Shown here piece by piece: positions 1-64,000 of a DNA stretch of 64,000 bases. Below the pieces are notes generated by a model. It worked only from the letters and a program-made list of their open reading frames with translations. It made no database searches and was not told the origin of the DNA. Position 1 is the stretch's first letter; every line of letters begins with the position of its first letter. Position numbers and translations under genes: made by a program. The DNA is from Chondrosia reniformis. Lineage: Eukaryota; Porifera; Demospongiae; Chondrillida; Chondrillidae. The stretch spans positions 6,992,401 through 7,056,400 of the forward strand of contig OX359192.1 in NCBI GenBank assembly GCA_947172415.1. The letters are read 5' to 3'.

Positions 1-3000
1 CAGACTATCTTCCTTCGGAGGGCCTTTCCGAATGTCCTGGATGAGGGCGTGGTTAGCTATGGTCCATGTCAGTTCCCCACCCTTGGCTTTGTGGTCGACA
101 GGGTGAGGTGTATGTACTTGTGTTCATCTACTCTGATCACATGTCAGTTGTGTGTTGCTCTGTATTTAGTATAAAATGATCAAGGCATTCATTCCTGAAG
201 CCTTTTACAAAATCAGAGGTAATGATGTGATTGAGTGTGACAGGATTGTAAAGGCTGAGTACACTGCGTGTTCTTCTATATCTAGTCACTCATGTCAAGG
301 ATCAAGTGAATGTTGAGTTTGCATGGAAAAGGTAAAAGACATTTTCTACTAATCAATATAAAACAATCCATAATAATTCTTCTGTGGCTTCTGTGCATGT
401 CCAAGTGATCTATTTGTATTCCTTCCCATTCATCCCTTAATTAAACCAGCTAGATACAATCAGTTAACTAATTTAACAATTTTTTTTCTTTGCAAGGAAT
501 CGCGTCTTCCATCACACTGTGTGTTTGATTCTTTATCACACAACTCTGGAGGTAGGTATATTTCCACATTGTGTGTTCACAAGTATCACATTGCAATATA
601 TGTAATGCATCCATTTTAGATTGGATGTAATTCCTTAGATTATTTTATACATTCTGTTGACTGTATTAGAATCCTGTAGCTCGAGTGGTGAATATTCAAG
701 GAAGACATCGTTCTAAATGGCGACCAGCACCCCTGGACACTGTGGTAAAATTATTGTGATGGTTGAGGATAGAAAAACATTATTATTTTAATTTTAAAAG
801 AAATAGGACTGTCTAAAATTTAAAGAAAGTGTTATTGAAGACAATTTAAAGACTAAAACAATTTGGTGAAAAATGATGGGATTCAAAATAGATTGTTATA
901 AGTCATGGGTTTATAAACTAGTGGTATAAGGTTACTTGACAATGAAGAAAGTTTGGAGTTTAAAGGTAACTAATGCATCTTCTCCTGTCTTCTTCTTATG
1001 ATCAGGAACTGGAAAAGTTGGCTGTAAGGAAATTGAGAATTAGTGCTAAAACAGCAATGTCAATTGCCGAGAAGCTCTATACAAAAGGGTATGTAGAAAG
1101 ACCCGTGCGTGCAGGTATACTTCATATCTGTAGTCTAATGCCTGGATTGATATAGGGATGACTAATGGTCAGTATATTAAGTTACGGTTGTGCGCATGTA
1201 CATATGTAGATATATCAGTTATCCAAGGACTGAAACCAATATCTTCCCTCCATCTGTTGATGTGAGAGCACTGATTGAGAAGCAGACTGCGGATACTCAA
1301 TGGGGAGGTTAGATGAGCCGGTCTACCAGCATTGACCATCCGATACCTTTGTACAAAGTGTTAGAGCTTCTAGCAAGTTTCTTTGCCTAGGAAATGTGAG
1401 CATTCTTCTCATTTCTGTTAGCATTTGCAGTTCATCTGTTAGCAGGCAACCCAAGTCCGAGACAGGGGAAGAAGACAGATAATGCCCATCCTCCTATTCA
1501 CCCTACCAGGCACACAAATGATCTCCAAGTGACTGCCTTTGAGCATGTACATATATGAATATATGTAAGTGTATTCTCCATTCTCTGTTGTACTAGGGTG
1601 ATGACAGACGCCTTTTTGAACTGGTGACTAGGCATTTCTTAGCATCCTGTTCACAAGTAAGTACTTAAAAGCTATTGACATAAGGAGTAGCTGACACTGT
1701 TGCTTGTTGCAGGATGCAGAAGGGTACGAGACAACAGTAGAGATTGATATTTCTGGTGAACAGGTTAGCTATCCAGTCCCACCTCACTCAGAAGCCGCTG
1801 ATTGCAGAGTTGTACACGTGCAACCTTCTCCACTTCCCTCCAGTTTACAGCCCAGGGTCTTGTAATCACAGCTAGGAACTACCTGGATGTGTACCCTTAT
1901 GAGCAATGGAATGCAAAGGTTGGCTCACACAATCCTATTACTGCAACAGCTGTGTAACTATGAGTAAAACCCTGGTGTTGATTGCTTTAGACCATCCCAA
2001 TATATCAGCAAGGAGAGTCTTTCCAGCCCACAGCTATTGAGGTATGATGTAATGGTGTGTTACGGTGTTATGGTATTATGTAATTGTGTCCCTATTGTAT
2101 TCTTCCAAGATGGTTGAAGGAGAGACAAGTCCTCCATCCTTGTTAACCGAAGCAGATCTCATTGGACTTATGGAAAAGCACGGAATAGGTCAGTTGTTTT
2201 GGACTTTCAAAGTATTCCCATAAATGAGACACCACACCCCCACCCCCATCCCCAGGGGGTATTTACTCATAATATGGAGCACCATTTATATACATTTATA
2301 TGTGTGCTGTGTGTCCCTTCTTAGGTACTGATGCTACTCATGCTGAACACATAGAGACCATTAAGAACAGAAAGTATGTGGGAGTCAGAGATGATGGTTG
2401 CTTTGTTCCTGGTGAACTAGGAATGGGACTTGTTGAGGGTATGTTAATGTGCATGACCATGACACATGCTCCAACCAGTTCAGTAATGAAACTAATTTAA
2501 TTTCTCTTGACATTTGGTATATGTGTAGACATTTTGTTTTTGTGTCATTTTGAAAGCAATATATACCGGGCAATTTGCATGTGTTTACAGGTTATAACAG
2601 TATGGGATTGAGTCTTTCCAAGCCTTTCTTACGAGCTGAACTGGAAGATGATTTACGGAAGTAAGTGTCTCACTCACTCCTGCCATTACTAGAGAAGTGC
2701 AGCTCAGCTCACAGCAGTAATATTCACATGTTGAATGATGTATGTACATGGATCAGAATCAACATGCGGTAATACATTTGTCTTTCTGTAGAATCTGCAA
2801 TGGGCTAATTTCAAGAGATGGTAAGATTGTTTGTGGACCTTCAATCTATTCTGTACAACAGACATCATTATCATCTCTGCTTGCAGCTGTAGTCAGGGAC
2901 AACATTCAGAGATATCAGGATGTCTTTGTCAAGTCTGTGGCCCAGGTGATGTTGTGTATTGTAGTCAGTAATCAAGGTGCTAGTAAGAATAGCAGGGTAT

Positions 3001-4332
3001 ATATTCTAAGGTCCTGTCTATATGAAATGTTTTTGCTTAAAAACCTTTCTTTGGGCCTAAATACCCTATATCCATTCAAATTATCCTAAGAAAATCATAT
3101 AGTGATTCTTATCAATTCTAAGTTAGTAAGTTGTAGTTGATTTTTCATTTCAATGACACATGGTGGTCGTATATGCAAATAGGCTTCCTCACTGGAAAGG
3201 GCCTTGGAGAAGTACTTTGGTAGCTCAGGGAACAGGGGACCAAGCTCATCAATGTAAGAGTGACACAATTTGATCACACTGTTCATCTACTGTCCAACAA
3301 TATATATACATATACCCATAAATTGACCAATCATTCTTATACTGTAGGGGTGGATCTGTCCCTCCTCCATTTCATCCAGGAGGGGGAGGGGGAGGTGATG
3401 GTGGCGGTGGAGGAGGAGGTGGAGGAGGTGGTTTTCAACACAATATTTCTATGCAAACTGGACCAATTCCTCAAAATACAATGTTGCAATCACAAGCCAG
3501 TTTTTCAGGACAAAAAAGAAAACCTGGATTTTTAGACATAGGAAAGAAGAGAGCAAAGATCAATAATTCCAAGCAGAGTCATACAGAAACAGGAACAAGA
3601 GGGAGAAGGTCAGGTGTGAGGGGAAGACCCAGTTGGGGCCAAGGCGGTTCGAGTAGAGGAAGGGGAGGGAGTTGGAGAGGCAAGAAGCCTGCCTGGAACT
3701 CAGGACAGAGTCACAGAGGCAGCTATCAGCAGTCCAATGTTGGCAGATCAATTGGCAGAGGTGGTTTCAGTGTTGGTGGAACCGGTGGAGTCAGGAAGTG
3801 CTCTGTTTGTAGACAGGGAGGTTAGCTGATATATAAACAGCTTAGCGTCAGACTATATCTACTGAATAATACCATTATTATTTATACTGTGTCACCTACT
3901 CAGTGGTGAATAGGAAGGAGATAGGAAGGAGGGGCAACCTGTGTGGCCAATAAGGAGTGCATGGCTCTCCTATTTGTTGGTCTTCCTTATATGGCAGCGG
4001 TGGCAACTTAGTATTAGATGGGACACATCCTAGACTATAACCACCCATATATCACTACCTTATGATACTACCACGACCCCTAAGTATTATGGGGTTCCAA
4101 AAGGGGGGCAATTGCCTCATGTCCCCCCAGCCTGGATCCACCACTACTACTACACGCCATATACCTATGTATGTGTATGTCACATGTTAGAAATTATCCT
4201 TAATCATTTAATTGGCCATGCTCCATGCAAGTGTGGGTGGCTTATATTATTATCATGTATAATCTATATGGAACATTGATTTATTCAGGGCATACTAAGA
4301 AGAATTGTCCTTTGGCACAACAATTCCAATGA
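1..4332 (+). CDS. TOP3A: DNA topoisomerase III alpha, 3' part (5' end outside window)
   Basis: This is a type IA topoisomerase that passes single strands and, with a BLM-type helicase and RMI partners, dissolves double Holliday junctions in the nucleus. About 17 exons are readable. The first coding exon (1-about 103) reads ..SYGPCQFPTLGFVV, the central-domain signature of TOP3A rather than TOP3B. The active-site motif SYPRTET lies near 1217-1237, with the catalytic Tyr codon at 1220-1222. Further exons give AHPPIHPT (about 1480), HGIGTDATHAEHIETIK (2180-2370) and PGELGMGLVEGY. The last large exon (about 3348-3821) encodes a poly-Gly run followed by an Arg/Gly-rich tail. The final exon (4289-4332) completes a zinc knuckle, C-x2-C-x4-H-x4-C, and the stop is at 4330-4332. 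Exon 2791-2819 splices to 2886 across a 66-bp intron. Identification is secure; a few exon edges are approximate. Confidence 0.93.
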
Positions 4333-4839
4333 ACTGAACTGTTTTACTCAAGTTTTATTTATTATCTCTTTATATGCACTTACACTTTTCTCCACTTTAC
4401 TGTAACACTTGGAAACATGTACACAGCCTACTGAATGAACATCATTATAGTTTTGGTATGCGTCAGCCTATTACAATGCATGTTTTAATAATGTGATCAG
4501 AAGGGCACTGTTGAGGTGTTATTCTCTGACACCTGTACCCAGCCACATTGCTGAGGTTCCAGATGGTGGCATGCATCCCTTAGCACTTTATCTCCATACT
4601 GAGATATTGGTACATTAGAAATGACACCACCACGATGAGCACAGTCGCAATAGTTGCACACCTGAATATGGATTGATCTCCAAGCTCCGCAGCTAAATGT
4701 ATATGAATCACATCTTGAATTGGTTCAAAAAAGCTTATCTATTTATACCAATTGTAGTCCATATAGTGATTATTATCATAAACAATGTTTTAAAATCCTC
4801 AGTTAAACTTATTAATGTCAAAACAATACATTAGCTATT
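4333..4839. other. Convergent intergenic spacer between TOP3A and the rolling-stone-like gene
   Basis: The two flanking genes converge here. I see no further coding exon, only AT-rich sequence that should hold both 3' UTRs. No canonical AATAAA was clearly placed on either strand near the two stops. Confidence 0.5.
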
Positions 4840-5876
4840 CTATACATGAATACCAGAAGGTATATTCCAGAAGCAAGGTGCCCATCTTTTAGCAATTTGG
4901 TCTCTGATTTGGGCTACTACCAAAAGAAACAGGAACAAAGGAATGTGAGAAACCACAAGTGCAATGGTAAGTCCTGCAGCTGATCCTGGATTTGCTCCAT
5001 AATCAAGAACTGGATAGACATATCTCATCTCATCGACAGGATTAGTTCCTCCAGCAGCATAATATATCCCAAGAAAGACCGCATAGCAAGAAATAAAAAT
5101 AATACTATAAGGAATATGAAGAATTTGAAATGGAATTCTACTGACAAGTATATCAATGATTCCAATAATAGTCTGTATTCCATGAAGATGAATATTAATA
5201 GCTGTCACCTGGAACGAGGGACCAAAGACAAAGCCCCAGTATACTATGGTGACAATAATAGGTAACGGGGCCACTATAATGTATATTAACCATCCAATTT
5301 TCAAATACCAAGGAGTGTTATCCTGGTTATAAAACTCCTGGTTACTCATAACTTGGTCAGGTAATTCTGCCTCCTTGGAAAAGTCTTTGCAGCAGTAGGT
5401 CTGGATTGTGTAGACTATGACCATCACAGCTTGATATAAAAATGCAACGTTCATTGCGATGTAAGATAGCTTGGTGTAGTAAATGAGATATCTTGCTCCA
5501 TCTGAGCCATCTTCTACTGCATCAGCTATCAGCCAAGCCAAAAGGTAGAGTGCAACCACAATTCGATAGACAGCAAACAGTGGCAGAGGCAACCACTAGA
5601 ATGATAGAATGGGATGTAGATAAGTTACAGTATTGCCATTTCTTGATTACGTAGGCAGACATGTAGGCCTAGGTTCTAAACCAGCTGGATGTATAGAATC
5701 GACGACATTATTCTTAGAGTCTTAGTTAATTGCGTATCAGAGAAAATGTACACATGACGATATGTCGATAGACTTACGGAGGTGGTAAGAGCGCGGCGAT
5801 CATGATAGAAGAACCAAAAGCGACGCAATCTACATTGCTCCCTTAACGGAATAACTGTGTTCTTAGGCGGATCCAT
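4840..5876 (-). CDS. Rolling-stone-like multipass membrane protein
   Basis: The coding sequence has two exons, 5778-5876 and 4840-5595, joined in phase 0 and giving 284 aa. The ATG at 5876 was chosen because the upstream in-frame candidate is a TTG codon. The N-terminal exon encodes a basic, aromatic segment (..RRFWFFYHDRR..) typical of the cytosolic start of this family. The second exon carries about six hydrophobic segments. Near residue 215 is IYYAAGGTNP followed by YVYPVLDYGANPG, which matches the AAGGT..(I/V)YPVLD signature of Drosophila rolling stone and its metazoan relatives. Rolling stone acts in myoblast fusion in flies; the role of sponge-type homologues is unknown to me. The gene converges with TOP3A, and its 5' end faces the POLR3H 3' end about 240 bp away. 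It could equally be annotated as a generic rolling-stone family protein. Confidence 0.82.
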
Positions 5877-6114
5877 GAGCGTCTTCTCCAATATGTCTTT
5901 CTAAGGAATGCGCTAACAACTGGATTGTTAAGGATTAACACATTAGAACTAAACACATTCCCTTTAAAGAAAAGAGACATGGGAGGACATACTTTACTGA
6001 ATGTATAACACACAAAGTTTCAAACGGAACTACACTTTGCAACTGTTCAAAAACAATCATTCATTGACAAAAGTAATTTAATAAATAAATAGAGTTAAAT
6101 GCAAGACTGAGTTG

Positions 6115-7366
6115 CTACGTCCACCAAGATACAAGTCCTAAGCCTGGTTCACTGACAGTTCCCTATTCATATGGAGCAGATATCATAATGATTTAATATT
6201 TTGATGATATGTTCTCACTGCATACAGGTGCAACATACCCTAATCTTATAAGGTGAAATTAGTTCCTTTTTACCATTCTCATTTAAGCCTGGTAGGGCCT
6301 GATGCTTTGGTGATTGAGGCTTTGAGGATAGTGGAGGTTCAGACCTTGGTATAATGTCAGTAAAGATCTCATCGACCACGCGGAATCTTATTTCTTCATC
6401 AGTATCCATAAACAAGTCATGTGTTCCGTCTTCAGACTGGTACTGCCACACCCATACCTGTTCCTGCTGGTCACTATCACACAGTCAAGGAGTCATTTAT
6501 ATCCAAGAGAACACATTGACCTAACTAGACAATACATATGATTATTATTATTAGGAATTGAAGTGCTATGAGTAAAGTGCCATTCACACTAGGGCTGAAG
6601 GGGAAAAAGGAAAGGGGAGAGGGGAGGGAGATTTTAAACACAACATTGTATTTCAAAATAATTGTTATATATCAATTTAATTTACAAGGAGTTAATTAGG
6701 TGAGCATACAAGAGCCATTGATTGGATACAATCTTGATGGGTATTGCAGAGAATCAGCTGGAATAAGTATATCATCAAAGAATCCAAGAGAGACTGTGAA
6801 AAGCATTGACAGAATTATACACTCTAGGACTAATAAACATCTAGTATAATCCAACCACAACGGTTTCATCTCATATATCAGGAATGCACAAGACTAAGCA
6901 ATTCCCTCAGGAACATACCGTACACTCCTTCTTGACTGCAACTTCTGATCTTTCCCAGAATGATCTCATCAGTAAATGGCCTGAATATGACAGCCCTAAA
7001 TTTGACTACATGCAAGTTGTTTAAACATGTTAGGGTCATGCACATGAAAACAGGTTGCCATATATCTGTTAACCTCTTGTGTGTGATGATCCGTCCCCGG
7101 GAAGAATAAAACTATCTCCAACGTGAAGCAAGTCATAATAAGTAATAAAGAGACCAACATTATGGACAACCTATTAGGGAAAACGTGTGGATAGTCACAT
7201 CCGAATTTCTTTAATCTCAAACGCATGTAAAAATGCCAAGATGGTGCTACATTACCTTGTTTGCAAGTTTCTTATTTATCACATTGGAAATCTGCCTCTG
7301 CATGTTTGTGTTAAATTGGCGCGGCTCAACACGAATAACATCTTGCATTTCGGCAAGAACAAACAT
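6115..7366 (-). CDS. POLR3H: RNA polymerase III subunit RPC8 (Rpb7-like stalk subunit)
   Basis: There are six exons (7256-7366, 7074-7170, 6919-7005, 6730-6793, 6239-6473, 6115-6162). All junctions keep frame and give 213 aa, close to the 204 aa of the human protein. The N-terminus [13 protein letters not shown] and the segment [11 protein letters not shown] belong to the Rpb7 N-terminal domain. [20 protein letters not shown] and [17 protein letters not shown] belong to the S1-like OB domain, and the terminus [11 protein letters not shown] is diagnostic of RPC8. The subunit forms the Pol III stalk with RPC9 and contacts initiation factors and nascent RNA. The start ATG lies only 52 bp from the FDXR ATG on the other strand. 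A linker between the OB fold and the C-terminus, rich in Ser, Pro and Lys, is longer than in human. Confidence 0.95.
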
Positions 7367-7418
7367 CTTCCGAGTTGAATGATTATGTAAGCCCGTGACA
7401 AGATTGCGCAAGTAGAGC
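7367..7418. promoter_or_regulatory. Very short divergent promoter / 5' UTR region, POLR3H-FDXR
   Basis: Only 52 bp separate the two start codons. Both transcription start sites must lie here or overlap the opposite coding exon, unless unseen upstream non-coding exons exist. No TATA box is evident. The interval is more GC-rich than the surrounding introns. Confidence 0.6.
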
Positions 7419-10400
7419 ATGCGCTCTTTTTTCCTCCGATTATTTGGTCAACGGAAGACTACCAAATTGTTCCATACATCCACTGTCTGTAATTCAAAAG
7501 CTCGAGTATGCATAATTGGGAGCGGTCCAGCTGGATTCTACACCGCTCATCGATTAATTAAGGTAAATTACCACGAGTTAAAGATCTGTACATACAGTGT
7601 TTGGTTGCAGACTACTCGCTCTGTGTATTTAGAGATATCCCGAGGCAGAAGTAGATATTTGGGAACGGTTACCTGTTCCTTACGGGCTGGTGCGGTTCGG
7701 GGTCGCACCAGACCATCCTGAAGTCAAGGTGAGCGATCACGTGACCTGTAATTACTGGCTGCATTGAAATTCCTTTAAATATCAAAATCCTTCCATATGC
7801 TTCTCTCTTGTGTTCCTCTGTAGAATGTTATAAATCAATTTCATGCACTCGCATCAAATGGCAAGGTTAATTTCATTGGTAACGTGGAGATTGGCAAGTC
7901 TGTAAGCCTCCAGTACCTCAGGGACAAGTACAGTGGAGTAGTACTGGTAGGTGTACTATTGCTAAGGAGAATGCAGTCTTTTTAGATATGAATGGTGCTT
8001 ATAGAACACTCCCCTGTAGCACTTACAACTCTACCCAGCCACTCCCCTACAATGAGCCGCATTGAGGAATACATATTCAATGCATATGTCTAACATACTA
8101 TAGATAATCTATGGTTGAACATTATTTCTGTTATGTAAGTAGGTACACTGTTCCTCTCATGTTGTAGGCTTATGGTGCAGCTAACGACCAAACATTAGGA
8201 ATACCTGGTGAAGTGAGTACATATCGTATAGCAGAAACTTTTGGTGGGTATTTTTATAGAAAACTTCTTCACAGGTAGTTTAATTTTCAAGGATTACCTA
8301 CATGTGTATTATAATTATATTTGATAGTAGAAATTTTCATAATTTGAATGGAATCCCGAAAATGGAAACCCGACTTGAAATCCCGCTGTATAGTTTATGA
8401 TATTTAGAATGTTCACATTGAAACATACACTCAACCATACCTCAAAACTGCAATCTTGTAGAACCTCAAGGGGGTGTACTCAGCAAGGCAGTTTGTTGGC
8501 TGGTACAATGGGGTGCCAGAGAATAAAGATGTAAGTGACAGAACACTACTTCTGTTTTGTTTTATTGACCACCTTTATGCATGCTCTATTGACTACTAGT
8601 AAATACTTCCTTTCAGCTCTCTCCAGATCTAAAAGGAGAGAATTCAGTTATAATTGGTCAAGGAAATGTTGCCATAGATGTGGCTAGGATGTTGGTGTCA
8701 GGTGTAGAATTGTTGAAGGTGCAGTATACATGTATGTATGTGTGTGTACGTCTGTGTATGTACGTATGTGTACGTATGTGTATGTACGTATGTGTACGTA
8801 TGTGTACGTATGTGTGTGTATGTGTATGTACGTATGTGTATGTATGTGTGTGTACGTATGTGTATGTGTGTATATATTTGCTCATTAGAACACTGATATC
8901 TGTGAGCATGCACTAGAGACCTTGAGGAGTAGTGAAATAAGGTCTGTGTATCTTGTGGGTCGTAGAGGTCCTCTTGAGGTAAGCTAAGCAGTACATGTAC
9001 ACACACTACACACACACATATATATATACGTATATATTTAAAGAGATAGGAACCATAAATTGTTGAATTGTTGAATTGTCAATATTACTACATATACATA
9101 ATAAATGTATGTACATTATTTCATTTGTTAGGCTGCTTTTACTATTAAAGAGTTAAGAGAGATGGTTAAGCTCCCGACTTGTAAAATGCACATTGATCTA
9201 TCAAGTTTTCCAGACTTACAGAAATCTTTATTGGGTAAGTGTACTCCCCTGTGTATGGGTAGAAGACTGCATTCTGTTTTGTCTAACTCTCAACCAAATG
9301 GATGATCCTCAGCTTCCTTATGAAATGTTAGATGTTGCTAGGCCAAGAAGAAGACTAACAGAGCTCCTTATTAAATCAGCTAGGTTTGGCTTTGTGTCTT
9401 GTTACTGTGGCTGCAGTTTATTAGACTAACACTCCTATGCACTCCTGCTTAACATTCAGATACAATGAAGAGACTTCACAGAGGCATTTCAACTGTAATA
9501 TATTGTTTTTACGTTCTCCTGTGGAGATCATCCCTGATAGTACTAATCACAGAGTGGGCGGAGTAAAGTTTGAGATTAACAGACTTGAGGTACAGTGACT
9601 GAACTTACTGGTTGACATTTGTTTTGATAGTTTGGTATGAATAATTGTTGCAGGCCATAATTAACCATTTCAGCTCTATATAGGAATCTCCAGGTGGACC
9701 ACGGGCAGTGGGTACCGGAAAGTATGAAGTTGTGAAATGTAACACTGTAAGTTTCAGTTACTTCCACCACACGTAGTTTGTAATATGTGGCATCGTGTGT
9801 CTCAGGTCTTTAGGAGTATTGGATACAAGAGCACTAAAGTTGATGATAGCATACCTTTTGATCACAAGCGGGGAATTGTGATAAACACAAGGGGAAGAAT
9901 ACACAATGGTGAGACTACAAATTACAGACACAAACACTAGACAGATTGAGAATTCATTTGGTCCAAATAGTATGCTCTTGAGTTGAATATTCAGCCTAAT
10001 TTGATGGCCTATTGCAATACATATATATACACGTACATATATGGGATGGTAACAATTAAGGTATTTTAAGATGACAAGAATATTGAAGAAACCTAACCTT
10101 AATTGTAGTAATATACCATATTCCTCCATCGTATTCATGGTGTGATATGAATTGTTTTCTCTTAACCTATGCTGCCTGGTGCTTACAGAGAATGGAGTTG
10201 AAGTTAAAGGTGGGTGCATATTGAGCATGTTGGTCAATGATAAAATACAATAGAGTTGCATGACAATAATAGATAAATCATGGACTGATTCAATTAGATT
10301 TTATTCTTCTGAATATGGGCCAGCTATATATGTAAGTAGTCCTATGAATATTCTGCATGCATATATTGAGCAGAGTGTATTGTCTGCAACTCCATATGTG

Positions 10401-11330
10401 TGTCTCTTCTTCCTTATTTGATGTACTTGGCAGGTTTCTAGTACCTCACAGTCTGTTACTCTTTTATTTTATTGACTTGATACATCCTTCACTTGTATGT
10501 TTGTGGTCAAAGCCTCAAGATTATAGGCGTATATGTATAAATTCTATATAGCACATATGTCAGATATCGTCTGTCCAGACTACGACACTGTAACACTGCA
10601 AAATATATTTATGTACATTGAAGCCTCTCTAACCACACAATATACCATTTGCCTACTGTTCTCTTATTTTTATTTTTATTGATATAAGTATGCATTATGT
10701 ATTCTCACCGAGATATGTACCACTTTGTGTGAGAGAGAAAAGGTTTTCAATGTTAAGACAGAGTGTTAATCACTCTTTATGCATGTTTTACTGGGTAATC
10801 TTTGTAGTCTCATTATTACTGTGTAATTATAACTATTGAAGGATTAGTTCAAGGATCATAGTAATGGCACATTTCTGTGTACATCCTTCTGTAGGTATGT
10901 ATTGCAGTGGGTGGGTCAAGAGAGGTCCAGTTGGGGTTATCCTCACTACTATGGAGGATGCATTTGAAACTGCGGAGTGCATTGCTCAAGATCTTCAGGA
11001 GGGTAGGAATGCACTACTTTAGCACATATGTACTTTCCTCTATTAAAGTAAAAATATTATTATTTAGGGAAGCTGAATATTCTGGAAGCCTCAGAATATG
11101 ACAGTGTGATAAAAGACTTGAAAAGTAGGTTGACAGGTTATGCAAGGAAATCTGTTCTTGTCAATGTTCTTGTTCACTTTACCGTTGCACAAGGATTAGG
11201 CCAGAGACCAGTTAGTTTCATTGACTGGGAGAAGATTGATAACCAAGAGAAGGAACTTGGTCGCTTTACTGGAAAACCTCGGGAAAAGATTGTTGAAGTT
11301 AAAGATATGATGAAGATCATTGAAGACTAA
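7419..11330 (+). CDS. FDXR: NADPH:adrenodoxin (ferredoxin) oxidoreductase, mitochondrial
   Basis: This flavoprotein passes electrons from NADPH to mitochondrial ferredoxin for Fe-S cluster and steroid/heme chemistry. About 14 exons are readable. Exon 1 (7419-7562) gives a basic N-terminal presequence with [21 protein letters not shown], then [17 protein letters not shown], the FAD-binding GxGxxG. Exon 2 (7633-7728) gives [19 protein letters not shown], a family hallmark. Exon 6 (8617-8718) gives [12 protein letters not shown], the NADP-binding motif, and exon 7 (8889-8978) ends [11 protein letters not shown]. Exon 12 (about 9806) starts VFRSIGYKS. The exon at about 10893-11004 gives [18 protein letters not shown]. 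The last exon (about 11068-11330) ends in GKPREK. I could not phase the junction 9234/9313 cleanly, so the acceptor there may lie a little upstream. The gene shares its promoter region with POLR3H. Confidence 0.95.
8729..8876. repeat. TG-rich microsatellite (TGTGTACGTATG-type) in an FDXR intron
   Basis: About 150 bp of alternating pyrimidine-purine TGTGTACGTATG / TGTATG units lie directly after the exon-6 donor at 8718. Long spurious reading frames on both strands are translations of this repeat. Confidence 0.9.
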
Positions 11331-11848
11331 ACTATATTACAGAACATCCATTCACATTTCACACATACCTGATAAAATAGTGAATGTTAAATGTGTAATA
11401 ATGGACAGATGATGAATGTAAAATGCAAATTTGAGTTGTGTCTGTACTTATACGTATATATGTTTTAACATAAATATACATACATACTTGCCAGGAAAAA
11501 CAGCTACATAATTCTGTATATGTATGCTACTGTTCAATTTTTTAACTGTATATATACTTTACTTTAAATTTAGTGTATATACAAGAGAAAATGAGATTAA
11601 ATGTTCAAAAGCGTGATCTATGTATACATTCATTGGACTTTTGCATATATAAAATATAAAATGTCTATATACAGAAAGGAAATGTTTTCATATACATAGA
11701 TGGAAAGTTTGCCAAAAGTGTAATTGTGTTTCATTTTTAGGCTTCCTTATTTTAAATGTGTGAAGAAGCATCCTGTACCTTGCATATAAAATATTATTCA
11801 AGAAGAGTAAGAACAGAGTCTAAAGCTATATCATTCAGCTCACTAAGT
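11331..11848. other. AT-rich intergenic region
   Basis: This holds the FDXR 3' UTR and the 5' flank of the next gene, with many short TATA/ATAC runs. I see no gene or RNA feature in it. Confidence 0.6.
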
Positions 11849-13545
11849 ATGGGGGTATCATTACGTTTCATTATTCTGGTGCTTGAAGTCAGCTATTTCC
11901 AGATTTCCATTGGTCAACAAAGTTTTAGTGAGTTATTGATAGCTGGATTGTTACATACATACACATGTTTATAGCACTATATGTAGAGTTGACTCTACTT
12001 TTAACCCAGAAGCATGCCTTAGTGAGGAAATAGCAAGTAATGATGCTGGTTCTGAGACTGGTTCCTATGAAGATGGTGACCAAATAATTTTGAGAGATTC
12101 TCCCTTCTTTGCAAGTGGAGTGATTACCTCTGTGAATATTACTGGTGACTGTACAAACAATTTGAATGATATTCAGTTGCAAATTTTGAGAGATTTTGGC
12201 AATTTTCATCGAATTGTAGACTTAGAGTATATTATTGTAAATAGAACAGCCTGTATGGGAGATAGCCTATTTCTAACTGGGCTTAATCTGAAGTTTCAAT
12301 TTGATGACAGACTTGGAATCTACTTGCCAAATGACGATGAACTACCGCCTAACATAAAATTGCTGATTGGTGACGTAGCAGTGCCAGTGAGTGCAAGCAG
12401 GGTAAACTTGCCAAAGAGTGCCATTAGGCTCCATCACACTGCCTCAAAAACTTCAAACTTTAGAACAAGTCTATCTTCACTCCCACGGAACAACAGTGGT
12501 ATAAGACTTAGCAATCTTAATCGACAAAACACAAGACCGTTTTTATCCATTTCAGGTACGACTATTATGATATGCTTAGTTATCTCAGGTATGCACATTG
12601 CCTTCATAATCTATGAGTACGTCCCTATACATATGTCTGTAGGAGTAATTTGCCCATTCAATAATTCAGCAGATGATTTTGAAAATGAAACAGTGGTAAC
12701 ATCCCTTCCTGAAGCAACAAATAAACCTGGTAAATATAGACAGCTGTATGTGTTGTCCTTGAAGACATTTTACTGTATTCTTTATATACACTCATGTATA
12801 GAAATAGATCAGCTCCCAGTAATCCTTGGAACATCTATTGGCAGTTTACTATTTTTGAGTGTACTAGTTTGTGTATGTGTGACTGTTTTTATTTCAAGAT
12901 GTTTCAGAAGAAAGAGAAAGGGTATTGACACTGAAATTCAGGCCCTTGGTGTGTTGTACGTATTTACATTTCTTTTTCCCTTGCACAGCGACTTGCTTTA
13001 AATATGAAGGTAATCTACAACAAGGATACAGTACCCAATCTGATGAAGTGACAGCTGCAGATAATGAAAGCTCAGAGTCAAGCAACCCAATTTACTACAA
13101 TGCCGTTAATAGGAATGGGGTAAACATAGCAGAGACATCAGAACATTCTGGGGTAGGTATACGAGCTACATTTTATATAGATGTACTGTGCATGCATACA
13201 TAGGTATGAAACAAATTGTATAATGTTTTGTGAGGTATTAACGAAACATTTATATGTCACACTTAGTATACATCAGTTATTAAGGAAGCCCCTGAACCGT
13301 ATACACAACCAATTCCTTCAGGCCAGTCACATAAGCAGAAAGGTATGTGAATGCTCCTAAGCATGATTGATGCAAATGTATATACAATATATCCCTTTTA
13401 ATTGTTGTACTATATAGGAGTCAATGGGCCAAAAGAATTCGAACATAATAGCAACAAATTTGATGAAAGCCATTTTTATTACTCTTTAGATAAGCCGAAT
13501 ACTTTGCAACAAAGTACTAGTCTTTACACTAAGCAGTACATTTAG
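11849..13545 (+). CDS. Unrecognised type I single-pass membrane protein, 399 aa
   Basis: There are seven exons (11849-11927, 12010-12555, 12643-12729, 12802-12921, 12989-13152, 13267-13342, 13418-13545). All junctions are GT-AG and keep frame, giving 399 aa. The start at 11849 was chosen because it begins a clean signal peptide, MGVSLRFIILVLEVSYFQIS, which an upstream in-frame extension would spoil. The ectodomain (about residues 25-240) has several N-x-S/T sites and four or five Cys but no fold I recognise. A transmembrane segment near residues 243-268 (VILGTSIGSLLFLSVLV..) ends in the stop-transfer cluster RCFRRKRKG. The cytosolic tail (about 125 aa) is rich in Ser and acidic residues. It contains SSNPIYYNAV (an NPxY-type motif plus paired Tyr) and further Tyr residues near the C-terminus, consistent with an adhesion or receptor protein that binds PTB/SH2 partners. 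That role is inference. Confidence 0.75.
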
Positions 13546-14007
13546 TGATACATTTCTAATCACAAAGATCATTTATATAGATGCACATATGAAATGATAT
13601 GGGATGTTTGTTACGTTCATGATAATTATCCTATATTGAGCCTGAGTAACAACTGTATTCACAAATTAAACATATCAACCTGGAGGCTTAGAAGGTGCTT
13701 AATTCAATACACAGAGTAAGCACTCGCAAGCAGCTTACATTCAATCTGCCACTGCATACAATTATCTTTAAACTACTCTACAGGATTACCACGTTGCTAT
13801 ACGATCTAAGCTATGCTTAAAATAATGTAGCAATGTGTCTCCAACTATTAATGAGGACGGTATTTCTACCGTCACTCAGAGCTGGACTGGCAACGCAGTG
13901 ACGCGAGAATCAAGCTTACACTTACATCGAAAAGTCAGCAGTTGGATCGATTACACGGGTCATCGTTTTTCTCTCTTTTTCTCTTTCATCACACAGAATT
14001 GAGTATA
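13546..14007. other. Intergenic sequence leading into repeat element A
   Basis: I see no gene. A short imperfect palindrome (GACGGTATTTCTACCGTC, near 13857-13874) and a T-rich tract precede element A. The T-rich tract is alignable in style, but not in detail, to the flank of elements B and C. Confidence 0.4.
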
Positions 14008-15245
14008 ATAGTCCATTTTAACATGACCATTCAGGCCTGCCAGCTTGGAGCCTCGGGTAAGGGAGTAAGTCCTAACTTTTTGGCTTGGTAGTGTCTAGGT
14101 TCTGTAGCTGCCCTGTATCGGTTGGTGCCATGGGGATGTGCTCGCCAATAATCGATTTATCGATACAACGGAACCCGGGGAGGGATAAGGCCGGTGTCAC
14201 AGTAAATTCTATCCCCCCTAAATTTTATCCCCCCGGATAAAGTATCCTAGGATAAAATATCCCCCTGGGATACTTTATCCTAGGAAAATTTATCCTACCC
14301 TAGGAAATTATATCCTACTCTAGGATAGTATATCCTAGGATATTTTATCTGGGGGATGAAATATACTAGGATAGTTTATCCTAATCATTTGTCATATATG
14401 AATGTTTATTATTAATAAATAAGTACAAAATACTTAATAAAATACATAATCTGTTTTTCGAAATAGAACAACGTTTCGTTCATCAAATTTCTCGGCCTGC
14501 TGTCTCAACGCTCTCTTATCGTTAGCTGTGAATCCGTCAGGATATTCGGGTCGATTTTCCTTGCTTCCGTGGATATAGTGAACGAGTGCTTGGCATCTCT
14601 CCTCTGATAGTATCGTCGATGTCATTGTAGATCGGTTATTAAACTGTTACGGACGAAAATGCAACGGTTTTTATAGACATTTTCGGCGCTTTTCTATTTT
14701 GTCACTTTCCTATTGGCTGAAAATCCTAAAATCGTATCCCTTTTTCAGCCCAAGGTTCCTTCTTATGTATCTAAAGGATTTCGTGATGATACGCTTAAAT
14801 CGTAGAGTATTAGATAAATTATCCTAGGGTAGGTTAAATTATCCTAGGGTAGGATAAAATTTCCTAGTTTCGTTTATCCGCCCGGATAGTTTATACTATC
14901 CGGGCGGATAAAATACACGGGGGATAAAATATCCTGTGACACCGGTTCTGTCACTCTGTGACTACCAAAGCTGAAACTGTACCAGATTGGCGTTACCAAT
15001 GATCCTGGCCCCAGACGACCAGCGGTGGAAGGACGATTCGCATTGTGGATGGTAACGTGAACTCCCTGCGTCGAGCAAAATCCAAGTCACACCTCCTTGT
15101 GGTGCTCGACGGTAACAGCAGTCTTCGCTGGCTAATTATAATGTGACTGGTTTTCTTCCCTTTATTGTCAGCATATCACGAAAATTGTACTTGGATATGG
15201 GAACCCATTGAGTATCCAAACACACTTGGGACATTTTTTTATTTT
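14008..15245 (+). repeat. Interspersed element E, copy A (interrupted by a nested transposon)
   Basis: From GTCCATTTTAACATGACC at 14011 the sequence matches copies B (about 15992) and C (about 35224) through AAGGCCGG at 14194. It resumes at CCGGTTCTGTCAC (14942) and runs to about 15230. The short ORF shared by B and C is broken here by an in-frame TAG (TGGTAG near 14086), and divergence from B/C is visibly greater, so A looks older. The class of the parent element is unknown to me. Confidence 0.75.
14195..14941 (-). mobile_element. Nested non-autonomous DNA transposon, Ginger-like, 747 bp
   Basis: The element starts TGTCACAG (14195-14202), ends CTGTGACA (14934-14941) and is flanked by a 4-bp duplication CCGG (14191-14194 and 14942-14945). 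Copies B and C show the empty site AAGGCCGGTTCTG. Sub-terminal regions carry many TATCCTAGGATA palindromes, and the right one also a long hairpin around CTATCCGGGCGGATA. On the minus strand an ATG at 14625 opens 63 codons. They end ..ALRQQAEKFDERNVVLFRK, resembling the segment just N-terminal to the zinc finger of integrase-type transposases. TGT ends, a 4-bp TSD and an integrase-like fragment together match Ginger DNA transposons. The rest of the transposase is absent, so this is an internally deleted copy. The family call is inference; the insertion itself is directly visible. Confidence 0.8.
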
Positions 15246-15329
15246 TTGTTTTTTTCTCTTAAATTTAAACCCTTTCAACTTGGTATGCCAAAATTAAATG
15301 TACATTTAGGGCTGCAACTCTGTGCCGAT
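15246..15329 (+). repeat. Remnant of the 160-174-bp satellite family
   Basis: TTCAACTTGGTATGCC, then AATGTACATTTAGGGCTG and CAACTCTGT, align with the middle of the large satellite monomers. This single fragment joins element A to the 105-bp array. Confidence 0.6.
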
Positions 15330-15664
15330 GCTTAAGTCACTTTTTACTCTAAGCACTGGCAAGCCCCAAACTGACAGTTAAGGCGGTCCAGGTGACTGCC
15401 AACTGTCCTACGCCCATCCTATAAGCTTGCCGGTGCTTAAGTCACTTTTTGCTCTAAGCACCGGCAAGCCCCAAACTGACAGTTAAGAGGGTCTAGGTGT
15501 CTGCCAACTGTCCTACGCCCATCCTATAAGCTTGCCGGTGCTTAAGTCACTTTTTGCTCTAAGCATCGGCAAGCCCCAAACTGACAGTTAAGGGGGTCCA
15601 GTTGTCTGCCAACTGTCCTACGCCCATCCTATAAGCTTGCCGGTGCTTAAGTCACTTTTTGCTC
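15330..15664 (+). repeat. 105-bp hairpin satellite, array 1 (about 3 units)
   Basis: Units begin at GCTTGCCGG, at 15425, 15530 and 15635, exactly 105 bp apart, plus a partial leading unit. Each holds a 15-bp perfect inverted repeat, GCTTGCCGGTGCTTA / TAAGCACCGGCAAGC, with a 15-nt spacer. A second, weaker hairpin (GACAGTT ... AACTGTC) follows in each unit. Confidence 0.92.
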
Positions 15665-16810
15665 TATAGTTGCAGTCTGTGTACTAAATGTGTACTATTT
15701 GATGGTGCTTAACCACTTTTGTATACTTAGTACAGGATTAATATAATAAACTATAAGGCTATTATTGTATACTGAAAATGTTAAGCACCAGCCATACTGA
15801 GGAACTGAATATGGTGCATATTTATAACTAGTATATTCCACTTCCATCACCACCGCGCTGGTGGCAGAGTGATGTGAGAGAGAAGCGTATAGAATAAAAT
15901 GAAGCTTCTGGAATTGGATCAATTACAACTGTAATCAGTTTTTTCCTTTTTTTCTTTATCATTTCACAACGTAGTTGCATATAAATAGTCCATTTTAACA
16001 TGACCATTCAGGCCTGCCAGCGTGGAGCCTCAGGTAAGAAAGTAAGTCCTAACTCGTTGGCTTGGCAGTGTCTAGGTTCCGTAGCTGCCCTGTATGGGTT
16101 GGTGCCATGGGGATGTGCTCACCAATTATCGATTTATCGATACAACGGAACCCGGGGAGGGATAAGGCCGGTTCTGTCACTCCGTGACTACCAAAGCCGA
16201 AACTGCACCAGTTAGGCGTTACCAACGATCCTGGCCCCAGACGACCAGCGATGGAAGGACGGCTCGCATTGTGGATGGTAACGTGAACTCCCTGCGTCGA
16301 GCAAAATCCAAGTCACACCTCCTCGTGGTGCTCGACGGTAACAGCAGTCTGCTGGCTAACGTGACTGTTTTTTTTTTCTTATCGTCAGCATATCGCGATA
16401 TTTGTTGAAGGGTCTGGGAACCCATCAGGATCCAAACACGCTTGGGTCGTTTTTTCTTCTTTTTTCTCGTTGTGATAAGTAAAATTACAATTGAAAAGAA
16501 TTCTAATAAAAATTTACAGGATGTAGACTATATTTTTACTCTTACTTTACTTTACAATTTACTTAGGAAAAATTCAATTTAAAATAAATATCATAACGCC
16601 CGTACTGGTATTGAAAAATATGTTAAAGTGCCAGTAATGTTTCTGTGGTCCTATGAACATCATTATATCTCATGACCTTGATCTGGCTAGTAGGAAACAT
16701 TAATAACTATGTACACTTGAAAATTATCATTTCTGTTAAGGTAAAATGACTGTTAAGATGAAATTTTTTAGTGGTCCCAGCCATTTCATCTTAATAGGGT
16801 TCAACTGTAT
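15665..16810 (+). repeat. Interspersed element E, copy B
   Basis: This is near-identical to copy C (34911-36038). It starts with an inverted-repeat module (GGTGCTTAA near 15702, TTAAGCACC near 15781). A conserved TATAAATA at 15980-15987 lies 20 bp before an ATG at 16000 that opens 71 codons (MTIQACQRGASGKKVSP..), preserved in copy C. The 3' end carries a small inverted repeat (TTAAGATGAAAT / ATTTCATCTTAA) and the terminus GGGTTCAACTGTA, like the ends of TA-inserting MITEs. The sequence then runs straight into the large satellite array. I do not recognise the peptide. Confidence 0.8.
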
Positions 16811-16812
16811 GT

Positions 16813-18990
16813 CAAAATTTGCCCTCTCTCTCACCATACATTAACTTAACAAATGTACATTTAGTGCTGTAACTCTTTCAAATGGCTAAATATGAAGTTT
16901 AAACTTGGTATCTACATTCACAGACATGTAAGAAACATTTCCAAACAATTTTAGAAATTTTGATTTCTACATAAATTTGCCCTATCTCTCCTCATACATT
17001 AACTTTGTATAGCAGTAATTAAAAGTACATTTATGGCTCTAACTCTGCCAAATGAAGAGATATGGATCTGAAACTCTATATCAGTATTCACAGACCTGTA
17101 TGACACATTTCCAAACAATTTTAGAAATTTTGATTTCTATATACATAAATTTGCCCTATCTTTCTCCATACATTAACTTAACAAATGTACATTTAGTGCT
17201 GTAACTCTTTCAAATGGCTAAATATGAAGTTTAAACTTGGTATCTACATTCACAGACATGTAAGAAACATTTCCAAACAATTTTAGAAATTTTGATTTCT
17301 ACATAAATTTGCCCTATCTCTCCTCATACATTAACTTTGTATAACAGTAATTAAAAGTACATTTATGGCTCTAACTCTGCCAAATGAAGAGATATGGATC
17401 TGAAACTCTATATCAGTATTCACAGACCTGTATGACACATTTCCAAACAATTTTAGAAATTTTGATTTCTATATACATAAATTTGCCCTATCTTTCTCCA
17501 TACATTAACTTAACAAATGTACATTTAGTGCTGTAACTCTTTCAAATGGCTAAATATGAAGTTTAAACTTGGTATCTACATTCACAGACATGTAAGAAAC
17601 ATTTCCAAACAATTTTAGAAATTTTGATTTCTACATAAATTTGCCCTATCTCTCCTCATACATTAACTTTGTATAGCAGTAATTAAAAGTACATTTATGG
17701 CTCTAACTCTGCCAAATGAAGAGATATGGATCTGAAACTCTATATCAGTATTCACAGACCTGTATGACACATTTCCAAACAATTTTAGAAATTTTGATTT
17801 CTATATACATAAATTTGCCCTATCTTTCTCCATACATTAACTTAACAAATGTACATTTAGTGCTGTAACTCTTTCAAATGGCTAAATATGAAGTTTAAAC
17901 TTGGTATCTACATTCACAGACATGTAAGAAACATTTCCAAACAATTTTAGAAATTTTGATTTCTACATAAATTTGCCCTATCTCTCCTCATACATTAACT
18001 TTGTATAACAGTAATTAAAAGTACATTTATGGCTCTAACTCTGCCAAATGAAGAGATATGGATCTGAAACTCTATATCAGTATTCACAGACCTGTATGAC
18101 ACATTTCCAAACAATTTTAGAAATTTTGATTTCTATATACATAAATTTGCCCTATCTTTCTCCATACATTAACTTAACAAATGTACATTTAGTGCTGTAA
18201 CTCTTTCAAATGGCTAAATATGAAGTTTAAACTTGGTATCTACATTCACAGACATGTAAGAAACATTTCCAAACAATTTTAGAAATTTTGATTTCTACAT
18301 AAATTTGCCCTATCTCTCCTCATACATTAACTTTGTATAGCAGTAATTAAAAGTACATTTATGGCTCTAACTCTGCCAAATGAAGAGATATGGATCTGAA
18401 ACTCTATATCAGTATTCACAGACCTGTATGACACATTTCCAAATAATTTTAGAAATTTTGATTTCTACATAAATTTGCCCTATCTCTCACCATACATTAA
18501 CTTTGTATAGCAGTAATTAAAAGTACATTTATGGCTCTAACTCTGCCAAATGAAGAGATATGGATCTGAAACTACTCTATATCAGTATTCACAGACCTGT
18601 ATGACACATTTCCAAACAGTTTTAGAAATTTTGATTTCTACATAAATTTGCCCTATCTCTCCCCATACATTAACTTAACAATTGTACATTTAGTGCCGTA
18701 ACTCTGTCAAATGGCTAAATATGAAGCTTAAACTTGGTATCTACATTCACAGACATGTAAGAAACATTTCCAAACAGGTTTAGAAATTTTGATTTCTACA
18801 TAAATTTGCCCTATCTCTCCCCATACATTAACTTAACAAATGTACATTTAGTGCCGTAACTCTGTCAAATGGCTAAATATGAAGTTTAAACTTGGTATCT
18901 ACATTCACAGATATGTAAGAAATATTTCCAAACAGTTTTAGAAATTTTGATTTCTACATAAATTTACCCTATCTCTCACCATACATTAAC
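16813..18990 (+). repeat. Satellite block 1, alpha subfamily (about 13 monomers)
   Basis: Monomers of about 158 and 174 bp alternate, each containing ATAAATTTGCCCTATCTCTC and CATACATTAACTT. Two monomer types (AACTTAACAAATGTACATTT and AACTTTGTATAGCAGTAATT) alternate, giving a 332-bp dimer (phase points at 17171, 17503, 17835). The dimers are almost identical from about 16920 to 18420. Confidence 0.93.
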
Positions 18991-20050
18991 TAACCCTAAT
19001 TGCGTAATACTATAAATGGCGGACCTTGAGTAGGTGTAAGAGTGAAAATGCGATACTGTATATATTTCTGAAAAAATAGGACTCTTTGAAAGATTTCTTA
19101 TACACATGGATATGCACTGTGTAGTACTTGATTGTTGTTGAAGCTGTATCTATCCACATATATTATATGGATGTCGTTAAAGTGAAATTTTGCCGATCGA
19201 CGGCCAACGAAACTCCAAAGAAAAAAAGTTGGACCATACCGAACGCTACCATCCACGACGCTCAGAGGCCGGGATCGGTGGTAACGCTCTGCCGAGTTGA
19301 GCTTTGGGTGTCACTTGCGTGAGAAGAACCAGTTCTTCTCGATATGGCCGACTCATATGAATCCTAAGATATCAGATGCCAATCCCACATTACGTGGAAC
19401 CCCCCCGAAATCCGGATTATTGGTGAGCACGTCTCTATGGCACCAACCGATTAGGAGACAGCTTCAGAGTCTAAGCGCTACCAACCTCTATGGGAACCGC
19501 TACCACCATAGAGATGTGTCCAGGTAGGCCTACTTTATAAGGTTTTGCGCTTCTATTTAAACAAGAAAATTTCAAAAGGAAACGATTGTGGTTGGCGCTA
19601 TTCCATACTTAAGAATAGGGTATTTGCGAGAAAAATGTAGTCAGATTATATCAAGTTAATTCGGGATGAGTGCATCGTTCCAAGCCATTTTAAGGGTATA
19701 TCCAGTATTCGTGGTTCATCTAGAAACTGGGAAAAATGGATAGAATCCTGTAAGTGTCTTGATTGGCGGAGGAGACCAACTTTTCTGGTCCCATGTAGAA
19801 ACGATTTTAGCGAGAGGTGTTCCGATATGAACGTAAACTGGTATAACCAGCCACACTCAATCTCAATTGCAGTAATAGCATAATGGCTACCTGCCTCTAT
19901 GTAAAGACCTTCTGACAGCTGCGTTCTGGACTGTCCCTGCGTGTTTCTAGTTGCCCCATTCATGTCAAAACATTTTAACTTGGTATGCCGATAATTTGCA
20001 TAATAGTATCGCACGATATATATGCTACACCATTTAAGGTCGTATATTAG
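18991..20050. repeat. Macrosatellite core unit 1 (1060 bp)
   Basis: This non-satellite unit, from TAACCCTAATTGCG to CGTATATTAG, is embedded between satellite monomers. It holds an 8-bp-stem hairpin (CTCTATGG ... CCATAGAG, near 19486-19513). Short ORFs on the plus strand (19128-19322, 19297-19527) are identical at the peptide level in all four cores. A plus-strand frame from 19640 to 19882, preceded by an acceptor-like TGTAG, reads ..NWEKWIESCKCLDW..PCRNDF..C. It resembles the C-terminal half of a THAP zinc finger, with Asp where the zinc-binding His is expected. Only in this copy is the second Trp codon intact (TGG at 19738). Both edges are flanked by alpha monomers. Confidence 0.88.
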
Positions 20051-22848
20051 AAATTTAATGTACATTAGAGTGTTGTAGCTCTGTTAAATGGAGAGATATG
20101 AAGCTGAAACATTGTGTAAGTATTCACAGAGATGTATGAAAGGCTTCCAATGAATTTTGCAAATTTTCATATCTACTCAAGTTTGCCCTATCTCTCACCA
20201 TACATTAACTTTGTATAGCAGTAATTGAAAGTACATTTATTGCTCTAACTCTGCCAAATAAAGAGATATAGATTTGAAACTCTATATCAGCATTCACAGA
20301 CATGTATGACACATTTCCAAACAGTTTTAGAAATTTTGATTTCTACATAAATTTGCCCTATCTCTCCCCATACATTAACTTAACAAATGTACATTTAGTA
20401 CCATAACTCTGTCAAATCGGTAAATATGAAGCTTAAACTTGGCATCTACATTCACAGACATGTATGTAACATTTCCAAACAGTTTTAGAAATTTTGATTT
20501 CTACATAAATTTGCCTATCTCTCACCATACATTAACTTAACAAATGTACATTTAGTGTCGTAACTCTGTCAAATCGGTAAATATGAAGCTTAAACTTGGT
20601 ATCTACATTCACAGACATGTAAGAAACATTTCCAAACAGTTTTAGAAATTTTGATTTCTACATAAATTTGCCCTATCTCTCCTCATACATTAATTTTGTA
20701 TAACAGTAATTAAAAGTACATTTATGGCTCTATATAACTCTGCCAAATGAAGAGATATGGATCTGAAACTCTATATCAGCATTCACAGACCTGTATGACA
20801 CATTTCCAAACAATTTTAGAAATTTTGATTTCTACATAAATTTGCCCTATCTCTCCTCATACATTAACTTTGTATAGCAGTAATTAAAAGTACATTTATG
20901 GCTCTAACTCTGCCAAATGAAGAGATGTGGATCTGAAATTCTATATCAGTATTCACAGACCTGTATGACACATTTCCAAACAATTTTAGAAATTTTGATT
21001 TCTACATAAATTTGCCCTATCTCTCCTCATACATTAACTTTGTATAACAGTAATTAAAAGTACATTTATGGCTCTAACTCTGCCAAATGAAGAGATATGG
21101 ATCTGAAACTCTATATCAGTATTCACAGACCTGTATGACACATTTCCAAACAATTTTAGAAATTTTGATTTCTATATACATAAATTTGCCTTATCTCTCT
21201 CCATACATTAACTTAACAAATGTACATTTAGTGCTGTAACTCTTTCAAATGGCTAAATATGAAGTTTAAACTTGGTATCTACATTCACAGACATGTAAGA
21301 AACATTTCCAAACAATTTTAGAAATTTTGATTTCTACATAAATTTGCCCTATCTCTCCTCATACATTAACTTTGTATAGCAGTAATTAAAAGTACATTTA
21401 TGGCTCTAACTCTGCCAAATGAAGAGATATGGATCTGAAACTCTATATCAGTATTCACAGACCTGTATAACACATTTCCAAACAGGTTTAGAAATTTTGA
21501 TTTCTACATAAATTTGCCCTATCTCTCTCCATACATTAACTTAACAAATGTACATTTAGTGCTGTAACTCTTTCAAATGGCTAAATATGAAGTTTAAACT
21601 TGGTATCTACATTCACAGACATGTAAGAAACATTTCCAAACAATTTTAGAAATTTTGATTTCTACATAAATTTGCCCTATCTCTCCTCATACATTAACTT
21701 TGTATAACAGTAATTAAAAGTACATTTATGGCTCTAACTCTGCTAAATGAAGAGATATGGATCTGAAACTCTATATCAGTATTCACAGACCTGTATGACA
21801 CATTTCCAAACAATTTTAGAAATTTTGATTTCTATATACATAAATTTGCCCTATCTCTCTCCATACATTAACTTAACAAATGTACATTTAGTGCTGTAAC
21901 TCTTTCAAATGGCTAAATATGAAGTTTAAACTTGGTATCTACATTCACAGACATGTAAGAAACATTTCCAAACAATTTTAGAAATTTTGATTTCTACATA
22001 AATTTGCCCTATCTCTCCTCATATATTAACTTTGTATAGCAGTAATTAAAAGTACATTTATGGCTCTAACTCTGCCAAATGAAGAGATATGGATCTGAAA
22101 CTCTATATCAGTATTCACAGACCTGTATAACACATTTCCAAACAGGTTTAGAAATTTTGATTTCTACATAAATTTGCCCTATCTCTCTCCATACATTAAC
22201 TTAACAAATGTACATTTAGTGCTGTAACTCTTTCAAATGGCTAAATATGAAGTTTAAACTTGGTATCTACATTCACAGACATGTAAGAAACATTTCCAAA
22301 CAATTTTAGAAATTTTGATTTCTACATAAATTTGCCCTATCTCTCCTCATACATTAACTTTGTATAACAGTAATTAAAAGTACATTTATGGCTCTAACTC
22401 TGCCAAATGAAGAGATATGGATCTGAAACTCTATATCAGTATTCACAGACCTGTATGACACATTTCCAAACAATTTTAGAAATTTTGATTTCTATATACA
22501 TAAATTTGCCCTATCTTTCTCCATACATTAACTTAACAAATGTACATTTAGTGCTGTAACTCTTTCAAATGGCTAAATATGAAGTTTAAACTTGGTATCT
22601 ACATTCACAGACATGTAAGAAACATTTCCAAACAATTTTAGAAATTTTGATTTCTACATAAATTTGCCCTATCTCTCCCCATACATTAACTTAACAAATG
22701 TACATTTAGTGCCGTAACTCTGTCAAATGGCTAAATATGAAGTTTAAACTTGGTATCTACATTCACAGATATGTAAGAAATATTTCCAAACAGTTTTAGA
22801 AATTTTGATTTCTGCATAAATTTACCCTATCTCTCACCATACATTAAC
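20051..22848 (+). repeat. Satellite block 2, alpha subfamily (about 17 monomers)
   Basis: This has the same alternating monomers as block 1. The first monomer is divergent (GAAAGGCTTCCAATGAATTTTG near 20139), and the same sequence follows core 4. Internal 660-bp stretches (for example 21182-21840 and 21842-22500) are repeated almost perfectly, indicating recent multi-monomer amplification. Confidence 0.92.
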
Positions 22849-23909
22849 TAACCCTAATTGCGTAATACTATAAATGGCGGACCTTGAGTAGGTGTAAGAG
22901 TGAAAATGCGATACTGTATATATTTCTGAAAAAATAGAACTCTTTGAAAGATTTCTTATACACATGGATATGCACTGTGTAGTACTTGATTGTTGTTGAA
23001 GCAGTATCTATCCACATATATTATATGGATGTCGTTAAAGTGAAATTTTGCCGATCGACGGCCAACGAAACTCCAAAGAAAAAAAGTTGGACCATACCGA
23101 ACGCTACCATCCACGACGCTCAGAGGCCGGGATCGGTGGTAACGCTCTGCCGAGTTGAGCTTTGGGTGTCACTTGCGTGAGAAGAACCAGTTCTTCTCGA
23201 TATGGCCGACTCATATGAATCCTAAGATATCAGATGCCAATCCCACATTACGTGGAACCCCCCCGAAATCCGGATTATTGGTGAGCACGTCTCTATGGCA
23301 CCAACCGATTAGGAGACAGCTTCAGAGTCTAAGCGCTACCAACCTCTATGGGAACCGCTACCACCATAGAGATGTGTCCAGGTAGGCCTACTTTATAAGG
23401 TTTTGCGCTTCTATTTAAACAAGAAAATTTCAAAAGGAAACGATTGTGGTTGGCGCTATTCCATACTTAAGAATAGGGTATTTGCGAGAAAAATGTAGTC
23501 AAATTATATCAAGTTAATTCGGGATGAGTGCATCGTTCCAAGCCATTTTAAAGGTATATCCAGTATTCGTGGTTCATCTAGAAACTGGGAAAAATAGATA
23601 GAATCCTGTAAGTGTCTTGATTGGCGGAGGAGACCAACTTTTCTGGTCCCATGTAGAAACGATTTTAGCGAGAGGTGTTCCGATATGAACGTAAACATGT
23701 ATAACCAGCCACACTCAATCTCAATTGCAGTAATAGCATAATGGCTACCTGCCTCTATGTAAAGACCTTCTGACAGCTGCGTTCTGGACTGTCCCTGCGT
23801 GTTTCTAGTTGCCCCATTCATGTCAAAACATTTTAACTTGGTATGCCGATAATTTGCATAATAGTATCGCACGATATATATGCTACACCCATTTAAGGTC
23901 GTATATTAG
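22849..23909. repeat. Macrosatellite core unit 2 (1061 bp)
   Basis: This is near-identical to core 1. The left edge matches core 1 (ATGGCGGACCTTGAG) and the right edge matches core 3 (CTACACCCATTTAAGG). The THAP-like plus frame is closed here by TAG (GGGAAAAATAGATAG near 23587) in place of TGG. Confidence 0.9.
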
Positions 23910-26750
23910 AAATTTAATGTACATTAGAGTGCTGTAGCTCTGTCAAATGGAGAGATATGAAGCTTTAACTTAACGTCAGCATTCACAGACATGTTTGAAA
24001 CATTTCCAATGAGAATTTGAAATTTTCATAAATCTTTTTGCCCTATCTCTCACCATACATTAATTTCGTATACCAATACTTTAATGTACATTTGGTACTA
24101 TAACTCTGTAAAATGGAAAGTTAATAAGCTAAACCTTGGTGTCAGCATTCACAAACATGATTGAATCATTTCCAGAGTTTTTGAAATTTTTATAAATCTT
24201 TACATTTGCCCTATCTCTCACCATACATTAGTTTGGTATTCCAGTATATGAATGTACATTTGGTGCTCTAACTCTGTCAAATGGAAAGATATGAAGCTCA
24301 AACTTGCTGTCAGCATTCACAGACATGTATGAAACATTTCCAATGAGCATTTGAAATTTTCATAAATCTTTACATTTGCCCTATCTCTCACCATACATTA
24401 ATTTGGTATTCCGGTATATGAATGTACATTTGGTGCTCTAACTCTGTCAAATGGAAAGATATGAAGCTCAAACTTTCTGTCAGCATTCACAGACATGTAT
24501 GAAACATTTCCAATGAGAATTTGAAATTTTCATAAATCTTTACATTTGCCCTATCTCTCACCATACATTAATTTGGTATTCCAGTATATGAATGTACATT
24601 TGGTGCTCTAACTCTGTAAAATGGAAAGATATGAAGCTCAAACTTGCTGTCAGCATTCACAGACATGTATGAAACATTTCCAATGAGAATTTGTAATTTT
24701 CATAAATCTTTACATTTGCCCTATCTCTCACCATACATTAATTTCGTATACCAATACTTTCATGTACATTTGGTACTATAACTCTGTAAAATGGAAAGTT
24801 AATAAGCTAAACCTTGGTGTCAGCATTCACAAACATGATTGAATCATTTCCAAAGAGTTTTTCAAATTTTTATAAATCTTTACATTTGCCCTATCTCTCA
24901 CAATACATTAGTTTGGTATTCCAGTATATGAATGTACATTTGGTGCTCTAACTCTGTCAAATGGAAAGATATGAAGCTCAAACTTGCGGTCAGCATTCAC
25001 AGACATGTATGAAACATTTCCAATGAGAATTTGAAATTTTCATAAATCTTTACATTTGCCCTATCTCTCACCATACATTAATTTGGTATTCCGGTATATG
25101 AATGTACATTTGGTGCTCAAACTCTGTCAAATGGAAAGATATGAAGCTCAAACTTTCTGTCAGCATTCACAGACATGTATGAAACATTTCCAATGAGAAT
25201 TTGAAATTTTCATAAATCTTTACATTTGCCCTATCTCTCACAATACATTAATTTGGTATTCCGGTATATGAATGTACATTTGGTGCTCTAACTCTGTCAA
25301 ATGGAAAGATATGAAGCTCAAACTTTCTGTCAGCATTCACAGACATGTATGAAACATTTCCAATGAGAATTTGTAATTTTCATAAATCTTTACATTTGCC
25401 CTATCTCTCACCATACATTAATTTCGTATACCAATACTTTAATATACATTTGGTACTATAACTCTGTAAAATGGAAAGTTAATAAGCTAAACCTTGGTGT
25501 CAGCATTCACAAACATGATTGAATCATTTCCAAAGAGTTTTTGAAATTTTTATAAATCTTTACATTTGCTCACCATACATTAATTTGGTATTCCGGTATA
25601 TGAATGTACATTTGGTGCTCTAACTCTGTCAAATGGAAAGATATGAAGCTCACACTTGGTGTCTCTATTCACAGACATGTATGAAACATTTCCAATGAGA
25701 ATTTGAAATTTTCATAAATCTTTACATTTGCCCTATCTCACACTATACATCAATTTGGTATTCCAGTATATTAATGTACATTTGGTGCTCTAACTCTGTA
25801 AAATAGAAAGATATGAAGCTCAAACTTGCTGTCAGCATTCACAGACATGTATGAAACATTTCCAATGAGAATTTGAAATTTTCATAAATCTTTACATTTG
25901 CCCTATCTCTCACAATACATTAATTTGGTATTCCAGTATATGAATGTACATTTGGTGCTCTAACTCTGTCAAATGGAAAGATATGAAGCTCAAACTTTCT
26001 GTCAGCATTCACAGACATGTATGAAACATTTCCAATGAGAATTTGTAATTTTCATAAATCTTTACATTTGCCCTATCTCTCACCATACATTAATTTCGTA
26101 TACCAATACTTTAATATACATTTGGTACTATAACTCTGTAAAATGGAAAGTTAATAAGCTAAACCTTGGTGTCAGCATTCACAAACATGATTGAATCATT
26201 TCCAAAGAGTTTTTGAAATTTTCATAAATCTTTACATTTGCCCTATCTCTCACCATACATTAATTTCGTATACCAATACTTTAATGTACATTTGGTGGTA
26301 TAACTCTGTTAAATGGAAAGTTATGAGGCTAAAACTTGGTGGCAGCATTCACAGATAAGATTGAATCATTTCCTGATGGTTTTTGAAATTTTCATAAATC
26401 TTTACATTTGCCCTATCTCTCACTATACATTAATTTCGTATACCAATTCTTTAATGTACATTTGGTGCTTTAACTCTGTCAAATGGAACATTATGAAGCT
26501 ACAACTTGGTGTCAGCATTCATAGACTGGATTCAATTATTTCCAATGAGTTTTTGAAATTTTTATGAATCTTGACATTTGCCCTATCTCTCACCATACAT
26601 TAACTTAAATGTACATTTAGTGATGTAACTCTGTCAAATCAGTAAATATGAAGCTTAAACTTGGTATCCACATTCACATGCAAGTATGAAACATTTCCAA
26701 ACAGTTTTAGAAATTTTGATTTCTACATAAATTTCTCATCATACATTAAC
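23910..26750 (+). repeat. Satellite block 3, beta subfamily (about 17 monomers)
   Basis: The monomers are 170 bp (CTATCTCTCA at 24211, 24381 and 24551). They contain ATTTGGTATTCCAGTATATG and CCAATGAGAATTTGAAATTTTC in place of the alpha-type CCAAACAATTTTAGAAATTT. A sub-variant with TTTCGTATACCAATACTTT recurs roughly every four or five monomers. The final monomer before core 3 is an alpha/beta hybrid. Confidence 0.92.
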
Positions 26751-27811
26751 TAACCCTAATTGCGTAATACTATAAATGGCCGCCCTTGAGTAGGTGTAAG
26801 AGTGAACATGCGGTACTGTATATATTTCTGAAATAATAGAACTCTTTGAAAGATTTCTTATACACATGGATATGCACTGTGTAGTACTTGATTGTTGTTG
26901 AAGCAGTATCTATCCACATATATTATATGGATGTCGTTAAAGTGAAATTTTGCCGATCGACGGCCAACGAAACTCCAAAGAAAAAAAGTTGGACCATACC
27001 GAACGCTACCATCCACGACGCTCAGAGGCCGGGATCGGTGGTAACGCTCTGCCGAGTTGAGCTTTGGGTGTCACTTGCGTGAGAAGAACCAGTTCTTCTC
27101 GATATGGCCGACTCATATGAATCCTAAGATATCAGATGCCAATCCCACATTACGTGGAACCCCCCCGAAATCCGGATTATTGGTGAGCACGTCTCTATGG
27201 CACCAACCGATTAGGAGACAGCTTCAGAGTCTAAGCGCTACCAACCTCTATGGGAACCGCTACCACCATAGAGATGTGTCCAGGTAGGCCTACTTTATAA
27301 GGTTTTGCGCTTCTATTTAAACAAGAAAATTTCAAAAGGAAACGATTGTGGTTGGCGCTATTCCATACTTAAGAATAGGGTATTTGCGAGAAAAATGTAG
27401 TCAAATTATATCAAGTTAATTCGGGATGAGTGCATCGTTCCAAGCCATTTTAAAGGTATATCCAGTATTCGTGGTTCATCTAGAAACTGGGAAAAATAGA
27501 TAGAATCCTGTAAGTGTCTTGATTGGCGGAGGAGACCAACTTTTCTGGTCCCATGTAGAAACGATTTTAGCGAGAGGTGTTCCGATATGAACGTAAACAT
27601 GTATAACCAGCCACACTCAATCTCAATTGCAGTAATAGCATAATGGCTACCTGCCTCTATGTAAAGACCTTCTGACAGCTGCGTTCTGGACTGTCCCTGC
27701 GTGTTTCTAGTTGCCCCATTCATGTCAAAACATTTTAACTTGGTATGCCGATAATTTGCATAATAGTATCGCACGATATATATGCTACACCCATTTAAGG
27801 TCGTATATTAG
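26751..27811. repeat. Macrosatellite core unit 3 (1061 bp)
   Basis: This is near-identical to the other cores. The left edge has the beta-associated variant (ATGGCCGCCCTTGAG, GTGAACATGCGG), the right edge the beta-associated CTACACCCATTTAAGG. The TGG-to-TAG change is present. Confidence 0.9.
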
Positions 27812-30800
27812 AAATTTAATGTACATTAGAGTGCTGTAGCTCTGTCAAATGGAGAGATATGAAGCTTTAACTTAACGTCAGCATTCACAGACATGTTTGA
27901 AACATTTCCAATGAGAATTTGAAATTTTCATAAATCTTTACATTTGCCCTATCTCTCACCATACATTAATTTCGTATACCAATACTTTAAAGTACATTTG
28001 GTACTATAACTCTGTAAAATGGAAAGTTAATAAGCTAAACCTTGGTGTTAGCATTTACAAACATGATTGAATCATTTCCAAAGAGTTTTTGAAATTTTTA
28101 TAAATCTTTACATTTGCCCTATCTCTCACCATACATTAGTTTGGTATTCCAGTATATGAATGTACATTTGGTGCTCTAACTCTGTCAAATGGAAAGATAT
28201 GAAGCTCAAACTTGCTGTCAGCATTCACAGACATGTATGAAACATTTCCAATGAGAATTTGAAATTTTCATAAATCTTTACATTTGCCCTATCTCTCACA
28301 ATACATTAATTTGGTATTCCGGCATATGAATGTACATTTGGTGCTCTAACTCTGTCAAATGGAAAGATATGAAGCTCAAACTTGCTGTCAGCATTCACAG
28401 ACATGTATGAAACATTTCCAATGAGAATTTGAAATTTTCATAAATCTTTACATTTGCCCTATCTCACACTATACATTAGTTTGGTATTCCAGTATATGAA
28501 TGTACATTTGGTGCTCTAACTCTGTCAAATGGAAAGATATGAAGCTCAAACTTGGTGTCTCTATTCACAGACATATATGAAACATTTCCAATGAGAATTT
28601 GAAATTTTCATAAATCTTTACATTTGCCCTATCTCACACTATACATCAATTTGGTATTCCAGTATATTAATGTACATTTGGTGCTCTAACTCTGTAAAAT
28701 GGAAAGAAATGAAGCTCAAACTTGCTGTCAGCATTCACAGACATGTATGAAACATTTCCAATGAGAATTTGAAATTTTCATAAATCTTTACATTTGCCCT
28801 ATCTCTCACCATACATTAATTTCGTATACCAATACTTTAATATACATTTGGTACTATAACTCTGTAAAATGGAAAGTTAATAAGCTAAACCTTGGTGTCA
28901 GCATTCACAAACATGATTGAATCATTTCCAAAGAGTTTTTGAAATTTTTATAAATCTTTACATTTGCTCACCATACATAAATTTGGTATTCTGGTATATG
29001 AATGTACATTTGGTGCTCTAACTCTGTCAAATGGAAAGATATGAAGCTCAAACTTGCTGTCAGCATTCACAGACATGTATGAAACATTTCCAATGAGAAT
29101 TTGAAATTTTCATAAATCTTTACATTTGCCCTATCTCACACTATACATCAATTTGGTATTCCAGTATATGAATGTACATTTGGTGCTCTAACTTTGCCAA
29201 ATGGAAAGATATGAAGCTCACACTTGGTGTCTCTATTCACAGACATGTATGAAACATTTCCAATGAGAATTTGAAATTTTCATAAATCTTTACATTTGCC
29301 CTATCTCACACTATACATCAATTTGGTATTCCAGTATATTAATGTACATTTGGTGCTCTAACTCTGTAAAATGGAAAGAAATGAAGCTCAAACTTGCTGT
29401 CAGCATTCACAGACATGTATGAAACATTTCCAATGAGAATTTGAAATTTTCATAAATCTTTACATTTGCCCTATCTCTCACCATACATTAATTTGGTATT
29501 CCAGTATATGAATGTACATTTGGTGCTCTAACTCTGTCAAATGGAAGGATATGAAGCTCAAACTTTCTGTCAGCATTCACAGACATGTATGAAAAATTTC
29601 CAATGAGAATTTGAAATTTTCATAAATCTTTACATTTGCCCTATCTCTCACCATACATTAATTTGGTATTCCAGTTTATTAATGTACATTTGGTGCTCTA
29701 ACTCTGTCAAATGGAAAGATATGAAGCTCAAACTTGCTGTCGGCATTCACAGACATGTATGAAACATTTCCAATGAGAATTTGAAATTTTCATAAATCTT
29801 TACATTTGCCCTATCTCTCACAATACATTAATTTGGTATTCCAGTTTATTAATGTACATTTGGTGCTCTAACTCTGTCAAATGGAAAGATATGAAGCTCA
29901 AACTTTCTGTCAGCATTCACAGACATGTATGAAACATTTCCAATGAGAATTTGAAATTTTCATAAATCTTTACATTTGCCCTATCTCTCACCATACATTA
30001 ATTTCGTATACCAATTCTTTAATGTACATTTGGTGCTTTAACTCTGTCAAATGGAACATTATGAAGCTACAACTTGGTGTCAGCATTCATAGACTGGATT
30101 CAATTATTTCCAATGAGTTTTTGAAATTTTTATGAATCTTGACATTTGCCCTATCTCTCACCATACATTAATTTGGTATTCCAGTATATGAATGTACATT
30201 TGGTGCTCAAACTCTGTCAAATGGAAAGATATGAAGCTCAAACTTTCTGTCAGCATTCACAGACATGTATGAAACATTTCCAATGAGAATTTGAAATTTT
30301 CATAAATCTTTACATTTGCCCTATCTCTCACCATACATTAATTTCGTATACCAATACTTTAATGTACATTTGGTGGTATAACTCTGTTAAATGGAAAGTT
30401 ATGAGGCTAAAACTTGGTGGCAGCATTCACAGATAAGATTGAATCATTTCCTGATGGTTTTTGAAATTTTTATAAATCTTTATATTTGCCTTATCTCTCA
30501 CTATACATTAATTTCGTATACCAATTCTTTAATGTACATTTGGTGCTTTAACTCTGTCAAATGGAACATTATGAAGCTACAACTTGGTGTCAGCATTCAT
30601 AGACTGGATTCAATTATTTCCAATGAGTTTTTGAAATTTTTATGAATCTTGACATTTGCCCTATCTCTCACCATACATTAACTTAAATGTACATTTAGTG
30701 ATGTAACTCTGTCAAATCAGTAAATATGAAGCTTAAACTTGGTATCCACATTCACATGCAAGTATGAAACATTTCCAAACAGTTTTAGAAATTTTGATTT

Positions 30801-30987
30801 TTACATAAATTTACCCTATCTTTCCCCATACATTTTCTTAATACAATGTACACTTAGTGCTGTAACTCTGTCAAATGGCTAAATATGAAGTTTAAACTTT
30901 GTGTCTACATTCACAGACATGTATGAAACATTTCCAAACAGTTTTAGAAATTTTGATTTCTACATAAATTTCTCATCATACATTAAC
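27812..30987 (+). repeat. Satellite block 4, mainly beta subfamily (about 19 monomers)
   Basis: 170-bp beta monomers like block 3 run to about 30660. Two alpha-like monomers follow, the second ending in the truncated ACATAAATTTCTCATCATAC that also precedes core 3. Confidence 0.92.
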
Positions 30988-32047
30988 TAACCCTAATTGC
31001 GTAATACTATAAATGGCCGCCCTTGAGTAGGTGTAAGAGTGAACATGCGGTACTGTATATATTTCTGAAAAAATAGAACTCTTTGAAAGATTTCTTATAC
31101 ACATGGATATGCACTGTGTAGTACTTGATTGTTGTTGAAGCAGTATCTATCCACATATATTATATGGATGTCGTTAAAGTGAAATTTTGCCGATCGACGG
31201 CCAACGAAACTCCAAAGAAAAAAAGTTGGACCATACCGAACGCTACCATCCACGACGCTCAGAGGCCGGGATCGGTGGTAACGCTCTGCCGAGTTGAGCT
31301 TTGGGTGTCACTTGCGTGAGAAGAACCAGTTCTTCTCGATATGGCCGACTCATATGAATCCTAAGATATCAGATGCCAATCCCACATTACGTGGAACCCC
31401 CCCGAAATCCGGATTATTGGTGAGCACGTCTCTATGGCACCAACCGATTAGGAGACAGCTTCAGAGTCTAAGCGCTACCAACCTCTATGGGAACCGCTAC
31501 CACCATAGAGATGTGTCCAGGTAGGCCTACTTTATAAGGTTTTGCGCTTCTATTTAAACAAGAAAATTTCAAAAGGAAACGATTGTGGTTGGCGCTATTC
31601 CATACTTAAGAATAGGGTATTTGCGAGAAAAATGTAGTCAAATTATATCAAGTTAATTCGGGATGAGTGCATCGTTCCAAGCCATTTTAAAGGTATATCC
31701 AGTATTCGTGGTTCATCTAGAAACTGGGAAAAATAGATAGAATCCTGTAAGTGTCTTGATTGGCGGAGGAGACCAACTTTTCTGGTCCCATGTAGAAACG
31801 ATTTTAGCGAGAGGTGTTCCGATATGAACGTAAACATGTATAACCAGCCACACTCAATCTCAATTGCAGTAATAGCATAATGGCTACCTGCCTCTATGTA
31901 AAGACCTTCTGACAGCTGCGTTCTGGACTGTCCCTGCGTGTTTCTAGTTGCCCCATTCATGTCAAAACATTTTAACTTGGTATGCCGATAATTTGCATAA
32001 TAGTATCGCACGATATATATGCTACACCATTTAAGGTCGTATATTAG
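30988..32047. repeat. Macrosatellite core unit 4 (1060 bp)
   Basis: This is near-identical to the other cores. The left edge matches core 3 (ATGGCCGCCCTTGAG) and the right edge matches core 1 (CTACACCATTTAAGG). The TGG-to-TAG change is present. Confidence 0.9.
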
Positions 32048-32842
32048 AAATTTAATGTACATTAGAGTGCTGTAGCTCTGTTAAATGGAGAGATATGAAG
32101 CTGAAACATTGTGTAAGTATTCACAGAGATGTATGAAAGGCTTCCAATGAATTTTGCAAATTTTTATATCTACTCAAGTTTGCCCTATCTCTCACCATAC
32201 ATTAACTTTGTATAGTAGTAATTGAAAGTACATTTATGGCTGTAACTCTTCCAAATGGAGAGATATGAATCTGAAACTCAATGTCAGTATTCACAGAGGT
32301 GTATGAAAGATTTCCAATGAGTTCTGCAAATTTTCATATCTACTCAAATTTGCCCTATCTCTCACCATACATTAACTTTGTATAGCAGTAATTAAAAGTA
32401 CATTTATGGCTCTAACTCTGCCAAATGAAGAGATATGGATCTGAAACTCTATATTAGTATTTACAGACCTGTATGACACATTTCCAAAGAGTTTTAGAAA
32501 TTTTGATTTCTACATAAATTTACCCTATCTCTCCTCATACATTAACTTTGTATAGCAGTAATTAAAAGTACATTTACGGCTCTAACTCTGCTAAATGAAG
32601 AGATATGGATCTGAAACTCTATATCAGTATTCACAGACCTGTATGACACATTTCCAAACAGTTTCAGAAATTTTGATTTCTACATAAATTCGCCCTATCT
32701 CTCTCCATACATTAACTTAACAAATGTACATTTAGTGCTGTAACTTTTCAAATGGCTAAATATGAAGTTTAAACTTGGTGTCTACATTCACAGACATGTA
32801 TGAAACATTTCCAAACAGTTTTAGAAATTTTGATTTCTATAT
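32048..32842 (+). repeat. Satellite block 5, alpha subfamily (about 5 monomers)
   Basis: This begins with the same divergent monomer that follows core 1. It ends abruptly inside a monomer at GATTTCTATAT, where the JMJD8/BRK1-derived segment starts. Confidence 0.9.
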
Positions 32843-33586
32843 ACAAGCTCCCTTGAGAGGAGGAAGTTTTGATGCAATGTACCTATTAAGAGAAAGTGCT
32901 TATAACGGAAGAGAGACAATACTGTATATACAACATGTAGCAAAACAGTTGGAAAGTACTAGTGTCACAGATACCAACTGCCATATATTAACTCTTTACA
33001 ATAACTGTATTGAAGCGGTGTGTACAATCAACATTATTACATCCGGCTGCTTGAATGTCCAAATTCTTCGCTTTCGCTCTCATTTGGTGTCCTGGATATT
33101 GGAAGGAAGTTCTGACAAACAGATAAAACAGCACTATAATAATGATCTGGGATAATATCATCCTGCGAATCAAGATAACACGTTTCTTCACTGGATGGCG
33201 ATGATAAAAGGCACTTTTTAAAAGTCATTAAAAGAAAAAATAATTTTACAGGTAGCCTTGCTTAGGCATTGCGCAATTTTGTGTTAATACGCCGTATGTA
33301 AAAAAAACGGTCCGGAAAACTTGTCCGGGCGGACCGCTTTTGGTACAGTTACTGCCAGGCACATCTTTCTCCACACATTTTCCTATATAGTCCGTTATTA
33401 ATTTAATATCGTATCTTTAATTTAAATAGTAAGTGTCATAAGTTTCAAAAAAATCAATTCAAAATTGCTATGTAGTGCAATTACAGAGAAACAAATCATT
33501 GATGATAAAAACCAACTTCAGCTATAACACACAGAACTACATATTTACACTGTATAAAGATTATCCCTTTGTAATACGAGCCTCTA
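32843..33586 (-). pseudogene. Broken duplicate of the JMJD8 5' end / BRK1 3' end boundary
   Basis: This 744-bp segment is homologous to 38021-38793. It carries part of JMJD8 exon 2, intron 1, exon 1 with its start region, the intergenic spacer, and the last few BRK1 codons with its stop. Indels separate it from the parent. The exon-1 donor of JMJD8 (ATG|GTATGT on the minus strand) is destroyed by a 4-bp loss near 33042, and about 9 bp are missing near 33250. It cannot encode either full protein, because JMJD8 exons 3-9 and most of BRK1 are absent. Confidence 0.93.
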
Positions 33587-34310
33587 GGTGTCTGCCAACT
33601 GTCCTACGCCCATTTTATTAGTTTGCCGGTGCTTAAGTCACTTTTTGCTCTAAGCACCGGCAAGCCCCAAACTGACAGTTAAGGGGGTCCAGTTGACTGC
33701 CAACTGTCCTACGCCCATCCTATAAGCTTGCCGGTGCTTAAGTCACTTTTTGCTCTAAGCACCGGCAAGCCCCAAACTGACAGTTAAGGGGGTCCAGTTG
33801 ACTGCCAACTGTCCAACGCCCATCCTATAGAAGCTTGCTGGTGCTTAAGTCACTTTTTGCTCTAAGCACCCTCAAGCCCCAAACTGACAGTTAAGGGGGT
33901 CCAGGTGTCTGCCAACTGTCCTCTGCCTATCCTATAAGCTTGCCGGTGCTTAAGTCACTTTTTGCTCTAAGCACCGTCAAGCCCCAAACTGACAGTTAAG
34001 GGGGTCCAGTTGACTGCCAACTGTCCTGCGCCCATCCTATAAGCTTGCTGGTGCTTAAGTCACTTTTTGCTCTAAGCACCGGCAAGCCCCAAACTGACAG
34101 TTAAGGGGGTCCAGTTGTCTGCCAACTGTCCTACGTCCATCCTATAAGCTTGCTGGTGCTTAAGTCACTTTTTGCTCTAAGCACCGGCAAGCCCCAAACT
34201 GATAGTTAAGGGGTCCAGTTGTCTGCCAACTGTCCTGCGTCCATCCTATAAGCTTACCGGTGCTTAAATCACTTTTTGTTCTAAGCACCGGCATAACATA
34301 ACAGTTAAGT
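33587..34310 (+). repeat. 105-bp hairpin satellite, array 2 (about 7 units)
   Basis: This is the same unit as at 15330-15664, phased near 33621, 33726, 33833, 33937, 34041, 34146 and 34250. Arms of the main hairpin vary (GCTGGTGCTTA, GCACCCTCAAGC), so some units no longer pair perfectly. Confidence 0.92.
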
Positions 34311-34774
34311 GTATTGAGGTATCTACCAATCGCCCCAAAGCACCATCCTACGCTACGTATACACGATTAATTTGTACCTTATCTACTTTTATCATCAGTC
34401 ATCTTGCTATTCGTATTCATTAATGATCATCATTATGGTAGACACTGAAGATTTGCAGGCTTACCCACACTTTTCTGTCCTAAACGGATTAAAACAAAAA
34501 AGTCTACATCGTCGTTCAAGTTTTCGTTCCATTTACAAGCCTAAATACAGAAGTAAAAGCTTCAATCATCGCTTGAAGAACAGCCAGACCCCGGACTATT
34601 AATCGAACCTTCAAACATAACGCTTTCCAAAATCTATTGTTCTTCCTCTTTAAGTCAACTCTGGATTTACTGCAGGCCATTAAAGAAAGAAAATACGAAC
34701 GAAAAACCTCGAGTAACATGGCGTGAGTATGCTAACTCGGCGTTGTTACTTATAATAAATACTTTTATTAAGTT
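34311..34774. other. Single-copy sequence inside the repeat region
   Basis: I recognise no gene. Short overlapping frames on both strands (34372-34602 plus, 34516-34719 minus) have no recognisable motif, start context or splice support. They are most likely chance ORFs. Confidence 0.4.
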
Positions 34775-34860
34775 TAGCTGGTGCTTAAATTTATACTATT
34801 GTATAGTACAATAAATTATAACGCTATTATTGTATAAAATGTTAAGCACCAGCCATACTT
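34775..34860. mobile_element. Short MITE with TIR TGGTGCTTAA / TTAAGCACCA
   Basis: AGCTGGTGCTTAAATTT at 34776 and TGTTAAGCACCAGCC at 34839 form inverted ends around an AT-rich centre. The same ends bound the first module of elements B and C, and the core of the 105-bp satellite hairpin uses the same GGTGCTTA word. Confidence 0.6.
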
Positions 34861-34910
34861 AGAAACTGTAGTATAGCTGGTGCTTAAATTTATACTATTA
34901 TATAGTTGCA

Positions 34911-36038
34911 GTCTGTGTACTAAATGTGTACTATTTGACGGTGCTTAACCACTTTTGTATACTTAGTACAGGATTAATATAATAAACTATAACGCTATTA
35001 TTGTATAAAAATGTTAAGCACCAGCCATACCGAGGAACTGAATATGGTACATATTTATAACTAGTATATTTCCACTTCCATCACCACCGCCCTGGTGGCA
35101 GAGTGATGTGAGAGAGAAGCGTATAGAATAAAATGAAGCTTCTGGAATTGGATTAATTACAACTGTAATCAGTTTTTTTCCTTTTTTTCTTTATCATTTC
35201 ACAACGTAGTTGCATATAAATAGTCCATTTTAACATGACCATTCAGGCCTGCCAGCGTGGAGCCTCGGGTAAGGAAGTAAGTCCTAACTCGTTGGCTTGG
35301 GAGTGTCTAGGTTCCGTAGCTGCCCTGTATGGGTTGGTGCCATGGGGATGTGCTCACCAATTATCGATTTATCGATACAACGGAACCCGGGGAGGGATAA
35401 GGCCGGTTCTGTCACTCCGTGACTACCAAAGCCGAAACTGCACCAGTTAGGCGTTACCAACGATCCTGGCCCCAGACGACCAGCGATGGAAGGACGGCTC
35501 GCATTGTGGATGGTAACGTGAACTCCCTGCGTCGAGCAAAATCCAAGTCACACCTCCTCGTGGTGCTCGACGGTAACAGCAGTCTGCTGGCTAACGTGAC
35601 TGTTTTTTTTCTTATCGTCAGCATATCGCGATATTTGTTGAAGGGTCTGGGAACCCATCAGGATCCAAACACGCTTGGGTCGTTTTTTCTTCTTTTTTCT
35701 CGTTGTGATAAGTAAAATTAAAATTGAAAAGAATTCTAATAAAAATTTACAGGATGTAGACTATATTTTTACTCTTACTTTACTTTACAATTTACTTAGG
35801 AAAAATTCAATTTATAATAAATATCATAACGCCCGTACTGGTATTGAAAAATATGTTAAAGTGCCAGTAATGTTTCTGTGGTCCTATGAATATCATTATA
35901 TCTCATGACCTTGATCTGGCTAGTAGGAAACATTAATAACTATGTACACTTGAAAATTATCATTTCTGTTAAGGTGAATTACTGTTAAGATGAATTTTTT
36001 AGTGGTCCCAGCCATTTCATCTTAATAGGGTTCAACTG
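34911..36038 (+). repeat. Interspersed element E, copy C
   Basis: This is near-identical to copy B from TATAGTTGCAGTC to GGGTTCAACTG. It has the same TATAAATA (near 35214) and a 71-codon ORF (35235-35450) with two amino-acid differences from copy B. It is followed by only one short stretch of satellite (36041-36073). Confidence 0.8.
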
Positions 36039-36040
36039 TG

Positions 36041-36262
36041 TCAAAATTTGCCCTCTCTCTCACCATACATTAATGTGATCGCAAGGTATATCTCCTCGAG
36101 GTAGAGATAAAATAGTGATATCTTTACATATCAATAATAGGATCCTAAGATATCTGTACATGTGAGTGTTGACAGTTTCATGTCAATCCATTTGATTGAG
36201 TTTCAGCACTACATAAGTGAACATGAAACTGTAATTAATGTATGGTGCAAGGCAAATTTGTT
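36041..36262. repeat. Satellite fragment plus a diverged inverted monomer at the array edge
   Basis: 36041-36073 is plus-oriented satellite (CAAAATTTGCC ... CACCATACATTAA). 36074-36262 read on the minus strand gives CAAATTTGCC...CACCATACATTAATT, then GTGCTGAAACTCAATCAAATGG and CACTCACATGTACAGA. That is the order of landmarks in a normal monomer, so this is an old inverted monomer. It lies about 90 bp from the JMJD8 stop codon. Confidence 0.65.
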
Positions 36263-36354
36263 TTCCATCAGATTCTTATGGATTTAGCTTTATGTATATA
36301 TATATATGTAGATTCCACTGATACATTAACAATAAATATACCACAAGAAAAAAG

Positions 36355-38470
36355 TTAAAAATTTGGATTAGTTAAAAATGTAGACATAAAAACAGTTGTG
36401 TCAACATTCAGCGTTGCGTGCCACCACATATTCGGTATAAAGAGTATCTAAATTTATAGTCAAGAGAGAAAATGAGGTAGACACATAATATCATGAGTTG
36501 TAAGTAATAAAATTACAAATTGTTCAGTTTACATCTAAAAGCATTTAAAGCACCATAAGTACAGTGGAATCAATGGTCACCTTTAAAGTGGCCACTTCAA
36601 CTTAGTTATGTAGTCATATATATAAATTAGGTACTAAAAGCAGCTAGGCAGTAGCTATATAGGGATTAAGAAGGCTCCACTCTGTTATAACAAAAAGGTC
36701 AACCAAGCAGCTATTAGACACCTTCTGCAAAACAGACATACATGAAACTGTATCTTAGATTTTTCATACAGTTGTGTAAACAACATGCAGATTTTTGGCA
36801 CATGTATATCATCAAAGGTAAATCAAGGCCTAAATCTGTAAATAAATAAATCATAATATTTACACATGTAGCTACCTCTCCTGGGCCAAGTGTACATTCA
36901 AACAAATCTGTTTTATCCAATGAGGGATAAACCTGCAGGAGCCATTTTAATGTTGTATCGTCAGGATCAAACACAGGTCGAACAGATGGTGGCATAAGAA
37001 ACCATCTCTACAGTAAAAAGATACAGCATAAAGATTATTACATACACTTGCCTATTGATATACAAGGTACAAAGCAAGAGTTAGACCTTTCTTCCATAAA
37101 TGGTCTCTGCAAATGTTGGTCCATGGATATGAAATGGAACACCACTACCAGGTCCTGGAGTTGGTATGGTTGAGAGGATTAGTGTTGTGGGCGGGTACAA
37201 AGGGCAGCAGCACTATTAAGAGGTACCTGCTATTCCGAAACTCATTTCAGGTTGCATCTCAGGAATGTGATATGGAGGCAATTGGTATGCACTGAACAAT
37301 AGCCTCCAAGCTTCTCTATCATTATCACCAAATAAGTACAAGGTTTCTAAGCAACCAGAATCATATAACAGTCATATACCCATGATGGTAACCAGTAACT
37401 ACGGAACTCAACTGAGTAGACTATATTTTAAATATGAGTAAAACAGTAAATGTAGGAAATTATATTTTATAATAATGTAGAGAAATTAACCACTATACAT
37501 AACTCACCATTACCTCTGGTATGTACAGGCTGGGACCTCACATACCTCTCTATGTAGTCTGAGAATTGAACATTAACTGAGAGAAAGTAAGAACAATAAG
37601 AATTTGAAAAAATTATTTATGTGTATATACCTTTATGATATGAGTATGAATTAGCTGTTGCCAAGGTAACATAATGCTGCCCATACAGTCGGAGAAGAGT
37701 ATTCTTCATCGTAATAGATTTTATGGCCTGGAATGTGGATCAGTAAGGAAGGTTAGCTGAAAAGAGGTCGATTAGGACTTAGCACCTTAATAGAAGTAAT
37801 GATATTCATAACCACACTTATGGAGGACTACACACTGCATTGCAACATTCAATACATCACCTTTTGAATGTTTTGTGTCACAACAACAAATGGTTTTGAA
37901 TTCACATATCTGAATGATGGAAAAAAGAAGTAAATCACTTTAAAACATCTAGACATGACATGCTCACTCATTGAGAAAGGTTAACTGGCTCAGTTGTCCT
38001 ACTCCAAAGCGATCAATATTACAAGCTCCCTTGAGAGGAGGAAGTTTTGATGCAATGTACCTATTAAGAGAAAGTGCTTATAACGGAAGAGAGACAATAC
38101 TGTATATACAACATGTAGCAAAACAGTTGGAAAGTACTAGTGTCACAGATACTAACTGCCATATATTAACTCTTTACAGTAACTGTATTGAAGCGGTGTG
38201 TACAATCAACATTATTACATACCATCCGGCTGCTTGCAGTTCGCAATGTACAAACTCTTCGCTTTCGCTCTCATTTGGTGTCCTGGATATTGGAAGGAAG
38301 TTCTGACAAACAGATAAAACAGCACTAGAATAATGATCTGGGATAATATCATCCTGCAAATCAAGATAACACGTTTCTTCACTGGACGGCGATGATAAAA
38401 GGCACTTTTTAAAAGTCATTAAAAGAAAAAATAACTTTACAATCGGACACAGGTAGCCTAGCTTAGGCAT
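36355..38470 (-). CDS. JMJD8: JmjC domain-containing protein, JMJD8-type, ER lumen
   Basis: There are nine exons (38223-38470, 37968-38060, 37861-37909, 37631-37727, 37508-37576, 37227-37346, 37087-37154, 36876-37007, 36355-36447), all in frame, giving 322 aa. The ATG at 38470 was chosen because it opens a signal peptide (MPKLGYLCPIVKLFFLLMTF), matching the lumenal location of animal JMJD8. Diagnostic stretches are TANSYSYHKVNV, LYLFGDND, FGIAGPGSGVPFHIHGP, ETIYGRKRWFL, YPSLDKTDLFECTLGPGE and WWHATLNVDTTVF. The cupin His in HIHGP and the His in WWHATLNV are the expected metal-site positions. Enzymatic activity in the family is not settled. The gene is intact although its 3' end abuts a satellite fragment and its 5' end was the template of the duplicate at 32843-33586. 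BRK1 lies upstream on the same strand. Confidence 0.92.
36556..36618. mobile_element. Possible small MITE in the last JMJD8 intron
   Basis: TACAGTGGAATCAATGG opens a segment with a short internal inverted repeat (GTCACCTTTAAAGTGGCCAC). TA followed by CAGTGGA is the start typical of TA-inserting MITEs, but the far end is not clear. Confidence 0.3.
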
Positions 38471-38767
38471 TGTGCAATTTTGTGTTAATACGCCGTATGT
38501 AAAAACACCGGTCCGGAAAGCTTGTCCGGGCGGACCGCTTTTGGCCACTTTTGGTACAGTTACTGCCAGGCACATCTTTCTCCACACATTTTCCTAGTCC
38601 GTTATTGATTTAATATCGTATCTTTAATTTAAATAGTAAATGTCATAAGTTTCAAAAAAATCAATTCAAAATTGCTATGTAGTGCAATTACAGAGAAAAA
38701 AATCATTGATGATAAAAACCAACTTCAGCTATAACACACAGAACTACATATTTCCACTGTATAAAGA

Positions 38768-38971
38768 TTATCCCTTTGTAATACGAGCCTCTATATAGTC
38801 CACCTGCCTCTCAAGGGTGGTCAACTTCTCATTCAGTTGGGAGAGCCTGGAGCGGGCAGACAGGTCAAAGGCATTAAGAAACTCAGTAATCTTTTTGATG
38901 CTCTCTGCAATGATCTCTATAAACTCTCTGTTATCCCAATCTTGTTGAATCTGGGCTTGTACACTTGTCAT
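38768..38971 (-). CDS. BRK1: BRICK1, WAVE/SCAR complex subunit (HSPC300), 67 aa
   Basis: The single-exon coding region encodes 67 aa, close to the 75 aa of human BRK1. [39 protein letters not shown] and [17 protein letters not shown] match the whole length of the family. The protein is a single coiled helix that nucleates assembly of the WAVE regulatory complex with WAVE and ABI and so promotes Arp2/3-driven actin branching at the cell cortex. The ATG at 38971 gives the family's usual N-terminus; an upstream frame extension is hydrophobic and unrelated. The last codons and stop were copied into the duplicate ending at 33586. The gene is divergent from CHID1. Confidence 0.97.
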
Positions 38972-39249
38972 TGCAAAACAGTTTCTAATAACAAATAAAT
39001 GGAGAATGTATAAAAATAAGCTTTCTAAATATGTCACATTTTTTATAGTAAGATAATACATGTAACTATACAGGTTGGTGACTCGTGACTCTGTGAAAAC
39101 TATTAACCAAACCTCTCTCTTATAAATATTTAGTATTCAAAAAATGATCATACCTTGGGAATATATTATACTTCTTTCTCTTGATTCGTCCCTACTCTCT
39201 GTCTCCGAACACGCCTCCTTTTATGAGTAGGGTTTACCTTATCATTAAA
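38972..39249. promoter_or_regulatory. Divergent promoter region BRK1-CHID1
   Basis: 278 bp separate the two start codons, so both 5' ends must lie here unless non-coding exons exist. No clear TATA box or other motif was identified. Confidence 0.5.
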
Positions 39250-41612
39250 ATGGCCGCCAGGCTACTCCTACTGTTGACTGCTTTGATCGTGGTGGACGAG
39301 CTGTGTGTGGCAACTCTAAGCAAGTCTGACAAGAAAAAGAAGAAATCTACTCAAACAGAAGAAGAAGTGAGGCGCATCCTTATTTTCATTGATTGCGTTT
39401 TAGGTGGGTAATGTTTGCGTTCAAGTTAGACCAAAGAGTTTCCTAAAAGCAGTGTGGTAGAGAGAGATCTGGTGACGGAAAACATTAAATGGAAAGATGT
39501 GGTTTCCAATTATAAGTACTATTCAAAAGATCTCAGCACGAAGTCAAACTTTAACGCGGGACCAGTTCTAGCGTATGTGACACCGGTAAGCAGTTCGTTC
39601 CATTGATTGTTGTACAGGATGTGAAATGCTTATGTCTGTATCACCTTAGTGGAACAATCATGGTTATGACACGGCAAAGTGGTTTGCAGCCAAGTTTACT
39701 CACATTTCACCAGTTTGGCTCCAACTTGTACTCAGGTTTGTTCTGCTCTGCCCCACCTACCTGCCCCACCCACTGCCCCACCTACCTGCCCCACCCACTG
39801 CCCCACCCACTGCCCCACCTACCTGCCCCACCCACTGCCCCACCCACTGCCCCATCTACCTGTCACAGCCAGTACCACATCCATTTTAATAGTATAAGAT
39901 ATAAATATACTCATTTCTGCTTCGTGACTCACTTTTAGGCAAGGTAATGTGGTGGGTATACAAGGAGAACATGACATTGATCAAGGTACTGCAGCGGTAC
40001 TGTAGCCAGCACTGTGTGCTTGTCATATGAATGCATGTGTTTTTAGGTACCATTTTCCTGTCCCCACAATAGGGTGGGTAAAGGAGGTGAGAGCTGGTAA
40101 TAAGAAAGTAAAGATTGTTCCAAGACTGCTCTTTGAAGGATGGTCAGCCAACTCATTTGTCACACTGTTCAGAAATCCAGAACATGTAAAATCTATTGGA
40201 CAGACAATAGTCAGTTTTCTGACAGTAAGTGACACATCTTCTGTGGAGGCCATCACATTATTAGGAGCCATACTTTTGTGCATATCCAAGCAATTACCTT
40301 GAATGCAGCAACATAAATTTGATGGCATAGTCTTGGAGATTTGGAGTCAATTAGGTGGGCATTATAAACTGTGAGTTTGTGTTCCTCACGTGTTGGGACT
40401 TACAGTGCAGCCAGACCCTCCCCTTCACTGTGTGCTAGGGAGGTCACTGATGCTGTAATAGAATGGAGCAGTATGTTGCACAGTAAGAACATGGATTTGA
40501 TACTAGTAATCCCTTCACAACTCAGGGGGTCAGTTTTGGAGCTGCTATACACATTCACCTAAACTACTAGTTCAACTTAGTAATCTTCACTCATTCTCTC
40601 ACTTGTTGTCCTCCACTGTCTACAGTTCCCTGTTTGACAGTTCAGACTTTGAAGCTCTAGTCTACCACGTTGATGGTTTCAGTCTCATGACCTATGACTA
40701 CACAGATCCACACAAGTGAGTCACAGGAACACGTTCTCTCTGTTAATAGACTGTACTATTTGCCTTGTCTCTCCCCTTGCTCCACACAGGCCAGGACCAG
40801 TTCCTGTTGCGCCCTTAAGTTGGGTGCGTGACTGTGTAGTAAGTCTTGTTCCTGAAAAATCAGAGAAACGACAAAAAATACTTTTGGGACTCAACTTTTA
40901 TGGTTACAGTTATGGCAGCAGCAGCGTTCAGCGTAAGTAGTCTGAGATATTTAATGTTTACCTGTCTAATCATCTCCCCTCTCTCTCCTCCACAGCTGTT
41001 GTTGGATCAACGTGAGTACTGCTTCTCATTGGAGAGGTTGTACCATACGTAAGTATTGTAGTTTCTTTGATATACTGTACTCCCTTCTCTCCAGTTTCAT
41101 TGAATTACTTTCCAAACATAAGCCAAATCTTCAGTGGGATGCTGAAGCTAGTGAACATTATATTCAGTATAGGTACGCTCTGTATTGTAATAGACAATTT
41201 AACACACTTGAATAAATGGAGTCATAATTGTTAACTTGAAGTTGTTTTATCATGTCTTGTCACTTTTCATAAATATGGTATCATCTCTCTGTTCTCTTCT
41301 GTATAGATCTGGGTCTATAGACTATGTGGTCTATTTTCCAACACTCAAGGTAATTATGGCTAGCCTTGCAGAATTTTATTAGTTGAGAATTAACTTTGAG
41401 TCACATTTTCATGTGTAGCTGTGAAACTGTGACTATATATTCTGAGTAATATCTTGTAGTCAGTGAATTGGAGACAGTTGTAATGATTGAACCATATCTA
41501 ATGATTTTTATAGTCTTTGGAGTCTAAGATTCAACTTGCACAAGAACTTGGAACTGGATTATCAATTTGGGAAATTGGACAAGGACTAGATTACTTTTAT
41601 GATTTATTTTAG
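39250..41612 (+). CDS. CHID1: Chitinase domain-containing protein 1 (stabilin-interacting, GH18 fold)
   Basis: The start at 39250 gives a signal peptide ([15 protein letters not shown]) followed by [12 protein letters not shown], matching the N-terminus of vertebrate CHID1. Later exons give [101 protein letters not shown] and the terminus [16 protein letters not shown] (stop 41610-41612). The protein is a secretory/lysosomal GH18-fold lectin that in mammals binds saccharides. In the strand-4 motif, DGIVLEIW ends in an aromatic rather than the catalytic DxxDxDxE series, so it is expected to bind sugar rather than hydrolyse chitin. AATAAA at 41802-41807 is a good polyadenylation signal. Confidence 0.95.
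39745..39856. repeat. Minisatellite in a CHID1 intron
   Basis: Repeats of CCCCACCTACCTG and CCCCACCCACTG follow the exon ending near 39730. Long proline/threonine-rich plus frames here are translations of the repeat. Confidence 0.85.
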
Positions 41613-41801
41613 TATTATATTATATTGCAAGAAATCAAGGAAGAGATATAGTAATATTGATTGAAACTCTTTAGATGTAGCTTCGATTCTGATCTGTGTT
41701 ATGGTATTTTAACTGACCCTTGTATTTTATATTTTATAGTGACTAATGGGCCCAGTCTGGCCTAGTGCACACATCATATTTTGATTTGCACTTGTCACTG
41801 T

Positions 41802-41807
41802 AATAAA
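41802..41807 (+). terminator. Polyadenylation signal AATAAA of CHID1
   Basis: A canonical hexamer 190 bp after the CHID1 stop codon, followed by a T-rich stretch. Confidence 0.7.
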
Positions 41808-42999
41808 TGTTATTATTATATTATCTATGGAACATTTGTTATTACAGAAATCATCTTTCACAGCCTGTGTTAGTATGTCTATATTAATGCTGGGCATAGG
41901 AAACCCTTATATAGTGCGTTGTGAATAGATTGCAATAGTTGTGGTTTGCTATTGATGCCTATATCTGAAAGTGATAATGGAAAGAACATTGATGGTGTTG
42001 CTCTAGATTGATTTGATACATTGAGCTGGACGTTCTCTAGGAACATGGCAGCACGGTTTGTTTAGCGATCTCGAGGGACGTGTTCCTTCTGCGCTATCTC
42101 CTAAGTCCTTGATTTCTACTCGTTTCTTTGAGTGGTTTATTAACAAACGACCACCATCCGTTAATACATGCGATTTACATGAACTGTCTCAAATACCCTT
42201 ACTTTCCGCATAAAGTCTTAGTTTCAGAAACAATATTTTGATCTTATGACACTCGGAAAGCAAGAAAGGAGCGACCAGACGTTTTTTGTTGTTGCAATTT
42301 TAAAGCTTTATTTGTTTTGTTAGACCTGGTTCGCTGGAAAGCTCTAAAAGAAGTGTTAAAAATCTAAAGTCAACTATCATGTGGCGCTCTTACCAAGTTG
42401 CAAGGAAGGACGGAGAGGTAATAAGAGAAATCACATGATTCATTGTATAACACTAGTAACCATAGTATAGTATTATAGTTAATGAATCAGAAAGCTTTAG
42501 TAACAGTGTTCAGCAATATTAGAGCTTTTATTAGATGTGTATGACAAGTGCCAAAATCCTATTTATCTTAGAATTCTAATCAAAGACTTGTTAACATGTT
42601 GAGATCCATGGATGAGCACATCCCAGATGTGAATGCACTCTCCAGTATATCCTCCTCCTCCTCCTCTCAGTGCGGCCAAAACATTAACAGCTACATGTGA
42701 GCGTAACACACCTCATGTAGTGATGTACTCATGTGGCCCTTGTGCGTTGTTAAGTACTGCTCTTAATGGTGGTACATGCATTGAGAATTTTCCATCAGCC
42801 TCCTGTATGCACAAATAGATGGATTGTATAGTCCATGCATAATCTGAGAGTATGTATACATATTAACTGTTATTGCGGTCATTGTAACTGGTTCAATAGC
42901 TTTTTCTTGCCAAATAGCTTTCTGACACTGGTGATATTCTAATACTTATTCATCAGTCACTCTGGATTCCATCTGATGGCTTTTACTGATTGACTGTAG
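41808..42999. other. Intergenic region, likely containing unresolved 5' exon(s) of the NBEAL gene
   Basis: One candidate first exon begins at the ATG near 42379 (MWRSYQVARKDGE) and is followed by a GT donor at about 42418. It resembles the Trp-rich N-terminus of neurobeachin-like proteins. It does not join the first secure exon (43000) in frame, so either another exon intervenes or the start lies elsewhere. A second ATG frame near 42597 (MLRSMDEHIPDVNALSS..) has no family support. Confidence 0.35.
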
Positions 43000-59691
<16,692 letters not shown>

Positions 59692-59712
59692 GTTAAACTT
59701 TATATTTTTGAA

Positions 59713-59718
59713 AATAAA
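59713..59718 (+). terminator. Polyadenylation signal AATAAA of the NBEAL gene
   Basis: A canonical hexamer 22 bp after the stop codon. The MGAT5 stop codon on the other strand is only 158 bp from the NBEAL stop, so the two 3' UTRs are short or overlap. Confidence 0.65.
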
Positions 59719-59849
59719 TACAAACTATAAATTGCAGGCATACCATATGTACAAATTTGTTTGAAAGTGATTTAAAAGGTAAAAATTCCAGATAAAATCA
59801 GGAGTGCTCAGTTGAGGGAGAAAGTTGTGAAATCATACCACCAGGGACC

Positions 59850-62800
59850 TTATGAAGATGGAGGTAATGCTACCTGCTCCTTCTGATACCCACGACAAGG
59901 ACAAAGTCGAATATAGTTGATGTTTTCACCTATGCATTCAAATAAGCATAGAAATGTATCCACTTATGAAACATATCAATTTGTAGCCATGGCAATGTTA
60001 CACAACCAACCAGAACAGCTATAAAGGAGAGGTTCACTGTTAATCACACAAGTGCCTCTTCTAAATTTCATAAGTGTATCATCTTCAGCTACAATTGCCG
60101 GTACAAAGTCCATATATTGAGAAGTAGCCACCACATCATTGCATTTAAAGTGTTCCTCAAGAGCCTATAAATTAAATTTTAACACAAACCATGCACAAAC
60201 ATTTACTAGCCTGAATACACTCACTTGTTCTTTGTTCAATTGCTTGAAATAAGCTGGTTCACAGATCTGTATTTGTAAAATCATAGGCTATCATATACAT
60301 ACATGAAAAATCTAATATACCATTTTCCTACATGCTATATGCCTATTCTGTAAAAAGAGCCTATAGGGGAGCTAATGCACTAAAACTAAAACTATACATA
60401 CATGTATAACTATAAACAAGGTACAATACAGTGCTAACTGGACTTGTGTACTGGATATATTGCACTTCTAGTTTTAGCACGTACCAAAGATTTTTCAGCA
60501 CAGGTAGTCTTACAGGACTCCCCCCTCCTTGATACTTCTGGTTTAAAGTGTCTCCAATCTACAGGAAATGAAAAATGCTGTCAAGTGGGACAAAGCACAA
60601 CCCACAGCACCAATCTTCTTAAAAATAATTTTATCTCATTTAGAAAGGAAGCACTGTCAAAAGCAGAGAAATGAGTACATCCAAGTTATCATATACCAAT
60701 GTACAGTACCTGGCCACAATGGGGATATAGAGTTCTCTTCATATACTTCTACTCCACATAGAACCATGTATTTATCAGCTACATAAAAAGTAATGAAAAG
60801 AATATGCATCTTAACCTTTTCAAGTGTTTAGATTTGCATGACTTGCTTGCAATGCATTACACTATAAAACTGCACCTTTCAAGCTCCTACTACTGATTAC
60901 AACGTGTCTAGCAAACACAAAGATATCATCCCAAACATAGAAAACTCTATATAAACACATGATAATGAAGAGAATGTAAACATAAACACATGGCAAATGA
61001 AGAGAATGTAAACAAAATACATCCTTGCATACTAGACTAAGTACCATACAATAGTATATTATAAGCCACGACCTTCTGTCTGTGAAAGTTCTCTTAGCAA
61101 TCTCCTGTCCATCTGAGTCCAAAAGAGTCACTTGAAATGGAGCCAAATCAGTTGTACTGCCCCAACTTCGCTGTGTGAGTAAGTCGGGCTGAAGGAAGGA
61201 GGAAACACAGTACTACCTAGCTGACATGGCATAGCGCTGTGCAGCACTAACAACAAATATGTACATGTGTAGCTAGCAAAACAAATCTACTACAAAATTA
61301 GGTACACTGGGTATATACAGTACGTATTTTGTGACCATAATTTTGATTTTTGTTCATGTTCAAACTACTGTATTGAAGTCAGTACACATGCATATTATTA
61401 TTATATAACTGGATTTCAATACTTTAGGAGATAAAGTAACAACTAACAATAATCACAGGCTCTTGCATTTGATTGCAATCTCACAATATGGTATGCAATA
61501 ATATACAATGTACTTGCACAATGCCTCCATTGCCTCAGGATACAATATACACATTCTCCTTACTGAGTTATATATCCTAATCTTCCTAATGGTTGTCTCT
61601 CTCTGGAGGTCAACAGACCACCAGGAGTTCTGCCTAGTCTCCGACCACCAGCACGTATGCATATCCAATACCCCATCCACAGCCTCATTAGGAGAATGTT
61701 CTGCAAAACTTGAGCTTGACTTAGCTACAGTAAGAAACAAACTTACTCATCTTCAGATATTTGTAAGCCATTTAACAAACCTTCCTTGTTTAGTGCTATA
61801 TTGGAACCATCACAAAAGTGTTGATGCAATAACAACGTTCCAAGTCGTTCAAGAAATCCCTTTGGAAAAAGAATACACAATATGCTGTGAAAGGCATACA
61901 CATTGGGAACCTCCTGTCACCCACTTTAGCAGTAAACTCAAAAGGTAAAAATGGCTTTAAGGGACCTGCTTGCAAGATCTTCCTTGCTACAGTTCTGACA
62001 TCATCCAAAGTGTGTGCATCCACTGTGTATACCTGTACATACAGACACACTGGAATATGATATACTGTATGTGTCATACGCACATTACAACTTAGCAAGA
62101 CATACAGAGTAATGTAAAATATAACTTATTTAAAAACAGTTTTTAAACAGCCACAAACATATAAATCCAGCCTCAACAAGCTTTGTTTTTTTGATTCATG
62201 TGTTTATAATTATAATATAAAAATGTAATACATTGAATAGGGAAGCCATGTTTTTCCTGCTACATACGTATTTCTACTTTTTAGTATAATTGTACTCTCC
62301 AATGTACGAACCAATTTACTAATCCTGAAGAACCAACAAACCAGGGAGGGGAGTCAGTGGGTGGATATTAATATACATATACACAAGGATTCACAGAAGA
62401 TCAAGATAAAGAAAAAGACAAAGACTCCCAGGATCACTGATGAAGGGTGGAATTCCCAGAAACGGCTGTCTGACCCAGTGGAGAAGAAGATGAAAGAAGG
62501 GAAAAGAAGGAAGAAAAGACTACTGTATCTTCATCTAAAGCTCTCTTTAGGTTTAGTTCCCCTATAGGCTCTTTTTACAGAATAGGCATATAGCATGTAG
62601 GAAAATGGTATCTTAGATTTTTCATATACACCTAACTAACATTGCAGACTAGACATATACACTAACATATGGCTCTCCAATGAAGTCTTCAAGGTAAGGA
62701 TGCTGAGATGCCAAAAAACGTTTGGTAGGTTTTCCAGCAAAGAAAGCCTACAGAAATGAAGACATTACATAAATCCCATTTTGAAAGGCTATGAAATAGA

Positions 62801-64000
62801 CAACACAAGTATACAACAGATAATGAGCACAAGTGATACTCCTTGTAAAGCATGTTAATTCATCCGTCCTTACATTGTTTACTTTGTTATATGGCGGATT
62901 AAATCTTGGCTGAATAAATGGGCATCCATTGGCCAGAGCCTCAAGGGGCCCAGGGCCTTGTGAAAGAGCAACAGCAGCCAGTTAGGACAGATCACTCCTA
63001 ATTATTGGCATAACATACCTTCATAGGGAAAGCCAAGTCCGATAAAGAGCTTTGAGGACTGAAGCATGCTGTGGGAGATGAGACAATAAGACCACTATCC
63101 CATAGAGGTGCCATTTTATCAATCATGACTAACATTTGAAGTTCCTTGTAAGGTAAAACACCATGATTGGTATAGTAGGAAGTGGAGTAATTCTCTGGAA
63201 AAGTGGCTTGAATATCAAAGTAAGTTGCAAGAGTTTTCAGATAATCAGTACGTCCTTTTGTGTATCGCACTACAAGTCATAGAATCAATTGGTCTTCAAC
63301 ATAAAATCAGGGGGTGTGTCCCATTAGGGTATCAACATAAGGCCAGTGGGCGTGTCACATTAGGTCATCAATACAAGCTTTGGGTATAGGGCAAGTACCA
63401 TCTTTTCCATAGATTACTGCCCAGTTCTTCTTCCTAAGGTTTCTGCTCGATTGAGTGGGAGTTTCAGCAATAAACCCCAGAAATGTATTGTCAGGTGTAT
63501 GTGGATAATAAGTCCAAAATTGTTTAAGATTCTAATGAGAAGAGAAAGAAACCTCTCGTAAAATCTGACTACTTTATTAAACACTTCTCCACATATGAAT
63601 ATAGCTCAGAACACTGAGATGTTGGCAATGTCTACCTCAAGGCACACAAACCTATGTACCTATATGCACTGCTTTGTAGAAAACACTTAAAAATACACAT
63701 AAATACTACAAAGAGATTATGCGATATTACATTAATAATGTTTTCTCTGATCAGTTTAAAAATTTCTATTAAAATCAAAGCAAAGCCACAAAAGTACTGG
63801 GGCTATTTCAAATAGATTAGGGAGGACAGTACAGGAACCACTTTGTAGTTGGCAGCCAGGTGGTGATAAGCTTCAATCAGACAACCCTCCAGCCCACATA
63901 GGAACACTGCTACACTTAGGTCATACTTGAACTGTTTTACTGGGATCTCTGCAATAAAACAACTTAATTGTTTTGCAGCCAGATTTGTTCCCATATATGG
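59850..64000 (-). CDS. MGAT5: MGAT5-type N-acetylglucosaminyltransferase V (GT18) with an inserted F5/8C domain; 5' end outside window
   Basis: The family adds beta-1,6-GlcNAc to N-glycan trimannosyl cores in the Golgi. Exons read (minus): a GT18-side exon at about 63842-63948; FWTYYPHTPDNTFLGF (63399-63531); TNHGVLPYKELQML, then SSKLFIGLGFPYE (about 63010-63270); PLEALANGCPFIQPRFNPP (about 62875-62960); FAGKPTKRFLASQHPYLEDF (about 62665-62750); VYTVDAHTLDDVRTVARKIL with LPFEFTAK; then FLERLGTLLLHQHFCDG (61781-61859). Four exons of an F5/8C domain follow. The family's Cys-rich tail then resumes: GESCKTTCAEKSL (60485-60558), ICEPAYFKQLNKEQ (60225-60266), RRGTCVINSEPLLYSCSG (60011-60164) and RLCPCRGYQKEQVAL (59850-59929). 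All junctions from 61859 to the stop keep frame. The convergent neighbour is the NBEAL gene. Confidence 0.93.
60300..60378 (-). repeat. Inverted copy of the repeat end found at 62555-62635
   Basis: ATACCATTTTCCTACATGC followed by CTATATGCCTATTCTG and AAAAAGAGCCTATAGGGGAG is the reverse complement of 62555-62635. Both copies lie in introns of the MGAT5 gene. Confidence 0.8.
60710..61859 (-). other. F5/8-type-C (discoidin / fucolectin-like) domain inserted in MGAT5
   Basis: Exons 61564-61724, 61073-61188, 60876-60907 and 60710-60778, plus the last codons of 61781-61859, encode about 135 residues. They read SNIALNKEAKSSSS, NEAVDGVLDMHTCWWS, QNSWWSVDLQRETTIRKIRI, APFQVTLLDSDGQEI, RRHVVISSRSLK and DKYMVLCGVEVYEE. 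These are the start, the AVDG and W(W)xVDL signatures and the closing xLCxVEVY strand of the fold. The paired basic residues and CxDR-type motif that bind fucose in true fucolectins are not obviously present, so ligand binding is uncertain. Confidence 0.88.
62395..62635 (+). repeat. Dispersed CTGATGAAGGG repeat, copy 3, with inverted end
   Basis: ATCACTGATGAAGGGTGG, then AATTCCCAGAAACGGCTGTC and CCCAGTGGAGAAG, are followed by a GA-rich run. After that come GGTTTAGTTCCCCTATAGG and CTCTTTTTACAG, the reverse complement of the start of copy 2. The element therefore has inverted ends built on AAAAAGAGCCTATAGGGG. Confidence 0.75.

Follow-up and report, generated by a model that had tools for sequence, protein, structure and literature searches.

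Human MGAT5 (GnT-V; CAZy family GT18; PDB codes 5ZIB, 5ZIC and 6YJQ) has a middle domain 1 that ends at H627 and a C-terminal domain that starts at G628 and contains ten cysteines in five disulfides (PMC6107550). Removal of its N domain takes away much of the activity toward glycoproteins, with activity toward oligosaccharides nearly kept (PMC11328876). A survey of domains in N-glycosylation lists PF15027 and PF15024 for GnT-V and, in the text available, mentions no F5/8C partner (PMC5225481). The N-glycan branching enzymes GnT-IVa/b (MGAT4A/B, family GT54) carry a C-terminal β-sandwich carbohydrate-binding domain (CBM94, CBM32-like), which modulates both their activity and their choice of substrate (PMC9296478, PMC11328876, PMC12616123); mutation D445A in the lectin domain of GnT-IVa lowers activity to ~62% (PMC9296478). 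F-type lectins have the fucose motif HX24RXDX4(R/K) and the cation motif h2DG(N/D/S), according to a review whose available text does not contain the word 'glycosyltransferase' (PMC5712786). No description of a GT18 enzyme with an F5/8C domain was found among the titles and abstract openings of the literature searched, a scope with subscription journals mostly outside it.

The window analyzed here is a 64,000-nucleotide stretch of the genome of the sponge Chondrosia reniformis (contig OX359192.1, positions 6,992,401 to 7,056,400), and all coordinates without a contig name refer to it. Fifteen exons on the minus strand (63531..59850) join into a single open frame of 478 residues that ends in TAA, with GT-AG boundaries at all 14 introns and no N in 59800-63600. 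The spliced protein consists of a GT18 core, an F5/8C domain and a GT18 tail, in that order. The exons are listed below; entries without a remark on evidence were placed by the GT-AG model and by alignment with human MGAT5.

63399..63531, minus strand: GT18 exon NLKQFWTYYPHTPDNTFLGF.., the first within the window (GT-AG model, open frame, human MGAT5 alignment)
63134..63269, minus strand: GT18 exon ..YLKTLATYFDIQAT..NHGVLPYKELQ
63019..63068, minus strand: GT18 exon MLQSSKLFIGLGFPYEG, with the E520 equivalent (GT-AG model, human alignment; residue counted by hand from PMC6107550 anchors)
62874..62956, minus strand: GT18 exon PGPLEALANGCPFIQPRFNPPYNKVNN, with the E526 equivalent
62667..62747, minus strand: GT18 exon AFFAGKPTKRFLASQHPYLEDFIGEPY, with the K554 and R558 equivalents
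61925..62032, minus strand: GT18 exon VYTVDAHTLDDVRTVARKILQ..PFEFTAK
61781..61859, minus strand: junction exon, GT18 GFLERLGTLLLHQHFCDG to 61806, then without an intron the F5/8C start SNIALNKE from 61805 (model; Cys at the human C626 site)
61564..61724, minus strand: F5/8C exon KSSSSFAEHSPNEAVDG..WWSVDL..IRIYNS (F5_F8_type_C_2 and PF00754 matches)
61073..61188, minus strand: F5/8C exon PDLLTQRSWGSTTDLAPFQVTLLDSDGQEIAKRTFTDR (alignment with Sm-hPAF, 3le0)
60876..60946, minus strand: F5/8C exon VFYVWDDIFVFARHVVISSRSLK, other in-frame start at 60907 (preferred model)
60710..60778, minus strand: junction exon, F5/8C end DKYMVLCGVEVYEEN and GT18 PLWP, LWP from 60719 (weak alignment with FBP32 LCEVEV; LWP opposite human MWP)
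60485..60558, minus strand: GT18 Cys-rich tail exon DWRHFKPEVSRRGESCKTTCAEKSL
60225..60266, minus strand: GT18 tail exon ICEPAYFKQLNKEQ
60011..60164, minus strand: GT18 tail exon ALEEHFKC..CVINSEPLLYSCSG
59850..59929, minus strand: last exon ENINYIRLCPCRGYQKEQVALPPSS and TAA stop, without the final CxxC of both paralogs (model, paralog comparison)

Both families were recovered by profile searches with the spliced protein. The Pfam GT18 profile (PF15024) matched with an E-value of 2.1e-101 (340.7 bits, cut-off 28), and F5_F8_type_C_2 with an E-value of 1.5e-9 (38.8 bits), or 2.5e-10 when the insert was used alone; both are above the Pfam cut-offs and far beyond chance. The GT18 core ends in ..HQHFCDG and runs into SNIALNKE within exon 61859..61781. 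The remainder of the F5/8C domain is borne by four more exons (61724..61564, 61188..61073, 60946..60876 and 60778..60710), the last of which also encodes the GT18 'PLWP'. Since both boundaries of the insert fall within exons that hold GT18 and F5/8C codons together, the locus is one gene. In a gene read by eye from DNA alone, one might suspect that the reader had fused two separate genes, lying side by side or nested, or had followed an error of assembly or annotation. This is highly improbable and already largely refuted by the shared exon at each end, by the in-frame resumption of GT18 with its own tail past the insert and by the lack of N in the region; side-by-side genes are ruled out by the shared exons. 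The exon coordinates, reading frame and single-gene claim of the original prediction thus hold, also in comparison with the human enzyme and the paralogs, and it is near certain from the sequence that an F5/8C domain lies inside a GT18 gene.

The third of these four F5/8C exons (exon 10) may start at 60946 or 60907, and the frame is open with either. The shorter version (60907..60876), used in our first model, is in frame and appears by eye to be one strand short relative to the strand layout of F-type lectins; therefore, 60946..60876 was preferred. The change raised only the Sm-hPAF score (34.2 to 35.2 bits), and lowered those of 2j1r (31.3 to 31.0 bits), PF22633 with the insert (41.9 to 41.3 bits), PF00754 (33.2 to 32.9 bits) and GT18 (346 to 340.7 bits). 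These scores lean slightly toward 60907 and decide nothing. Splice-site scores carry no weight in this choice, because the scoring was trained on the gene's own introns with the 60946 site left out. Exons 8–11 together comprise 417 nt, a multiple of three, and their block skip leaves an open frame (HFCDGSNIALNKEDWRHFK); an isoform that lacks the greater part of the F5/8C domain may therefore exist. That such skipping is the rule, with an ordinary GT18 enzyme plus an 8-residue leftover as the main isoform and the domain as a rare cassette, is improbable: the skip would also remove the GT18 PLWP, whose LWP matches human MWP, and the frame does not survive the loss of any one of exons 8, 9 and 10, although it does survive that of exon 11 alone.

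Human MGAT5, represented by five distinct PDB sequences, aligns with the sponge protein in two stretches on either side of the insert, through both core and Cys-rich tail. In 6yjq, residues 2–216 and 347–461 of the query (first model) fall on chain residues 182–403 and 405–510. Because these two blocks of the human chain nearly abut, the insert has no human counterpart, in agreement with the earlier claim that human MGAT5 lacks an F5/8C domain at this site. The insertion point coincides with the human subdomain boundary H627/G628. Seven of eight residues taken from PMC6107550 are identical in the alignments (E297, D378, F380, E520, E526, K554 and R558), with positions counted by hand along the alignments and anchored on the numbers of that paper. 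Among those kept are the catalytic base, E297, and E520, E526, K554 and R558 of the donor site; C372 and C626 are also cysteines. In the acceptor-binding set, D378 and F380 are kept, and W401 aligns to Phe and W404 to Trp in an exon that was picked from a scan showing W-containing candidates only. By eye, the sponge tail contains eight cysteines, in contrast to the ten of the human C-terminal domain.

The gene continues upstream, beyond the window edge. Exons built there by hand retain E297, D378 and F380 and score 70.5 bits with PF15024, and the R, D and W exons joined to the core score 316.2 bits. A transmembrane-like exon (245 nt) and the next exon are out of frame with each other as drawn, and a search upstream for an exon bridging ..EMFPPK and VDFDL found none. 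The human N domain spans A128-Y207; tblastn with short query pieces found no equivalent in the sponge gene. N-domain pieces of the paralogs gave a best E-value of 0.05 against this gene, on the wrong strand; the same search did match it with the two lid pieces, the two D pieces and one R piece of two. The PF15027 profile is uninformative here, because it matched nothing anywhere, its controls included.

Seventeen GT18 exon matches in the genome fall, by our own grouping, into three gene clusters, of which two are paralogs without the insert (C10:6443500-6453400 and C10:6899500-6909400). Their GT18 core and tail are as in this gene, and they have a phase-0 intron at HQ^SYC or HQ^SFC. The core of paralog p1, joined by hand, aligns to the human enzyme in one stretch. 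Both paralogs contain the N-domain motif DPC[FY]AS[HY]GV[DN]GSRCSF, which was not found in this gene, and a final tail CxxC, which is PPSS here. These apparent losses, together with the Phe opposite W401 and the two upstream exon links that were not closed, would suit a decaying or repurposed paralog that has lost GlcNAc transferase activity and might now serve as a lectin or scaffold. We consider this quite unlikely, as no stop interrupts the 22 exons as drawn (15 within the window and seven upstream) and the compared residues are so largely kept, with the catalytic base among them.

The insert scores 41.3 bits with PF22633 (cut-off 27.8) and 32.9 bits with PF00754 (cut-off 28.2), over profile positions 2–48 of 91 and 2–59 of 127 only. 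Its best PDB relatives are Sm-hPAF, the fucolectin-related proteins 2j1r and 2j22, and FBP32. Homology with F-type lectins (Sm-hPAF 3le0, 2j1r, FBP32 3cqo and eel agglutinin 1k12) extends over approximately the first 100 residues; also shared are the WW.VDL core and the C50 and C146 positions, where the two cysteines of the insert lie. The canonical fucose motif was absent from the insert in a pattern search. By spacing, H52 is replaced by Trp and R79 by Ser, and D81 and R86 are kept at the expected distance from C50; the 2j1r alignment sets a Glu at the motif His, and none of the alignments inspected gives a His at position 52. Unlike F-type lectins, the insert thus keeps one of three fucose-contacting residues (Arg86), has AVDGV in place of the cation motif and a Gly at the E147 equivalent, and is hosted by a glycosyltransferase. 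The label 'fucolectin-like' in the original prediction stands as far as homology is concerned, and not for fucose binding: the insert resembles fucolectins in ancestry rather than in ligand, which is probably not fucose bound in the canonical F-type manner.

Five exons in the genome matched PF22633, with this gene the best, and nine matched PF00754, with this gene fourth; the reading frames of eight of the other loci appeared divergent by eye. When the genome was searched for a donor domain, the insert (first model) gave just two matches, both to its own exons. An inverted repeat pair flanks the insert and was not adopted as the cause of insertion, as at least 40 other copies of the element are present. 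Among the external collections, which cover prokaryotes and viruses and are silent on other sponges, viral_contigs yielded two and 34 pattern matches and no relative, and phages gave no relative with the core as query. Three of 50 genome_contigs stretches obtained with the insert are bacterial F5/8C loci, with 38–43% identity over its first 59 residues.

The best explanation as a whole, which we hold with slightly less than even confidence, is a GT18 (MGAT5/GnT-V-like) Golgi β1,6-N-acetylglucosaminyltransferase with an inserted F5/8C module that docks substrate or glycan. Enzyme activity and Golgi location are predicted from the sequence. The insert, a predicted F-type-lectin-like β-sandwich of ~140 residues, lies between the GT-B catalytic core and the disulfide-rich C-terminal domain, where it could form a separate lobe on the boundary of the two subdomains without disturbing the active site. 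It may bind some feature of the glycoprotein that serves as substrate, or of the glycan on it, and this binding could raise activity on chosen targets or limit the enzyme to them, like the lectin domain of GnT-IVa/b. The likeness to GnT-IV is an analogy of architecture; the catalytic family is unrelated (a GT-A fold is proposed), and the GnT-IV lectin domain is C-terminal, not inserted. As a guess based on this analogy, substrate docking is better founded than the earlier suggestion that the domain tethers the enzyme, either within the Golgi or once it has been secreted.

F5/8C domains bind many ligands besides fucose. The insertion might nevertheless be real and the domain a passive or structural lobe, or one for oligomerization or retention, that itself binds no glycan. 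The β-sandwich of IFT25 closely resembles the lectin domain of GnT-IVa and lacks its sugar site (PMC9296478); since this is so, and since the insert has both its fucose triad and a cation ligand degraded, the fold alone is no proof of glycan binding. Of the three basic residues that contact fucose, two are replaced; this and the altered cation motif and E147 equivalent point the same way, but the insert keeps its frame, the WWSVDL core and a cysteine at each of the two C50-C146 disulfide positions, with D81 and R86 at their expected spacing, and the breadth of F5/8C ligands leaves room for one other than fucose. On balance, we regard a passive lobe as somewhat unlikely and prefer the docking module. 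If the N domain is truly missing, the docking module would have changed. A more specific version, in which the N domain of this GnT-V, as a module that docks polypeptide, was exchanged for an F5/8C lobe that sits at the opposite end of the catalytic core and binds a glycan ligand different from the ancestral fucose, is unlikely.

How branching enzymes choose their targets among glycoproteins is an open question. This genome pairs a GT18 gene that naturally contains an F5/8C insert with two paralogs that lack it, a ready comparison for testing whether an added β-sandwich alters substrate choice. The absence of the insert from the human enzyme and from both sponge paralogs suggests a new way of choosing targets. 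If the docking swap were true, GT18 would be the second family of N-glycan branching enzymes to contain a lectin domain, acquired independently of GnT-IV.

The spliced model of the MGAT5-like gene comprises 15 exons with GT-AG introns on the minus strand (63531 to 59850), and reads in one open frame of 478 codons to a TAA stop; in the earlier of two versions of the model, the other two frames contain many stops. In Pfam searches, the spliced protein matched Glyco_transf_18 (340.7 bits) in two stretches, with F5_F8_type_C_2 (38.8 bits) and F5_F8_type_C (30.7 bits) between them, each above its curated cut-off. The protein aligns to human MGAT5 PDB chains as two blocks, one on either side of the insert. 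The open frame, the profile matches to both families and the two-block alignment bear out the original prediction that an F5/8C domain lies within an MGAT5-family frame and that human MGAT5 lacks it. The last GT18 and first F5/8C codons were also correctly placed in one exon, and the junctions are as follows.

61806, minus strand: end of the GT18 core (HQHFCDG), in the same exon as the insert start
61805, minus strand: start of the insert (SNIALNKE), in the same exon as the GT18 core end
60778..60710, minus strand: one exon carrying both the insert end (DKYMVLCGVEVYEEN) and GT18 residues PLWP

Excerpts of PMC6107550 give H627 of human MGAT5 as the last residue of middle domain 1, G628 as the first of the C-terminal domain, and C372-C626 as a disulfide in the structure. 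Since the Cys of HFC in the sponge gene aligns to the C626 site, the insert falls on the boundary between these two domains. Exons 8–11, which encode the insert after the first junction exon, total 417 nt; skipping them as a block would preserve the frame, with only eight F5/8C residues retained and PLWP removed. Exon 11 can also be skipped singly in frame, but omission of just exon 8, 9 or 10 disrupts it.

The arms of an inverted repeat (60300-60375 and 62553-62628), each 76 nt long, with 96% complementarity and a separation of 2177 nt, lie in two introns either side of the insert, and this element has at least 40 further genome copies (41 matches including the query; 40 of 1440 candidates scored). 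A convergent plus-strand gene at ~57900-59450 is probably NBEAL-like; its hand-joined frames gave a WD40 match above cut-off and neurobeachin-propeller matches below cut-offs.

The insert alone scores 41.3 bits with F5_F8_type_C_2 in Pfam, and the PDB proteins that match it best are Sm-hPAF (1.3e-7), fucolectin-related proteins (2.6e-6 and 8e-5) and FBP32 (1.7e-4). F-type positions, taken from excerpts of PMC5712786, were counted from the insert cysteine at eel-agglutinin position 50; the ungapped FBP32 stretch backing this count is weak by itself. On this count, H52 is replaced by W and R79 by S, D81 and R86 are kept, the second cysteine falls at the C146 position, and G stands in place of E147. 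The 2j1r alignment places E, not W, at the His position, and no insert alignment has a His there. The insert has neither the fucose motif nor the cation motif in its strict form. Judged by its sequence, the insert is an F-type-lectin relative; the description "fucolectin-like" holds for homology and fails for these motifs.

The assembly contains 117,379,552 bases in 15 contigs, with the window at C4:6992401-7056400. Hand-built upstream exons extend the gene to an ATG at C4:7061268, where a stretch that by eye looks membrane-spanning is followed by RILVFPGLLSYSQYNFAANAFKGGYLGELVQWSDLI, then VDFDLVFTDYIGLY..HYKCRLRIIDSFGSEP, then ..FNSWIIE. All upstream pieces except the first match the GT18 profile and human MGAT5. 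The first upstream exon is out of frame with the next as drawn, and an upstream search for a linking exon between EMFPPK and VDFDL found none. Seven of the eight residues named in excerpts of PMC6107550 are identical (E297, D378, F380, E520, E526, K554 and R558). In place of human W401 the alignment has F, and a W is present at 404; the exon bearing this F was picked from a scan listing W-containing candidates only, and is weak evidence either way.

By our grouping of matches, two further GT18 genes (p1 and p2) lie ~455 kb apart on contig C10, at C10:6443500-6453400 and C10:6899500-6909400. Both pass from core to tail without an insert (EHQ^SYCPDSEAKVQWPPSSEL and EHQ^SFCKGSEARAQWPPKSEL; ^, intron), and the hand-joined core of one of them matches human MGAT5 in one block. 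Both contain the motif DPC[FY]AS[HY]GV[DN]GSRCSF, corresponding to positions 1–20 of the GT18 profile, with scores (17.2 and 22.7 bits) that, for a query this short, fall below the cut-off of 28. When 11 paralog pieces were used as tblastn queries against the window gene, matches in place were obtained for the two lid pieces (4e-10, 5e-9), the two D pieces (4e-4, 0.004) and a single R piece of the two (0.007). None of the four N-domain pieces matched in place, nor did the R piece of p1 or the membrane piece of p2. On these results the N domain may possibly have been lost from the window gene; it could instead reside in an exon within the upstream link.

The window gene lacks the HQ^S[YF]C intron common to both paralogs, and by eye its introns looked different. 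The p1 gene (locus L019) contains an intronic minisatellite (~2900-3800; translated unit GGMWRDVWVRWDVEGCMGEV), and near both paralogs (L019 ~376-900 and L020 ~9026-9400) there are short tandem repeats that translate as PISATPISPTP and CPFCFL. A translated stretch, ELNL[KE]RALDEDTVV, found in a window-gene intron (62434-62574) and again in p1 (L019 ~6763), is probably a dispersed repeat.

Excerpts of PMC9296478 describe in GnT-IVa a CBM32-like C-terminal lectin domain that prefers the product glycan, a D445A mutant with activity lowered to ~62%, and a similar fold in IFT25 without the GnT-IVa lectin sugar site. By analogy, we infer that the sponge insert would most likely act as a docking module.
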